Below, one piece after another: positions 1 through 63,065 of a stretch of DNA of 63,065 nt (position 1 is its first letter; each line of letters begins with the position of its first letter). The notes under the pieces are model-generated. The model did not search any database. It was not told where the DNA came from and saw nothing but the letters and a program-made list of their open reading frames with translations. Location of the stretch: the NCBI GenBank assembly GCA_016744375.1, contig JADGEM010000021.1, forward strand, positions 1 through 63,065, read 5' to 3'. A program made the translations under genes and the position numbers. The stretch is from Gammaproteobacteria bacterium. Lineage in GTDB: Bacteria > Pseudomonadota > Gammaproteobacteria > GRL18.

Positions 1-80
1 AAGACATGAACTTTGGCATCACGCCAGGGAACCATTTTACCATCAAACCAGATGACGCCATCAATGTCATCCATCGACAT
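1..80 (-). CDS. ilvE: Branched-chain amino acid aminotransferase, N-terminal 26 residues (partial)
   Basis: The minus strand opens at an ATG at 80 and runs off the left edge. The residues begin MSMDDIDGVIWFDGK and continue with MVPWRDAKVHVL, the usual opening of proteobacterial IlvE, the PLP enzyme that makes Leu, Ile and Val from their 2-oxo acids. A GAGGAG ribosome site lies about 6 bases upstream. It follows glnE on the same strand after 69 bases, the order also seen in pseudomonads, so the two are probably cotranscribed. Only 26 codons are visible; the assignment rests on this start and on the neighbour. Confidence 0.8.
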   Translation of the reverse strand, partial: MSMDDIDGVIWFDGKMVPWRDAKVHV

Positions 81-149
81 AACTAAACTCCTCAATCAAT
101 CGAGTGTAATAAATATTAAAAAGGAGCTATTCTACACCATGACTGTGCT

Positions 150-3089
150 TCACTCCATTATCTCATGCCAATGAGACTGAATTTTTTTTCGTTCCTCTAA
201 AAATTCTTCTAATGGAATGAGGCCGGCAACTTCCTGCAAACTCAACTGATGCAGTCGTTCTCTAAATAAACGATAAAACTCACCTAAATCTTTGGCGGTT
301 TCGGCAGGTAAAAGTGCCCGCTTTGACAACAGTACCAAAATACGCTCATTATCTGTCCAGTCCAGAAGTTCAGGGTGTTCACAAGCATGATTCAATACCA
401 TAAATTGCACTATAAATTCAATATCTGCAATCCCTCCTGAATCTTGTTTTATATCAAAATAGCCCTTTCTTTTTTTCGCCAGAGCATGGCGCATTTTTAT
501 GCGCATGTCGCAGATTTCTTTTTTTAAGATACCCGTTTCACGACTCTGCAGCAAGACTTCTCGACGCACGGTTTCAAAATCAGCAGCCAGCAGCTTATCA
601 CCCGCAATAAAACGAGCTCTAACCAGAGCCTGATGCTCCCAGGTCCATGCATTATACAGCTGGTATTCTTTAAATGCTTTAAGGCTGCTGGTAATCAGAC
701 CCGAATGACCATTGGGTCTTAGCCGCACATCGGTTTCATATAGAATGCCGGAATGTGTACGGGTTTGTAAAATATGCATAATCCGTAAGGTGAGTTTGGA
801 ATAAAATTGTAAATTATCAATCATCTGGCCCGGCTGATTCTGACCGCCATCCGTTTTACCATCATTCAAACTTTCTGAGAAGATAAAAACTAAATCCAGA
901 TCAGAGCTATAACCCAGTTCCAAACCACCCATTTTTCCAAAACCAATTAAACCAAATCCGTAGCTCAAAGCCTTCACTTTAGAACTAGATTGCGGCTCCC
1001 CATAACGAGCCGTCAGATCAAGCCAGGCTGATTGCAAAACAGTGACAATGATCACTTCAGCAATCCAGGTTAAGTAATCACTCACTCGCTCTATAGGTAT
1101 TAGTCCTGCTACATCAGCCACCGCCACTCTGAAAACCTGACTCTGTTTAAAATGATGCAATATTTCCATCCGCTGTTCCAGATCAGCTGGGGGGATAGAG
1201 TTTATTCTTTCTCTCAATTCCTGAAAAAGTGTGTCTTTGTTTAAAGGGGTATAAAGTGCTCTATTATCCAGAAGTTCATCAAATAACACAGGATATTGAG
1301 TCAGCAGACGAGTAATCCACGGACTGGCAGAACAGAGTTTCACAAGTTGTGAAAGGGCCTGAGGATTTTCTATTAACAAAGAAAGATAGACTGAGCGACG
1401 ACAAACATTCTCTAAAACATTAAGAATTCGTTTCAGGCTGGTTTCACAATTATCAAGCAAGAGAACTAATTCCAATACCTGAGGCATCAGTTTATCCAGC
1501 CGTTGACTGCCTTCATTGGACATTTTCCGGCAGTGATGAGAATTCTTGAAACGTTTTAATAAGCTGATGAGACTTAAAACATTCTGAGCCCCCCGCTGAG
1601 ATAAGATTTTAACAGCCTGATCGTCACTCACACTGGTCTGCCAGATGCCTTTTAATTCCTCTTTATGATCATCAGCAATTACTTCATTTGTATTTTTCAT
1701 TTGAACATCTGCTGGTTGAAGCAACTGCTCAAAATATCCATGAACTTGTTTTCGTACTGATTTTAATTTTTCGGCAAATTGCTCCCATTGAGCATACTCC
1801 ATACCATAAGCAATCTGAGCTCTGGGGAAATCATTCTCAGGTATATCATGACTTTGTTGATCATTAATTTGCTGAATACGATGCTCTGTTCTACGTAATA
1901 AATCATAGCTATTTAACAATTCCTCGACAAGCGGTTGAGGTAAAATCAATTGCTCACCAATATAGTCAAGTATTTTCTGCACAGGCCTTTGCTGTAAATG
2001 ATGATCCTGGCCACCTCTTACCAGTTGAAAAACCTGTGCCATAAACTCAATTTCTCTTATTCCGCCGGCACCCAGTTTCACATTGTGTTCTTTTTTCTTT
2101 TGCTTCACCTCACGGGCAATCATAGATTTCATTTCACGCAGTGACTCAAAAACCCCATAGTCAATATAACGTCGGAACACAAAAGGATTTAACAGAGTGC
2201 TGAGTACTTCTTTATCTCTTCGACAACCGGTAACAACACGCGCTTTAATAAGAGCATATCGTTCCCACTCCCGACCATGTTTTTCATAATAGTCTTCCAG
2301 AGCATGGTAAGACACAACCAGAGGACCACTATGACCAAAAGGACGCAGTCGCATATCTACCCTGAAAACAAAACCATCGGCAGTTTGCTGATCCAACGTT
2401 TTTATCAACCTCTGACCTAACTTAATAAAATATTCATTATGGCTAATGCTTCTTGGGCCACTAACGGTCTGGCCATGATCTGAAAAAGCAAAAATAAGAT
2501 CAATATCAGATGAAAAATTCAGTTCATAAGCACCCAGCTTACCCATCGCAATAACAATAAGAGGCATTGTTTTCCCCTGCTGATCCAGAGCCAGGCCAAA
2601 TTCTTTTTGCTGAGTTTTTTCCAGCCACTGCAAAGCCAGTTTAATCGTTGCACTCGCTAATTCTGACAATTCAAAACAAACTTCATTTAAAGCTGCCAGG
2701 CCATTAATATCCCGATAACAGATACGAACCATTTGACGGTGGCGAAAAAGCCTTAAAACCTGTAACAGCTGAGCCTCTGTTCTAACTTCCTCCATATCGA
2801 CAGCAAGCTTTTCAGCAATTTCATTTTTCTTCATTGCCCGGTCATAATCACCCATCAGCCAATGCTCAAAAATGCTGTTCTTATGTACAGTCAATTGGCG
2901 TGATACATAATCACTGCAGACCATCACCTTGAGCCACCGTTGCAGACTTATTTTATTTTCTGCTGCAGCCAAAATGGCTAGTTCTGTACCATCAATCAAC
3001 TGCAAAAAACAACTAAGAGAATTTGTTTGATGCTCTTGCAATATAACAGGCAAGGCATTCTTGGCATTATTATTATTGATTAGACTCAT
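150..3089 (-). CDS. glnE: Bifunctional glutamine synthetase adenylyltransferase/adenylyl-removing enzyme
   Basis: This 979-residue protein attaches AMP to, and removes it from, a tyrosine of glutamine synthetase in response to PII, switching nitrogen assimilation off and on. Two nucleotidyltransferase modules are visible. The N-terminal one carries GKLGAYELNFSSDIDLIF near residue 185. The C-terminal one carries GFGKMGGLELGYSSDLDLVF near residue 715. Each is followed by a VRLRP-type or MRLRP motif and a GlnD-PII-uridylyltransferase-like helical domain. Length matches the family (about 950). No strong ribosome site precedes the ATG at 3089. ilvE follows downstream. The gene looks intact. Confidence 0.96.
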   Translation of the reverse strand: MSLINNNNAKNALPVILQEHQTNSLSCFLQLIDGTELAILAAAENKISLQRWLKVMVCSDYVSRQLTVHKNSIFEHWLMGDYDRAMKKNEIAEKLAVDMEEVRTEAQLLQVLRLFRHRQMVRICYRDINGLAALNEVCFELSELASATIKLALQWLEKTQQKEFGLALDQQGKTMPLIVIAMGKLGAYELNFSSDIDLIFAFSDHGQTVSGPRSISHNEYFIKLGQRLIKTLDQQTADGFVFRVDMRLRPFGHSGPLVVSYHALEDYYEKHGREWERYALIKARVVTGCRRDKEVLSTLLNPFVFRRYIDYGVFESLREMKSMIAREVKQKKKEHNVKLGAGGIREIEFMAQVFQLVRGGQDHHLQQRPVQKILDYIGEQLILPQPLVEELLNSYDLLRRTEHRIQQINDQQSHDIPENDFPRAQIAYGMEYAQWEQFAEKLKSVRKQVHGYFEQLLQPADVQMKNTNEVIADDHKEELKGIWQTSVSDDQAVKILSQRGAQNVLSLISLLKRFKNSHHCRKMSNEGSQRLDKLMPQVLELVLLLDNCETSLKRILNVLENVCRRSVYLSLLIENPQALSQLVKLCSASPWITRLLTQYPVLFDELLDNRALYTPLNKDTLFQELRERINSIPPADLEQRMEILHHFKQSQVFRVAVADVAGLIPIERVSDYLTWIAEVIIVTVLQSAWLDLTARYGEPQSSSKVKALSYGFGLIGFGKMGGLELGYSSDLDLVFIFSESLNDGKTDGGQNQPGQMIDNLQFYSKLTLRIMHILQTRTHSGILYETDVRLRPNGHSGLITSSLKAFKEYQLYNAWTWEHQALVRARFIAGDKLLAADFETVRREVLLQSRETGILKKEICDMRIKMRHALAKKRKGYFDIKQDSGGIADIEFIVQFMVLNHACEHPELLDWTDNERILVLLSKRALLPAETAKDLGEFYRLFRERLHQLSLQEVAGLIPLEEFLEERKKIQSHWHEIME

Positions 3090-3222
3090 TTTTATTTCAC
3101 TGTTTCAGGTACGATGAAAAGAGCTCTTGGGTTAAGCCTATTTTAGCCTTAGTAAATAGTTAAATAATAGAAATATATCCACTTAACTGCTACAATTGAA
3201 AAAAATAGGAGCAACACAAATC

Positions 3223-3450
3223 ATGCCAAAATTAAGAGATATGGTTGTTGATAATGCAGCAACGAACAATTATCAACAAAAAATAATGGATAAAGCCATG
3301 TTCTTTATTACCATGGCCGTTTATTTGCTAACGGCAGGTACGTTGATAGAATATGTGAGTATCCCGACATTACTCAAAATTATAGGCTTAATGCTGACTG
3401 GGCAGGCATTTTATTTCTTATGGAAAAGTAACACATCATTCAGTCCATAA
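3223..3450 (+). CDS. Small two-helix membrane protein, unknown function
   Basis: A 75-residue protein if started at the ATG at 3223, which has AGGAG at 3207-3211; an in-frame TTG at 3196 has no such site. A polar N-terminus of about 24 residues is followed by two hydrophobic stretches, near residues 25-43 and 48-66, and a short polar tail. This suggests a hairpin inner-membrane protein. It is divergent from glnE and 80 bases upstream of the DUF1631 gene on the same strand, so it may be the first gene of that transcript. I do not recognise the family. Confidence 0.6.
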   Translation: MPKLRDMVVDNAATNNYQQKIMDKAMFFITMAVYLLTAGTLIEYVSIPTLLKIIGLMLTGQAFYFLWKSNTSFSP

Positions 3451-3530
3451 GTGCCCGTTTTAAACCCAGGGTAACTTATATCTTAAGGTGCTAAACTAAA
3501 ATCACCTGATAAAAAGAATAACACCGGTAT

Positions 3531-6308
3531 ATGAAGCAGACGATTAATACTTTTTTAAACCCTATTTTTACTATAGCGGAACAGTGGTTTACCATCTCTC
3601 TTAGTGATTTTTCAAACCAGCTCTCTGAGTATTTAATTGATAAGTCTGAAAAATCAAATGTAACCACTATTCAGTCTGATTGCTTTACTGCATTACACAG
3701 CATTAATAAATCTTCAAATGAAGCCATTGATGTCTTTATGGCTTCGCTTGCTAAAAACTTTCAACTCATTGGCTCAGAACATCAGGCATCCACTTTGTTA
3801 AGCCATCAAAGCAGAGCCAATCAACTCAACTTGATAGAAACAAAGGTCCTGGAAGAAAACCTTTCTTTTGATACTGCGGTAGGAAAAATTACAAAAGATA
3901 ACCGTGAAGCATTTGCTCATTTAGAAATCCGAATTTTTACTATGCTGGAAAATCATGGTGAGCGTATTTCTGAGAACCCGTTAAGCGCTGAAAATATTAT
4001 CTCTGCTTTTCGTGACAGTATGGAACTCTTTGATTTTTCCCCTTCACTCCGTGTTGAGGTATACCACCTTTTTGAGCTGTATATTTCTGAAGACATTAGC
4101 AAACTGCTGGAAAAACTCAACAATGAATTAATCAGCAAGGGGATCATGCCCAAGATTTCAACTGATTATTCCATAAAAAAAGAAAAACAAGATAAGCAAA
4201 AGGTTGAACCAGAAATACCTGAGCAAGCAATACAGGAAGAACAAAACCTCCGCAGCTATATCTCCACTAAAAAACCTAATAAGCCATCAATGCCGCAAAG
4301 CGGGCTCAATATTCCAATCAACCGGCCTGATACGTTTGCCACACAAAATAGTCGAATGAATCCAGGACACGCAGCTCATAATAATTTTTATTCTCAAAAT
4401 ACGGAAGATCAGAGTGCCAGAGTTCAGTCTCCCTCTGGAACATCATCCAGGCAATCAGTATCTAACTTAAATAACCGTTATCTTGATCTTGCAAAACAAC
4501 TCTCCAGGGGAAAAAACAGACAGCCTGAAAGACAAAACATTCCAAATCAAACATCAACACCCATACCGATAAAACCTGAAGATGAGCTCCCACAAAATGA
4601 GACACAAGGACAAAATTCTTTTGCGTCCAACAGCCAGCTCAACAAACTCCTTGGTCATTCAAATAGCACCTCAACTAATATGGCTCATCGTTCAGAAGTG
4701 AATTATTTTCATACTCTAAAACAGATCTATGCGGATAAACATCAGGAAGAATCAAACCTGACCTCCACATTTACTCATGAACATGAGACCAGTACGAGAG
4801 AAATTATTGAGGCTTTGTTTGATGTCCAGTATATAAGCTCTTTGAGAAAAAACGCTCACGATGATTCAATGCCCTCGGTTCACCAGCAGATTAAAAATAA
4901 TATTCTTGCAAGCACTGATAAATCACCTGAAAGTACTCAGTTAAAAAATAATAAATTATATCTTATTGATATGATTGAAGACTTATTTAATCATATTTCG
5001 GACAATAAAAAGCTCTCTTCCAGTGCCCGGAATCTATTCCAGAAATTAACCATACCGCTTATCCATTTAACTCTGGTCGATGAAACCTTCATAGATAATA
5101 CAACCCATGTTGCTCGACTTTTCTTAAATGACTTTGCTGATGCAGCAATGGGTATTACTGACTTTGAACGTAACTTAAACAACCCAATTTTTCTTAAGCT
5201 GAAAAAAATGACCTATCAGCTGGCTCAAAAAAATAAGATTAATGGTACCGTTTTTTCTGAACTCCACAGCGATTTGAAACGCTTTATCAATCATAGAAAG
5301 CAATTTGCTAACACAAAGAGTCAGTCATCAAGGGCTTCAGCAACTAAGAAAATCGATGCGATTATCAGGCATTGTATCGATGGCAAAGAGATACCTAAAG
5401 GCATTACTTTAATCCTGAATAAAATCTGGAAAAATGTATTGCTTAATATTTATTTAGACAATACCTGTGATGAAGAGCATCGAGAACGATCGACAGCTTT
5501 TATTAATTCCTTACTGTTTAGTATTAAACCGGCTCAGTCCAGTATGGAAAGGAAACGCCTGGAGTCATTGATCCCGATTATTGATAAAGAGCTGGAGCTT
5601 GGTCTCGCCCGAATCAAGTGCCCCACAGACGTTAATAATAAAGTCACCACTTATTTAGAAAAACTTCACCATTCTGCACTGGTGAATACATTTTCTCAAA
5701 CCCCTGGCAATGATGATGCCATTGTTTATAGAAATGAGTTATTTGATGACTCCGGCAACACAGATTATAGTTCTGCCACTGTACCGCTGGAAGATGAATC
5801 AATATCAGATGATCTTATTTTATTTGATGAAACCATCAACAAAAAAATAGTTGCAAAAGAAGTGGACTCACTGGAAGAAGCATTTGTTGATGAGCATGCA
5901 ATGAGCGAGCCTGATACTGGAGTAGATTCTGATTTATCTGTTGAGAATAAGCCACAAAAGGATCACCCGCCTGAAAGACATTCAAAAACGGATTATGAGC
6001 TGATTCGTCTGGTTGGCCACAGCTATAAAATGAAACTCATTAATGATAACTACACTCGTATTGCTAAAAATATTGTCGAAGATGCCTGGCTGGAATTTCA
6101 TTTTGACACACGCTTCTCACGAGTTAAAGTCACCTGGATAGAAGATGATCACAGTCAATTTAATTGTTTAACTCAAAACAATCGTGTTGTTGAAATCTCT
6201 CTGGAAGCTTTAAGTGACAGCTTCCGTCAAGGTATTTGCACAGTCATACAGTCATCATCAATCATTGACGATGCCATTAAAGCTGTCAGTGATGCTGCAT
6301 CACAATAA
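3531..6308 (+). CDS. DUF1631 domain-containing protein
   Basis: A 925-residue soluble protein. The N-terminal third is helical. Residues about 215-400 are polar and low in complexity (rich in Gln, Asn, Ser and Pro) and probably disordered. The middle carries the DUF1631 signature around residues 500-560, with LTIPLIHLTLVDETFIDN followed by HVARLFLNDFADAA. The C-terminus near residues 845-915 (WLEFHFDTRFSRVKVTWIED) matches the terminal part of the same family. The biochemical role of DUF1631 is not established to my knowledge. No signal peptide or membrane helix is visible. It converges on folA with a 12-base gap. Confidence 0.75.
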   Translation: MKQTINTFLNPIFTIAEQWFTISLSDFSNQLSEYLIDKSEKSNVTTIQSDCFTALHSINKSSNEAIDVFMASLAKNFQLIGSEHQASTLLSHQSRANQLNLIETKVLEENLSFDTAVGKITKDNREAFAHLEIRIFTMLENHGERISENPLSAENIISAFRDSMELFDFSPSLRVEVYHLFELYISEDISKLLEKLNNELISKGIMPKISTDYSIKKEKQDKQKVEPEIPEQAIQEEQNLRSYISTKKPNKPSMPQSGLNIPINRPDTFATQNSRMNPGHAAHNNFYSQNTEDQSARVQSPSGTSSRQSVSNLNNRYLDLAKQLSRGKNRQPERQNIPNQTSTPIPIKPEDELPQNETQGQNSFASNSQLNKLLGHSNSTSTNMAHRSEVNYFHTLKQIYADKHQEESNLTSTFTHEHETSTREIIEALFDVQYISSLRKNAHDDSMPSVHQQIKNNILASTDKSPESTQLKNNKLYLIDMIEDLFNHISDNKKLSSSARNLFQKLTIPLIHLTLVDETFIDNTTHVARLFLNDFADAAMGITDFERNLNNPIFLKLKKMTYQLAQKNKINGTVFSELHSDLKRFINHRKQFANTKSQSSRASATKKIDAIIRHCIDGKEIPKGITLILNKIWKNVLLNIYLDNTCDEEHRERSTAFINSLLFSIKPAQSSMERKRLESLIPIIDKELELGLARIKCPTDVNNKVTTYLEKLHHSALVNTFSQTPGNDDAIVYRNELFDDSGNTDYSSATVPLEDESISDDLILFDETINKKIVAKEVDSLEEAFVDEHAMSEPDTGVDSDLSVENKPQKDHPPERHSKTDYELIRLVGHSYKMKLINDNYTRIAKNIVEDAWLEFHFDTRFSRVKVTWIEDDHSQFNCLTQNNRVVEISLEALSDSFRQGICTVIQSSSIIDDAIKAVSDAASQ

Positions 6309-6320
6309 CAATAGTTCCGA

Positions 6321-6848
6321 TCATTTTTGTGTTATTCTGCTGTAAATACTGAATCGATAATGGTGCAAATTATTTTCATCTGGTACATTATCCTGAAAAT
6401 AGTCTTCCTGCCAATTTGAAAAATCAATCTCAGGAAACCAGGCATCACCATCAAACTCCCCTTTGACCCAGGTGAGATACAAACAATCTGTTTTTTCAAG
6501 CACCTGCTCGTATAGTGTTGCTCCACCGATAAACATCAGCTCTTTATGCCCTTTTTGACGGGCATAATCAATGGCTTCATCAACCGAGCAACAAATAATA
6601 GCATCCTCAACCAACTCATTTTTTTTATTATTTGCCTGATAAAATTTATCCCGGGTAATAATAATATTATCTCTCCCCGGCAGTGGGCGAAAAGGCAATG
6701 ACTCCCATGTTTTTCGCCCCATCACAATGGGCTTATTGAGAGTATTTTTTTTAAACCAGGCCAAATCAGCTGGTAATTTCCAAGGCAGCTTATTATCAAT
6801 GCCGATGACATGATCTTCTGCCATCGCAGCAATAAGTGAAATTTTCAT
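6321..6848 (-). CDS. folA: Dihydrofolate reductase
   Basis: 175 residues. The enzyme reduces dihydrofolate to tetrahydrofolate with NADPH. Visible landmarks are the start MKISLIAAMAEDHVIG, the substrate loop NKLPWKLPADLAWF with its catalytic acidic residue (Asp28), the NADPH-binding MGRKTWESLP, and the late MFIGGATLYEQVL motif. Length is close to the chromosomal FolA norm of about 160-170. It is the last gene of the minus-strand chain, 20 bases after the DUF58 gene, and probably shares its transcript. Confidence 0.96.
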   Translation of the reverse strand: MKISLIAAMAEDHVIGIDNKLPWKLPADLAWFKKNTLNKPIVMGRKTWESLPFRPLPGRDNIIITRDKFYQANNKKNELVEDAIICCSVDEAIDYARQKGHKELMFIGGATLYEQVLEKTDCLYLTWVKGEFDGDAWFPEIDFSNWQEDYFQDNVPDENNLHHYRFSIYSRITQK

Positions 6849-6868
6849 AAATTTAATATCTTCCTAAA

Positions 6869-8230
6869 TTACAACTGACCACTACTCTTAATATCCAAAT
6901 ATCGATTCACTAATCGAACCGCTAACTTGTCAGGGGTAACATCTAAATAATTAACACCACGGGCATATAAATTCTCAAACATTTTCTTACGCTGCTCCTG
7001 ATAATCACAAGTGGAAGCCAGTAGAAGTGCCTCTGAAAAATCATTAACCGGTTGAGTCATCACCCGATCTAATGTCTGCTCTCTCAGGCTGGCTAAAATG
7101 ACAAGATGCTTACGTTTCAAAAGCTGTAAGGCATTCTGTAGATCATGGCTGTCTTCATCACGCAAATTGGTTAATACAATAATCAAAGCACGTTTTTTCT
7201 GTCGGAGTAATAATTGTGTCACAGCCTGAGAATAATCAGGCGTAACGGCCTGTGCATGAAGGTCATAAACATTGTTGAGCAAGGACTGAATCGTTGCCAT
7301 ACCCTTTCTGGCAGGAAACCACCGCTGTGATTTTCCAAAGGTACTAAAACCAACAGCATCGCCCTGATGCAGAGCAACATAAGAAAGTAGCAACATCGCA
7401 TTTAAGGTATGATCAAAATGCGATAATTCATCATCCTTAGACAACATTCTTCGTCCACAGTCCAGTAAAAATATTATTTCCTGATCTTTTTCATCTTGAT
7501 ATTCACGAGAAATTAGCTTTCTCATTCGTGAAGTTGCTTTCCAGTCAATTTGTCTGAGGGAATCACCTTCGCGATATTCACGTAATTGATTAAAGTCCAT
7601 ACCTTCACCACGGCGACGTATCTTCCTGATCCCCAACTGGCTCAGACGATTTTCTGTGGCTAATAATGCATATTGACTGATAGCAGCAAAATTAGGATAG
7701 ACCATTGCTGATGCCTGTTCATTAACATAATGATTGCGCAGCCAGAAGTGCCAGGGTGAGTTAATTAAGCATTGTACACCAAGGAATAATTCATTGCCTC
7801 GTTTTAAAGGCTTGAGCTGATACTTAAGGGTCACCCATTCATTTGATTTCAAAGTTACCTGTCGAGGTAAAGAACGAAACTCACAGTTGACCGGGAACAA
7901 ATCAAACACCTTTACCTGAATTTGATGAGCAGAAAAATACCCGGACTCATAATGAAGAGTCAGCTCAATATCATGCCATAAACCCAGTGACATTTTTCCG
8001 GGAGACTGCCTTTTAATTTGAAATCTTTTTATCCCATAAAGGCGAAAAAGATCGATTGTAACAATCATTGAGCTCAGTAATAAACTGGTATTCCAGAGCC
8101 ATAAATAGTCATTCCATATAGAAACCAGAACACCCATAAAACTCAGCATAACCAATAGAATAAATAAATTAATTCCAGGCTTAAGTCGGTGCCAGAGTGA
8201 ATGTAAGAATTGTCGGAGCCAATCAAACAT
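6869..8230 (-). CDS. DUF58 domain-containing membrane protein
   Basis: 453 residues. Two hydrophobic segments at about 18-35 and 43-62 anchor the protein. An extracytoplasmic-type beta region follows, then the DUF58 core near residues 205-250 with MDFNQLREYREGDSLRQIDW and KATSRMRKLISREYQ. After that comes a von Willebrand-A-like fold (IIFLLDCGRRM). Such proteins nearly always sit next to a MoxR ATPase and are thought to work with it as a chaperone pair. The start overlaps the moxR stop by one base (TGATG), so translation is probably coupled. Confidence 0.88.
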   Translation of the reverse strand: MFDWLRQFLHSLWHRLKPGINLFILLVMLSFMGVLVSIWNDYLWLWNTSLLLSSMIVTIDLFRLYGIKRFQIKRQSPGKMSLGLWHDIELTLHYESGYFSAHQIQVKVFDLFPVNCEFRSLPRQVTLKSNEWVTLKYQLKPLKRGNELFLGVQCLINSPWHFWLRNHYVNEQASAMVYPNFAAISQYALLATENRLSQLGIRKIRRRGEGMDFNQLREYREGDSLRQIDWKATSRMRKLISREYQDEKDQEIIFLLDCGRRMLSKDDELSHFDHTLNAMLLLSYVALHQGDAVGFSTFGKSQRWFPARKGMATIQSLLNNVYDLHAQAVTPDYSQAVTQLLLRQKKRALIIVLTNLRDEDSHDLQNALQLLKRKHLVILASLREQTLDRVMTQPVNDFSEALLLASTCDYQEQRKKMFENLYARGVNYLDVTPDKLAVRLVNRYLDIKSSGQL

Positions 8231-9240
8231 CAGTTTCTTGGTGCTTCAATTTTATTAAGAATATTTTCCAGAACGCGATCAACATGAACACCTTCCAACT
8301 CCATTTCAGGTGAAAGCACAATCCTGTGTCTTAAAGCCGGCAGAGTAATTTTTTTCACATCATCCGGGGTAATAAACTCTCGCCCATCAACCACAGCATA
8401 AGCTCTGGCTGCACGAATCAAGGCAATGCCACCACGAGGTCCTGAGCCAATAGCAATACCTGGCCATTTTCGAGTTGCACGAACAATATCAATAGCATAT
8501 TGAATGACTTTTTCATCAATTTCCAGGGAAGCCGAATGTTGCTGTAATGTGGATATCATTTCCGGCTCAACACAAACTGTCACCGTTGAAACATCCAGCT
8601 TATCCCCTAATTTGTTATCCGTAATAGCCTGCACTAACTGCAATTCTTCTTTATGATCAGGATAGGCAATCAGAACTTTAAATAAAAAACGGTCCAGTTG
8701 TGCTTCCGGTAAAGGGTAGGTGCCTTCCTGTTCAATTGGATTTTGTGTTGCCAGAACCATATAAGGCTTTGACACAGGCATCGCACGCCCTTCAAGGGTT
8801 ACTTGCTGTTCCTGCATGACTTCAAGTAATGCCGCCTGAGTTTTTGCTGGTGCCCGATTAATTTCATCTGCTAATAACAAATTTGTAAAAACCGGCCCTT
8901 TTCTAACTTTAAAACTTTCTGACTTCATATCATAAAGCACGTGCCCAGTGACATCACTGGGCATTAGATCAGGAGTGAACTGAATTCGTGAAAACTGTCC
9001 ACTAAATGTTTTCGCCAGAGCCTGAACTAATAAGGTTTTTCCCAACCCTGGAACCCCTTCAATTAAAACATGGCCACTGGCAATTAATGCCACCAGTATT
9101 TGTTCAATTACTTCTGTCTGCCCAATCACGGCATTGGAAATTTCTGTTTTTATTGACTGGCAAATCTGGGTAATTGTTTCTGTATTTTCCATACTTCTTT
9201 CCTGAATTATATCGTCCGGTAAATTATCATTAATTTTCAT
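8230..9240 (-). CDS. MoxR-family AAA+ ATPase
   Basis: 336 residues. Walker A is GVPGLGKT near residue 78 and Walker B is LLADEINRAP near 140. It also has the sensor-1 ATQNPIEQEGTYPLPEAQ and the sensor-2 region GSGPRGGIALIRAARA. MoxR ATPases act as chaperones in maturation of complexes, usually with VWA/DUF58 partners, and that partner is encoded immediately downstream. An internal Met17 is an alternative start. The gene belongs to the chain that begins with the RDD gene at 13919. Confidence 0.93.
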   Translation of the reverse strand: MKINDNLPDDIIQERSMENTETITQICQSIKTEISNAVIGQTEVIEQILVALIASGHVLIEGVPGLGKTLLVQALAKTFSGQFSRIQFTPDLMPSDVTGHVLYDMKSESFKVRKGPVFTNLLLADEINRAPAKTQAALLEVMQEQQVTLEGRAMPVSKPYMVLATQNPIEQEGTYPLPEAQLDRFLFKVLIAYPDHKEELQLVQAITDNKLGDKLDVSTVTVCVEPEMISTLQQHSASLEIDEKVIQYAIDIVRATRKWPGIAIGSGPRGGIALIRAARAYAVVDGREFITPDDVKKITLPALRHRIVLSPEMELEGVHVDRVLENILNKIEAPRN

Positions 9241-9258
9241 CCGAAAATTGCTATTTTA

Positions 9259-10506
9259 TTAGAGCTTTTTGCGTATCACTTCCATCATTTTAATTCGTTT
9301 AAAAAAATCCTGCTCACTGAGATTATCAACACTGCTATCAACTCTCGTTAATGATTCTTTAATTAATATTTCTTTTATACCCGTAATTTCTTCCAGCTTT
9401 ATAAAGGCCTGTACAGGATTTTCACGACGTATACCTGGATGAGCAGTCTGAATTTTATCCCACAGTGTTTTCTGAACTTTTGATAATAAATAACCCGATT
9501 GTTTATTATGCCAGCGATAGTAACCACTGGCCTGAATATGCTCCATAAGACTACGTCGCTCTATTTGCTCATCATTCATCAATGGCCCGAATCGCAAAGG
9601 GGCTCGCCATAGCCAAAAAAAGAATAGCAGGGTCAGACTAAACATGAGATACCATGCGTTTGTCCACAACCATTGCCATAAAGGTGGCATATCATCCACA
9701 CGGATTAACCAGACGCCCGCATCATGCGCCTGCTGTTGAATTAAATAGTATAGAAAACGAGCATGATCATATTCTGAAATCTGATTATTATTAAAAATTG
9801 AAGTTGAGCTAAGTATGGTCAATAGTCCTTTTTCTAATGGCATCTGCATAAGATATTGGCCCATATCATCTTTGATTATCCATGAAAGATTGAGTTCAGT
9901 CTTTTTTTTCTGCAACGAGAGATCATGAGGAAAATTAACTTCAATCTCTAATGATTTATGGCTGCTATTATTCATAATGACACGAACAGGTAATTTTTTC
10001 TCCTCACTATCCTCACTATCATCACTCTCCTGCTCACTTTGCTCAGCATCGCAGCCACAAGTATCACTCACTTGTGCGAAGATAGAAAACTCACTCAGCA
10101 AATCATCATCTATGATGAGTTCAGAGTCCTTGCCATCTTTAGTCTCAGTCTCCTCTCTTTGCACCTGCCGCGCTTCAACGATCAGATGACCTCCCGCTCG
10201 GACCCAGCTCAATAGCTTCTGACTCAGCTCTTTATTTAAGGTTTCTCTTTGAGTCGCAATCAGCAATGTGTGCTGTTCAGAAGGCAGATCACGAAATGCA
10301 GCTAAGCCATTCACTTGCTGAACCTGCACACCCATTTTTCTTAAAAAGAATTCAGAAGCCAGCAGTTTATTTGTTTTCGCAATTCCCTGAAAGCCTACTT
10401 CCCGCTCTTCATTAACCCAGCTAAAATTATTGTAAAACCAATAACCACTTGCCAGGCTGATCAACAAGAGGATAATATACAACAAAAGCTGTCCTGAATT
10501 ATTCAT
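9259..10506 (-). CDS. DUF4350 domain-containing protein
   Basis: 415 residues with an N-terminal membrane helix (about 7-26). A DUF4350-type domain follows, including LASEFFLRKMGVQV and LLIATQRETLNKELSQKLL. A second membrane helix lies near 282-303 before a basic cytoplasmic tail. Around residues 145-170 there is a striking acidic run rich in Glu, Asp and Ser, with a CGC motif just before it. Its start overlaps the stop of the upstream DUF4129 gene by 8 bases. In MoxR clusters this protein is a conserved but uncharacterised companion. Confidence 0.75.
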   Translation of the reverse strand: MNNSGQLLLYIILLLISLASGYWFYNNFSWVNEEREVGFQGIAKTNKLLASEFFLRKMGVQVQQVNGLAAFRDLPSEQHTLLIATQRETLNKELSQKLLSWVRAGGHLIVEARQVQREETETKDGKDSELIIDDDLLSEFSIFAQVSDTCGCDAEQSEQESDDSEDSEEKKLPVRVIMNNSSHKSLEIEVNFPHDLSLQKKKTELNLSWIIKDDMGQYLMQMPLEKGLLTILSSTSIFNNNQISEYDHARFLYYLIQQQAHDAGVWLIRVDDMPPLWQWLWTNAWYLMFSLTLLFFFWLWRAPLRFGPLMNDEQIERRSLMEHIQASGYYRWHNKQSGYLLSKVQKTLWDKIQTAHPGIRRENPVQAFIKLEEITGIKEILIKESLTRVDSSVDNLSEQDFFKRIKMMEVIRKKL

Positions 10507-12082
10507 GACGCGCTCCGCTATTATTCGCTTGCTTTTTGTAATGGACTGACCACTGGAGACACAGCTCTTCCATTTGCGCTTCAGGTATCATTTGATGAGC
10601 ATAAGCCGTTAGTTGCCAGGCTCGAGTCAGGTCGATGAAATAAATAATTTCTGCTTCTGAAGAAAGTGATAATTTTTCTGTGACCCATTCCAGACAATCT
10701 CCTTCTGTCGCGCCCTTCGGCAGATTGAATTCATAATTTTTAACCAGATGAGCAAGAGTTGCCCGATATAACAACGCCAACGCAGCTCGATAATCACGCT
10801 GTTTATAAAAAGCCAGGGCCTGCTCGGTAACATCTTCCGGCAACGACTCTTCTCGTAGATCCAGTCCAAATAGCATATCAGGCATCTCAGTGGTTTTTTT
10901 CTTTGCTTTGAATAAACTGCCCAGACCAAGTTGCAGACGATCCCAATATTTCACTAATAAAAATACAATAGTCAAAGCAAGCAACCAGAGCGCCACTTCA
11001 AAAACAAAAGCAAGTGTCTTTCCTATGGTTTCAAAGGTTTTGCTCAGCCAGGAGCGTGTTTCATCCAGATCCTTTTTATTTTCATCAATTTCTCCAGTGT
11101 ATTCCAGAGTCTCAACCTGCTTGAAACGGTTAAAGGCAGGGTGGGCCATTACCTGTTTTATTGTCTCAGTCGAAAGCTCAGGAGACACTGCAGGAACAGC
11201 AACAGGTGGCAGAATTTTTTCATAAGCCGATGAGGCATTTTGTGCAGCAGCCTGAGCTTTCTGCGGCATACTACTGGCGAACAAAAAGAATGTTGTACAA
11301 AACAGAACGGTAATGATTGTCTGTAACTTGTGAGCGTGCTTTCGCTGAGCCAGCTTTCGAAAAACCAGTTCAATATCCCAACCTTCAAGAATAATTCGAC
11401 GATTTAAGTAAAGCACAAAACCACCCGAAATATACAGGGTTTCAACGATCATCATGACTGAAAAGTACATCAGCATGGATACAGCATTACTCAAGAATTC
11501 GGGTTCATCATCCGTAAAAATCGCCTCGACACCTTGTATGGCCATATCTACTGGCAACATCATTAATATCATGCCTATTAGTCCCCAGGAAACCAATGTC
11601 TCCAGGTGAGCACAGAGTATAAAGAGCCAAATTTCTCGATTATTATAACCACGTCTCAGAGCATTCATCCGGTTTCTTCTGGCTTTGCCTTGCAGATGCT
11701 CAAGTTGTCGGACGGGAAGGCTGAAAGCACGCCCAGGATCCAGACGGTACAAGGTCAGTGAGGCAAACAGACCCGTTTTAAAAAAAGAGGGGATTGCATT
11801 CAATACATCTTTTACGCTCGTTTTTTCTGAAAAGATCACCCTTGAAAGAACAAAAAGCGGCACTCGATCATATAAAGGTTTTAAAAACCAGACTAAAAAG
11901 AAAGCCCAATAAGGATGTTCATTTAATAAAATAATATTAATGATCAAAAAAAGAGGAAAAACACAAATCATCCAACTGGCCAATAACAAACGCCAGTGAG
12001 AGACAGCCAGGCGAACGGCAAGATCCATTGATTCCCAGGGGTTTCTTGGTCTGACCTCAAGTGTCATTGCCTCAAGATTCAT
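10499..12082 (-). CDS. DUF4129 domain-containing membrane protein
   Basis: 527 residues. The N-terminal half holds several membrane segments (about 35-52, 150-175, 200-225 and 255-275). A periplasm-facing linker then leads to another helix near 355-380. The C-terminal 120 residues carry the DUF4129 signature, including ALAFYKQRDYRAALALLYRA and LAHLVKNYEFNLPKGATEGD. It overlaps neighbours on both sides by 4-8 bases. Role unknown; the context ties it to the MoxR-DUF58 pair. Confidence 0.75.
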   Translation of the reverse strand: MNLEAMTLEVRPRNPWESMDLAVRLAVSHWRLLLASWMICVFPLFLIINIILLNEHPYWAFFLVWFLKPLYDRVPLFVLSRVIFSEKTSVKDVLNAIPSFFKTGLFASLTLYRLDPGRAFSLPVRQLEHLQGKARRNRMNALRRGYNNREIWLFILCAHLETLVSWGLIGMILMMLPVDMAIQGVEAIFTDDEPEFLSNAVSMLMYFSVMMIVETLYISGGFVLYLNRRIILEGWDIELVFRKLAQRKHAHKLQTIITVLFCTTFFLFASSMPQKAQAAAQNASSAYEKILPPVAVPAVSPELSTETIKQVMAHPAFNRFKQVETLEYTGEIDENKKDLDETRSWLSKTFETIGKTLAFVFEVALWLLALTIVFLLVKYWDRLQLGLGSLFKAKKKTTEMPDMLFGLDLREESLPEDVTEQALAFYKQRDYRAALALLYRATLAHLVKNYEFNLPKGATEGDCLEWVTEKLSLSSEAEIIYFIDLTRAWQLTAYAHQMIPEAQMEELCLQWSVHYKKQANNSGARHE

Positions 12083-13203
12083 CGTCTGTCATCCTCAGGC
12101 CAATCACTTTGCTCATGACCAGAAAAAGCAAAATAGGCAAAGACCATCAGCCACATAGCAATACCAACCGCATATTTGATATTGGCCGGGACGCTTTGTG
12201 AGGATGACCAGAAGGCTTCAACAAAAGCCGCAATAAAAAACATGACTGCCGCACCACCCATAATTTTTACTGATATTTTGGCCGCATCCAGCATCGCCTG
12301 ATACCGACTTTTTCTTCCTGGCATTAGCAATGAAAAGCCCAGTTTTAATCCTGCGGCACCACTAAGAGCAATGGCCGTGAGTTCCAGCGCACTATGCCCT
12401 GAAACAAAAGGCCAGAAAGTACCGCCATAGCCAATTTGTGTTAGATGCCCTGCTGCTGAACCAATGTGCAGACCATTAAATAAAAGCGTCAAAATACTAC
12501 CCACACCCAATAACAGACCGGTTGCAAACGTGCGAAAGCCAATACTGGTGTTATTAAAAATATAAAAACCAAACATTTTACTGTCTGAATCCGAGCCTCG
12601 CTCACGTCCTATATGATCTGCCTGCGGTTCATACATCGCTTCCATGCCTGAAACTGTATCTGGAGACATCACACTATAAACAAACTCCGGCCAAAACTGG
12701 ATCAGTATAATCATTAAGATAAGTGGCAGATAAAAAACAAGTGATGAAAACCAGACCCATTGACTCTCACTACGAACAGCTTGTGGAAAAGTAGTGGTAA
12801 AAAAAGCAATCAGAGAAGCCAGAGCACTTTCTCCATGAACATGACTCTGTCTGTAAAAAACCTGATGTGCCTGACTAATCAGGAAGTTTAGACGTTCAAT
12901 TAAGTAGGGACTATAACGCCTGGATTGTGCCAGAGATAAATGCTGACAAACTTCCCGATAAAGTCCAGGAAAATCAGCCTGATAAATAATGTCGGGTTCC
13001 AGTAAAGCTATTTTTTCTTCATTAGGACTCTTTTGCAGTGGTTTCTTTTTTGCTGCACGTTTTTTTTTCCATGATTCAAGCCAGCTCTTTTTAAGTTCAT
13101 TCTCTGCTTTACCCTTCAGTAAGGATTTTAAAGATGGATTTAATAAAACTTCAAGAATAAGCCACTGCTGTTCATGGGCATGAATAAATTGTTCCTGGTT
13201 CAT
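12079..13203 (-). CDS. SpoIIM (stage II sporulation protein M)-like membrane protein
   Basis: 374 residues with a soluble basic N-terminus. About six membrane helices follow, with the family motifs FYIFNNTSIGFRTFATGLL and GHSALELTAIALSGAAGLKLG. In spore formers SpoIIM belongs to the engulfment complex. In Gram-negative bacteria these homologues occur in MoxR clusters with no sporulation role, and that is the case here. It overlaps the RDD gene by 4 bases and the DUF4129 gene by 4 bases. Confidence 0.82.
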   Translation of the reverse strand: MNQEQFIHAHEQQWLILEVLLNPSLKSLLKGKAENELKKSWLESWKKKRAAKKKPLQKSPNEEKIALLEPDIIYQADFPGLYREVCQHLSLAQSRRYSPYLIERLNFLISQAHQVFYRQSHVHGESALASLIAFFTTTFPQAVRSESQWVWFSSLVFYLPLILMIILIQFWPEFVYSVMSPDTVSGMEAMYEPQADHIGRERGSDSDSKMFGFYIFNNTSIGFRTFATGLLLGVGSILTLLFNGLHIGSAAGHLTQIGYGGTFWPFVSGHSALELTAIALSGAAGLKLGFSLLMPGRKSRYQAMLDAAKISVKIMGGAAVMFFIAAFVEAFWSSSQSVPANIKYAVGIAMWLMVFAYFAFSGHEQSDWPEDDRR

Positions 13204-13919
13204 CGCCGCCCCATAAGATAATTAGCAATTCCAAGAATACGTTCACTGGCAGAGCTAGATATTTTTTCCTGCTGTTGTGAAACAGGCAGATCATTGAGCA
13301 GTGGGACAGCCAGTAAAGCCAATTCTTCGGCTCGCTCAGGAGAAAAATGATTAACACGCTCCGCATAACTCAGAATAATTTGTTGCTCCTTAGCACTTAA
13401 AGCCATATCAGGTGCGTAAGCTTTTATCTCTGTCTCACCCTGATTTTGGAGCACTTTCTCTTTTAACTCCCGTTTATAGACCACAATGGTATTGGCAACG
13501 AGATCACCCAGGCGGCGAAAATCCTTACTCATCAACATTGTTGCCACTCCCAGGGCATAGAAAAAGGGTAGAAAATCCACTGTCCGAAGCAAGTTTCGAA
13601 GCAATGAGGCTCCCCAGTTAACCATTGTGCCATCAATGAGCAGTACCTGTATTTTCATCATTTTTTTACCCGGCGTCTGTCCTTGAAAATAAATTTCAAA
13701 AAAAACAGGATACAACCAGTGCAGAAAAAAGAAAATAATAAGTAATAAACCCGTGCCAAAATCACCCAACTGGGGTAAGACAAACAAAAGCAGGAGAATA
13801 ATAAAACCCTGAATCAGGGCATCAATCCCCCATGCAAGGCTTCGGGCAAAAAAACTCACACAGGTTAACTTAAGTTCCACACCCTCAGGGGTTTCAGCAA
13901 TTTTTATTGTATCTAACAT
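13200..13919 (-). CDS. RDD family membrane protein
   Basis: 239 residues and the first gene of the MoxR-cluster transcript. The RDD domain at about 18-150 has helices around LIQGFIILLLLFVL and LLIIFFFLHWLYPVFFE. The family's conserved region GQTPGKKMMKIQVLLIDG comes next, then a third helix. The C-terminal ~80 residues are soluble. RDD proteins are small multi-pass proteins, some implicated in transport, but the role of this clade is unknown. Confidence 0.85.
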   Translation of the reverse strand: MLDTIKIAETPEGVELKLTCVSFFARSLAWGIDALIQGFIILLLLFVLPQLGDFGTGLLLIIFFFLHWLYPVFFEIYFQGQTPGKKMMKIQVLLIDGTMVNWGASLLRNLLRTVDFLPFFYALGVATMLMSKDFRRLGDLVANTIVVYKRELKEKVLQNQGETEIKAYAPDMALSAKEQQIILSYAERVNHFSPERAEELALLAVPLLNDLPVSQQQEKISSSASERILGIANYLMGRR

Positions 13920-14358
13920 TGTGAACTTCAGCTTTAACTACAGATTAAATAAACAGTTTGGTTTCATCACAAGAATGCACAATAGTATATTGAACCTCGG
14001 TAATGAATCATGACTTGTTATTCTGTCATAAAAAAAGAAGGGATTATAGCTTAGCCTGCTTACAAAATTATGGTGACGGGATATCAACTCTGTTACAAAG
14101 CTAAAAAATGCAGTTCATTCTCTATAATATTACGCTGCTGATAGTAATTAGGCATATATACAACAAAAATAACAATAATTTACAGGCTCTTTGTAATATA
14201 AAAGTCACATACTGATGGTAATCTACTGATATTGACATCAATAATAAATCTGACAATATTTTAAGAAATCCATTACACAAATTTCAGATTTTACCTACAT
14301 TCATCTGTAAATGTTCACTGTATAGTGTCTGCATAAAAAATGAAAAGCGAGAAATGAA
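13920..14358. other. Divergent intergenic region, 439 bases
   Basis: No gene is visible. The region separates the RDD/MoxR operon from a small plus-strand gene. It holds a perfect -10 (TATAAT, minus strand) at 14043-14048 that could serve the operon. Near-palindromic TATTGACATCAATA lies at 14230-14243. A plus-strand TATAGT at 14321-14326 lies 32 bases before the small gene. The sequence is very AT-rich, and both promoter readings are by eye. Confidence 0.5.
14043..14048 (-). promoter_or_regulatory. Candidate -10 element for the RDD-MoxR operon
   Basis: A perfect TATAAT hexamer is read on the minus strand 124-129 bases upstream of the RDD start. No convincing -35 is found 16-18 bases further upstream, so this is a guess from one element only. 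Confidence 0.3.
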
Positions 14359-14541
14359 ATGAAAAAAATATTAACAGTTCTCACAACAGCCACCTTTTTT
14401 GCTATTGTTTGTTCCCTAATTGATCAACATATCTGGAACAATGATTTTTATTGGGTTAATGCATTTATCGGATTCATTACAGGTGCTGTGTTAGCAATCT
14501 TAAGCAAAACAACCACCAGAGACACAAATTCTATTGCCTGA
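14359..14541 (+). CDS. Small membrane protein, unknown function
   Basis: 60 residues, with a start that reads as a signal peptide or membrane anchor (MKKILTVLTTATFFAIVCSL). A second hydrophobic stretch lies near 33-50 (AFIGFITGAVLAILS). The ATG at 14359 is preceded by a purine-rich AAGCGAGAAATGA rather than a clean ribosome site. An overlapping ATG AAA TGA three-codon frame sits just upstream at 14354. It converges on the response-regulator gene. I do not recognise it. Confidence 0.45.
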   Translation: MKKILTVLTTATFFAIVCSLIDQHIWNNDFYWVNAFIGFITGAVLAILSKTTTRDTNSIA

Positions 14542-14619
14542 GTAATGAATATCCTGAAATAATGGATAGACTCTTACCGAAGCCCACTTTTCAAACAGAC
14601 TTCAGATGATTGCCACTTT

Positions 14620-16542
14620 TTATTCTGGCCGCTCAATACCTAGTTTTTTCATTCTTGAGCGTAACGTGCTTGCTGGCACATCCAGGATTTCAGCAACTCC
14701 TTTTTTCCCCCCGATAACCCAATTCAAATCAGTCAATAAAGAAATAATATAGAGCTTTTCGTTTTCAGCCAGAGTTTTATACTCCGAAGGTCTGTGCGCT
14801 TCTGTTCCCATTTCGTTTGTCTGCTGATCTGCTACACTGTTTTTTTCAAGTTTAACCTGATTGACTGACACAGGAACCAGAGCGTCATCCACTTCAATAA
14901 TTTCTGTTCTTGAAAGAATGGCTGAACGTTCAATGACATTTTGCAACTCCCGTATATTTCCCGGCCAATGATAATCCATCATAAGTTCCATACTGACATT
15001 CGAAATTCCCTTTAAGGGCTTCCCCAGCTTTTTACTGAGCTTATCAATAAATTTAGCCAGTAGTAGAGGAATATCAGATTTCCTGTCCCTTAGTGGTGGC
15101 ACAGTGATAGGAAACACATTTAAGCGATAGAAAAGATCCATCCTGAAAGTGCCTTCATCAACCATCTTCTTAAGGTTTCTATTGGTCGCAGCAATAATTC
15201 TCACATCAACCTTAATCACTTCGCCGCTACCAACACGCTGGATTTCCTGTTCTTGCAGGACTCTCAATAATTTGACCTGAACCTCTAATGATAATTCACC
15301 AATTTCATCAAGGAATATAGTCCCTTTATCAGCCAATTCAAAGTGTCCAGTACGATCATTGATTGCGCTGGTAAAAGCGCCTTTTACATGCCCAAAGAGC
15401 TCACTTTCTACTAATGATTCAGAAATAGCACCACAATTAACTTTAATCAGTGGACGTGTGCTTCTTGAACTAAACTGGTGAATCGCACGTGCCATGGATT
15501 CTTTACCTGTTCCCGATTCACCATTAATCAGCACGGTGGTATCCGTCATAGCCACCTGTTCTGCTTCTTCCATTACCCTTATCAAGGCAGAACTATTACC
15601 TATAATTTCACCATAGTTTTGTTCACTGCGAATTTCTTCTTGCAGATAAGAGCTCTCTGCTCTTAGAGAAGTATTCTCAAGCTGCAATTTTTCTTTCAGC
15701 TGCTTAACTTCTTTTAATGCCTGATGTAGATCTTTTTCACGCTTTTTACGATGCGATATATTTTTGAAAACAACACAGGCACTGCTGATATCTGTTTCAC
15801 CTTCTATGGCAGTCACTGTATATTCAACAGGATAAGCTTCACCCGCTTTATTCCAGAAAATATCATTATCACTTTGTCTGACTGTATGATCATGCAGTGT
15901 ATTAAAAACATTATCTTTTTCTAACGGGTTTCTATGACCACTGCCATCCGTATGCATAAACAAATCATGGAAGTTCTTACCAATAATTTCATGTTCCAGC
16001 CACCCGGTTATTTCACAGCCTGCAGGGTTTATAAAAGTTAATAATCCCTGTTTATCGACCCCGAGCAGACCTTCTCCCATAGACTCCAGAATAAAAGTAT
16101 TATCATCTTCCAGCTGACGGTTTTTTTGTTCCAGTGTTTTTTCAAGCTGTCTGATTTTAATATGAGTTTGCACGCGAGCAATAACTTCTTCAGACTGAAA
16201 AGGTTTGGCAACATAATCAACAGCTCCCGAATTAAACCCTTTTACTTTATCTCTCACATCATCCAGGGCTGAAAGAAAAATAATGGTCACATCAGAAAGC
16301 TCAGGATCAGATTTTATTGTCTGACAGACATCATAACCATCCAGCCCCGGCATCATTATATCCAGTAAAATCAATGCAGGATGTACCTTACGAGCAATGT
16401 TTATTGCATCTTCACCATTTTTTGCCAATAGTAATTTATAACCATGCCCTTCCAATGTCTGATATAAAACCTGCAAATTAGTTGGGTTATCATCCACCAG
16501 CAAGAGTGTTTCCTGATAACTATCAGTCATTTTTTTGGCCAT
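14620..16542 (-). CDS. Sigma-54-dependent response regulator, REC-PAS-AAA+-Fis HTH
   Basis: 640 residues. A receiver domain covers about 12-130, with phospho-acceptor Asp61 in LILLDIMMPG and Lys in VAKPF. A PAS domain covers 145-265, followed by a coiled-coil linker to about 305. The AAA+ module runs from 310 to 540, with Walker A GESGTGKE at 341-348 and Walker B IFLDEIGEL near 409-417. A Fis-type helix-turn-helix lies at 600-638. The sigma-54-contacting loop reads GAFTSA (388-393) instead of GAFTGA. The start overlaps the upstream hybrid kinase by 20 bases, making that kinase its probable partner. Met5 is an alternative start. Confidence 0.92.
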   Translation of the reverse strand: MAKKMTDSYQETLLLVDDNPTNLQVLYQTLEGHGYKLLLAKNGEDAINIARKVHPALILLDIMMPGLDGYDVCQTIKSDPELSDVTIIFLSALDDVRDKVKGFNSGAVDYVAKPFQSEEVIARVQTHIKIRQLEKTLEQKNRQLEDDNTFILESMGEGLLGVDKQGLLTFINPAGCEITGWLEHEIIGKNFHDLFMHTDGSGHRNPLEKDNVFNTLHDHTVRQSDNDIFWNKAGEAYPVEYTVTAIEGETDISSACVVFKNISHRKKREKDLHQALKEVKQLKEKLQLENTSLRAESSYLQEEIRSEQNYGEIIGNSSALIRVMEEAEQVAMTDTTVLINGESGTGKESMARAIHQFSSRSTRPLIKVNCGAISESLVESELFGHVKGAFTSAINDRTGHFELADKGTIFLDEIGELSLEVQVKLLRVLQEQEIQRVGSGEVIKVDVRIIAATNRNLKKMVDEGTFRMDLFYRLNVFPITVPPLRDRKSDIPLLLAKFIDKLSKKLGKPLKGISNVSMELMMDYHWPGNIRELQNVIERSAILSRTEIIEVDDALVPVSVNQVKLEKNSVADQQTNEMGTEAHRPSEYKTLAENEKLYIISLLTDLNWVIGGKKGVAEILDVPASTLRSRMKKLGIERPE

Positions 16543-19500
16543 TGTTCTTAATAGAGGGCTTAACTGAGAGTTCAGTTAATACCGTTTTGATAATAGTTCG
16601 TATGCCATCAAAATCAAATTGCTTAATCATATTATTCAGTTTATCATTCACATTGTTTTGCAATGAATCCGTTTCATTGATAGTTTTATAGATGGATTTT
16701 ATCGAACCAATATCACCCATTTCACTGGCTGTTTTTATCTGTTCAAGTAAATCGATCACCTCTTCAACAGGAATTGTTTTTTTATTTTTTAAAGAAGATT
16801 TTGTTTGAGAACCCTTAATAGAATTATCCAGCTCCTTATACTCAAATTGAATCCCCATATGCTGTTCAATTTTATTAAAGACATCCATAATTTTAAAAGG
16901 CTTAGCAATATAATCATCCATTCCAGTTTCAGAGACAATTTCTCTTAATTGAGTCTCTTTTGAGTCCTCCTCTTTTAACTGAGGAAAGGCACTAGCGGTC
17001 ACAGCAATAATAACCACATTATCCATTTGCTTACGAATGCGTATTGCCGCATTAACACCATCCATTTCCGGCATTCTAATATCCATAAGTATTAATGGTA
17101 TTTTATATTGAACCGCCATTTCAACCGCTTCTTTACCATTAACAGCTTCCATGGTTTTAAATCCAGAGGCCTGCAGTAAACGTTTTAGAATATCACGGTT
17201 TGTCTCTCTATCATCAACAATTAAAGCGGTAAGTTGTATATTCTCCGGTAACATTGGAATCACTGAGTGATCATAGTTTTCACTTTGTGGAGTCAATTTC
17301 TCCAACTCCTCATCACTGACCTCAAACAGTGGTAAAGAAAAGGAAAAAGCGCTGCCCTCGCCATAGCTGCTTTCAAGTTTAATTTTTGTGCCTCCCATCT
17401 CTTGAACCAACCTCTGGCTGATTGCCAGCCCCAAACCTGTACCACCAGCATTCATTCCCTCTTTTGCCTGCTTAAAAGCATCAAAAATGGACTGTTGTTT
17501 TTCCTCTGGGATTCCGATGCCGGTATCAGCAACAATAAAACAGATAGAACGTTCATCTTTAGCAGCATCTTCTTTTCTTTCACAATCTCCCATAACATGA
17601 AGAGATATCGTTCCACTATGGGTAAACTTAACCGCATTACCTAATAAATTCACCAATACCTGACGCAGTTTAGTTGCATCTGTTTTGATACCTCGTGGTA
17701 AACCATCCTGGATCATCAGGTCTAATTTAATACCCTTTGCCGTGACACGGTGCAAAACCATGTCATACACGCCTTTAATCAGCTTGGGTAAATCAACAAC
17801 AGTAATATTAAATTCCATATTACCTGACTCAATCTTTGATAAATCCAGCACATCATTGATAAGAGTCAATAGGTGATGACCACAGCTCTTAATCGCACCT
17901 AGACTTTCTAACTGTTCAGAAGTTACCTGCTTATCATTTTGTAAAATTTGCGCATAACCTAAAACACCATTTAAAGGCGTTCTTAACTCATGTGACATAT
18001 TGGATAAAAACTCACTTTTAGCTTTATTTGCTTCTTCAGCCGCCTCTTTGGCATTAATAATTTCCTGTTCGGTCAGTTTTCTTTCTGTTAAATCCTGTAT
18101 AAGACCAATAAAAACAGGCTGTTCATTCATCATTGCTGCAGTTAGAATAATTTCCGCAGGAAATGACTCGCCACCCACCCTCTCAAAGACCAACTCATGC
18201 TGCTGATAACCTGCCTCTGTTGCCTGCATCATATACTGATTCAATTTATCGAAAGAAGCCTGCCCATCTGGCTGCATGGGTTTTGCCAGAGAATAAAGGT
18301 GCGATCCCAACACTTCATCCTTGCTGGAAAAACCAAAGAGCTCCAGAAATGCATTATTGCAATCCAGCAAGCCTTTATCTGAGCAAAGTAAGTTCGCCTG
18401 CGATGAACTTTCAAATAAAACCCTGAATTTTTCTTCTTCTCGTTTACGCTCTGTAATATCATGAGCCATACCTTCCAGAGCAATAATTTCTCCATTTTCT
18501 CCAGTGACCGGAACTTCAATTACTTCAAAACGTAATAGTTCACTATTACGGGCAATAAGTTCCAACTCAAATGCTTCTTGCTGTTCACCATTAAATGAAA
18601 GCTGTATTAATTTTGATGCTTCTTCATTTAAAGGGCTATCAACAAAATATTGCTTAAAGAAATTTTGAAATTCATCCGGTGTATAGCCTAAAATTTCTTT
18701 AACCGATGGGCTCACATAGGAAATATGTCCCTGCTGATCATGAGTAAAATAAAAATAACGTCCCTTTAATCCCTGAACTATTCGACTAAAACCTTGTGAA
18801 CGTGCTTCTCGAATATCCTGTTCACGCTTACTCAGTTTTGCCGCCATATCAGTAAAATTTTGCGCTAACAAGCCTATTTCATCCTTACTTGTGACCTCAA
18901 CAACCGCATCAAGATTACCCTTAGCCACTGACTTCACACCCGCCGTTAATCGAGCCAATGGCTGGGTAATTTTACCAATTACTAACCAGACAGTAATAAT
19001 AATTAAAAACAATGAAAATAATAAAACACCAGCAATTTTTATACCTTGTTTTCTCACTTGCGCAAGAACTACTTTTTCCGGGACTCTAAGTGCAATACTC
19101 CAGTCAGTGTTAATAATTGGATAAAAGGCAACCCAAAGTCGCTGATTGGTTTCCCAGCCATCTAACTGGAAAACACCCCTTTCCCCGGCAGTCATTTTAT
19201 CTGCCAGAATTCTAATGTCACTTTGCTGGTACTTATCAGCATCCTGATAAATTGAATTGCTTAGAATTTGCTCTGGATCAGGGTGATAAATATATTCACC
19301 CTTATTTGTAATAATCAACAAATCCAGATCAGCATCTATCCCCTGGTTAACGGCTTCCTCCAGAATTTCCATTTGTACATCAATGGTTGCAACGCCCTTA
19401 AATTCCTTTTTATAAAAGAAAGGAACCGCATAGGTTGCCATAACAATATCCCCGACCCCTTTATCAAAATAGGGATCAGTCCAGATTGGATGCTTCGCCT

Positions 19501-19951
19501 GCTTAGCTTTATCCCACCACTGCCAGCGCCCAGCAGTATAATCCGTGATATCAGCAATATCCAACGTCTGTACTCTTCCGGATGTTCGGTAAGCATAAGG
19601 AGCAAACAACTCATTGTCATATTCAGGATCACGCTCAAAAGCAATAGCACTACCGTATACAATCCGATTATGTCTTAAGTTTGATTTAACCTGAGCATAG
19701 ATTTGATGATCAGGAATTTTAGGGTTTTGCTCAATAATAGCGGCTGTGGAACGAGCAATTTGGGCTGATTCATTCAAAAAACCAGAAAAAATTCCGGCAT
19801 AATGCTGTGTCAGGCGTTTCATTTCCTCTTCAACATCAGCGCGTGAATGCTGTTGAATTTTGTAAATACCAAATCCAAAAAGCAAAAGGTAGATCAGGGC
19901 AATAGGGATAACCGTCAATAAAATGGTTTTAAATCGTATAGAAAAACGCAA
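16523..19951 (-). CDS. Hybrid sensor histidine kinase, Cache-HAMP-PAS-PAS-HisKA-HATPase-REC
   Basis: 1142 residues. A membrane helix at 9-31 is followed by a periplasmic double-Cache sensor (about 38-300), which includes WTDPYFDKGVGDIVMATYAV. A second helix (306-326), HAMP (to about 378) and two PAS domains (390-500 and 508-625) follow. HisKA has His654 in NMSHELRTPLNG, and the ATPase domain shows DTGIGIP and GTGLGLAI. A receiver carries Asp957 in LILMDIRMPEMDG. The last 100 residues are helical and could be an HPt-like segment, but no clear HPt histidine motif was found. Cache sensors usually bind small organic ligands; the ligand is unknown. Confidence 0.92.
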   Translation of the reverse strand: MRFSIRFKTILLTVIPIALIYLLLFGFGIYKIQQHSRADVEEEMKRLTQHYAGIFSGFLNESAQIARSTAAIIEQNPKIPDHQIYAQVKSNLRHNRIVYGSAIAFERDPEYDNELFAPYAYRTSGRVQTLDIADITDYTAGRWQWWDKAKQAKHPIWTDPYFDKGVGDIVMATYAVPFFYKKEFKGVATIDVQMEILEEAVNQGIDADLDLLIITNKGEYIYHPDPEQILSNSIYQDADKYQQSDIRILADKMTAGERGVFQLDGWETNQRLWVAFYPIINTDWSIALRVPEKVVLAQVRKQGIKIAGVLLFSLFLIIITVWLVIGKITQPLARLTAGVKSVAKGNLDAVVEVTSKDEIGLLAQNFTDMAAKLSKREQDIREARSQGFSRIVQGLKGRYFYFTHDQQGHISYVSPSVKEILGYTPDEFQNFFKQYFVDSPLNEEASKLIQLSFNGEQQEAFELELIARNSELLRFEVIEVPVTGENGEIIALEGMAHDITERKREEEKFRVLFESSSQANLLCSDKGLLDCNNAFLELFGFSSKDEVLGSHLYSLAKPMQPDGQASFDKLNQYMMQATEAGYQQHELVFERVGGESFPAEIILTAAMMNEQPVFIGLIQDLTERKLTEQEIINAKEAAEEANKAKSEFLSNMSHELRTPLNGVLGYAQILQNDKQVTSEQLESLGAIKSCGHHLLTLINDVLDLSKIESGNMEFNITVVDLPKLIKGVYDMVLHRVTAKGIKLDLMIQDGLPRGIKTDATKLRQVLVNLLGNAVKFTHSGTISLHVMGDCERKEDAAKDERSICFIVADTGIGIPEEKQQSIFDAFKQAKEGMNAGGTGLGLAISQRLVQEMGGTKIKLESSYGEGSAFSFSLPLFEVSDEELEKLTPQSENYDHSVIPMLPENIQLTALIVDDRETNRDILKRLLQASGFKTMEAVNGKEAVEMAVQYKIPLILMDIRMPEMDGVNAAIRIRKQMDNVVIIAVTASAFPQLKEEDSKETQLREIVSETGMDDYIAKPFKIMDVFNKIEQHMGIQFEYKELDNSIKGSQTKSSLKNKKTIPVEEVIDLLEQIKTASEMGDIGSIKSIYKTINETDSLQNNVNDKLNNMIKQFDFDGIRTIIKTVLTELSVKPSIKNNGQKND

Positions 19952-20125
19952 TCAAATATCCTTATAAGCCAGTGCTTATTTTGCCCCGAGAGTCTGATTC
20001 CAGCTCCCAGGCTAAAATTATCGGTTGTCTAGAAGTATACAAAAGCACTTAGAATGTCGCAAATTTGTGCTAATATAGCGTGGTATTAATCTTGGATAAT
20101 CTCACTTAGGAGCAATGAGAAAGCA

Positions 20126-20368
20126 ATGAAAACGATTACAGATTACCCGATTGACGAGTTAAAGCTGATATATAATCTATTGCATGCAAATGTCCAATTG
20201 CATTTTGAATTAATGGATTCCGAGCTTATGTCTGATCTTCAAAAACACCTTCAAACCACCGCAGCATCTGAAGACATTGATGTCACCCATCATGCACAGT
20301 GGAAAGCCTGGCTGGATAACACCAGTCCCTTCCCTCTTGATGAAGCTCCCGGGGATATTGGTGCTTAA
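20126..20368 (+). CDS. Small acidic protein, unknown function
   Basis: 80 residues, cytosolic and acidic, beginning MKTITDYPIDELKLIYNLL. An AGGAG lies at 20108-20112, but an intervening ATG at 20115 opens only a four-codon frame before the real ATG at 20126. The N-terminal 45 residues look helical and the end is rich in Asp and Pro. The gene stands alone between the hybrid-kinase promoter and the adk terminator. Possible promoter hexamers (TTAGAA, TAATAT) lie at about 20050-20078. I do not recognise the family. Confidence 0.55.
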   Translation: MKTITDYPIDELKLIYNLLHANVQLHFELMDSELMSDLQKHLQTTAASEDIDVTHHAQWKAWLDNTSPFPLDEAPGDIGA

Positions 20369-20478
20369 CCACTAATAAAAATTTACACTGATATGTGATA
20401 TTTTAAATGTAAACTTTACTGCCTAAGCGGCGACTGGGTAGTAAAGCCTACATTAAAAAAAAGATAAGCCTAAAACAA

Positions 20479-20502
20479 AAAAGGGGCTTTTAAGCCCCTT
20501 TT
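20479..20502. terminator. Bidirectional rho-independent terminator between the small gene and adk
   Basis: AAAAGGGGCTT at 20479-20489 and AAGCCCCTTTT at 20492-20502 form a perfect 11-base stem with a two-base loop. Both strands carry flanking A/T runs. It lies seven bases past the adk stop and 110 bases past the stop of the convergent small gene, so it can end both transcripts. Confidence 0.85.
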
Positions 20503-20508
20503 ATCTCT

Positions 20509-22128
20509 CTACTTCTTTTTCTTCGCCTTTTTCCTGATAGCAACCTTCTTCTTGGTAGCTACTTTCTTTTTAGTTGCAACCTTCTTCTTAACGGCTGCTT
20601 TCTTGTTAGTTGCAACTTTCTTCCTGGCAGCTACTTTCTTTTTAGTTGCGACCTTTTTCTTAACGGCTGCTTTCTTTTTAGTTGCAACCTTCTTCCTGGC
20701 AGCTACTTTCTTTTTAGTTGCAACCTTCTTCTTAACGGCTACTTTCTTTTTAGTTGCGACCTTCTTCTTAACGGCTGCTTTCTTTTTAGTTACGACCTTT
20801 TTCTTAACGGCTGCTTTCTTTTTAGTTGAAACCTTCTTCTTAACGGCTGCTTTCTTTTTAGTTGCGACCTTCTTCTTAACGGCTGCTTTCTTTTTAGTTG
20901 CAATCTTCTTCTTAACTGCTGCTTTCTTTTTAGTTGCAATCTTCTTCCTGGCGGCTACTTTCTTTTTAGTTGCAACCTTCTTCTTAACGGCTACTTTCTT
21001 TTTAGTTGCAGCCTTCTTCTTAACTGCTACTTTCTTTTTAGTTGCAATCTTCTTCTTAACCGCTGCTTTCTTTTTAGTTGCGACCTTCTTCTTAACTGCT
21101 GCTTTCTTTTTAGTTGCGACCTTCTTCTTAACGGCTGCTTTCTTTTTAGTTGCAACCTTCTTCTTAACGGCTACTTTCTTTTTAGTTGCGGCCTTCTTCT
21201 TAACTGCTACTTTCTTTTTAGTTGCGACTTTCTTCTTGGCGGCTACTTTCTTTTTAGTTGCAACCTTCTTCTTAACGGCTGCTTTCTTGTTAGTTGCTAC
21301 CTTCTTCTTAACGGCTACTTTCTTGTTAGTTGCAACTTTCTTCCTGGCAGCTACTTTCTTTTTGGTTGCGACCTTTTTCCTAACTGCTGCCTTCTTGTTC
21401 TTAGGTGTCTTAGCTTTATCTTCTTTCATTTCTACAGCCTCTTTGTCTGTTGACTCCGGCTCAGCATCAATAGGTGTTTTAGCCAATGGGTCCAGAATTT
21501 TAGTAAGGCGAGCAAAGATATCATCAACATCCCCAGCACCTTCAATCGCAATATTTTTGCTTTGCTGCTTATAATAAGAAATGAGCGGTTCAGTTTGAGA
21601 GCTGTATATTTTTAGACGGTGACCAATGGTTTCTTTGTTATCATCAGCTCTCTGTATTAACTTACCTCCACATTTATCACAAACTTCTGTCAATATAGGA
21701 GCTGAGGTATAGATATTGTACATTTGTCCACAATCAGCACAAGTTCTTCGGCCGGTTAAGCGATGCATCAAATCAGTGAGGTCTACATCAATCAGGATTG
21801 TTTTTTCCAGAGGCTTATAAATCGTATTCAGCATATTATCCAGAGCTTCTGCCTGAGGAATATTTCTTGGAAAACCATCAAGAATAAAACCATAAAAAGC
21901 ATCTGGTTCTTTTAAACGTTCTTCTATAATTCCAAGAACAATATTATCTGTGACTAATTCACCGGCTTCCATTGCTTCTTTTGCTTTGATTCCCAGTGGG
22001 GTTTCATCTTGAACTGCGGCACGTAATAGGTCGCCTGTCGATATTTGTGGAACTCCATATTTTTCTACTAATTTTTTTGCCTGTGTACCTTTACCTGAAC
22101 CTGGAGCGCCTAATAAAACAATTCTCAT
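20509..22128 (-). CDS. adk: Adenylate kinase with ~300-residue lysine-rich repetitive C-terminal tail
   Basis: Residues 1-217 form a complete adenylate kinase, which interconverts ATP + AMP and 2 ADP. The P-loop GAPGSGKGT, the AMP-binding ISTGDLLR and the LDGFPRN motif are present. The LID carries four zinc-type cysteines (130, 133, 150, 153). An acidic linker (about 218-240) leads to residues 241-539, made almost only of Lys, Ala, Val and Thr in 12-residue units such as KKKVATKKKAAV. Normal Adk is about 215 residues, so the tail more than doubles it. The frame is open throughout with no internal stop. The tail resembles histone-H1-like bacterial proteins; its role here is unknown. Confidence 0.93.
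   Translation of the reverse strand: MRIVLLGAPGSGKGTQAKKLVEKYGVPQISTGDLLRAAVQDETPLGIKAKEAMEAGELVTDNIVLGIIEERLKEPDAFYGFILDGFPRNIPQAEALDNMLNTIYKPLEKTILIDVDLTDLMHRLTGRRTCADCGQMYNIYTSAPILTEVCDKCGGKLIQRADDNKETIGHRLKIYSSQTEPLISYYKQQSKNIAIEGAGDVDDIFARLTKILDPLAKTPIDAEPESTDKEAVEMKEDKAKTPKNKKAAVRKKVATKKKVAARKKVATNKKVAVKKKVATNKKAAVKKKVATKKKVAAKKKVATKKKVAVKKKAATKKKVAVKKKVATKKKAAVKKKVATKKKAAVKKKVATKKKAAVKKKIATKKKVAVKKKAATKKKVAVKKKVATKKKVAARKKIATKKKAAVKKKIATKKKAAVKKKVATKKKAAVKKKVSTKKKAAVKKKVVTKKKAAVKKKVATKKKVAVKKKVATKKKVAARKKVATKKKAAVKKKVATKKKVAARKKVATNKKAAVKKKVATKKKVATKKKVAIRKKAKKKK
20512..21408 (-). repeat. 36-base tandem repeat array encoding the Adk lysine-rich tail
   Basis: About 24 imperfect copies of a 36-base unit encode a 12-residue unit (KKK-[VA]-A-[VAT] alternating with KKKVAT). 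Copies differ by single codons such as Asn for Lys, Arg for Lys, Ile for Val and Ser for Ala. The reverse strand of the array is open too and would encode a hydrophobic Phe-Leu-Ala-Thr repeat, which is a by-product of the composition. Such arrays change length by slippage or recombination. Confidence 0.9.
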
Positions 22129-22469
22129 TTTTTTCTCGCTGAATAGAGTGATTTAGATACATCTTTAAACCAATGCATTATCTTGGTTTAAAGGAAAGTA
22201 TACTTAAGAACAATTATAAGATTAAAATATTTATAACCACTTATTAGGATATTCTAACTCAGAGTTTGATAAAGTAAAGTTTTGACCCGATTATTTTATA
22301 AAGAAGTCAATTTTCACAGGTATTTATGCTTTAAAACACCCTCCATACATTTTAAACTTTATATAGATACACTTTTGGATTTAGGTAATAGTTTCTTCAA
22401 ACTTATAGATCAGCTAAAATACATTTTTAACAATATAGATATCAATTGTATTGGCTGAAGGCTCTTATT
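22129..22469. other. Divergent intergenic region between adk and the MoeB/ThiF-like gene
   Basis: 341 bases without a gene and very AT-rich. It contains the 11-base inverted repeat at 22163-22193 in the adk leader. On the minus strand there are several promoter-like hexamers (TATACT near 22200, TATAAT near 22214, TTGACT near 22311), none clearly paired. Nothing else recognisable. Confidence 0.5.
22163..22193. promoter_or_regulatory. Perfect 11-base inverted repeat in the adk leader
   Basis: CTTTAAACCAA (22163-22173) and TTGGTTTAAAG (22183-22193) are exact reverse complements separated by nine bases. They end 35 bases upstream of the adk ATG. It could be a repressor operator or a leader RNA hairpin. 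No T-run follows on the minus strand, so it is not a terminator. Confidence 0.6.
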
Positions 22470-23237
22470 ATGAATGATGATCAATTACTTCGTTACTCCC
22501 GACAAATCATGTTGCCCTATGTTGGTATCGAAGGTCAGGAAAAATTACTCAATGCGCAGGTTCTTATCATAGGTATGGGAGGATTAGGCTCACCAATTGC
22601 TATGTATCTTGCTTCAGCAGGTATTGGTCATTTAGTTATTTGTGATTTTGATGAAGTTGATTTATCTAATTTACAAAGACAAATTATTCATAGCTCGCAA
22701 GAACGTATTGGTCAAAATAAAGCAATGTCAGCAAGAGAGACCTTATTGCAGCTTAATCCTGAGATTCAAGTAACTGCTCTGACTCAGAAGCTGGATGAGA
22801 ACAGTTTATCTGATCACGTTCAATGTGCCGATGTTGTAATTGATGGTACGGACAATTTTGACTCACGTTTTTTGCTTAATAAGATTTGTTTTGATGCAAA
22901 AACACCTTTGGTTTCTGGTGCAGCCATTCGCATGGAAGGACAGGTCATTGTTTTTGCTAATCAGGGTGAAGGACCCTGTTATCGTTGTTTGTATAAAGAT
23001 GATGCTGATGACACTGCTACAACCTGCTCTGAAAATGGCGTGCTTTCGCCCGTTGTCGGGATCATTGGCAGCATTCAGGCAGTTGAAGCAATGAAGGTCA
23101 TTCTGTCTCTGGGTAAACCATTATTCTCACGCTTATTATTATTAGATGCCTACACAATGGATTGGCGTATTTTAAAACTCCCTGTCGATCCACAATGCCC
23201 GGTTTGCTCCCCCCTTGTATCTAAACAATCCTCTTAA
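22470..23237 (+). CDS. moeB: MoeB/ThiF/HesA-family adenylyltransferase
   Basis: 255 residues from the ATG at 22470, which has GAAGG eight bases upstream; an in-frame TTG at 22446 is less likely. The enzyme adenylates the C-terminal glycine of a ubiquitin-like sulfur carrier (MoaD or ThiS). Visible are the start LLRYSRQIMLPYVGIEGQ, the nucleotide-binding GMGGLGSP, the DxxDxSNLQRQ stretch, the catalytic-site DGTDNFDSRFL, and two zinc CxxC pairs (CYRC and CPVC). No rhodanese domain follows, so it is the short form. Whether it serves molybdopterin or thiamine synthesis cannot be decided, because neither pathway is in the window. Confidence 0.88.
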   Translation: MNDDQLLRYSRQIMLPYVGIEGQEKLLNAQVLIIGMGGLGSPIAMYLASAGIGHLVICDFDEVDLSNLQRQIIHSSQERIGQNKAMSARETLLQLNPEIQVTALTQKLDENSLSDHVQCADVVIDGTDNFDSRFLLNKICFDAKTPLVSGAAIRMEGQVIVFANQGEGPCYRCLYKDDADDTATTCSENGVLSPVVGIIGSIQAVEAMKVILSLGKPLFSRLLLLDAYTMDWRILKLPVDPQCPVCSPLVSKQSS

Positions 23238-23257
23238 GGGAGGCATTATCATTTAAA

Positions 23258-24223
23258 ATGAAAATTATTTTAGCCCCCATGGATGGTCTGACCGATGTTT
23301 ATGCGCGTGAATTATTAACGGGAATTGGTGGTTATGATTTATGTGTCACTGAATTTCTTCGTGTCACGGACACCTTATTTCCAACTCGTGTTTTTCATCG
23401 CCGTTTTCCTGAATTAAAAAACAACCTTAATCAACCTGGTTTCACAAAATCAGGCACCCCTGTTTTTTTACAGCTCTTAGGCAGTGATCATTCTGCCATG
23501 GCAGACAATGCAGCTAAGGCAATTGAGCTGGGCGCTATAGGTATTGATCTTAATTTTGGCTGTCCTTCAAAAACAGTCAATAAAAGTGATGGGGGCGCTA
23601 GCTTACTGAAATATCCTGAACGAATTAATCAAATCGTTTCTGCTGTACGCTGTTCCGTTCCAACCAATATCCCTGTGACTGCTAAAATGCGCCTTGGATT
23701 TGATGATCAATCATTGGCCCATGAAAATGCAATTGCTATCCAGAATGGCGGAGCTGACTGGGTCACCATCCATGCCCGAACAAAAAAAGATGGCTATCGT
23801 CCACCAGCCTATTGGGATGCACTCGCCCCAATCTCAGACTTTCTTGAAATACCCGTTATTGCCAATGGTGAAATCTGGAATGTAGATGACTATTTTAAGT
23901 GCAAAGATCATAGTGCCTGTGACAGTGTCATGCTGGGTCGTGGTGCTATGGTGACTCCAGATTTAGCATTACAGATAAAAAAAACACTGAACAACGAAAC
24001 AATAGCCGCTTTAAGCTGGCAAGAAGTTGTTCAGATATTAGAAAATCTATACTGGTTAATGAGCAACAACCCCAAGCTCAAAGAACGATATATCGCCCCT
24101 CGACTTAAATTATGGGTTAAATGGCTAATGCCGACATACACTCAGGCTGAAGAAATTTTTACGCAACTTAAATTAATTAACAATGCACATCAGGCCATAG
24201 AGTTAATAAAGAGAAGTCAGTAA
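23258..24223 (+). CDS. dusC: tRNA-dihydrouridine(16) synthase
   Basis: 321 residues. A flavin enzyme that reduces a uridine of tRNA. The N-terminus (ILAPMDGLTDVYARELL) and the stretch YDLCVTEFLRVTD are typical of DusC rather than DusA or DusB. The catalytic Cys lies in NFGCPSKTVNKSDGGASLL, and the FMN region shows AKMRLGFDD and a late LGRGAM. A GGGAGG ribosome site stands before the ATG. It is 20 bases after the MoeB/ThiF gene, so the two are probably cotranscribed. Confidence 0.92.
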   Translation: MKIILAPMDGLTDVYARELLTGIGGYDLCVTEFLRVTDTLFPTRVFHRRFPELKNNLNQPGFTKSGTPVFLQLLGSDHSAMADNAAKAIELGAIGIDLNFGCPSKTVNKSDGGASLLKYPERINQIVSAVRCSVPTNIPVTAKMRLGFDDQSLAHENAIAIQNGGADWVTIHARTKKDGYRPPAYWDALAPISDFLEIPVIANGEIWNVDDYFKCKDHSACDSVMLGRGAMVTPDLALQIKKTLNNETIAALSWQEVVQILENLYWLMSNNPKLKERYIAPRLKLWVKWLMPTYTQAEEIFTQLKLINNAHQAIELIKRSQ

Positions 24224-24238
24224 TCCTCAAATTACATA

Positions 24239-26224
24239 TTACAAATTTCTTTTAAAATAAGGCAATGTAATTGAAACAGATGTGCCGTATTCAAATGATG
24301 AACTTATTTCCAAAGTACCACTATGGGCTTCTATCATACGTTTAACAATACCCATTCCCAAACCCGTACCTCGATTTTTTGTAGTAAAAAAGGGCTCACC
24401 AATTCGTTCCAGGATATCTGCAGGGATGACACTACCTTGATTGGTTATCACTATGGTCACGGTATGTGCTTCATAATTATTTTTTAATAAGCATTGAACT
24501 TTACTGTCTCTATCAGCCGCTTCTATGGCATTACGATAAATATTTAATAGTATCTGGTTTAAGCGGTCAGCATCAGCCTTCACTAATAATTGATCATCAC
24601 TCTTATCAAAGACAATATCAAACGCTTCATTAGGCAGTAATAACTGTATATTATTCTTTTTACCGATTGCTTTATTGCTGCGAATAAAGTCAGCCGTTAA
24701 ATCAAGCAGGTTAATTGTTTGTAAATCTAACTTTACGGGCTTGGCATAGAGTAATATGTCTTCAAGTAAGCGTCCCATTCTTGCAGATTCACGTTGAGAT
24801 ATTTCTGCCCATTCACTCCCATCTTCATCCAATTCTAAACGCCCGAAGTATTTTAACGCCAAGCCAATTGTCGTCAGAGGATTACGGACTTCATGAACAA
24901 TACCTGAAGTAAATTCTCCAATGGCGGCTAAACGTTTCTGCTCCGCCATTTTTACGGTTTTGCCAAAACTATGGGTCACAAGGTGTGCAATGTTACTCAG
25001 CAATTCTATATGTTCTTCGTTATAAGCATTTGCTTGTCTTGAAGCGAAAATAAGCATACCAGGTACTTTAGTTTCCTGTGTCAGATGCAAAAATATTGCA
25101 CTTTGCATGCCTTCATTTGCTAATAATTTCAAAAAAACATAATGTCTATTACTTTTTGCCCGTTCTTTTAAATTTGATATCAGTAATGGTTTATCGCTCT
25201 TGATTGCCTTTTCTAACAAGGTTGATTCAACAGAAAAAATAGTTCTCGGTAAAATATGGGGTTTACCGTCCATATAAGCTTTTTGCAGCTCCAGCATAGT
25301 GGCATTACCGTTATGCAATAACACACTAGTCCAGTCAATTGGCAAAATTGAAGCAAATTGTTCAGCAATAAAACCCAAGGTAGAATCCAGATCATCCCCT
25401 TGCTGAACTCGATGTATCAACTGAAAAATAGAGTTCAACCTCACAGACAAGTGGTTAAAACTCCTTGCAATTGAGGCAATTTCATTATCACTATTAATAA
25501 CAACCTGATGGCCAAAATCACCTTTTGCAACCCGGTTAAAACCATCAACAGCGCGATTTAATGGTGTAAGAACTTTAATATAAAAACCAATCAAAGTAAG
25601 TGAAGCTATGATGAAGGCAACAACTAAAACTAATTTATTAACAAAATTAATCCAGTTTATTCGATTTTTTAGATCCTGCTGTAGTTGTTGGACAACAACG
25701 TCTTCTATTGTTTTTATTTTTGCCTGATGTTCACTAATATAATGTGCCGCAGCCGCTAATTTAGGTGAATCATTTCGATCACCCAGAGTCTCATTTAGTT
25801 CTTTATAGTAATGATTCCATGTTTCTTCGAGTTGATTAAGCGTTTCTTTGGTTTTCATATCCAGATTAAGATCCACACCCGAATCCATATCCACAAGTTC
25901 TGCCGTCAGATGTTCATCAGCAAAACAGGTAATAATGTCATTTTTATTATTCAATTGCCCTTTCAAATCATCATAATACAAATTAATATCACGCTTATAA
26001 GCACTACTGCTTTGAGGTGCATTTTTAAGGTAATTAAAACTCTGCATATCCATGTAATTGGTAATAAGTTGTAAACGGTTAATCAGGTGCAATGCAGCCA
26101 TTTCTTTCTCCCGCTCTTCAATATTATAAAGAGTATAGCTAATAGCAAATGAGAAAAGAGACAATAGAATGCCCATGACGGCAGTAATTTGAAATTTAAG
26201 AGAGTGGATCAGTTTGTTTGACAT
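24239..26224 (-). CDS. Membrane sensor histidine kinase, HAMP-GAF-HisKA-HATPase
   Basis: 661 residues. A helix at 13-30 precedes a mostly helical periplasmic domain to about 190. A second helix (196-216) leads to HAMP (217-270) and a GAF-like domain (about 275-415). HisKA has His444 in GIVHEVRNPLTTIG. The ATPase domain includes the N-box NIYRNAIEAADRD and the GTGLGMGIV G2 box. It has no receiver, and the next genes (26547 onward) are divergent, so its partner is not obvious. The FixJ-like regulator at 27669 is a candidate if the divergent genes form one system. Confidence 0.9.
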   Translation of the reverse strand: MSNKLIHSLKFQITAVMGILLSLFSFAISYTLYNIEEREKEMAALHLINRLQLITNYMDMQSFNYLKNAPQSSSAYKRDINLYYDDLKGQLNNKNDIITCFADEHLTAELVDMDSGVDLNLDMKTKETLNQLEETWNHYYKELNETLGDRNDSPKLAAAAHYISEHQAKIKTIEDVVVQQLQQDLKNRINWINFVNKLVLVVAFIIASLTLIGFYIKVLTPLNRAVDGFNRVAKGDFGHQVVINSDNEIASIARSFNHLSVRLNSIFQLIHRVQQGDDLDSTLGFIAEQFASILPIDWTSVLLHNGNATMLELQKAYMDGKPHILPRTIFSVESTLLEKAIKSDKPLLISNLKERAKSNRHYVFLKLLANEGMQSAIFLHLTQETKVPGMLIFASRQANAYNEEHIELLSNIAHLVTHSFGKTVKMAEQKRLAAIGEFTSGIVHEVRNPLTTIGLALKYFGRLELDEDGSEWAEISQRESARMGRLLEDILLYAKPVKLDLQTINLLDLTADFIRSNKAIGKKNNIQLLLPNEAFDIVFDKSDDQLLVKADADRLNQILLNIYRNAIEAADRDSKVQCLLKNNYEAHTVTIVITNQGSVIPADILERIGEPFFTTKNRGTGLGMGIVKRMIEAHSGTLEISSSFEYGTSVSITLPYFKRNL

Positions 26225-26546
26225 AGTGTTTACTATTGTTATTTTTTAATGAGTCGATTAATGCTTGTAAAAATGCCGTAAGAAACCAATCAGAGACAAG
26301 TCATATTGATACCTTTTATTACCTTTTAAGACCTTTAATTATTATATAGAACGTGTATTGGACAAAAAAATTACATAAAAGTGCTAAAATGACTTAAAAA
26401 ATATCTGAGGCTAACCTTCGGTTTCTACATATTGTAAACAATCTTGTGCTAAACGATAATAGTTTTAATATAAAAATATATGGACTTAATTCAGGCCCTA
26501 ACACCTGATTTAACTGTACAGCTACTTATAACCAAATAAATAGTCC
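26225..26546. other. Divergent intergenic region between two histidine-kinase genes
   Basis: 322 bases, AT-rich, no gene. An extended -10-like TGCTAAAAT on the plus strand lies at 26382-26390, with TTGGAC at 26358-26363 but too far apart (21 bases) to pair well. No strong palindrome was seen. Confidence 0.4.
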
Positions 26547-27653
26547 ATGAAAAAAGACACTACTATGTATGATGCAACATTAGAAATAGCTCAACTAACC
26601 GTACTGGACAGTTTGCCTGTGGCCATTCTAATTGTTGATGAAACTGGCAATGTGCGCTACTACAATCAGGCTGCAGATAAATTATTAGAACCTGGTATTT
26701 TCAAATCTGCCAATCTGACATCATTTACAAATACATTTAATAAAGATGATTTTCATAGAGCTGTAAGCCAACTTGGTCATAAGTCTCCAGCACTGACGCT
26801 TAATTTAACATATGGAAAAAAATTTCAGCTAAAGATTGTTGCCAACCCCGAACAAAAGGGCTTCTATCTATGCACACTAAGTCCCAATAATAATGCTGGC
26901 ATAAATAGTAACTTATTAAAAAAGAACTTCAAAGAATTGAAGCAGTTTGCGCGTCTGAATGCAATGAGGGAAATTTCCAGTTTTTTTGCTGATAAGTTAA
27001 ACCAGCCTCTTACTGCTATTTTGAGTTATACCCAGGCTATGCAACGCCTCTATCTAAGTGACGCCTCTTCTGATGAAATTGAAAAAGCCATGAAGCGAGT
27101 TGTGATTAATGCTGAAAACACGGGAAAAATCATTAAAAATATTCGTGCCCAACTTCAAGTCAACACTTTGAATTATCAAAAAATTGGTATGAATCACCTG
27201 ATTCAGGAAAGTATCCACTTAACTGAGTTGGATAACCACTCCTCACCCATTAAATTGAATACGCATTACGAACCCGAATTTGTGACTTTGTGCATTGACA
27301 GAACCCAAATGAGACAGGTTATTTTTAGTTTATTAAATAATGCCATTGATGCCGTGAAGGAAAACTCTGTCGATGCACCTGAAATCAATTTAACAACTTA
27401 TTTAAATGCCGATTCAGAATATGAAATAGTTATTTCTGATAATGGTCCCGGCTTCCCTGCAGAGATTCAAAAGCATTTATTTGAACCCTTTAACACCAGC
27501 AAAAAAAATGGCATTGGCATTGGCTTATCAATGTGCCATCATATTATAGACTTGCATAAGGGCAGCATCAGCATTAACACTGAAAGTGCTACAGAGATTA
27601 CTATTCGTCTGCCTCTTACTCATAACTCGAATGAAGATAATCATTGTCAATAA
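26547..27653 (+). CDS. PAS-domain histidine-kinase-like protein lacking the phospho-acceptor His
   Basis: 368 residues, soluble. A PAS domain covers about 15-110. A dimerisation helix with an H-box-like segment (FFADKLNQPLTAIL) covers 145-160. An ATPase domain follows, with N-box LLNNAIDAVKE, G1 SDNGPGFP and G2 GIGIGLSMC. In relatives of the FixL/DctB type the H-box reads AHELNQPL; here Asp149 (codon GAT at 26991-26993) stands where His is expected, while LNQPL is kept. The ATP-binding part looks intact. It is followed by a FixJ-like regulator after 15 bases. The start may be the ATG at 26547 or at 26565. Confidence 0.88.
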   Translation: MKKDTTMYDATLEIAQLTVLDSLPVAILIVDETGNVRYYNQAADKLLEPGIFKSANLTSFTNTFNKDDFHRAVSQLGHKSPALTLNLTYGKKFQLKIVANPEQKGFYLCTLSPNNNAGINSNLLKKNFKELKQFARLNAMREISSFFADKLNQPLTAILSYTQAMQRLYLSDASSDEIEKAMKRVVINAENTGKIIKNIRAQLQVNTLNYQKIGMNHLIQESIHLTELDNHSSPIKLNTHYEPEFVTLCIDRTQMRQVIFSLLNNAIDAVKENSVDAPEINLTTYLNADSEYEIVISDNGPGFPAEIQKHLFEPFNTSKKNGIGIGLSMCHHIIDLHKGSISINTESATEITIRLPLTHNSNEDNHCQ

Positions 27654-27668
27654 TTTACGGAGTGGCCT

Positions 27669-28316
27669 TTGTCAAATCAAGCCTCACAACATACAACCAG
27701 CAATAGCAACACACAAACTGTTTTTATTGTTGATGATGAACCTGATGTCAGAGCTGCACTGCGCTTACTGATCAAATCAGTTGGTTATACCGTAGAGTGT
27801 TTTGAGTCAGCAGTTGTTTTTTTTGATCAGTTTGAAGCCAATCGTAAGGGTTGCCTGATTCTGGATGTTCGCATGCCAGGAATGAGTGGCATGGATCTGC
27901 AGGAAAAACTGGCTGAAATGGAAACACTTCTGCCGATTATTATGATTTCTGGACATGGTGAAATACCAATGGCTGTAAAAGCGGTACAAAATGGGGCTAT
28001 TGATTTTCTACAAAAACCTTTTAGCGATCAGCAATTGCTGGATCGAATCTCTCAAGCGATGGAAATCAATAGCAAGCGCCATGAGAGCCATAATATTCAA
28101 CAAAATGCGCAAGATAAATTTGATTCACTCACTCCGAGAGAGCGTGAAATTTTCATTGAAGTTGTTTCAGGGAAACTGAATAAAGTAATTGCCTATGATT
28201 TAAATATCAGCACCAGGACCGTTGAAATTCACCGCGCCAAGGCAATGGAAAAGATGGGGGCGAAAAACTTGTCTGAATTAATTAACCTGGCAAACTTAGT
28301 TAAAGCACCAGAATGA
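27669..28316 (+). CDS. FixJ/NarL-type response regulator, REC-LuxR HTH
   Basis: 215 residues, started at TTG 27669, which has GGAG six bases upstream. The receiver shows the acidic pair in FIVDDEPD, the phospho-acceptor Asp in LILDVRMPGMSG, SGHG, and Lys in LQKPF. The C-terminal LuxR helix-turn-helix has LTPREREIFIEVVSGKLN and ISTRTVEIHRAKAMEKM. All catalytic residues are present, unlike in the upstream kinase. It is the obvious transcription output of the 26547 gene. Confidence 0.92.
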   Translation: MSNQASQHTTSNSNTQTVFIVDDEPDVRAALRLLIKSVGYTVECFESAVVFFDQFEANRKGCLILDVRMPGMSGMDLQEKLAEMETLLPIIMISGHGEIPMAVKAVQNGAIDFLQKPFSDQQLLDRISQAMEINSKRHESHNIQQNAQDKFDSLTPREREIFIEVVSGKLNKVIAYDLNISTRTVEIHRAKAMEKMGAKNLSELINLANLVKAPE

Positions 28317-28361
28317 TTAAAACAGACAAGACGTAACATGTAACCTGGACAGACCCATCAT

Positions 28362-28529
28362 TTAATTAAATCTTGGAACATAACCAACCCACTTGCCTTC
28401 AACCGTTGTTTCTTCATTATGTGAATTTGTGACACTCACTGAGTGATCCGGATGAACTCGAACCGACACAACGCCCTCATCGTTACATGTCACCTGTGAA
28501 CCATCATCCATTGTACAACCAAAAACCAT
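28362..28529 (-). CDS. Small protein, unknown function
   Basis: 55 residues from the ATG at 28529, where AGAAGAAG upstream is the best ribosome site; the frame also extends to a GTG at 28553. The sequence (MVFGCTMDDGSQVTCNDEG) has two Cys and looks like a short all-beta protein with many Val, Thr and charged residues. It converges on the FixJ-like gene. Upstream lies a perfect FNR-type box (28615-28628). I do not recognise it. Confidence 0.45.
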   Translation of the reverse strand: MVFGCTMDDGSQVTCNDEGVVSVRVHPDHSVSVTNSHNEETTVEGKWVGYVPRFN

Positions 28530-28614
28530 TATGCTTCTTCTCATGTTATACACTTTTAAGTTTATAAAAATTAATAACCAACTAATTTACTCAGGTATTA
28601 TAATACTAAGTTTC

Positions 28615-28628
28615 TTGATCTAGATCAA
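28615..28628. promoter_or_regulatory. FNR/ANR-type binding site
   Basis: TTGATCTAGATCAA is an exact match to the FNR-family consensus TTGAT-N4-ATCAA. It is the core of a perfect 22-base palindrome at 28611-28632. On the minus strand TATAAT lies at about 28596-28601, so the box would overlap the -35 region of a promoter for the small gene at 28529. On the plus strand it faces only the 3' end of hslO. Confidence 0.7.
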
Positions 28629-28705
28629 GAAAATATATGAAGAATAATGGAATTAGGTTAAATGAAAGCCCATATCCCCACTCCAGGAAAGTAGGTGATA
28701 TTGAA

Positions 28706-29617
28706 TTAGTGCTTGGTTGAAAGATCGGAGGGTTGGCTATTTTTGCTGTAGATCCCGGCAATATCAATTTCATCAAATTGATAAGTTTCACCACAAAACT
28801 CACAATCCACAGAAATATTGCCCTGCTCTTTAATAATGGCACTGGCTTCATCATGACTGATTGAACGAAGCATATTAGTCACTTTGTCCCGAGTGCAGCT
28901 ACATTTAAAATAAATGGGCTCCGGATCAAAAACACGAACATCTTCTTCATGGTAAAGTCGATGTAATATTTCTTTGGCCCCAAGCCCAAGCAACTCTTCA
29001 GATTTGATCGTACTTGCTAGATGGGTAACACGCTCCCAGCTGTCATCATCTTCAATCTGACCCGGCAACTGTTGTAGTAATAAACCACCAACAGTGTTTT
29101 CATCAGAAGCCAAAAATATCCGAGTTTCTAATTGTTCTGAGCGTTCCAGATACCCTTCTAAAAAATCAGACATACTATTGCCTTCAAGAGCGACAATTCC
29201 TTGATAACGCTCTTTGGTTTTGGATTGTTCAATGGTGATAATCAAAGTGCCATCACCCAACAGAACTTTCAATTCACTTTCATCAGGCTGTTCATTAAGG
29301 ATTTCATCAAGCAGCGGCTGTTGATATTTTGCCACACCACGGACACCAAAATCATTGCGGCATTCAATAACCATCAATGTTATGGCACCATCACCACTGG
29401 CCTGTATTGTTAAGGAACCTTCAAATTTGAGAGTCGCCGATAATAAAACAGAAGCCGCAACCATTTCACCCAGATACTGACGTATGATTTTAGGATAATC
29501 ATGATTAGACTGCATGGTTTGCCAGACATCGCTTAAGCTGGCAATCTCACCACGAATATTGGCCTTATCGAATAAAAATCGATAGATTTTATCTTTATCT
29601 TCAGTTTCCATCTTCAT
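28706..29617 (-). CDS. hslO: Hsp33 redox-regulated holdase chaperone
   Basis: 303 residues. Cytosolic chaperone activated by oxidative unfolding. The C-terminal zinc and redox cysteines are present as CSC near residue 234 and CEFC near 267. The N-terminal core includes YLGEMVAASVLLSATLKFEG and QASGDGAITLMVIEC. Met3 (29611) is a plausible alternative start because TAGAG lies about seven bases before it. The gene follows gatB's stop side by 86 bases, with a short GGGCT/AGCCC hairpin at 29629-29640 between. Confidence 0.93.
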   Translation of the reverse strand: MKMETEDKDKIYRFLFDKANIRGEIASLSDVWQTMQSNHDYPKIIRQYLGEMVAASVLLSATLKFEGSLTIQASGDGAITLMVIECRNDFGVRGVAKYQQPLLDEILNEQPDESELKVLLGDGTLIITIEQSKTKERYQGIVALEGNSMSDFLEGYLERSEQLETRIFLASDENTVGGLLLQQLPGQIEDDDSWERVTHLASTIKSEELLGLGAKEILHRLYHEEDVRVFDPEPIYFKCSCTRDKVTNMLRSISHDEASAIIKEQGNISVDCEFCGETYQFDEIDIAGIYSKNSQPSDLSTKH

Positions 29618-29703
29618 CTCTAATTGGCGGGCTAAAGCCCAACCTGCATTGTTCTGAATACAACCGGAGTCTGGTCAACCTTGCAGTTCATTGCTTTTTT
29701 AGC

Positions 29704-31152
29704 TTATGGCTTTAACTTTTTCATCAGCAGCTGATTGACCTGACCTGGGTTGGCCTTGCCTTTGGAGGCTTTCATCACTTGCCCGACAAAAAAGCCGATT
29801 AACTTGTCTTTACCTGACTGGAACTCAGCAACCTGCCCGGGGTTATTAGCAATGACATCATCAATGATCGACTCAATAGCACCAGTATCGGTGATTTGTT
29901 TCAGACCTTTTTTATCAATAATAGCATCGGCATCACTTTCATCACCCGTGCCTTCACCAGAATAAATGGCTTCAAAAACTTCTTTAGCTATTTTTCCGGA
30001 AATGGTACTGTCCTTGATTCTTTTTAATAATCCGGTTAACTGCATCGCATTAACGGGACAGTCTTTAAATTCAAGACCATTTTTGTTATTCATTGCCGAC
30101 ACATCACCCAAAATCCAGTTAGCGGCCATTTTGGCATCATTAATTGACAGCTGCACCTGTTCATAATAATCAGCCATATCTCTGTCAACGGTCAAAGCCT
30201 TTGCATCTTTTTCCGACAGGCCCAGCTGCGCCATGTAGCGATCACATTTTGCATCCGGCATTTCTGGTAGTGTTTGCTTTATGGCCTCAATTTCTTCAGC
30301 AGAAATCACAATCGGCAAGAGATCCGGATCCGGGAAGTAGCGATAATCATTGGCTTCTTCTTTACTGCGCATGGAGCGGGTTTCATTTTTTTCTGAATCA
30401 TACAGACGTGTTTCCTGAATCACTGTGCCACCACTTTCAAGAATATCCATCTGGCGCTCAATTTCAACATTAATGGCTTTTTCTACAAAACGGAATGAGT
30501 TAATGTTCTTTAATTCCGCCCGCATACCAAACTCTTCCTGTCCTTTAGGACGCAATGACACATTCGCATCACAACGGAATGAACCTTCTTGCATATTACC
30601 GTCTGAAACCCCCAGATAACGGACAATAGAATGAATCTTACGCATATAGGCAACCGCTTCTTTAGCACTGCGCATATCAGGCTCTGAAACAATTTCTAAT
30701 AGTGGTGTTCCGGCACGGTTTAAATCGATACCTGTCTGATTTTGAAAGTTCTCATGCAGTGATTTTCCGGCATCTTCTTCCATATGAGCGCGAGTGACAC
30801 CAATACGTTTTTGTGAACCATCTTCCATATCAATATCAATATGACCCTCACCCACTATCGGGTAATATAATTGGCTTATCTGATATGCTTTTGGCGAATC
30901 CGGGTAGAAATAATTTTTGCGGTCAAAAACAGAACGCTCATTAATTTGAGCACCTATAGCCAGACCAAACATTACTGATTTTTTAAGTGCTTCACCATTA
31001 AAAACAGGCAAAACTCCCGGTAAACCTAAATCAACGGTACAGGCCTGAGTATTGGGCTCCGCACCATAGGCAGTTGAAGCACCAGAAAATATTTTTGATT
31101 TGGTGGACAATTGAACATGGATTTCCAAACCAATAACGACTTCCCATTGCAT
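29704..31152 (-). CDS. gatB: Aspartyl/glutamyl-tRNA amidotransferase subunit B
   Basis: 482 residues. GatB binds the misacylated Glu-tRNA(Gln) or Asp-tRNA(Asn) and phosphorylates the acyl group for amidation. The N-terminus ([22 protein letters not shown]) and the [18 protein letters not shown] motif are diagnostic. The C-terminal YqeY-like tail domain is complete. It lies in the order gatC-gatA-gatB on the minus strand, as is usual. Confidence 0.97.
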
Positions 31153-31234
31153 AATAATTGTTAACCTCTCAGGTTTCTCTTTTTCTGTAAGCTTATTTGA
31201 AAACGTATCTGAAAAAAAGTTTTGTAAATAAATT

Positions 31235-32692
31235 CTATTTGAATGACTCTGGCAATTTCAGGTGCCAATCTGTTTGTTTCTGGAACTGATGAGCCACATT
31301 CAATAATTTTGACTCGGCAAAATGTTGACCAATTAATTGCAATCCCACGGGCATATTTTTTGCGAAACCTGCGGGAATAGACATGCCGGGTAAACCGGCC
31401 AGATTCACAGCGATAGTATAGATATCGGATAAATACATGGTAATGGGATCATCAGTCAATTCTCCAATATTAAAGGCAGTTGATGGTGCAGCAGGCCCCA
31501 TGATAACATCAACCTCATCGAATGCCTGATGGAAATCATTGCTGATTAGACGGCGTGTTTTTTGTGCTTTAACGTAATAAGCATCATAAAAGCCTTCTGA
31601 TAAAGCATAGGTGCCAACCAGGATGCGGCGCTTTGTTTCCGGACCAAAACCTTCACCTCGTGAACGAATGTACAGATCATTCAGATCTTTAGGATCATCA
31701 CAACGATAACCATAGCGAACACCATCCATGCGTGATAAATTAGAGGAACATTCTGATGGCGCAATAATATAATAGGTCGGCACCGCCAGCTTACTGGTCG
31801 GCAGACTGATTTCTTTAATCACTGCCCCCATTTTCTCATATTCTTTGATGGCAGACTCAATCACTTTAGCCACGGCATCATCCAGCCCTTCTGAAAAAAA
31901 CTCTTTCGGCAAACCAATTTTCAAACCTTCTATTCCGTCATTTAAATGAGCCGTATAGTCTGGCACAGCTTCATCAACGCTGGTGGAATCTCTCTTATCC
32001 AGACCCGCCATAACATTTAACATTAATGCCGCATCTTCTGCAGTACGAGTCATGGGTCCAGCCTGATCCAAACTGGATGCAAAGGCAATCATACCGTATC
32101 GAGAAACACGTCCATAGGTCGGCTTTAGCCCCGTAATACCACAAAAGGAGGCCGGCTGACGAATTGAGCCTCCCGTATCAGTGCCTGTTGCTGCAGGCGT
32201 CAGGCGGGCAGCAACAGCTGCAGCTGAACCACCCGAAGAACCACCGGGAACTGCATCTAAATTCCATGGGTTTTTGACCGGGCCATACCAGGATGTTTCA
32301 TTGGAAGACCCCATTGCAAATTCATCCATATTGGTTTTACCCAGCATAACAGCACCTGAATCATTAAATTTCATGATTGTGGTCGCGTCATAGGGAGAAA
32401 TAAATGGATCAAGCATTTTAGAGCCGCAGGAAGTTTTTACCCCTTTGGTACAGAAAATATCCTTTTGTGCCAGGGGAATACCGTTTAACAGACCAGCATG
32501 ACCTGCGGCACGTTGTACATCGGCTTCTTTTGCTTGCTCAAGCGCTCTTTCCGGCGTCACCGTAATAAAGCTATTGAGTTGCTCATCCAGAGTATTAATT
32601 CGTTCCAGATAAGTTTGGGTTAATTCAACACTTGAAAAATCCCCAGCTTTGAGCCCAGCACTGAGTTCAGCAATGGTTTTGTTATACATCAT
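31235..32692 (-). CDS. gatA: Aspartyl/glutamyl-tRNA amidotransferase subunit A
   Basis: 485 residues. This amidase subunit releases ammonia from glutamine for the transamidation. The Ser-cisSer-Lys triad region is visible as AQKDIFC (Lys), [11 protein letters not shown] and [12 protein letters not shown] (nucleophile). Two tandem ATGs start the frame; either may be used, with GGAA close upstream. It sits between gatC and gatB with 82-97 base gaps. Confidence 0.97.
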
Positions 32693-32789
32693 TATTTTCC
32701 AGTCAGTCTTTTGTTCCGATAATGGTTCCGATAATGGTTCTGAACACGTTCCAGGACAGGCTCCTGATCATGTTACCCATAATAAAAGG

Positions 32790-33080
32790 CTACTCTATAA
32801 CTTTAGGCACCAGATACAGACCATCAGCAGTTTCTGGTGCATGGGCCTGTAAGTTTTCCCGATCATCCACTTCAGTAACTTCATCTACCCGTAAACGTTG
32901 AACTGCATCAAGGGGATGAGCCATGGGCTTAATGCCTTCAGCATCCACTGAATCCAGTTGTTCAACCATATCAAGAATGTTGGACAAATTGGTCACATAT
33001 TCAGGAATATCCTGCTCATCAACGCCAAGCCTTGCTAAAAAGGCTATTTTTTCAACATCACTTTTATCCAGTTTGGACAT
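32790..33080 (-). CDS. gatC: Aspartyl/glutamyl-tRNA amidotransferase subunit C
   Basis: 96 residues, the small belt subunit that wraps GatA and GatB. The sequence VEKIAFLARLGVDEQDIPEY and the late LRVDEVTEVDDRENLQAHAPE match the family. First gene of gatCAB, divergent from mreB. A GGGAG ribosome site lies close upstream. Confidence 0.95.
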   Translation of the reverse strand: MSKLDKSDVEKIAFLARLGVDEQDIPEYVTNLSNILDMVEQLDSVDAEGIKPMAHPLDAVQRLRVDEVTEVDDRENLQAHAPETADGLYLVPKVIE

Positions 33081-33128
33081 CAGTAACTCCCGCTCACTTT
33101 AAATAAGGTGCATAAGTTACCACAAAAA

Positions 33129-33142
33129 TGCTAAATTTAGCA
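33129..33142. promoter_or_regulatory. Perfect 14-base palindrome between gatC and mreB
   Basis: TGCTAAATTTAGCA is an exact palindrome 49 bases upstream of gatC and 19 bases before the candidate mreB -35. It could be an operator for either direction. No regulator is suggested by the sequence. Confidence 0.4.
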
Positions 33143-33160
33143 GTGATTCACAAATGAAAG

Positions 33161-33190
33161 TTGGACATTTTTTATCAATATTCCTAAAAT
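33161..33190 (+). promoter_or_regulatory. Candidate sigma-70 promoter of the mreB series
   Basis: TTGGAC at 33161-33166 and TAAAAT at 33185-33190 are separated by 18 bases, a good housekeeping promoter match. The leader to mreB would be about 165 bases. Two direct TCAGATCG copies lie within it at 33215-33222 and 33227-33234. Confidence 0.5.
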
Positions 33191-33311
33191 ACCTTGTTCT
33201 ATGCTTGAATTAGGTCAGATCGAACCTCAGATCGGACTATTAATACTTCACTGACACTGAGTAACTTCAACATCAGGCATACAAACAAATAATAACTCCG
33301 GGCATGAATGA

Positions 33312-34412
<1,101 letters not shown>

Positions 34413-34427
34413 AACAGATAAGTTAAG

Positions 34428-34465
34428 ATTAGGGTCCATGGAAAAAGATTTTTCATGACCCTAAT
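34428..34465 (+). promoter_or_regulatory. Long hairpin between mreB and mreC
   Basis: The arm 34428-34446 and the arm 34449-34465 pair over 17 bases with two single-base bulges (C and G) and a two-base loop. The outer nine pairs are ATTAGGGTC with GACCCTAAT. The mreC ribosome site GGAG at 34474-34477 follows nine bases later. It may act as an attenuator, a processing site or an mRNA 3' protector that sets mreB above mreC expression. Confidence 0.7.
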
Positions 34466-34485
34466 TCTTTGTTGGAGCAAATACA

Positions 34486-35361
34486 ATAAAACAGTTATTT
34501 GATGAAGACTCGTCCTATCTGGCACGCTTAATCTTTGTGGCGGTTTTATCCATCATAATGATGAGTGCCGATCATCGGACTAATATGCTAAGTGGAGTAC
34601 GGAGTCTGTTCAGCCTGGTCATTTACCCACTGCAGACTATTGCCAGTATTCCTTCGGATACTGAACTCTGGCTGGATGGACAGCTTAACACTCGCCAGCT
34701 CCTTATTTCTGAGAATGAAGCCTACCGCACGGATAACTTGCTACTGAAAGCCCAGTTGCAAAAATTTACTTCATTACAGGCCGAAAATATTCGCCTGCGT
34801 TCTTTATTGAAATCTTCACGCAAATTAAGCGATCAAATGTTGATTGCTGAAACCATTGCAGTTGATCTTGATCCTTACAAACGGCAAATTGTTATCAACA
34901 AGGGGCAACGTAATAGCATTTATTCCGGCCAGCCTATTCTTGATGCTTATGGTATTATGGGACAAATTATTCATCCAGGAGTGGCATCCAGCACAGCGAT
35001 ATTAATTACTGATCCATCACATGCCATCCCGGTGCAGATTAATAGAAACGGATTAAGAACTGTTTTATACGGCACGGGTGCAGCAAATTATCTGGAAGTA
35101 CAAAACCTGCCCAATAATGCTGATATTGAGTTAGGTGATTTATTAATAACATCAGGACTGGGAGGACGTTTTCCTGAAGGTTACCCGGTTGCTGTCGTTG
35201 TTGATATCAAGCGTGACCCCGGACTACCCTTTGCCTCTATCATTGCAGAAGCCTCAGCTCATCTGGAACAAAGCCGTGAAGTCTTACTGGTTATGGCACA
35301 GGAAAATGCACCACAGTTAATGTCCGAGCAAACAGAAGGAACGCCAGAGCATGGGGACTAG
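34486..35361 (+). CDS. mreC: Rod-shape-determining protein MreC, apparent ATA start
   Basis: MreC is the bitopic periplasmic protein that links MreB to PBP2 and RodA. In the reading frame the homologous N-terminus (KQLFDEDSSYLARLIFVAVL) extends upstream of the GTG at 34537 to an ATA at 34486. That codon has GGAG eight bases upstream, and no ATG, GTG or TTG fits the frame before the upstream stop at 34462. From ATA the product is 291 residues, with a membrane helix about 15-27 residues long, a coiled coil (ENEAYRTDNLLLKAQLQKF) and the two beta domains. The GTG start would remove most of the cytoplasmic end and half the helix. Confidence 0.9.
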   Translation: MKQLFDEDSSYLARLIFVAVLSIIMMSADHRTNMLSGVRSLFSLVIYPLQTIASIPSDTELWLDGQLNTRQLLISENEAYRTDNLLLKAQLQKFTSLQAENIRLRSLLKSSRKLSDQMLIAETIAVDLDPYKRQIVINKGQRNSIYSGQPILDAYGIMGQIIHPGVASSTAILITDPSHAIPVQINRNGLRTVLYGTGAANYLEVQNLPNNADIELGDLLITSGLGGRFPEGYPVAVVVDIKRDPGLPFASIIAEASAHLEQSREVLLVMAQENAPQLMSEQTEGTPEHGD

Positions 35362-35842
35362 ACCTGCATCTCATGGTGGTATCATCATTCTGGTCAGTTT
35401 TTCTGTGGCCTTTATTTTAACCATGCTGCCCATCCCTGAAGCATACAAAATTTACCGTCCTGAATGGATAACCCTGGTACTTATCTACTGGTGTATGGCA
35501 CTGCCTCATCGCGCCGGTGTTTTTACCGGTTGGACAGTTGGATTTTTACTGGATATTCATATGGGCAGCCTTCTGGGAATGCATGCACTAACACTTTCAG
35601 TGGTTGCCTATTTATCCTACAAACTGCATGTCCGCATTCGATTGTATCCTCTGGTTCAGCAATCACTCATTGTTTTATTACTGGTTACTTTGTCTCAGAT
35701 GCTGGTTTTATGGCTTAAGGGCTTCACCGGTGAAGCACCTGGAGACTGGTCTTACTGGTATCCTTCATTGACCAGCATGCTTGTCTGGCCCTGGTTATTC
35801 TATTTGATGCGTGCCATTCGACGTCTGTATGGTGTTAACTGA
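35351..35842 (+). CDS. mreD: Rod-shape-determining membrane protein MreD
   Basis: 163 residues with about five membrane helices. The motif RPEWITLVLIYWCMALPHR and the glycine-rich GFLLDIHMGSLLGMHAL are typical. It overlaps the end of mreC by 11 bases, so translation is probably coupled. Part of the elongasome core. Confidence 0.93.
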   Translation: MGTRPASHGGIIILVSFSVAFILTMLPIPEAYKIYRPEWITLVLIYWCMALPHRAGVFTGWTVGFLLDIHMGSLLGMHALTLSVVAYLSYKLHVRIRLYPLVQQSLIVLLLVTLSQMLVLWLKGFTGEAPGDWSYWYPSLTSMLVWPWLFYLMRAIRRLYGVN

Positions 35843-35853
35843 TAATATAAAAT

Positions 35854-37845
35854 ATGACAGAAAGACAACATCTAAAAGATCATTTCATTGAGCAGCGAAT
35901 TTTTCAAAATCGCAGTATTGTTGCCATCTTTTTCACTTTGGTTTTATTTGGCATTCTGATTTTTCGCTTGTATATTCTACAGATCACTAACCATGAACAT
36001 TTTACAACACTGTCTCAAAACAACCGCGTATCTGTTCAGGCTATCCCCCCCACGCGGGGACTCATTTATGATCGTAATGGTATCATTCTGGCAGAAAATC
36101 TGCCCTCCTATACATTACAAATTATCCCCGAACAAACAACTGATATTGACGGACTTATTAATGATTTATCACTACTGGTTGACATTCGTGAAATCGATAT
36201 TAAAAAATTCAAAAAAGAAGTTCGCCGTAAACGGCGTTTTGAAGGCATACCTCTGCGTTTTCGTTTAAACGATGAAGAAGTTGCCATTATCTCTGTGAAC
36301 CTGCACCGTCTCCCCGGCGTTGAAATAAAAGCTCAATTAAGCCGCTTTTATCCCTATGGCACAGAAACGGCACATGTGGTTGGTTATGTGGGACGTATCA
36401 ACGAGAAAGAACTTAAAAGATTACCAATCACAAATTATAGCGGCACCAATCACACTGGAAAGTTAGGCATTGAAAAATCCTATGAAGCACTGCTTCATGG
36501 GCAAGTCGGTTATCAGAAAGTTGAGACAAATGTCCGGGGGCGGGTGCAACGGGTTCTCGAGCGCAGCAACCCGACGCCCGGCGATGATCTATATCTAAAC
36601 CTGGACATTAAACTTCAGCAAGTTGCCATTGAAGCTTTTGAGGGTAAACGAGGTGCACTGGTTGCAATTAATCCGGAAAACGGGCATATACTCTCAATGG
36701 TCAGCATGCCTGATTATGATGCCAATTTATTTGTCAACGGCATTGATTCAAAATCCTATAACGCTTTAAATCAGTCATGGGAGCGTCCCTTATTTAATCG
36801 TACCGTTTTAGGCAGCTATCCTCCCGGCTCAACAATAAAGCCTTTTTTTGCTCTGGCAGGACTTGAAAGCAATACCATTCAACTGGATCATCAGGTCTTT
36901 TGCCCGGGGTTTTACCGTCTCAAAGGCAAGGCTCATAAGTATCGTGACTGGAAAAAGTGGGGCCATGGTAAAACAGATATAGAAAAATCCATTGTTCAGT
37001 CCTGTGATGTCTTTTATTATGATCTGGCTTTCAAATTAGGCATTGATAAAATGCATAAATTTATGACATTATTTGGATTCGGAAAACGTTCAGGTATTGA
37101 TATACTGGGTGAACGCAGTGGATTAATGCCATCAAAAAAATGGAAAAAAAGAGTTCATAACCAGGTCTGGTTTCCCGGTGAAACCGTAATCGCAGGAATT
37201 GGCCAGGGTTATGTACTGGTAACCCCTCTTCAATTAGCCCTTGGTACAGCAACTTTAGCCAATGGCGGACACTATTTTCAACCACAACTGGTCAGCGCCA
37301 TTCAACGAAAATCTGATATCATTCCCCGTCAGGTCATTCCACAAATGATTCGACAAATTCCGATATTACGCCAGGAAAACTGGGATGAAATTTATCATGG
37401 CATGACTGAAGTGATTCATGGAGCAAGAGGCACAGCAAGACGGCTCAATAAACCGGGAATGCGCTATAAAATTGCTGGTAAAACGGGAACAGCGCAGGTT
37501 TTTTCTGTCGCTCAGGATGCCAGTTACAAAGAGGATGAACTTGAAGAACGCCTAAAAGATCATGCACTTTTCATGGCATTTGCACCCGCAAAAAATCCTA
37601 AAATCGCAATTGCAGTGGTAATAGAAAATGGCGGTCATGGCGGCTCAGTTGCTGCCCCTATTGCAGGCAAAGTGATTGCTGCCCACCTCAGTCAGTTCAG
37701 CGACGAAGAGCTTAAGCGCCCAGCTCAAAAATTACCAGAAAAAACACCAGGGCAAACAGCCCCACCAGCCGACCCTGATAACAGCTCTTCAACACCTGTG
37801 TATTCTCTTAAACAAGCACAACATGAGGGGCATAATCATGGCTAG
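35854..37845 (+). CDS. mrdA: Penicillin-binding protein 2, elongation transpeptidase
   Basis: 663 residues. A single N-terminal helix (22-45) anchors the protein. The pedestal domain begins with NRVSVQAIPPTRGLIYDRNG. The transpeptidase domain has Ser326 in GSTIK, SCD at 383-385 and KTG at 543-545, all intact. It cross-links new glycan strands made by RodA. It is 11 bases after mreD and overlaps rodA by 8 bases. The C-terminal ~40 residues are a Pro- and Gln-rich tail. Confidence 0.96.
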   Translation: MTERQHLKDHFIEQRIFQNRSIVAIFFTLVLFGILIFRLYILQITNHEHFTTLSQNNRVSVQAIPPTRGLIYDRNGIILAENLPSYTLQIIPEQTTDIDGLINDLSLLVDIREIDIKKFKKEVRRKRRFEGIPLRFRLNDEEVAIISVNLHRLPGVEIKAQLSRFYPYGTETAHVVGYVGRINEKELKRLPITNYSGTNHTGKLGIEKSYEALLHGQVGYQKVETNVRGRVQRVLERSNPTPGDDLYLNLDIKLQQVAIEAFEGKRGALVAINPENGHILSMVSMPDYDANLFVNGIDSKSYNALNQSWERPLFNRTVLGSYPPGSTIKPFFALAGLESNTIQLDHQVFCPGFYRLKGKAHKYRDWKKWGHGKTDIEKSIVQSCDVFYYDLAFKLGIDKMHKFMTLFGFGKRSGIDILGERSGLMPSKKWKKRVHNQVWFPGETVIAGIGQGYVLVTPLQLALGTATLANGGHYFQPQLVSAIQRKSDIIPRQVIPQMIRQIPILRQENWDEIYHGMTEVIHGARGTARRLNKPGMRYKIAGKTGTAQVFSVAQDASYKEDELEERLKDHALFMAFAPAKNPKIAIAVVIENGGHGGSVAAPIAGKVIAAHLSQFSDEELKRPAQKLPEKTPGQTAPPADPDNSSSTPVYSLKQAQHEGHNHG

Positions 37846-38944
37846 TCGCACTTCTTCACAGAGCCTGTTTTTTCGCCTGCATATTGATATTACTCTGCTA
37901 ATGGGTCTGGTTGCATTAATTGCTCTGGGACAAATCATCCTATATAGTGCCAGTGGGGAAAATGTCGCACTAATGCAACGTCAGGGAATTCGCCTGGGTA
38001 TTGCTTTTATCGTCATGCTGGTCATTGCCCAGATTTCACCTGATGCCTTGCGTCGCTGGTCCCCTATACTATTTATTATCGGTACAGTTATGCTTGTGGC
38101 AGTCTTATTTTTTGGCACTAAAGCGCTCGGTGCTCAGCGATGGTTGAACCTTGGCCTGTTTCGTTTTCAACCCTCAGAAATGATGAAACTAGCAGTTCCC
38201 ATGATGCTGGCATGGTATTTATCCAGCGGCCATATCCCACCACGCAAAGGACATCTTCTACTGGCTCTGATTATTCTAATGTTACCGGTGTTACTCATCG
38301 CAAAACAACCCGATCTGGGCACCTCACTTCTGGTCACTAGTGCCGGTCTTTTTGTTATTTTTATGGCTGGTGTTTCATGGCAGCTTATCCTGGGTTTTGC
38401 TTTTGCCGGCATGGCTTTTACCATACCCATGTGGCTTTTTCTGATGCGAGACTATCAGCGCCAGCGCGTTCTCACAATGTTGAATCCTGAATCCGATCCA
38501 TTAGGAAGCGGTTATCATATCATTCAATCCAAAATTGCCATTGGTTCTGGAGGAACATTTGGCAAAGGCTGGCTCAATGGCACTCAATCACACCTGGAGT
38601 TTTTACCGGAGCGTCATACTGATTTTATATTCTCTGTCTTTGCAGAAGAGTTTGGCTTTAGCGGTATTTTATTACTTTTAAGTCTTTATCTTTTTGTTAT
38701 TTTTCGCGGGATTTATATTACTTCACAAGCACATGGTACTTTTTCACGTTTACTTGGTGCCAGTATTGTCTTAACCTTCCTGGTGTATATTTTTGTTAAT
38801 ATTGGAATGGTCAGTGGAATATTACCCGTGGTTGGAGTACCGCTCCCTCTGGTGAGCTATGGCGGTACTTCCATTGTCACTTTGCTGGCAGGTTTTGGCA
38901 TTTTAATGTCAATTCATACCCATAGAAAATTATTGGCACATTAG
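37838..38944 (+). CDS. rodA: SEDS-family peptidoglycan glycosyltransferase
   Basis: 368 residues from the ATG at 37838, which has GAGGGG about seven bases upstream. The open frame begins at 37676 but those codons lie inside mrdA. Ten membrane helices are expected. SEDS motifs are visible: LGAQRWLNLGLFRFQPSEMMKL, KQPDLGTSLL and LPERHTDFIFSVFAEEFGF, with the conserved Asp in KQPDLG. It polymerises lipid II for elongation with PBP2. Confidence 0.95.
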   Translation: MASRTSSQSLFFRLHIDITLLMGLVALIALGQIILYSASGENVALMQRQGIRLGIAFIVMLVIAQISPDALRRWSPILFIIGTVMLVAVLFFGTKALGAQRWLNLGLFRFQPSEMMKLAVPMMLAWYLSSGHIPPRKGHLLLALIILMLPVLLIAKQPDLGTSLLVTSAGLFVIFMAGVSWQLILGFAFAGMAFTIPMWLFLMRDYQRQRVLTMLNPESDPLGSGYHIIQSKIAIGSGGTFGKGWLNGTQSHLEFLPERHTDFIFSVFAEEFGFSGILLLLSLYLFVIFRGIYITSQAHGTFSRLLGASIVLTFLVYIFVNIGMVSGILPVVGVPLPLVSYGGTSIVTLLAGFGILMSIHTHRKLLAH

Positions 38945-39010
38945 TCCCCCTGTTACCTTTTTATTTGGACTTATTACTTAACTATTTACTTACAAAATTC
39001 AGGATTTTTT

Positions 39011-40075
39011 ATGTTATCAGTACTAAGAAAATCATACGCGACCATAGGCATACTCTTTTATTGCCTCCTATCAAATAACAGCAGTTTTGCTGTCAGTCTG
39101 GAAAAAAATCCTGAGGTACAAAAATTTATTAAAGAAATGGTCCAAAAACACCACTTTAAACAAAGTGAGCTGGAAACCTTATTCTCTCAGGTCGAAATAA
39201 AGCAGAAAATTCTTGATGCCATCAGTCGACCTGCAGAAAGAAGTAAAGCCTGGTATGAATACAGAAATATTTTTCTAACTGAAAAACGGATTAACGGCGG
39301 GGTAAAATTCTGGCAGGAAAACAGTGACATTATCCGCTATGCAGAAAAAGTATATGGCATCGCTCCTGAAGTTATCGTTGCAATTATTGGTGTTGAAACC
39401 TACTATGGTCGCCTTCAGGGCAACTATCGTGTCATAGATGCTCTATCCACCTTAGCATTCAAATACCCCAAACGCAGTAAATTTTTCCGCAGCGAATTAA
39501 AACACTTCCTTCTCATGAGTCAGGATGAAAAATTTGACCCGCTCACAAAGAAAGGCTCCTATGCAGGGGCAATGGGCATGGGGCAGTTTATTCCCAGCAG
39601 CTATCAAAGCTATGCCATTGATTTTAATGGTGATGGAAAAAAGAATATCTGGACAAACAACGCCGATGCCATTGGCAGTGTTGCTAATTATTTTAAACGT
39701 CATGGCTGGAAAAAAAATCAGCCCGTGACCGACAAGCTGACATTGGCTAAGAAGAACGCCATTGTCAAAAAAGATCGCTGCACCCGAAGTTGTAAACCTA
39801 AGCTCTCCGTCGCAGACTATAAACAAAAAGGTCTTCAGGGAGAGACTTCAGTAAATGACAAGACATCTGCCATTTTGTTAATATTGAAACAAAAAACTGG
39901 CAAGGAATACTGGCTCGGCTATAATAATTTCTATGTGATTTCAAGATACAATCACAGTACACTCTATTCCATGGCCGTTTATCAATTAAGCCAGGAAATA
40001 AAACAGGCCTATCAGGCCGCAGAAAAAGCGAGTACCCAGAAAACTCACAATGAGCAACTCAAGACCAAATCTTAA
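39011..40075 (+). CDS. mltB: Membrane-bound-type lytic murein transglycosylase B family
   Basis: 354 residues. An N-terminal signal peptide ends near residue 28 (SFA-VS). No lipobox Cys is evident, so it may be periplasmic rather than lipid-anchored. The catalytic Glu129 lies in IIGVETYYGRLQGNY, followed by YPKRSKFFRSELKHFLL and GAMGMGQFIPSSYQSYA. The enzyme cleaves glycan strands to 1,6-anhydro ends. The C-terminus is Lys-rich and overlaps rlpA by 26 bases. Confidence 0.93.
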   Translation: MLSVLRKSYATIGILFYCLLSNNSSFAVSLEKNPEVQKFIKEMVQKHHFKQSELETLFSQVEIKQKILDAISRPAERSKAWYEYRNIFLTEKRINGGVKFWQENSDIIRYAEKVYGIAPEVIVAIIGVETYYGRLQGNYRVIDALSTLAFKYPKRSKFFRSELKHFLLMSQDEKFDPLTKKGSYAGAMGMGQFIPSSYQSYAIDFNGDGKKNIWTNNADAIGSVANYFKRHGWKKNQPVTDKLTLAKKNAIVKKDRCTRSCKPKLSVADYKQKGLQGETSVNDKTSAILLILKQKTGKEYWLGYNNFYVISRYNHSTLYSMAVYQLSQEIKQAYQAAEKASTQKTHNEQLKTKS

Positions 40076-40934
40076 AACAGCAACCAACCCCTTTATACAA
40101 AGACTGCTGCCAGTCTTATATCTATTGATGGCATGGGGCTTAATTTCCTGTGGCGGAGAGGGCAGCAGTCCTTCCGGTCGATACGATCAAAGATATGATG
40201 GTCCACCATCACAAAATGTGGATGTCAGCCAGATACCTGATGCAGTACCTCAGGCAGCTCGGCGCACTAAATCTGGTAACCCGGCATCTTATGTTGTCTT
40301 TGGCAAGCGTTATCATGTTATGTCTTCCAGCCAGGGCTATAAAAAGAAAGGGATCGCTTCCTGGTACGGCAGCAAATTTCATGGTAAACGCACCTCCAGT
40401 GGTGAACCCTATGATATGCATGCCATGACTGCCGCTCATAAGACCCTTCCTCTACCCACTTATGTGAGAGTGACTAATTTGCGCAATGGCCGCCAGGTCA
40501 TTCTTAAAGTTAATGACCGGGGGCCTTTTCACGAAAACCGTATCATTGATCTCTCCCATACTGCTGCCGTAAAACTGGGTATAAAAGCCACTGGCACCGG
40601 ACTGGTTGAAGTAGAAGCTATCACTCCGGGACAATCCCCTACTCCTACGATGGCAAGAGTGACACAAGCCTCCGTACCTGCTTCAACATCCCCCAGTATC
40701 GGTCTGTATTTACAATTAGGTGCATTTATCAGTTCACAAAATGCATATCAATTAAAAGATCAGGTGAATTCTGCACTCTCATCAAACCAGGCAGATGTAT
40801 CAACAATCCTGAAGAATGGACAACAATTCTACCGAGTCCGCCTCGGCCCTCTAAATGGTGCGGAACAAGCTGACAACCTGGCACTTAGACTGACAGAGAA
40901 AGGTTTTGTGAAACATCGAGTTGTGATCGATTAG
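40050..40934 (+). CDS. rlpA: RlpA-like lytic transglycosylase lipoprotein with SPOR domain
   Basis: 294 residues. A signal sequence ends in a lipobox (LISC, Cys about 34). The double-psi beta-barrel domain (about 100-190) has KGIASWYGSKFHGKRTSSGE, MTAAHKTLPLPTYVRVTN and the catalytic VNDRGPF. A C-terminal SPOR domain (about 222-294) binds denuded septal glycans. The ATG at 40050 is within mltB, so the two genes are coupled. Usual septal role; here encoded with the elongation genes. Confidence 0.93.
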   Translation: MSNSRPNLKTATNPFIQRLLPVLYLLMAWGLISCGGEGSSPSGRYDQRYDGPPSQNVDVSQIPDAVPQAARRTKSGNPASYVVFGKRYHVMSSSQGYKKKGIASWYGSKFHGKRTSSGEPYDMHAMTAAHKTLPLPTYVRVTNLRNGRQVILKVNDRGPFHENRIIDLSHTAAVKLGIKATGTGLVEVEAITPGQSPTPTMARVTQASVPASTSPSIGLYLQLGAFISSQNAYQLKDQVNSALSSNQADVSTILKNGQQFYRVRLGPLNGAEQADNLALRLTEKGFVKHRVVID

Positions 40935-41253
40935 GATAATTTTACACCTTCTATTTACATCGGCTGCACTACCTGTACAGCAATTGAGGGTGTTTTAAAA
41001 TCAAATTCAAGCCGCTACTTCGGTCGTTTAGCCAATATTCAACACAACACTTTTTAAAGCCCATTAAATCCATTATCATGAATATCTGGTTGAACGATTC
41101 AGACCATTGCTTACCTAAGAATTGTCCATTTGCAATTCAATAATAAGCCTATTAGATAAAAATTGACTCTGAACAGCCACATTATTTTTTAATTTGACTC
41201 AATTTAAGTTAGAATTTCTATTCACTAAATTATCAAACTTGAGCTGGAAATTT
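40935..41253. other. Intergenic region upstream of dacA
   Basis: 319 bases without a gene between rlpA and dacA. It holds two TTGACT hexamers at 41163-41168 and 41194-41199. The second pairs with TCTATT at 41217-41222. No strong terminator hairpin for the mreB series was found, so read-through is possible. Confidence 0.5.
41194..41222 (+). promoter_or_regulatory. Candidate dacA promoter
   Basis: TTGACT (41194-41199), a 17-base spacer, and TCTATT (41217-41222) lie 32 bases before the dacA ATG. The -35 is strong and the -10 matches four of six. Confidence 0.45.
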
Positions 41254-42399
41254 ATGAAGCGGACTCTAATCTATTTTTTTATCTGTACCTTCTCCCTATT
41301 TTTTACATTAAATACCCACGCTGCACCCAAGATTATCCCCAAAGCACCGGCAATTGCAGCTAAATCTTATATTCTTATTGATTACAATAGTAATAAAATT
41401 ATTGCTCAGAATAATGCTGACATGGCAGTCGCACCTGCCAGTATTACCAAAGTTATGACAGCTTATGTTGTTTTTGCAGAGCTTGAACAAGGCAATATCC
41501 AATTAAGCGATCTTGTCACAGTCAGTAAAAAAGCCTGGAAAACACCTGGTTCTAGAATGTTTATCAAGGTTAATACAAAGGTTTCTATCCAAGATTTGCT
41601 TCAGGGCATGATTATTCAATCTGGCAATGATGCCAGTGTTGCCCTGGCTGAACATATTGCTGGCAGTGAAGATACTTTTGCCGCCCTGATGAATCAACAT
41701 GCTCAAGAATTAGGTATGGAAAGCAGTTACTTTATCAATAGTACTGGCTTACCAGACCCTGCTCATAAAACCAGTGCTCATGACCTGGCTATTTTAGCCA
41801 GAACATTAATCCAGCGCTTTCCTCAATACTACAAATGGTACTCAACCAAAGAGTTTACCTATAATAATATTACACAACCCAATCGAAATAAATTACTCTG
41901 GCGTGACAACAGTGTTGACGGCATGAAAACAGGTTACACAGAAGATGCAGGATACTGTCTGCTGTCTTCGGCAAAGAGAGATAATATGCGCCTTGTCTCT
42001 GTTGTACTAGGCACTAAAAGCACCAATGCAAGGGCTCAGGAATCTCAAAAATTATTAAATTTCGGCTTTCGGTTCTATGAATCACATGTTCTCTACCCTA
42101 GAGGAAAAGCCTTAAAAAATGTGCGAATATTCAAAGGCAGCAGAGCACAACTCCCAGTGGGCGTTGCAAAGGATATGGCGGTCACCATTCCCCGCGGTCA
42201 ATATAAGAACTTAAAACCTTCAATCAATATCAACACACCACTTGTCGCCCCTGTCAGTAAGGGACAGCAATTAGGCAGTGTCGAAATTAAGCTTGATGGC
42301 AAATTGTTAATCAGTTCACCTCTGGTTGCTCTTACAACCATTGATGAAGGCAGCTTATGGCAGCAAGCCAAGGACAGTGCTTTAATGATGCTAGAGTAG
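41254..42399 (+). CDS. dacA: D-alanyl-D-alanine carboxypeptidase, PBP5 type
   Basis: 381 residues from the ATG at 41254, which begins a normal signal peptide (MKRTLIYFFICTFSLFF, cleavage near AHA). The longer frame from 41194 starts inside the predicted promoter. The catalytic SxxK is Ser63-Lys66 in ASITKVMTAY, with SGNDASVALAEH and KTGYTEDAGYC. The C-terminal PBP5 beta domain and an amphipathic tail (LWQQAKDSALMML) follow. It trims the terminal D-Ala of pentapeptides. Confidence 0.95.
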   Translation: MKRTLIYFFICTFSLFFTLNTHAAPKIIPKAPAIAAKSYILIDYNSNKIIAQNNADMAVAPASITKVMTAYVVFAELEQGNIQLSDLVTVSKKAWKTPGSRMFIKVNTKVSIQDLLQGMIIQSGNDASVALAEHIAGSEDTFAALMNQHAQELGMESSYFINSTGLPDPAHKTSAHDLAILARTLIQRFPQYYKWYSTKEFTYNNITQPNRNKLLWRDNSVDGMKTGYTEDAGYCLLSSAKRDNMRLVSVVLGTKSTNARAQESQKLLNFGFRFYESHVLYPRGKALKNVRIFKGSRAQLPVGVAKDMAVTIPRGQYKNLKPSININTPLVAPVSKGQQLGSVEIKLDGKLLISSPLVALTTIDEGSLWQQAKDSALMMLE

Positions 42400-42411
42400 C
42401 ACTTGAAAAAT

Positions 42412-43284
42412 ATGAATAAACCTGAACCAATTGTTTATTTAAACGGAGAGTTTATTGCTTTAAAGGATGCTCATGTCTCTGTTCTGGACCGGGGATTTAT
42501 TTTTGGTGACGGAGTCTATGAAGTTGTGCCAGCTTATGGGAGGCGTCTTTTCCGCCTTCAACATCATCTGGAACGACTCAATAGCAATCTTAATGCTGTT
42601 AAAATAACTAACCCACTGAGCTTTGAAGACTGGCAACAACTGATTGCACAGTTGATTATTAAGAATCAATATAATAATCAATCTGTTTACCTGCAGATCA
42701 CCCGCGGCGTTGCACCTCGAGATCACGGCTTCCCAGACAAAGAAAATCCCACCATTTTCATGATGACATCAACGCTTGTAAAACAATCCCGGGAAATAGC
42801 TGACAATGGTATCCATGCCGTCAGCTTGCCTGATAATCGCTGGCAAAATTGTCATATAAAGTCCATTTCACTCTTACCAAATGTACTCTTGCGTCAGCAA
42901 GCACTTGATAAAGGAGCTGAAGAGGCCATATTAATCAGAGATGGCATAGCAACTGAGGGAGCAGCCAGTAATTTATTCATAGTACTTGATGATTGTATAA
43001 TTACGCCACCTAAAGGGCCATTACTACTACCTGGGGTAACACGCGATCTCATTGTTGAACTTGCCCGAGGGAAAAAGCAATGCATCAAAGAACAGACGAT
43101 TACAGAAGCCGAACTCAACAATGCCCAGGAGATCTGGTTGACCAGTTCAACAAAAGAAATTTTGCCGGTCACCATGCTCAATAATAAAACGGTCGGTTCT
43201 GGAAAACCCGGATTACTTTGGAACCAAATGATGACTGATTACCAGCAATATATACAAGATTTAGAAGAAAACACTTGTGACTAA
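42412..43284 (+). CDS. dat: D-amino acid (D-alanine) aminotransferase
   Basis: 290 residues from the ATG at 42412; a TTG at 42403 is also possible and no clear ribosome site decides. A class IV PLP enzyme with YLNGEFIALKDAHVSVLDRG, FGDGVYEVVPAYGRRLFRL, and the PLP lysine in HIKSISLLPNVLLRQ. The motif EGAASNLFIVLDD precedes the late TSSTKEILPV. The YEVVPAY pattern fits Dat rather than IlvE. It can convert D-Ala to D-Glu for the wall, in line with its position behind dacA. PabC-like lyase is the main alternative. Confidence 0.8.
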   Translation: MNKPEPIVYLNGEFIALKDAHVSVLDRGFIFGDGVYEVVPAYGRRLFRLQHHLERLNSNLNAVKITNPLSFEDWQQLIAQLIIKNQYNNQSVYLQITRGVAPRDHGFPDKENPTIFMMTSTLVKQSREIADNGIHAVSLPDNRWQNCHIKSISLLPNVLLRQQALDKGAEEAILIRDGIATEGAASNLFIVLDDCIITPPKGPLLLPGVTRDLIVELARGKKQCIKEQTITEAELNNAQEIWLTSSTKEILPVTMLNNKTVGSGKPGLLWNQMMTDYQQYIQDLEENTCD

Positions 43285-43319
43285 AAAAGTTGCAGCTGAG
43301 AAAGTATGAGAGAATAAAT

Positions 43320-43601
43320 ATGAATGATAAAGACAGTATTGATGAAGATCAATTAATGACATTTCCCTGTGATTTTGCCCTCAAAGTCATGGGACTCAAC
43401 ATTGATGATTATTCCGCTTATGTTTTATCTGTTTGTCAAAAACACGTCAACGATGTCACCAGTGACTGCGTCCACACTCGCCCCAGTCGTAATGGTAAAT
43501 ACATTGCCGTCACTGTTCAGCTCATTGCCACAAGCCGCCAGCAACTTGACGAGCTCTATATTGAATTAAATGCCTACAAACACACTAAAATGGCTCTGTA
43601 A
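43320..43601 (+). CDS. ybeD: YbeD/DUF493 family protein
   Basis: 93 residues from the ATG at 43320, which has GAGAG at 43308-43312. The motif LMTFPCDFALKVMG opens the family and VHTRPSRNGKYIAVTVQLIA is its core. It is a small ACT-like fold of unknown role that almost always lies just before lipB, as here, with three bases between. Confidence 0.88.
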   Translation: MNDKDSIDEDQLMTFPCDFALKVMGLNIDDYSAYVLSVCQKHVNDVTSDCVHTRPSRNGKYIAVTVQLIATSRQQLDELYIELNAYKHTKMAL

Positions 43602-43604
43602 CTC

Positions 43605-44246
43605 TTGTCTCTGGCTGATACTATTATTATAAAATCATTGGGCCGTCAACCTTATGAACCAGTCTGGCATGCCATGCAGAGCTTTACAGAGCAGCGAAAC
43701 ATTGAGACGCCGGATGAAATCTGGCTGCTGGAACATGAGCCAGTATTTACTCTGGGGCGAAATGGCAAGGAAGAGCATATCTTAAGAAAAACAGACATTC
43801 CAATTGTGCCGATTGATCGTGGCGGTCAGGTGACTTACCATGGCCCTGGGCAATTGATTGTTTACCTGATGATAAATATTAAGCGTCGTGGACTGGGTGT
43901 TCGTAAACTAGTCACACTCATTGAGCAGAGTATTATCAGCACACTGGCTGAGTACCAAATTACTGCCGCAGCCAAAAAAGAAGCCCCTGGAGTCTATATC
44001 GGTGATGCAAAAATTGCTGCTCTTGGCCTGAGGGTTAAAAAAGGCTGCAGTTTTCATGGACTCAGTCTTAATTTAGATATGGATTTGACCCCTTTTACAC
44101 AAATAAATCCCTGTGGTTATAAAAATCTTGAAGTCGTACAACTTTCTGACTATATTGAAGAGGTTAATCCGACAAAGGTAGAGCAACAACTTCTCGCCCA
44201 TTTATTAAAAAACCTTGGTTATAAACCTGAAAACATGAGCAGCTGA
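43605..44246 (+). CDS. lipB: Octanoyl-[acyl-carrier protein]:protein N-octanoyltransferase
   Basis: 213 residues, probably from the TTG at 43605 (no ribosome site seen). It moves octanoyl from ACP to lipoyl domains. Catalytic Lys136 is in DAKIAALGLRVKKG and Cys170 in QINPCGYKNLEV. The motifs LLEHEPVFTLGRNG and RGGQVTYHGPGQLIVYLM are intact. lipA, its usual downstream partner, is absent; a GNAT gene follows instead. Confidence 0.93.
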   Translation: MSLADTIIIKSLGRQPYEPVWHAMQSFTEQRNIETPDEIWLLEHEPVFTLGRNGKEEHILRKTDIPIVPIDRGGQVTYHGPGQLIVYLMINIKRRGLGVRKLVTLIEQSIISTLAEYQITAAAKKEAPGVYIGDAKIAALGLRVKKGCSFHGLSLNLDMDLTPFTQINPCGYKNLEVVQLSDYIEEVNPTKVEQQLLAHLLKNLGYKPENMSS

Positions 44247-44253
44247 AAAAGCG

Positions 44254-44706
44254 ATGTTTGATAATATTATTATAAGAAAAGCCAATGAAAGTGATCTGGA
44301 AGAAATTCTGGCACTCATTAACTCACCTGAAGCTGACAATGGAACGGCAATGGAAGCACGTGATGCCAACACCATTTACCAATCCATTCTTGATGACCCA
44401 AATTATTTCCAGATTGTTGCAAGCTCGGAAGATGGAATTATAGCAATTGTCACTCTGGTGATCATTATGCAGATGACCCATGAGGGTTCCACCACCGCCT
44501 ATATCACGGATCTTATTGTTTCACAATCATGCTCTGAAAAACCAGCGATAGTCGCTGATCTATTGAAATATGTTTCTGAGCTGTCAGAAGAGTATGGCTG
44601 TTATAAAATAACTTTCCAAAATGATTATCATCATGATTTGATTAAATCATCTGGCCAGGAATTGGGGCTGAAAAAAGGGGCTGGCTCATTTCTCCTCCCC
44701 TCTTAA
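44254..44706 (+). CDS. GNAT-like N-acetyltransferase
   Basis: 150 residues. The start IIIRKANESDLEEILALINS is a typical GNAT opening, and the central strand ITDLIVSQSCSEKPAIVADLLKYV aligns with motif A. The acetyl-CoA pyrophosphate loop (normally Q/RxxGxG/A) reads SCSEKPAI and lacks its glycines. It may therefore be a weak or divergent enzyme. It follows lipB by seven bases. The substrate is not predictable. Confidence 0.6.
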   Translation: MFDNIIIRKANESDLEEILALINSPEADNGTAMEARDANTIYQSILDDPNYFQIVASSEDGIIAIVTLVIIMQMTHEGSTTAYITDLIVSQSCSEKPAIVADLLKYVSELSEEYGCYKITFQNDYHHDLIKSSGQELGLKKGAGSFLLPS

Positions 44707-44728
44707 GTACACAGAGTGTTTTGCACAA

Positions 44729-45703
44729 TTAATTCAGAGTATATTTCTTCATTCTATAAAGCAGTGTATCGCGGGTGAGTCCTAATAGCCGGGCTGCACG
44801 GCTCCGATTTCCAGATGTCTGATCCAGGGCCTGCTGAATTAAATCTATTTCAACCTTTTCCAGTGATAAGCCTGATTCAGGTAATGAAACAAAGTTCTCT
44901 TGCGCCGTTGCTCTTTGCACCGTTTTAATTTCTACAGGTAAGTTATCAACTTCAATGGTTTTTCCTGCCAATAAAATACTCATTCTCTCACAAAAATTAC
45001 GCAACTCACGGACATTACCGGGCCATGAATAAGCCTTAAGACATTTAATGGCCTTTTTACTGTACACGGCTGGTTTAACATCATATTGATCAGCCAGAGA
45101 ATGATTGAAATGTTTTAATAAGAGCGGCAAATCGCCTGTGCGCTCCCGCAGTGGCGGGATTTCCAATGGTACAATATGCAGGCGGTAGAATAAATCCTCA
45201 CGGAAATTACCTTGAGCAACTTCTGTCCTCAGATCACGATTAGTTGCCACAATCACGCGAACATCAACTTGCTCTGAAACCGTTGCCCCAACTCTCTGGC
45301 ACTCTGAAGATTCCAGAAAACGCAATAATTTTGCCTGTACAGGAAGTGATAACTCACCAATTTCATCTAAAAATAATGTGCCCTTATCAGCTGACTGGAT
45401 GTATCCCTTCTGGTTAGCTACAGCACCTGTAAAAGAACCTTTGATATGCCCGAAAAGCATGGATTCTGCCAGACTTTCAGGTATTGCCGCACAATTGACG
45501 GAAACCAGTTTTTTTAAATTTCTCTTACTGCCATTGTGAATAAGCTTTGCAAATATTTCTTTACCGCTGCCGCTTTCGCCCTGAATGAGCACGGTTACGT
45601 CAGAAGCCGCCGTTATCTTTGCTGCCCAGATGACACTGTTGAGCTCCGGTGATTCACCAATCAAGCTATTTTCAAAATTTTCTGATGCCTTATCTAATAC
45701 CAT
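44729..45703 (-). CDS. Sigma-54-dependent activator without sensory domain
   Basis: 324 residues. Only about 15 residues precede the AAA+ core, which has Walker A GESGSGKE, Walker B LFLDEIGEL and the loop GSFTGA in place of GAFTGA. A Fis-type helix-turn-helix ends the protein (SGNRSRAARLLGLTRDTLLYRM). With no receiver, PAS or GAF domain it resembles PspF-like activators that are controlled by a partner protein or by expression. It is divergent from the guanine-deaminase-like gene. No -24/-12 site was found by eye in the shared 161-base gap. Confidence 0.9.
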   Translation of the reverse strand: MVLDKASENFENSLIGESPELNSVIWAAKITAASDVTVLIQGESGSGKEIFAKLIHNGSKRNLKKLVSVNCAAIPESLAESMLFGHIKGSFTGAVANQKGYIQSADKGTLFLDEIGELSLPVQAKLLRFLESSECQRVGATVSEQVDVRVIVATNRDLRTEVAQGNFREDLFYRLHIVPLEIPPLRERTGDLPLLLKHFNHSLADQYDVKPAVYSKKAIKCLKAYSWPGNVRELRNFCERMSILLAGKTIEVDNLPVEIKTVQRATAQENFVSLPESGLSLEKVEIDLIQQALDQTSGNRSRAARLLGLTRDTLLYRMKKYTLN

Positions 45704-45864
45704 TGAATATTACTCAAGTCAGTTTTATTGATTCTTACAAGATTTTTTAATTTTATCAGAAATTGATTTTAAATAAAAATGATTAAGATCAAGATTGGAC
45801 AAAGACAAGTGGTGATAGACTATATATGCTAAATTAACGAATAGAAGAAACATTCCAACGACTC

Positions 45865-46344
45865 ATGAAAAATCAATTTATTAAAGAAGCGATAAAACTT
45901 GCTCATCAATCTGTACATGAGCACCATGGCGGCCCTTTTGGTGCAGTTATTGTAAAAGACAATAAAGTGATTGGCCACGGCATCAATCAGGTCACCAGCC
46001 ACAATGATCCGACAGCCCATGCTGAGATTGAAGCTATCCGTGATGCCTGCCAGAACATTCAGTCATTTTCCCTGGAAGGGTGTACACTCTATGCCAGCAG
46101 TGAACCTTGCCCTATGTGTCTCTCGGCTATTTACTGGGCCCGAATAAAGACAGTTTTATACGCCAATGCTTACGAACAGGCCACGCAGATAGGCTTTGAT
46201 GATCAATTTATTTTCAAGGAACTAAGCCTCCCTCATCGAAAAAAAAACCTTTCTATTTCACAGATCCAGGACAAATCTGTTCTTAATGAAGCACTGGCTG
46301 TTTTTCAGGCCTGGGAAGATTCATCAACAAAAAAACATTATTAA
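45865..46344 (+). CDS. guaD: Guanine deaminase-like zinc nucleobase deaminase
   Basis: 159 residues of the cytidine-deaminase fold. Zinc and catalytic residues are seen in NDPTAHAEIEAIRDAC (HAE) and SSEPCPMCLSAIYWA (PCxxC). The segments GGPFGAVIVKDNKVIG and GFDDQFIFKE, and the aromatic C-terminus ending KKHY, match the short guanine deaminase of Bacillus rather than the tRNA enzyme TadA. It would convert guanine to xanthine. It probably has its own promoter in the divergent gap. Confidence 0.82.
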   Translation: MKNQFIKEAIKLAHQSVHEHHGGPFGAVIVKDNKVIGHGINQVTSHNDPTAHAEIEAIRDACQNIQSFSLEGCTLYASSEPCPMCLSAIYWARIKTVLYANAYEQATQIGFDDQFIFKELSLPHRKKNLSISQIQDKSVLNEALAVFQAWEDSSTKKHY

Positions 46345-46431
46345 CTCTGTTCTCACAAGTTTTCATTTTTTTAGGTGCTGGAGGATATGTGGCTCACTCA
46401 TCTTTGGCTTTAATCTCTTTGCTCAAATAGG

Positions 46432-46460
46432 CTGGGGATGGGCAAACCGCCCATCCCCAG
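46432..46460. repeat. GC-rich perfect hairpin downstream of the guanine-deaminase gene
   Basis: CTGGGGATGGGC (46432-46443) and GCCCATCCCCAG (46449-46460) form a perfect 12-base stem with a five-base loop in an otherwise AT-rich gap. No T-run follows on either strand, so a classical terminator is doubtful. It could be a transcript stabiliser or a REP-like palindromic element. Confidence 0.7.
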
Positions 46461-46612
46461 AAATGTCAACTTTAAATAGAATGCACATTAAAACTCATGA
46501 TAAAACACACAATAATGTGCTGAACTCAAATTTATTCTTTTGCTGCTAAGAATCCGATCGACAGACTTTGGATAACAATGCTAAAATGGCGGTTTTGAAC
46601 CAAATTATAATA

Positions 46613-49402
46613 ATGAAAATGGACATACTGAAAACATCTCAGCAATTAAGCCCAAAACAGGCTCAAAACGCCCCTGTCAGAATTGACTCCAACAAGGGAT
46701 ATACATTCTCTCACTCAGGGCTGTTAACTGACTCCGGGCTGCTTTCCCGCTCAGGGCTACTCACCTTTTCTGTGATGTTATCAATATCTTCAGGGCTGTT
46801 TTTTACTCAGTCTGCCATAGCCGATGTTTATCAATCTAATGGCTGGCAATGTCAACCATTGCCGGGGAATAAGTGGAACTGCGCTGCAGCCGATGGCCCA
46901 TTAGCACCCAAGTTGGGTTCTATTAATGGTAAAAGCCAAATACCTCTCCCTGCTGCATCTGTGGTTGCGGTTAAACCTTCTTTTCCAGAGCCTGATTTTT
47001 CTGATCCCAATACCGGACCAACAGGCGGCGGTGCTGTGATACAGCCAAGACTCAAACCACTCTCTCCTGCTAAATCCGCTGTCTGGTCGAGCTGCGCAGT
47101 TAAACCGCTTGCTGAGTATGATCGAAACAGCATGGCGGCACAAGCTGATGACAGTACAAATATTGAAGCCGATAGTGCCCAGTCACCTGATAGCAATCAG
47201 ATTAACTTTGAAGGCAATGTGGTCATTAGTAAAAATATTCAAAAGTTAACCTCTGATAAAGCAAGCTATAACAAAACATCCAGCATGTTTGATGCACAGG
47301 GTAATGTCATTATTACTGAACCGAACATGGTGCTCAAAGGCGATACAGCCCGATATCAGACTGATGAACGCAAAGGACGGCTGGATAATGCCAGCTATGA
47401 ATTACCCGCTCGCCCTGCACAGGGAACTGCCACCAGCATTCGCTTTAAGCCCGGCAAAATTGATCTGGAAAACCCCACCTATTCAACCTGTCCTGTGGCT
47501 GAACCGGATTGGGAGCTCAGCGCTAGTGAAATGGAGCTGCACACAGAAGAAGGGTATGGTGAAGCAAAACACGCTGTCATGAGATTTAAAGGCTTCCCTA
47601 TTGCTTACACACCATATATCACCTTTCCACTCAATGATGATCGGAAAAGTGGTTTCCTGATGCCTGACATTGGTTTCTCTGATAGCAATGGATTTGAGCT
47701 GGCGACCCCTTATTATTTTAATATTGCTCCAGATCAGGACGCCACAGTCACCCCACGGATTTTATCCGATCGCGGTCTGATGCTGGGAGGTGAATATCGC
47801 TATCTGAGTGAACAACATTCTGGTGAAGTTTATGGCGAATGGCTTAATGACAGCAGTTATGATGATAAACGCACCGCTGCTGATGTTGCCTTACGAGAGG
47901 GTGTTATCGGTATAGGAACAACCGATCCGGAAGGTAATGTAAAACCCGGAGACATATCTAAAAACCGGGGTGCGTTCAGTCTACAACAGCGTGCTAACTG
48001 GAGAAATGGCTGGTCCGGCAATGTTGACTACAATTACGTCAGTGATCGTTACTACCTTGAGGATTTTGGTAATAACCTCAGAGATAAAAGTGAAACACAC
48101 TTACTTCGTGATGGCCAGATAAACTACAACGGCAGCTTATTCAAGTTTATGGCCCGAGCTCAGGGTTATCAGGAACTACAGGAAAATACACATACCTATA
48201 GCCGCTTACCTCAGCTGACATTGTCCGCTAGTGACACCTATACCCCCTATGGTATCGATCTTAATACAGGGTTTACCTCTGAATTTGTTATGTTTGCACA
48301 AAACTGGGATGACTTCCTGGATGAACGGGTTGAAGCCAGCCGGCTGCGTTTAAAACCTCATGTCAGCGTACCCTTCAAAAACAGCTATAGCTTTATTATT
48401 CCAAAAGTCAGTCTGGATATGGTTACCTATAAGCTGGATAATGAGGATACTGATCCCAGAGCTCGTTCTGTAAACTGGGATGATGACAGTCCATCAAGAG
48501 TTGCACCAATTTTCAGTCTGGACAGCGGCCTGTTTTTTGACCGGGAATTCTCAATGTTTGATCTGCCCATGCAACAAACGTTGGAACCCCGGCTATTTTA
48601 TTTAAACGTGCCGGAAAAAGATCAGGATGATATACCACTATTTGATACCGGTATTTCAAGTTTCAGCTTTAATCAACTCTTCAGAGAAAACCGTTTCACT
48701 GGTACTGACCGTCTCGGTGATGCCAATCAGTTAACAGCAGCTGTGACCAGTCGCTTTATAGATGATGGCTCCGGCAAGGAATTATTATCCGCATCAATAG
48801 GACAAATCTATTATTTTGAAGATCGTGAAGTGACTTTAAATTATGATAGTAACGGCGATCCAATACAGTCATTAAAAGATACCAGGTCCAGCTCAAGCAT
48901 TGCTGCTGAAATCACCAGTCGATTTGCCCCCAATTGGTACACCTCTTATTCACTACTTTATGACCCTCACAATAGCGGTAAGACGGAAGAAAGTCGTTAC
49001 CGTCTGCAATATAAGTCTGATCGTTATCATCTGGCCAACCTGGATTATTCTTACCGTGCCGATGATTATGAACAAGTTGAATTATCCACTTATTGGAAAA
49101 TTGCACCCCAATGGCAGGCCTTGGCTCATTGGTATTATTCACTTGCAGATGCCCGTGCTCTACCATCAGATACCCGCGACGGCTACACTCTGGACTCAAA
49201 AATTGGTGTTGAATACGACAGCTGCTGTTATGCTCTGCGCTTTTTTGTTGGCCGGGAACAAGATAGTTCATACAGTGATGCTGATAATTACATCATGCTG
49301 CAGGTTCAATTTAAAGGACTTGGTTCTGTTTCTCAGTCCATCGCTGGTGGCGGACAGGATTTAGAAGAAGACATCCCTGGTTTTGAACCCTGGGAAAAAT
49401 AA
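46613..49402 (+). CDS. lptD: LPS-assembly protein LptD
   Basis: About 929 residues from the ATG at 46613; the open frame reaches a TTG at 46568 and no ribosome site decides. LptD is the outer-membrane barrel that inserts lipopolysaccharide. The N-terminus is long, with three 18-base repeats encoding SGLL motifs before the signal peptide (cleavage near AIA-DV). The OstA N-domain (NQINFEGNVVISKNIQ) and the beta-barrel start (AYTPYITFPLNDDRKSGFL) follow. The Cys pair YDSCCYALRFF near the C-terminus, with Cys in STCPVAEPDW and near the N-terminus, supports the usual disulfides. Confidence 0.95.
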   Translation: MKMDILKTSQQLSPKQAQNAPVRIDSNKGYTFSHSGLLTDSGLLSRSGLLTFSVMLSISSGLFFTQSAIADVYQSNGWQCQPLPGNKWNCAAADGPLAPKLGSINGKSQIPLPAASVVAVKPSFPEPDFSDPNTGPTGGGAVIQPRLKPLSPAKSAVWSSCAVKPLAEYDRNSMAAQADDSTNIEADSAQSPDSNQINFEGNVVISKNIQKLTSDKASYNKTSSMFDAQGNVIITEPNMVLKGDTARYQTDERKGRLDNASYELPARPAQGTATSIRFKPGKIDLENPTYSTCPVAEPDWELSASEMELHTEEGYGEAKHAVMRFKGFPIAYTPYITFPLNDDRKSGFLMPDIGFSDSNGFELATPYYFNIAPDQDATVTPRILSDRGLMLGGEYRYLSEQHSGEVYGEWLNDSSYDDKRTAADVALREGVIGIGTTDPEGNVKPGDISKNRGAFSLQQRANWRNGWSGNVDYNYVSDRYYLEDFGNNLRDKSETHLLRDGQINYNGSLFKFMARAQGYQELQENTHTYSRLPQLTLSASDTYTPYGIDLNTGFTSEFVMFAQNWDDFLDERVEASRLRLKPHVSVPFKNSYSFIIPKVSLDMVTYKLDNEDTDPRARSVNWDDDSPSRVAPIFSLDSGLFFDREFSMFDLPMQQTLEPRLFYLNVPEKDQDDIPLFDTGISSFSFNQLFRENRFTGTDRLGDANQLTAAVTSRFIDDGSGKELLSASIGQIYYFEDREVTLNYDSNGDPIQSLKDTRSSSSIAAEITSRFAPNWYTSYSLLYDPHNSGKTEESRYRLQYKSDRYHLANLDYSYRADDYEQVELSTYWKIAPQWQALAHWYYSLADARALPSDTRDGYTLDSKIGVEYDSCCYALRFFVGREQDSSYSDADNYIMLQVQFKGLGSVSQSIAGGGQDLEEDIPGFEPWEK

Positions 49403-49432
49403 ATCAAACAAATAGCTGCTTTAGGAATTTTA

Positions 49433-50776
49433 ATGTTATTTTATGTAAAACGAACAAACAAATTATTCATTCGAAAACTGTTTCATACAGGCATAGCCTG
49501 CACCCTGTTAACATTTGCCTTTATGAGTCTTTCAGCGCAGGCTGAAGAGGTTATCACCCTGGATACCATTGTTGCTGTAGTTAATGATGATGTCATTACC
49601 CAGCTGGAACTCAGAGATGAATTTCGCAGTGTGGTTAGAAATCTAAAGAAAAAACAGACCAAGCTGCCCCCGGCCAGTGTTCTGGGCAAGCAGGTCCTGG
49701 ATCGTATGATTTTAGAACGTATACAACTGGATCTGGCAAACCGCACTGGAATTAAAGTCGATGACACGACACTCAGCCGTGCTATTAACCGTATTGCTGC
49801 TCAAAATGGCCTGTCTCTGAATGAATTCCGCGAAAAGCTGGCAAGCCAGGGCATTGATTTCAGACTGTTCCAGGATGAAATTAAGTCACAAATTGTCTTA
49901 AAGCGACTGCTACAGCGTAATGTCGTCAATAAGGTGAATATTACCGAGCAGGAAATTGAAAATTTTCTCTTCAATGTTGATAAGCAGGGTGGTCTTGAGC
50001 AAGCTTATCACATAAAACACATTTTGATTTCAACACCTGAGGCCGCCTCTCCTGCCACAATTAAAAAAGCCAAGGCTAAAGCGGATAAAGTGGTTAAAAC
50101 TTTGCGTTCCGGCAGTGACTTCTCATCAACTGCTCTTGCAGTCTCTGATGGACAAAATGCCCTTGAAGGCGGAGATCTCGGCTGGCGTAAAGCGGGTGAA
50201 ATTCCAACTCTTTTTACAGAAACAATCTCAAAAATGAAAGTAGACGATATATCCGATCCTATACGCAGCCCAAGCGGTTTTCATATTATTACTATTGTTG
50301 AGGAAAAAGGCGGCAAAACCCATCTGGTCACACAGACAAATGCACGCCACATTTTAATCAAAACTTCCATCATTAATGACAATGAACGAGTCATCTTACG
50401 TCTGAAGCAAATTCGCTCCCGCATTATTAATGGTGAAGACTTTGCCACGATGGCCAAAGCCTACTCTGAAGATACATCTTCTGCATCTCGCGGCGGTGAT
50501 CTAGGCTGGACTAAGCCCGGTACAATGGTTCAACCATTTGAACAAGCGATGGATAAATTACAACTGGGTGAAATCAGCGATGTTGTGCAGACTAATTTTG
50601 GTTATCACATTATCGAAGTATTAGGCAGGCGGACCCATGATGATGCCGATGAGCTGATTCAGGAAAGAGCCCGTCAAGTTCTTAAAGCACGTAAAGTCGC
50701 CGAGCAGACAGATGCTTTTTATCGCAAAATTCGAGATGAAGCGTTCATTGAAATTCGTCTTGATAGTAGTAACTAG
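49433..50776 (+). CDS. surA: Periplasmic chaperone SurA, peptidyl-prolyl isomerase
   Basis: 447 residues. A basic signal peptide with cleavage near AQA-EE precedes the SurA N domain (ITLDTIVAVVNDDVITQLEL). Two parvulin domains follow, with AYHIKHILIST and NARHILIKTS at their starts and GGDLGWRKAGE and GGDLGWTKPGT inside. It delivers outer-membrane proteins, including LptD, to the BAM machine. It lies 30 bases after lptD, the usual order. Confidence 0.96.
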   Translation: MLFYVKRTNKLFIRKLFHTGIACTLLTFAFMSLSAQAEEVITLDTIVAVVNDDVITQLELRDEFRSVVRNLKKKQTKLPPASVLGKQVLDRMILERIQLDLANRTGIKVDDTTLSRAINRIAAQNGLSLNEFREKLASQGIDFRLFQDEIKSQIVLKRLLQRNVVNKVNITEQEIENFLFNVDKQGGLEQAYHIKHILISTPEAASPATIKKAKAKADKVVKTLRSGSDFSSTALAVSDGQNALEGGDLGWRKAGEIPTLFTETISKMKVDDISDPIRSPSGFHIITIVEEKGGKTHLVTQTNARHILIKTSIINDNERVILRLKQIRSRIINGEDFATMAKAYSEDTSSASRGGDLGWTKPGTMVQPFEQAMDKLQLGEISDVVQTNFGYHIIEVLGRRTHDDADELIQERARQVLKARKVAEQTDAFYRKIRDEAFIEIRLDSSN

Positions 50777-50790
50777 CACTTTGTTCCGTC

Positions 50791-51771
50791 ATGGATAGAC
50801 TTGCTATCACACCCGGTGAACCCGCAGGTATCGGACCTGATTTATGCATTGCGTTTGCCCAGCAAAAACATGATTTTCAGATGATCCTGCTGGCCGACCC
50901 ATTGATGTTACAGGAACGAGCACTCGTAATAGGGCAAACTATTGAACTGGTTGAATTCAACAAAACACAATCAACTCCCTCAGGCTCCGGCCGTCTTTAT
51001 TATTTGCCGGTTCCACTCCCCGTTACAGCGGTCCCTGGCTCACTCAACATAAAGAATGCCCCATATATTTTAAAAACGCTGGATACTGCCATTCTTGGCT
51101 GTCTCAACAGCACATTTGATGCCATGATAACTGGCCCCATTCATAAAGGCATTATTAATGAAAGCGGTATCCCTTTTACTGGTCATACGGAATACCTGGC
51201 CGAACAAACATCAAGCTCTAAAGTGGTCATGATGCTGGCCACTGATGAAATGAAGGTAGCCCTGGCAACAACTCACCTGCCCCTGAAGGAGGTGGCACAG
51301 GCAATTACACAAGATAATTTGCGCCAGGTTATCAGCATACTGGTTCATGATTTAATAATAAAATATGCCATTCCATCACCTCATATCCTTATCTGCGGCC
51401 TAAACCCTCATGCTGGAGAAGACGGCCATTTGGGCAGGGAAGAACTCGACATCATGATCCCGCTGATTGAGGAGATGAAAGGAGAAGGTTACAACTTAAC
51501 AGGCCCCTTACCTGCTGACACACTTTTTTCAAAGACAAGACTGGCACAAGCTGATGCAGTACTGGCAATGTACCATGATCAGGGCTTGCCAGTGCTTAAA
51601 TATCAGGGCTTTGGGAGAGCAGTCAATGTCACACTGGGATTGCCAATCATTCGAACATCAGTTGATCATGGCACAGCACTGGATCTTGCGGGAACTGGAA
51701 GAGCCAGTACTGGCAGTCTAAACTATGCAATACAGGTTGCCAGGCAGATGGTTAAAGCAAAAAACAGCTAA
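50791..51771 (+). CDS. pdxA: 4-hydroxythreonine-4-phosphate dehydrogenase
   Basis: 326 residues. Enzyme of pyridoxal phosphate synthesis. The start LAITPGEPAGIGPDL, the metal- and substrate-binding MITGPIHKG, FTGHTEYLAEQT, GLNPHAGEDGHLGREE and AMYHDQGLPVLKYQGF are diagnostic. Last gene of lptD-surA-pdxA. In many relatives rsmA follows; here the next gene is convergent with no gap, so the synteny breaks. Confidence 0.96.
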   Translation: MDRLAITPGEPAGIGPDLCIAFAQQKHDFQMILLADPLMLQERALVIGQTIELVEFNKTQSTPSGSGRLYYLPVPLPVTAVPGSLNIKNAPYILKTLDTAILGCLNSTFDAMITGPIHKGIINESGIPFTGHTEYLAEQTSSSKVVMMLATDEMKVALATTHLPLKEVAQAITQDNLRQVISILVHDLIIKYAIPSPHILICGLNPHAGEDGHLGREELDIMIPLIEEMKGEGYNLTGPLPADTLFSKTRLAQADAVLAMYHDQGLPVLKYQGFGRAVNVTLGLPIIRTSVDHGTALDLAGTGRASTGSLNYAIQVARQMVKAKNS

Positions 51772-53854
51772 TTACTGAGAGGCCACTACTTTTTTCTGTA
51801 ATTCCGCCAGTTTTTCAAGAATCTGGTCTTTTAAATTAAGCAGCTTTGAGGCATTTTCTCGTGCACTGTGCAAATCGCCCTGCTTACAAAGTTGAACAAT
51901 ATTGTGACCTATTTGATGAATGGAAATGTGCATAGGTTCAATTTCCATAAATTCTGAAATATGCTCATAACGCTGCAATCCATGACCATAATACCAATGC
52001 CCAAAACGGCACTCTTCATGGTTCATTAATCTAACATGATCAAAGTTGTTGGTCTTACCCTCAATATAAAGCAATACATTCTTAACCCAGTTAATGTGAT
52101 CATGTTGAGCAACCAGCAGAGGAAAATCACTAATTTCCCAGCTGGTATCTGCCCAGATTGACCACTCTTTATCAGGCTGAAAATTATTAACCCACGACAG
52201 GAAGTTTTCAGCAGGCATAGGCTTTGCAATACCAAATCCCTGGCCCAGATCACAGCCAAGACGCATCAGCAAAACACCCTGTTCTGTTTTTTCAATACCT
52301 TCTGCAATCACCGTTCGTTGAAATGCTGCAGCCAGGCCAATAATACCTTCAACCAGAGCAAGATCTTTTCTCTTTTCCAGCAGGTTAAAAATAAATGATT
52401 GATCAATTTTAAGGACATCTGCAGGAATATCCCTTAAATAAGACAGTGAGGCATACCCTGTTCCAAAATCATCCAGTGCAAAGTGAATCCCCATCTTACG
52501 GCATTGCTCAATTACCCTGGCCACATGATCGGTATTTTCCAATGCAGCAGATTCCAGTATCTCCAGTTCCAATAACTCAAGCGGTATATCAGGGTAATCA
52601 GTGATAATCTGTTTTAATGAAGCAACAAAATCTCGTTGTAAAATCTGGCGTGCAGCAATGTTGACACTGATGGTTATTCTCAGCCCTTTTTTTAACCAAT
52701 AGGCCAGCTGAGTCAGAGCTTCTCTAATAACCCATTCACCAATATCGATAATGAGATCATGGTATTCAACATGCGGAAGAAAATGACCCGGTCCCAATAA
52801 TCCCTGCTCAGGATGCTGCCAGCGAATAAGTGCTTCTGCACCAATAATTTTACCCGTACGCATATTGACTTTCGGCTGATAAAATAAGACCAGCTGATCA
52901 TCGTCAAGTGCAATAGTTAATTGCTGCAGTAGTTCACGGCGGGTTTGTGCCTGCTGATCTTTTTCGACATCAAATAAATGAGACTGGTTTTTCCCATTTT
53001 CTTTTGCCTTATACATAGCCTGATCAGCATGCCTTAAAAGTAATTCAGCATCAGCATCATCAAAAGGAAACAAGGTGACTCCCAAAGAAGTCGTTAAGCG
53101 ATAATTTTCGCCATTGATAATAATTGAAGAGGCAACCAGACTAATAATCCGATGTGTCATCTGCTCCACTTCATCAAAATTATTTAAGTCTGACAGGACA
53201 ATTGCAAATTCATCCCCCCCCCAGGCGACCAACCATATCTGTGCTTCGGGTTAATCGCTGCAGACGTTGTGCAATAACAACCAGCAACCGATCCCCCAGA
53301 TCATGGCCAAACTGGTCATTGGTTACTTTAAAATCATCCAGATCGAGCATAACAACCGCAAGTAACTTATGATTTCGCCGAGAACTATTGAGTTTATTTT
53401 GCAGGTAGTGAACCGTTTGAATACGGTTAGGCAAATCAGTTAGTACATCATAAAGCGCTGCTCTGTCCAGTTGCTGTTCTGCTTTACGCTTGTCGTTAAT
53501 ATCAGTAAATACAGCAACATAATGCTCGACACCCCCTTCAGAGTTTTTTATTGCGCGGATGGATAAAAACTCAAGATAGATCTCACCATTTTTTCGCCGA
53601 TCCCATATCTCACCTTTCCAGTTTCCTCTTTCATTGATTGCATCCCACATATCAATAAAAAATTGCTCATCATGGTAAGAAGAATTTAATAACCGGGGGT
53701 CAGAACCAATAACTTCTGCATCTGAATAACCCGTGACTTCTGAAAAAGCATTATTAACAAAGATAATTTCATTTTTTTTATTTGTCACCATAATGCCATC
53801 ACTTATATTACTAAGAACAATACTGGCAATTTCAGGTGGAAGTAAATTAATCAT
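51772..53854 (-). pseudogene. PAS-GGDEF-EAL-CZB protein, frameshifted at a nine-G tract
   Basis: Two reading frames together make one protein of about 690 residues. The first, from ATG 53854, gives a PAS domain (VTNKKNEIIFVNNAFSEVTG) and most of a GGDEF domain with I-site RSTD, ending GRLGGG and a stop at 53210. The other frame resumes with GGDEFAIVL. It continues into an EAL domain (GAEALIRWQHP, DDFGTGYASLSYL) and a C-terminal zinc-type CZB domain (CRFGHWYYGHG, EPMHISIHQIGH). The tract at 53214-53222 has nine G residues where eight would keep GGDEF in frame. It may be a dead gene, a phase-variable gene or a sequencing error. It ends at the base next to the pdxA stop. Confidence 0.85.
53214..53222 (-). 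repeat. Nine-G homopolymer inside the GGDEF codons
   Basis: Nine consecutive G residues on the minus strand (C on plus). The codons for L-G-G-D require eight. Tracts of this length are prone to slippage during replication and to miscounting during sequencing. Confidence 0.9.
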
Positions 53855-54032
53855 TTTCGAAATAAAAATTCCTGGAAAAAAGAGCAAATAGGCTAGTGAC
53901 AATTTTATATTCGCTCAAGGCTGCTTATATTAAATAAGACTAGAAGATTAATATAAGATTATCAAGTAAGCCCACCACACAACCCATCCAATGACGCTTC
54001 CACATGCGACGCTAATATTATCGTGGAATCAA

Positions 54033-55148
54033 TTACTTTGGTTTTATCCTTAATATTCGACCGCTATCCGTTGAAAAATAAATCCAACCTTCAGGACTTT
54101 CAACAACACATCGAATACGTTCACCCAAACTTATCAATAAGCGTTCTTCATCAACGACTTTCAATTCAGGATTAATGACAACTCGGTTTAGATGTTGTAG
54201 TTTTAAAGCTCCTGAAAACAGATTGCCTTGCCACTGTGGAAAAGCTTTACCTGAATAGACCAACAAACTACTAGGTGCAATCGAAGGAACATAGAATTTT
54301 ATGGGTTGTTCCATCCCTTCTTTATGAGTGTCCTCTCCAACATTAACTGGCCCCCAGTACTCCTGGCCATATGAAATCACAGGCCAACCATAATTCTTAC
54401 CTGCTTGTATCAAATTAATTTCATCCCCACCTCTTGGTCCATGCTCTATAGACCAGAGACGATTCATTTTTTTTTCATAAAATAGCCCCTGAGGATTTCG
54501 ATGACCATAACTCCAAATTTCAGGAAGAATATTTTTTTGACCAGAGAAAGGATTATCTTCTGGTGTACTGCCATCAAGATTCAGTCTCAAGATGGCACCT
54601 GCATGGTTTGTTAGATCCTGGGCATTTGGACGATGACCACGTTCACCAATGGAAAAAAACACATGACCTTTTTCATCAAAAGCAATTCGACTCCCATAAT
54701 GACGATTTGTTTTTTCTGATGAGTGACTAACGAGCAGATCCTGCCAGTCAGTCAAACTGTCTTTGTTAAGTTTCGCTCTTGCCAGTGTGGTTGCACTTTT
54801 ATTACCGGTTTGCTTACTATAAGTAAAATATATCCATCCAGTCTGACCATAGTTATCTGCAACGGCAATATCAAGAAGTCCTCCCTGACCGTTATGATAA
54901 ACAGAAGGTGTATTTCCCAGCCAGGTCAGTTCATTTTCTTTAAGCTTAAGTAAACCAATTTGACCATCCCGTTGTGAAAAAATAATTTTATTATCTGATA
55001 GAAAGGCCATCCCCCATGGAACACCTAAACCATTAAACACCTCTTCAACATCAAATGAACACACCGGATGACTGAAACAAAAAAACAAGCCAATAATCAG
55101 TAAGTATTGAATTTTCAAATTATTTCTTGCCTTGTACAATGACATCAT
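54033..55148 (-). CDS. PQQ-dependent sugar (aldose) dehydrogenase, soluble type
   Basis: 371 residues with an N-terminal signal segment (YLLIIGLFFCFSHPVCS). A six-bladed propeller of the YliI/soluble glucose dehydrogenase family: GLGVPWGMAFLSDNKIIFSQRDG, HNGQGGLLDIAV, SRIAFDEKGHVFFSIGERG and WSIEHGPRGGDEINLIQAG. The conserved His, Arg and Asn of the PQQ site are suggested by these motifs. No pqq synthesis genes are in the window. It stands alone, with no obvious operon. Confidence 0.9.
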   Translation of the reverse strand: MMSLYKARNNLKIQYLLIIGLFFCFSHPVCSFDVEEVFNGLGVPWGMAFLSDNKIIFSQRDGQIGLLKLKENELTWLGNTPSVYHNGQGGLLDIAVADNYGQTGWIYFTYSKQTGNKSATTLARAKLNKDSLTDWQDLLVSHSSEKTNRHYGSRIAFDEKGHVFFSIGERGHRPNAQDLTNHAGAILRLNLDGSTPEDNPFSGQKNILPEIWSYGHRNPQGLFYEKKMNRLWSIEHGPRGGDEINLIQAGKNYGWPVISYGQEYWGPVNVGEDTHKEGMEQPIKFYVPSIAPSSLLVYSGKAFPQWQGNLFSGALKLQHLNRVVINPELKVVDEERLLISLGERIRCVVESPEGWIYFSTDSGRILRIKPK

Positions 55149-55409
55149 CAGACCCCTGCATTAATTAACTCAATTATATAATGTTACCACCTGACACTTT
55201 AGTATGCCTCACATTTTTTTACTGTTCTTAAGGCTTAATATTATTGAACTTTAAGCAATATTATCAATTTAAAGCGAGAGGTGGTAATAGGGATCAGTTA
55301 TTTAATTGCCCTTTTTTTATAAGCAGCGCTCTTTTTATGGGTTTCATAAAACTTGTAATTGGTTTTAACGATATGCTTAAAGAAGGTGGCTCAATAGAGA
55401 TAAAACATG

Positions 55410-55430
55410 GGGGTATCAGCTTGATACCCC
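55410..55430 (-). terminator. Rho-independent-type terminator after the NifX-like gene
   Basis: GGGGTATCA (55410-55418) and TGATACCCC (55422-55430) form a nine-base stem with a three-base loop, 14 bases past the stop of the minus-strand gene at 55444. Downstream on the minus strand is CATGTTTTATC, a moderate T-run. Confidence 0.65.
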
Positions 55431-55443
55431 TACTTTTATTATT

Positions 55444-55785
55444 TCAGTGTGTATGGGGAGTGGCAGGAGGCAAAGTCGCTCCCGAGTCATACTGAATCAC
55501 TGCTGATAAAGGATCAGTTTCACTGGTCATTATCACTTCTATCCCTTTTGATTTCATTTTACGTACAAAACCATTGCCGCAGCCTGCTGTAATCAATACA
55601 TCGACAACTTCAATCGGATGTTCTAATCCTCGAAACTCATGCATAGACATTTCTTTAGGTAAATCAAGTCGCTCTGACTCAACCCATTTATTTTGCTCAT
55701 TTTGTGAATAAATAAGAAACCGTCGAGTCTTGCCAGCATGACCGGTCACTGTCCGAAAGTTTTGACTGCTTACTCCAATTTTCAT
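55444..55785 (-). CDS. NifX/NifB-C-like (dinitrogenase FeMo-cofactor domain) protein
   Basis: 113 residues. The start MKIGVSSQNFRTVTGHAGK and the central HPIEVVDVLITAGCGNGFVRKM match the small single-domain family that includes NifX, NafY and the NifB C-terminus, which bind iron-sulfur cofactors. No nitrogenase gene is nearby. Such orphans occur in many non-fixers with unknown roles. The C-terminus ends in a His- and Pro-rich tail (LPPATPHTH). A CRP/FNR-like box lies upstream at 55870-55883. Confidence 0.8.
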   Translation of the reverse strand: MKIGVSSQNFRTVTGHAGKTRRFLIYSQNEQNKWVESERLDLPKEMSMHEFRGLEHPIEVVDVLITAGCGNGFVRKMKSKGIEVIMTSETDPLSAVIQYDSGATLPPATPHTH

Positions 55786-55869
55786 ACATCACCTCAAATT
55801 TTTAATTACACGAACCATTTTAATCGATTGTCTATAAGAACATTTTATTGAGATTTCTTATTATTAACG

Positions 55870-55883
55870 GTGATCAATATCAC
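55870..55883. promoter_or_regulatory. CRP/FNR-family-like palindrome upstream of the NifX-like gene
   Basis: GTGATCAATATCAC. On the minus strand it reads TGTGA-N6-TCACC, one base off the CRP consensus TGTGA-N6-TCACA. It also shares the GAT-N4-ATC core of FNR sites. It is centred about 91 bases before the start codon. A TAAAAT hexamer on the minus strand at 55817-55822 would place it near -66. Confidence 0.45.
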
Positions 55884-55912
55884 ACTGGTAAATTCTCTTG
55901 AAGCATAAATTG

Positions 55913-56173
55913 CTAAACAGCCACTGGATGTCCAGCCCACGTGTGGGCGATCTTTGAGCGCCTGATTATACAATTGTATATTTCATTTTGATCATAGGCA
56001 GCAATAACATTGTATAAACCTTTAGAAACATAATTATCACAAAGACTAACAGCTAAAGGGACATCAACATCAAAATGTTTAATTCCAGTACGTTCAATAA
56101 TCTCATTAGTAAGGCAAACAGCTAATTTAGCAACCTCTTCAGATTGAGACTTTTCAATAATTTGAAATTTCAC
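55913..56173 (-). pseudogene. Truncated GNAT acetyltransferase fragment
   Basis: 86 residues. The first 65-70 match the N-terminus of a GNAT family (LAVCLTNEIIERTGIKHFDV, then DNYVSKGLYNVIAAYDQNE). After that the sequence switches to unrelated codons. A second frame just beyond the stop reads AIYASREF, which resembles the next conserved GNAT segment. This suggests a small insertion with frameshift, followed by loss of the acetyl-CoA-binding half. Three short palindromes (55924-55980) lie where the break occurs. Confidence 0.6.
55924..55980. repeat. Cluster of three palindromes
   Basis: CTGGATGTCCAG (55924-55935), GCCCACGTGTGGGC (55935-55948, sharing one base) and TATACAATTGTATA (55967-55980) are each self-complementary. 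They sit at the break in the acetyltransferase fragment and could be a small inserted palindromic element. No integron attC core sites could be fitted. Confidence 0.6.
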
Positions 56174-56720
56174 GGGGTATCTAATCCTTGTAGCGCATCA
56201 CAACCCAATTCACTGGAACTTTTCGGCCCGCAGCAGAGAAAAATGCCCATGTGAAGTTGATTATTAAAAGCCATTTTATTGATCATACATCGGTGTCTGG
56301 TCTTGTTAAATTACTTTATTGATACATCCCCTAAGCGTGCTTAGGCACTTAATAGTTAAATCTACGGGAACATGATGATTAGAAAAACAAACTTCCGTAT
56401 TTCTTTTTTAACATTATTGCCTATTACAATAAAAATATCATTATTTTCAGTCAGTCTTATCTGATGTTCAAGTTGTCTTATCCAGAGAAGAAAAAATAGA
56501 TATATTATCCTATCTTTCTGGAGTCCACTATTTAATGGCTTCGCTATTATACGCTGCAAGTATGCACTTAAGGGAATGTATTACTCTAAGAGTTAAGAAT
56601 ATTGATTTTCATCATTAATTGATCCATGTCCATCATAGTAAAGGACAAAATGATCGTATAGTTCCTTTGCTAAAAGGATTAACTGAATGACTAAAAGAGT
56701 CATTTAATAATCAGGTAAAT
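56174..56720. other. Gene-poor stretch with decayed accessory DNA
   Basis: 547 bases without an intact gene. It contains the integron-integrase remnant (56463-56715) and an inverted repeat CCTAAGC-GT-GCTTAGG (56330-56345). Two direct GTTAAAT copies, at 56304-56310 and 56354-56360, fit the integrase core consensus GTTRRRY; seven-base matches of this kind are common by chance. Confidence 0.6.
56463..56715 (+). pseudogene. Decayed integron-integrase (IntI-type tyrosine recombinase) fragment
   Basis: Read in frame from 56463 the plus strand gives DVQVVLSREEKIDIL, then HYLMASLLYAASMHLRECIT and LRVKNIDFHH, a stop, then SKGQNDRIVPLLKGLTE and another stop. Integron integrases typically read VVLTREEV, LMASLLYGSGLRLMECLRLR, VKDIDF and GKGxKDR at these places. 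The catalytic box-I Arg is replaced by His. Both ends are missing. Two in-frame stops and no start mark it as a remnant of about 84 codons. Confidence 0.75.
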
Positions 56721-58031
56721 TTATAACGACAAGGTATCTGTCAAAATCGGCAGGCTGATATAAAAGTGTGCACTCTGAGACTCTTCACTGGAAACACTGA
56801 TTTCACCTTGCAGTTTGTTGGTTATCAGATTGTAGACAATATTCAAGCCCAAACCGCTACCACCCTGGTTTCTTTTAGTGGTAAAAAAAGGATCAAAGAT
56901 ATGAGCCTGGTTTTCCTTCGCAATCCCAATACCATTGTCACTATAATGCAACAGAATTCGATCTTGATCGCGGCTAACTTCAATTTTGATCAAGCCTTCT
57001 TCAATGCCCTCAAAACCGTGACTTATTGAATTGATGATCAGATTATTAATGATCTGAGCAAAGGCCCCGGGATAACTTTCAATATCAAGATCCTCTGGGC
57101 AAATGAGTTCAAATTTGTGTGATGTTTTTCGCATCCTGGGCTGTAAACTAATTAATAGCTCTTCAATATAGCTTTTCAGATTAATATGACGTCGCTTATC
57201 ACTGGTTTGATCCACGGCCAGTTGCTTAAAACTGCTCACAAGATCAGAGGCACGGCCAAGATTGCCTAATATAATACTGGAGGACTCCAATGCCACATCA
57301 AAGAAAGACTCAAAATCCTGACGGGTGAGCACACCATCATTATAACGTTCGTGATATTGATGGGCTTGCTCCTCCAAATATGAAGCAGCGGTCACGCAGA
57401 CGCCAACTGGCGTATTGAGTTCATGAGCAACCCCGGCAACCATTCCCCCTAACGAGGCCAGACGCTCGGTACGTACCAGATGTTCCTGAGCACTTTTTAA
57501 TTCTTTAAAAGAACGGCTGAGATCATTATTCACCTTTTCCAGTTCATTGGTCCTATCCCTGACCCGCTGTTCAAGATCCTGGTTTAACAGGCGAACTTCC
57601 TGTTCTGCACGTTGCCGTTCACCAATTTCTCGCTTTAACAGCTCAATCTTTTCATTGAGTGTGACAAACACTGAAGTAGATTGATGCTTATCAACACAGT
57701 TTACCATAATCACTGCTGGATCATGGTTAAGGGCTGGCCTTATAACACTGCCTTTACATAAATAATGGGTGGGTTTACCACTATCAGTTTTGAATGCAAT
57801 ACTGGAGGGCAGTGGCGATTTACTGCGTGACCACATTTGTAACAACGGCTTCAATTTCGTTAATTCCTCCACCACCAAATCATCAAGATTCAAACTCTCC
57901 GCAGAAAAATTACACAGAGAAAATTTCTTTTTCACCGCCTGATTTATAGCGATAATAGTACCGTCATGGGTCAATAGAAAATATGGATCAGGCAAGGCAT
58001 TAGTGATCTCAATAAAGTTTTCCGGCAACAT
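56721..58031 (-). CDS. PAS-coiled coil histidine kinase
   Basis: 436 residues, soluble. A PAS domain spans about 5-115 and a coiled coil 120-190 (EQRVRDRTNELEKVNNDLSR). HisKA has His203 in GVAHELNTPVGVCV. The ATPase domain has N-box NNLIINSISHGFEG, G1 YSDNGIGI and G2 GGSGLGLNIV. It starts at the base after the stop of the methanogen-output-domain gene, so the two are cotranscribed. Its partner could be the receiver of the 58602 protein. Confidence 0.92.
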   Translation of the reverse strand: MLPENFIEITNALPDPYFLLTHDGTIIAINQAVKKKFSLCNFSAESLNLDDLVVEELTKLKPLLQMWSRSKSPLPSSIAFKTDSGKPTHYLCKGSVIRPALNHDPAVIMVNCVDKHQSTSVFVTLNEKIELLKREIGERQRAEQEVRLLNQDLEQRVRDRTNELEKVNNDLSRSFKELKSAQEHLVRTERLASLGGMVAGVAHELNTPVGVCVTAASYLEEQAHQYHERYNDGVLTRQDFESFFDVALESSSIILGNLGRASDLVSSFKQLAVDQTSDKRRHINLKSYIEELLISLQPRMRKTSHKFELICPEDLDIESYPGAFAQIINNLIINSISHGFEGIEEGLIKIEVSRDQDRILLHYSDNGIGIAKENQAHIFDPFFTTKRNQGGSGLGLNIVYNLITNKLQGEISVSSEESQSAHFYISLPILTDTLSL

Positions 58032-58577
58032 TTAAAAATCTCCAGCCTGATAATATTCTCTGCCAACAGCCTGATTTGCCTCCTCGGTCGCTTTAAAATA
58101 AACAGTAACATGGCACCCCATATCACCCTGTGCAATTGTTTTATCCAATACGACCTTGGCATAGCCAATGTTGTCAGCGGCAATAGTGCCAAATACATTA
58201 GAAGTCATCATACAAAGCGAAGGACGATTTTTGACTTTATCACCGAAAGGGCAAACATTATTCCCCATCACCACCTTGTTTTCATCAATTTTAATAATGT
58301 AAAAGTCTCCCTGAATACGGGTCTTGAGATCCACTAGTACATCACTGATTTGCTGCTGGTTGAGTCTGGAAACCTGAAGTGCCTTTTTGTAATAACTCCC
58401 TATTTCAGTTCCAATACGCTGGCCCACAACACTGATAAAACCCGAAGCCTCATCAAGTCCAACCATCTCCTCCAGCAAGCCGCTCAGTTCACGAATCACG
58501 GAGCGAGAGAACTCATCTCGTTCCAATGGAATATCCAGATTTTTTATTGGGATATCTTGTAGTTTAGTATGATTCAT
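58032..58577 (-). CDS. Methanogen-output-domain-1-like protein
   Basis: 181 residues, soluble. The core NNVCPFGDKVKNRPSLCMMT, VFGTIAADNIGYAKVVLDKT and GDMGCHVTVYF matches the small domain named after archaeal signalling proteins (methanogen output domain 1). Three Cys, near positions 109, 123 and 155, lie in conserved places and could bind a metal or sense redox state. It is sandwiched between a REC-GGDEF-EAL gene (24-base gap) and a histidine kinase (no gap), so it is likely a shared sensor or adaptor. The family name is from memory of the pattern. Confidence 0.65.
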   Translation of the reverse strand: MNHTKLQDIPIKNLDIPLERDEFSRSVIRELSGLLEEMVGLDEASGFISVVGQRIGTEIGSYYKKALQVSRLNQQQISDVLVDLKTRIQGDFYIIKIDENKVVMGNNVCPFGDKVKNRPSLCMMTSNVFGTIAADNIGYAKVVLDKTIAQGDMGCHVTVYFKATEEANQAVGREYYQAGDF

Positions 58578-58601
58578 GAGCGGAGCTCCTATGGGGTAAT
58601 G

Positions 58602-61340
58602 CTAGCGTTTACTGTGATTTAAGAGATCCTTCCAGGTATGGTAAAGATCATCTTCCATTGAATTAAATGAATCGGCGGGTAATGGAGGACTACAGAGATA
58701 GCCCTGAATAGAGTCACAGCCCAGTTTGTTAAGAAATTGCAATTGCTCTGTGGTTTCCACACCTTCGGCAACGACCTCAAGACCAATAGAATGTGCCAGG
58801 GCAATGATGGCTGCAGCAATGGCTCCGTCTTCACTATTAGTGGTGACTTCGTTAACAAATGAGCGGTCAATTTTCAGTAAGTCAAATGGTAATCGTCTGA
58901 GGTAATTCATTGAGGAATAGCCTGTACCAAAGTCATCGATAGAAAGAGATATTCCCAAGTTGTGCAGTTCCTGCAATTTGATTGCAGTTTCATCGATATC
59001 ATCTATCAATACGCCTTCAGTGACTTCTAATTCGAGATACTGTGGAGCGAGTCGGGTGTTTTTTAAGGTGCGTTCAACCATCTGGATGAAATCCTTTTGC
59101 CTGAACTGGTAGATAGAAATATTAACAGCTACTTTTTTGGCAAATTGACCGGATTGCTGATTGGTCTTTTCCTGGGTGCATGCGGTCTGCAAAACCCATT
59201 CACCGACATTGATGATCATTCCTGTCTCCTCCAGCAGAGGAATAAAGTGAATGGGAGAAACAAGACCATATTCTGGGTGCTGCCAGCGCAGCAGTGCTTC
59301 ATAACTGTCAACCTGACACGAAGAGAGACTAAGCTGAGGCTGGTAATAGAGTACGAATTCGTGGCGTTCCAGTGCTCGTCGCAGACTCGATTCCAGTGTC
59401 AGACGTTCTATCGCTTGTTGCTCGTCTTCAGCTGTGTAAAACTGAAAAGCGTTTCTGCCTTTACGCTTTGAGTGATACATGGCTGCATCAGCTTTTTTCA
59501 ATAATGTCTGAGCATTATCACCATCATCGGGAAACAGGCTGATACCAATGCTAGTGGTGATAAATAATTCACGGCCTTCACAGTCAAAAGGCACTGCAAG
59601 GTCAGAAAGCATCTTGCTGGCCAACTTGGGAATATCACTTTCCGTTGCAATACCATTGAGGATGACACAGAACTCATCACTACCAAAGCGTGAAACTGTA
59701 TCACTCTCAGACACACAGTCTGATAATCGTAAAGCTATCTCTTTAAGCATTATGTCCCCGGTGTTGTGACCCAGGCTGTCATTGATAACCTTGAAACGAT
59801 CCATATCAAGAAATAAAATCGCAATTTTTTGCTTCTGCAAGCGAGCACGTGGTATTGCTTGAGCGAGACGATCCTCAAACAGTATCCTATTGGGTAACCC
59901 GGTCAGTGAATCATGATGGGCAAGATGATGTAAGCGCTCCTGAGCTTCCATACGATCAGTGATATCTTTACCGCTGGAAATAAAGCTAATAATTTCACCA
60001 CGGGTATTTTTCTGTGGTGTTATGGTTTTTTCTTCGAAATAAAACTGGCCATTCTTTTTTCTATTAATAACCACTTCATTGAACACGACTCCTTGCAGAA
60101 TAGTCTTCCATAGTCGTTGATAAAAAGCATTACCCTGTTTACCAGATTTCAGTATTCTTGGAGTATTGCCAATAAGCTCTTCTTGACTATAGCCGGTTAT
60201 TTCCGTAATTGCAGGATTCACATATTCAATGATGCCCTTAGGATCAGTGATCATGATACCATCAGCAATTTGTTCAATCGCTGTCGATAGTTTACGCATT
60301 TCAATTTCTGCCAAACGCTGCTCAGTAATGTCCTGTAAGGTGCCAACAATATGTGTCACATTGCCATTTACATCTATAAATGCATCGCCCTGCTGACGTA
60401 CGTAGCAAATATTTCCAGATGCCTGCTGCACTCGAAGTTCAATGTCGTAAGGCTGCCGATCCTCAATAGCTTGTTCCATGCTTTTCACGACTAAATTTTG
60501 ATCGTCAGGAACAATAAAATCCAGAAATTCCTCCAATGTATGCTGACTTGATGCCACGGTAGTTGCCAGAATGTGACAGATCTGTTCAGACCACGTCATA
60601 TTACCGTTGTTACAGGACCATTCAAAATGACCAATGCGAGCAATACGCTGGGCCTCAGCAAGTTGTGCTTCACTTTGTTGCAGCGCTTCATGAGATTGTG
60701 CTTGATTTTTCATTTGCTGCCGTAACATGGCATTAGCATCAGACAAATCCTGAGTGCGGACTTTGATGATAGAATCCAGGGTGTCATTGTCGGCTGTGAG
60801 TTGGCTGATAGTACAGATATCATCGTATGATCTGAGCGATGTGATCAAGGCAATCTCAAGATATTGTGAAGTGAGTTTGCTCTTTTCCAGATAATCATTG
60901 ATGTCATACATACGCACAACAGTGTGTTCAGGTGCCTGCCCGGGCTGACCTGTGCGTAGAATTATTCTGGTGGTTCTATTCTGTAATTTCTCCCGGATAT
61001 ATTTCACTGTATCCAGACCTGCTGTATCAGTTTCCATCATCACATCCAGTAACATAACGGCAGTATCAGGATGTTCTTCTACCAGTTTACATGCCTCTTC
61101 ACCAGAATAACCATGGATAAATTCAAGCCTGCGTTCCTTATAAGAAAAATTCTTTAGCACCATTTGAGAAACATCATGCACACTTTTTTCATCATCAATG
61201 ATCATAATTTTCCAGTATTGACGATCGAACGGCATTTGTTGTTTGTCCTTGTCTGCATTATGTCCTACATCACCAAACAGCAGGTCGCTTTTGCTTTTGC
61301 TTTTGCTTTCGACTTCTCTATCATGTTTGTTGCTTGTCAC
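58602..61340 (-). CDS. REC-PAS-PAS-GGDEF-EAL cyclic-di-GMP regulator
   Basis: 912 residues. A receiver covers about 43-165 with Asp99 in AVMLLDVMMETDTAG and the RTGQPGQAPEHTV motif of its subclass. A coiled coil extends to about 225. PAS domains cover 228-340 and 350-465. The GGDEF domain (470-630) reads GSDEF at 553-557, and the RxxD inhibitory site is SESD. The EAL domain (645-900) reads YEALLRWQHPEYG and DDFGTGYSSMNYL and looks catalytically complete. It is probably mainly a phosphodiesterase. The N-terminal KSKSKS comes from a short 6-base repeat. First gene of the three-gene module. Confidence 0.92.
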   Translation of the reverse strand: MTSNKHDREVESKSKSKSDLLFGDVGHNADKDKQQMPFDRQYWKIMIIDDEKSVHDVSQMVLKNFSYKERRLEFIHGYSGEEACKLVEEHPDTAVMLLDVMMETDTAGLDTVKYIREKLQNRTTRIILRTGQPGQAPEHTVVRMYDINDYLEKSKLTSQYLEIALITSLRSYDDICTISQLTADNDTLDSIIKVRTQDLSDANAMLRQQMKNQAQSHEALQQSEAQLAEAQRIARIGHFEWSCNNGNMTWSEQICHILATTVASSQHTLEEFLDFIVPDDQNLVVKSMEQAIEDRQPYDIELRVQQASGNICYVRQQGDAFIDVNGNVTHIVGTLQDITEQRLAEIEMRKLSTAIEQIADGIMITDPKGIIEYVNPAITEITGYSQEELIGNTPRILKSGKQGNAFYQRLWKTILQGVVFNEVVINRKKNGQFYFEEKTITPQKNTRGEIISFISSGKDITDRMEAQERLHHLAHHDSLTGLPNRILFEDRLAQAIPRARLQKQKIAILFLDMDRFKVINDSLGHNTGDIMLKEIALRLSDCVSESDTVSRFGSDEFCVILNGIATESDIPKLASKMLSDLAVPFDCEGRELFITTSIGISLFPDDGDNAQTLLKKADAAMYHSKRKGRNAFQFYTAEDEQQAIERLTLESSLRRALERHEFVLYYQPQLSLSSCQVDSYEALLRWQHPEYGLVSPIHFIPLLEETGMIINVGEWVLQTACTQEKTNQQSGQFAKKVAVNISIYQFRQKDFIQMVERTLKNTRLAPQYLELEVTEGVLIDDIDETAIKLQELHNLGISLSIDDFGTGYSSMNYLRRLPFDLLKIDRSFVNEVTTNSEDGAIAAAIIALAHSIGLEVVAEGVETTEQLQFLNKLGCDSIQGYLCSPPLPADSFNSMEDDLYHTWKDLLNHSKR

Positions 61341-61480
61341 AGTCCTCTTCCTGTTTTCTAGGCAAATGCTCTTATTTAAATATAGACAACTAATTGAAAA
61401 AAAGAAAAAATTTGTGTATTTGTATTAAAATACTGACATTGTGGGCAAAGTAACCAACCATGTTTTCCATATCTGATAGA

Positions 61481-61509
61481 TTGAAAAAGAGTATTGTATT
61501 TCCTATCCT
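61481..61509 (+). promoter_or_regulatory. Candidate promoter of the right-edge GGDEF-EAL gene
   Basis: TTGAAA (61481-61486), a 17-base spacer and TATCCT (61504-61509) lie 54 bases before the ATG. A GAGGAAGGA ribosome site follows just ahead of the gene. Confidence 0.45.
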
Positions 61510-61562
61510 TAACCTTATTAATAAAATGAAATAACGACTATTTATGAGGAAGGAATCAGTGC

Positions 61563-63056
61563 ATGAAAAAGCATGTAGCTTATAAATTACAGGGTGAGGA
61601 AGTTAATGCACTCTATGCAAATGCTTTAGTAGCAAATATAAGTGTCATTATTACAGTTATTATATTTTTCTTTATAGTCAAAGTCAGTGGTTCAGGCCAA
61701 GTTGTAGCTATAATCTGGACATTATCAATGATCGCGTTCGCAGTGCTTAGACTGTTGTTGTATCGGGTTAGGCTTGTAGCCCCAGATAAGTATAGTTCGA
61801 AAGACTGGTTAAAAGCTTACACAGTACTGACGGGCGTTATGGGGTGCGGATGGGCAGCATCATCATTTGTGGTTATCTTTTTTGATCATACTGCCTATAA
61901 TTCCGTGCTTGTTTGTATCATGTTGTTTTTTGTTATCATGACTGCAATCTCTGTGCTTTCCTTTATTAAAGCGGCCTTTTACGCCTATATAGCCCCTCCT
62001 TCACTTGTTCTGATAATTATGCCCTGGGTAGTGGATTACTTACCATTTTATTTAGGCATCGGTCTTCCTATATGGATCGGTATTGTGCTTATCACCGGTA
62101 ATAATCTTCATAATAGGATGTCACAGATTTTTTCTCTGGAATTTCAGAATGAGAAATTAGAGGATGAAATTATCAAGAGAATACAAGTAGAAGAAGAGCT
62201 ATCATACCTCGCTCATCATGATGTGTTAACCAACTTGCCTAATCGTTTTCTTGCTCTTGACCGGTTGTCCCAGTTGATAAACGAGGCATGTCGTGACGCT
62301 AGGCAGATAGCAGTGTTATTCCTGGATCTCGACGATTTTAAGAAGATCAATGATACGCTGGGCCATGATATTGGTGATAAGGTTTTGATTGAGGCGGCGG
62401 CACGGTTGTGTAGTGATGTTCGAAGTGGTGATACGGTGGGACGTCTTGGCGGTGATGAATTTATAATATTACTGGGTGGACTAGACAAAGTAGCTGATAT
62501 TCACCCCATTGCAGAAAACTTGCTTAACCACTTCATCGCTCCCTTCGTAATCGAAAACCGTGAGCTTATTCTGACCTCAAGCATTGGCATTTCCATTTAT
62601 CCGGATGATGGTGATAGTTCATCACAGCTTTTGCGTAATGCTGACTCTGCCATGTATCACTCCAAGAACCTGGGGCGTAATACTTTCTCCTATTTTACCG
62701 AGGCAATGAATCAGAAAGTTTCCCGCAGACTGGCTTTGGAAGAGCAAATGCATGGCGCATTAGAGCGTGGTGAGTTTCGGCTCTGCTATCAACCTCAGGT
62801 AGATGTCAATAGCAGGCGTATTAGCGGAGTTGAGGCTTTATTGCGTTGGAATAACCCTGTGCTGGGTGAAGTCTCTCCTGATGAGTTTATTTCTGTTGCC
62901 GAACAAACTGGTCAGATCATACCTATTGGTCAGTTTGTTTTGATTGAGGCACTCACCATGGCTGTTAGCGGCGGATTTCAAGCTAGTTGTCGCCTAAAGT
63001 TAAAATTTATGCCGCCTTGTTTTCCTTTTCATCTACCTTTTGTTTTTCAGGGTTAA
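61563..63056 (+). pseudogene. Membrane GGDEF-EAL protein, EAL domain cut short
   Basis: 497 residues. About six membrane helices (22-180) form the sensor. The GGDEF domain is canonical (RLGGDEF at 294-300, I-site RSGD). The EAL domain begins normally (GVEALLRWNNP, Glu424) but only about 45 residues of it remain. After residue 467 the sequence becomes SGGFQASCRLKLKFMPPC and so on, unlike any EAL domain, and stops at 63056. The switch falls at about 62963, where a foreign sequence begins. The cyclase half should be functional if the protein is stable; the phosphodiesterase half is lost. Confidence 0.8.
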
Positions 63057-63065
63057 GATAGACCT
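62963..63065 (-). mobile_element. Probable insertion-sequence end (partial, runs off the window)
   Basis: From about 62963 (TGTTAGCGGCGGATTTCAAG) the sequence no longer belongs to the EAL gene. On the minus strand a coding frame enters from the right edge and ends VYLNPEKQKVDEKENKAA with TAA at 63007-63009, about 45 bases from the junction. That is the usual spacing of a transposase stop to an insertion-sequence terminus. The family cannot be named from this fragment. Confidence 0.5.

Follow-up and report, generated by a model that had tools for sequence, protein, structure and literature searches.

The window that we analyzed, a stretch of 63,065 nucleotides, encodes an adenylate kinase (Adk) that runs without interruption into a long lysine-rich C-terminal tail. 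Adenylate kinase is a textbook soluble enzyme. The tailed Adk is real and widespread in its class and is not an oddity of this contig. As far as can be judged from sequence, the tail most likely serves as a tether to a polyanion, and among polyanions we place nucleic acid ahead of polyphosphate. The parts of the gene are these:

20509..22128, minus strand: whole gene, adenylate kinase plus lysine-rich tail, 539 aa, stop codon at 20509-20511 (ORF and translation)
21487..22128, minus strand: adenylate kinase core, residues 1-214 (matches to Pfam ADK, NF001380 and solved kinases; 1zin over residues 1-216)
22084..22110, minus strand: P-loop GAPGSGKGT, residues 7-15 (translation; G12-T15 invariant in an eight-sequence alignment)
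21643..21750, minus strand: LID domain with four cysteines, residues 127-162 (Pfam ADK_lid, 1.1e-13; cysteines invariant)
21409..21486, minus strand: linker with some acidic residues, residues 215-240 (translation and residue counts)
20512..21408, minus strand: lysine-rich tail, residues 241-539, in which a 12-residue unit (36 bp) is repeated about 24 times (repeat finding, composition and pLDDT)
20479..20502, minus strand: terminator-like hairpin directly 3' of the stop codon (consensus scan; two such sites in total, not above the shuffled mean of 2.3)

A single minus-strand frame leads from 22128 to 20509, with no stop codon at the junction between kinase and repeat. The core matches Pfam ADK at 7e-53 (179.2 bits, cut-off 26.8) and the NCBIfam equivalog NF001380 at 284.9 bits (cut-off 251), and the solved kinases 3dkv and 1zin match it end to end. 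All four cysteines of the LID (C130, C133, C150 and C153) are invariant in eight sequences, the window's included; we take this to be a Zn-type LID. By its conserved residues and structural matches, the protein is an active-looking enzyme. An earlier note on this DNA had proposed a complete Adk with a four-cysteine LID in frame with about 24 twelve-residue repeats, and this is borne out by the ORF, the profile scores and the repeat finding. The coordinates that it gave, 20512-21408, are correct for the tail (residues 241-539), while the whole gene occupies 20509-22128. Its acidic linker does contain acidic residues, but is only mildly acidic, with 9 D/E against 7 K/R in residues 213-245.

The genome to which the window belongs (4.29 Mb in 137 contigs) has three Adk matches, and only this one carries a tail. 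Another of them, on contig C101 (L003), is a divergent adenylate kinase with about 40% identity and a different LID. Eleven of the 15 further genomes in the genus have matches that resemble it.

What does the tail look like? Tandem Repeats Finder gives a period of 36 bp, 23.8 copies, 88% matches and 0% indels. The encoded 12-residue unit of Lys, Ala, Val and Thr is in effect two hexads of the form KKK-xxx, and the Lys/Arg residues recur with a period of six (autocorrelation 0.93 over residues 241-539), above all 500 shuffles of the same residues, the highest of which gave 0.23 over lags 2-12. The 325 residues after residue 214 are 45% Lys and have a net charge of +145; the fraction of Pro in the tail is about 0.01. 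Among the 80 complete tails of the class, length ranges from 88 to 325 residues and net charge from +20 to +145, with a median of +63.5. In 71 of these 80, D/E residues are more frequent in the first 40 positions than in the remainder, with means of 4.5 in the first 40 and 0.8 per 40 residues in the rest. At five loci (L085, L091, L104, L105 and L149) a charged segment, helical-looking by eye, lies between the lysine-rich stretch and the end of the protein.

An AlphaFold2 model built with seven full-length relatives as input has a mean pLDDT of 53.3 and a pTM of 0.41. In its core, 22 ten-residue blocks lie at 61-91, with residues 9-12 of the P-loop under 50. Residues 219-539 have pLDDT under 50 and no secondary structure; the tail is predicted to be disordered. 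A Pfam search, in which the composition corrections of HMMER may hide a match, found none over the tail up to E 1.

Our class draw consisted of 370 genomes, the window's own among them, and the best-scoring Adk locus was read in 132: 130 scored about 287 bits or higher, and two with lower scores (G318 and G327) were added for their long-looking frames. One high scorer cut by a contig end (G367) was left out. A lysine tail is present at 88 of the 132 loci. Since the search profile came from eight tailed sequences, this count does not give the proportion of class Adks that have a tail; with low scorers mostly left out as well, the sample leans to tailed Adks. Of the others, 39 have no tail and five have another or a doubtful end, and excluding the two added loci gives 87 tailed of 130. 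Ten lower-scoring loci outside the 132 (L024-L033) are all untailed. Tailed loci occur in 40 families and untailed ones in 17, family f69 alone having both. In 37 of the 88 tailed cases, counting genomes at least 90% complete, the tailed protein is the only Pfam ADK match in its genome. Often, therefore, no adenylate kinase other than the tailed one was found. In a tree built from the kinase cores, whose bootstrap values had not settled, the tail label must change at least 10 times, against 38.2 times in shuffles, and four of these changes are forced by well-supported branches.

Within the genus, 10 of the 15 other genomes have a close orthologue that runs into a lysine-rich stretch, five of them being cut by a contig end; the remaining five have no Adk match or distant Adks only. 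In one genome of this genus there is a second copy (G013:C1:2352869-2353566), with 94% identity over residues 1-177 and in two frames, which suggests a decayed or misassembled duplicate.

In a collection of named organisms, which overlaps partly with the class genomes, the best 80 loci of a larger number comprise 49 tailed, 30 untailed and one unclear. Tailed examples are Thiohalophilus thiocyanatoxydans DSM 16326 (L207) and the endosymbionts of Escarpia and Lamellibrachia (L209, L210). Untailed examples are Methylophaga sulfidovorans (L230), Ectothiorhodospira mobilis (L232) and records titled Nitrospirae, Nitrospirota or Nitrospiraceae. Closest to the window protein among the named matches listed are those of symbionts of Lucinoma myriamae (L175, 88% identity) and Taylorina sp. 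(L176, 84%).

Several suggestions can be made regarding the role of such a tail. The one that we prefer, and to which we would give about an even chance, is that this disordered polycationic extension tethers the enzyme non-specifically to a polyanion, with nucleic acid as the likeliest candidate, and localises adenylate conversion. If so, the full-length tail would be translated and would bind nucleic acid, either the chromosome or RNA and ribosomes. Binding would localise the enzyme and keep the reaction ATP + AMP <-> 2 ADP close to the polymer. We put a polyanion tether, with nucleic acid first, because proteins with similar lysine stretches are encoded in the same genome: topoisomerase I (L169, contig C53) has one at its C-terminus, and an HU-like DNA-binding protein (L166, contig C39) has one at its N-terminus. 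Two of the three lysine-rich proteins found there besides Adk are DNA proteins. The lysine repeats of actinobacterial TopA have been tied to DNA binding and likened to histone H1 (PMC7398561), and the KPAA tail of AlgP has also been tied to DNA binding, a fragment of that tail binding DNA (PMC9239181). The likeness to histone-H1-like tails that the earlier note drew is a fair one, given the Lys/Ala-rich composition, the predicted disorder and the lysine stretches on topoisomerase I and the HU-like protein. Tethering of Adk to a polyanion appears plausible.

Contig C48 of the same genome encodes, at about 3641-3820, the end of a protein (L165) that we read by eye as aminopeptidase-like and that closes with a similar lysine-rich tail. 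Such tails therefore occur outside the nucleic-acid proteins as well.

Another potential partner is polyphosphate. By analogy, the tail could bind it and couple Adk to polyphosphate-driven ADP/ATP regeneration together with PPK2, which we consider doubtful though worth keeping in mind. Non-covalent binding of polyphosphate by some lysine-rich proteins is described in one report (PMC12077175), where two binders in a set of four have 9 Lys in 20 residues and two non-binders have 5 and 7. Our criterion for a lysine-rich polyphosphate-binding protein (KPM), about 9 or more Lys per 20 residues, is a threshold of our own, derived from those two published binders. The window tail reaches 12 Lys in 20 residues, and a density of at least 9 in 20 is found in 82 of the 88 class tails and in none of the 39 untailed proteins. 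In addition, the window's own genome has two PPK2 matches (PPK2 was searched for in 23 genomes), and AlgP, with its H1-like tail, localises to polyphosphate granules (PMC9239181). Changing Lys to Arg abolished polyphosphate binding in another study (PMC12345225), so charge alone is not enough. However, no PPK1 match was found in the window's own genome, whose assembly is 94.7% complete, nor in three other tailed genomes of family f1 in the class draw (G003, G007 and G010). PPK1 is in fact rarer with the tail, being matched in 56 of 88 tailed and 32 of 39 untailed genomes (Fisher 0.04, phylogeny ignored); that is, a match is absent from 32 of the former and seven of the latter. Because of these PPK1 results polyphosphate, once a candidate for first choice, was lowered, and it seems less favoured than DNA or RNA as the partner of the tail.

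It can also be imagined that the tail keeps Adk close to sites that release AMP and pyrophosphate (PPi) together, e.g. aminoacyl-tRNA synthetases bound to RNA or ribosomes, or close to a membrane H+-pyrophosphatase (H+-PPase) on anionic lipid, in cells with a PPi-based energy economy. We think this unlikely, even though the raw counts are strong. The linkage test was restricted to the 100 loci that have 3 kb of flanking sequence and used queries drawn from tailed loci. In it, 48 of 59 tailed genes, against five of 36 untailed ones, have a phosphofructokinase (PF00365, about 420 aa) and/or an H+-PPase (PF03030) no more than about 3 kb away (Fisher 8e-11). A control neighbour, ALAD, showed no difference (20 of 59 and 10 of 36). 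By its length and context, the phosphofructokinase that neighbours tailed kinases in families other than the window's would be of the PPi type; Pfam says only PFK. Genes for an H+-PPase occur in 71 of 88 tailed against nine of 39 untailed genomes, and in the window's own genome a phosphofructokinase gene stands beside the H+-PPase gene, on another contig. Among the best 80 of the larger number of named loci, 27 of 49 tailed and two of 30 untailed kinases have a phosphofructokinase as a neighbour, and 21 of 49 and one of 30 have an H+-PPase.

The difficulty is ancestry. Supported branches give only four independent tail contrasts, which puts significance out of reach, and common descent alone could for this reason produce the association between tail and PPi genes. 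Across the four contrasts the PPi trait changes, on average, the same way in 1.7 (linkage) or 2.4 (genome content) and the opposite way in 0.0. Moreover, the five loci with another or a doubtful end, which stood outside the linkage test, all have phosphofructokinase nearby, and the neighbours of the window Adk itself are genes of the ThiF and Dus families. We therefore do not regard the link between the tail and pyrophosphate genes as an independent association; the counts are inseparable from ancestry. The control neighbour, ALAD (delta-aminolevulinic acid dehydratase), is encoded near the kinase at L066, L072, L088 and other loci.

A broader version of this idea, and in our opinion also an improbable one, would be a guild of Gammaproteobacteria that base part of their energy metabolism on PPi and keep their Adk, often the sole one, attached by a polycationic leash; AMP set free together with PPi at RNA or DNA would then be recycled locally. 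If this were true, the spatial organisation of the adenylate pool would be a heritable trait of PPi-economy bacteria.

It may be asked whether the tail has any role at all. Repeat arrays can grow by slippage without function, and the tail could be a near-neutral expansion of a tandem repeat that a robust enzyme tolerates at its end; it might also be cleaved off, or translated only in part. The tail length of 88 to 325 residues, the differences in length and unit between close relatives and the absence of a tail from 39 of the 132 loci would fit such an origin, for which we see only a small chance. Against it stand the occurrence of lysine-rich tails in 40 families, the presence of a Lys/Ala tail on another type of Adk in one further genus, and the fact that within the genus the lysine pattern is kept despite codon turnover. 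Between the window and L005, for example, Lys spacing is kept while Ala and Val codons have turned over: GCA accounts for 38 of 70 Ala codons in the window tail and two of 71 in L005. A comparison by eye of the window's 23 repeat units, column by column, revealed no clear excess of synonymous change.

Runs of A bear on the same question. The window tail contains no run of six or more A, where shuffling its own Lys codons gives 10.7 and the Lys usage of the core gives 38.1. In the window's family this shortage has P<0.05 in four of eight tails (L005, L008, L009 and L034, the last being the window); it does not reach that level in L010, L011, L012 and L039, two of which are incomplete tails, and L012 has more A runs than its shuffles. 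Over all 92 tails tested, whose repeat copies are not independent, P<0.05 is reached in 10, and 386 A runs are seen against 484 in shuffles and 753 at core usage. The shortage hints at selection for clean translation, which is not proof of it, and its lack of generality is a point in favour of neutral expansion.

The remaining explanations can be dealt with briefly. An assembly artefact is ruled out by seven single-contig genomes that have the tail in one frame (G042, G133, G057, G130, G140, G298 and G381). A dispersed DNA repeat was rejected, as the best matches to the repeat as DNA elsewhere in the genome have E values of 9e-7 and 2e-5 and both fall inside the HU-like and topoisomerase genes. 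The plus-strand ORF at 20552-21574 mirrors the repeat and is probably a by-product of Lys codons and not a real antisense gene.

Returning to the polyanion tether, if Adk is indeed attached to a polymer in dozens of bacterial families, then cells organise their adenylate balance in space.

How does the tailed Adk compare with what is already described? Like the window Adk, the kinases 3dkv, 1zin and those of NF001380 have a full-length core with P-loop and LID. The chains of 3dkv and 1zin, however, end at 217 residues, while the window protein has 325 residues beyond residue 214. The remark of the earlier note that it knew of no described Adk with such a tail has to be amended, since NCBIfam already has a model, PRK13808/NF010381, of 335 positions, that likewise joins an adenylate kinase to a Lys/Ala-rich C-terminal tail, and the window form is itself widespread in its class. 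The PRK13808 match indicates that public models already include such tails. The window protein is not a member of this family, scoring 199.2 bits against a cut-off of 426; five of 199 genomes of the phylum have a protein that passes, all in genus g327 (L256-L260, 284-292 aa). The PRK13808-type enzyme, which presumably is the alphaproteobacterial type of tailed Adk, differs from that of the window in having no four-cysteine LID, a tail of about 90 residues and no hexad repeat. The simplest reading is that the two kinds of tail are probably of separate origin. In the literature searched, outside of which most subscription journals lie, we found no discussion of a lysine tail on either type of Adk.

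AlgP and PhaF of Pseudomonas also consist of an N-terminal domain followed by a long, disordered, Lys/Ala-rich tail. The window protein shares with them a strongly positive tail (net +145) that is predicted to be disordered (pLDDT under 50 over residues 219-539). It differs in the repeat, since the tails of AlgP and PhaF are built of Pro-rich KPAA repeats and that of the window, with about 1% Pro, has KKK-xxx hexads in place of KPAA units. In the window, moreover, the domain that carries the tail is an enzyme.

Actinobacterial topoisomerase I is, like the window Adk, an enzyme with C-terminal lysine repeats (PMC7398561). The lysine-rich end of TopA in the window's own genome (L169) is shorter than those repeats. 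TopA acts on DNA, and its tail therefore helps to bind the substrate, whereas the substrates of Adk are free nucleotides. A low-complexity tail on an enzyme whose substrates are not nucleic acids helps to separate tethering from substrate binding.
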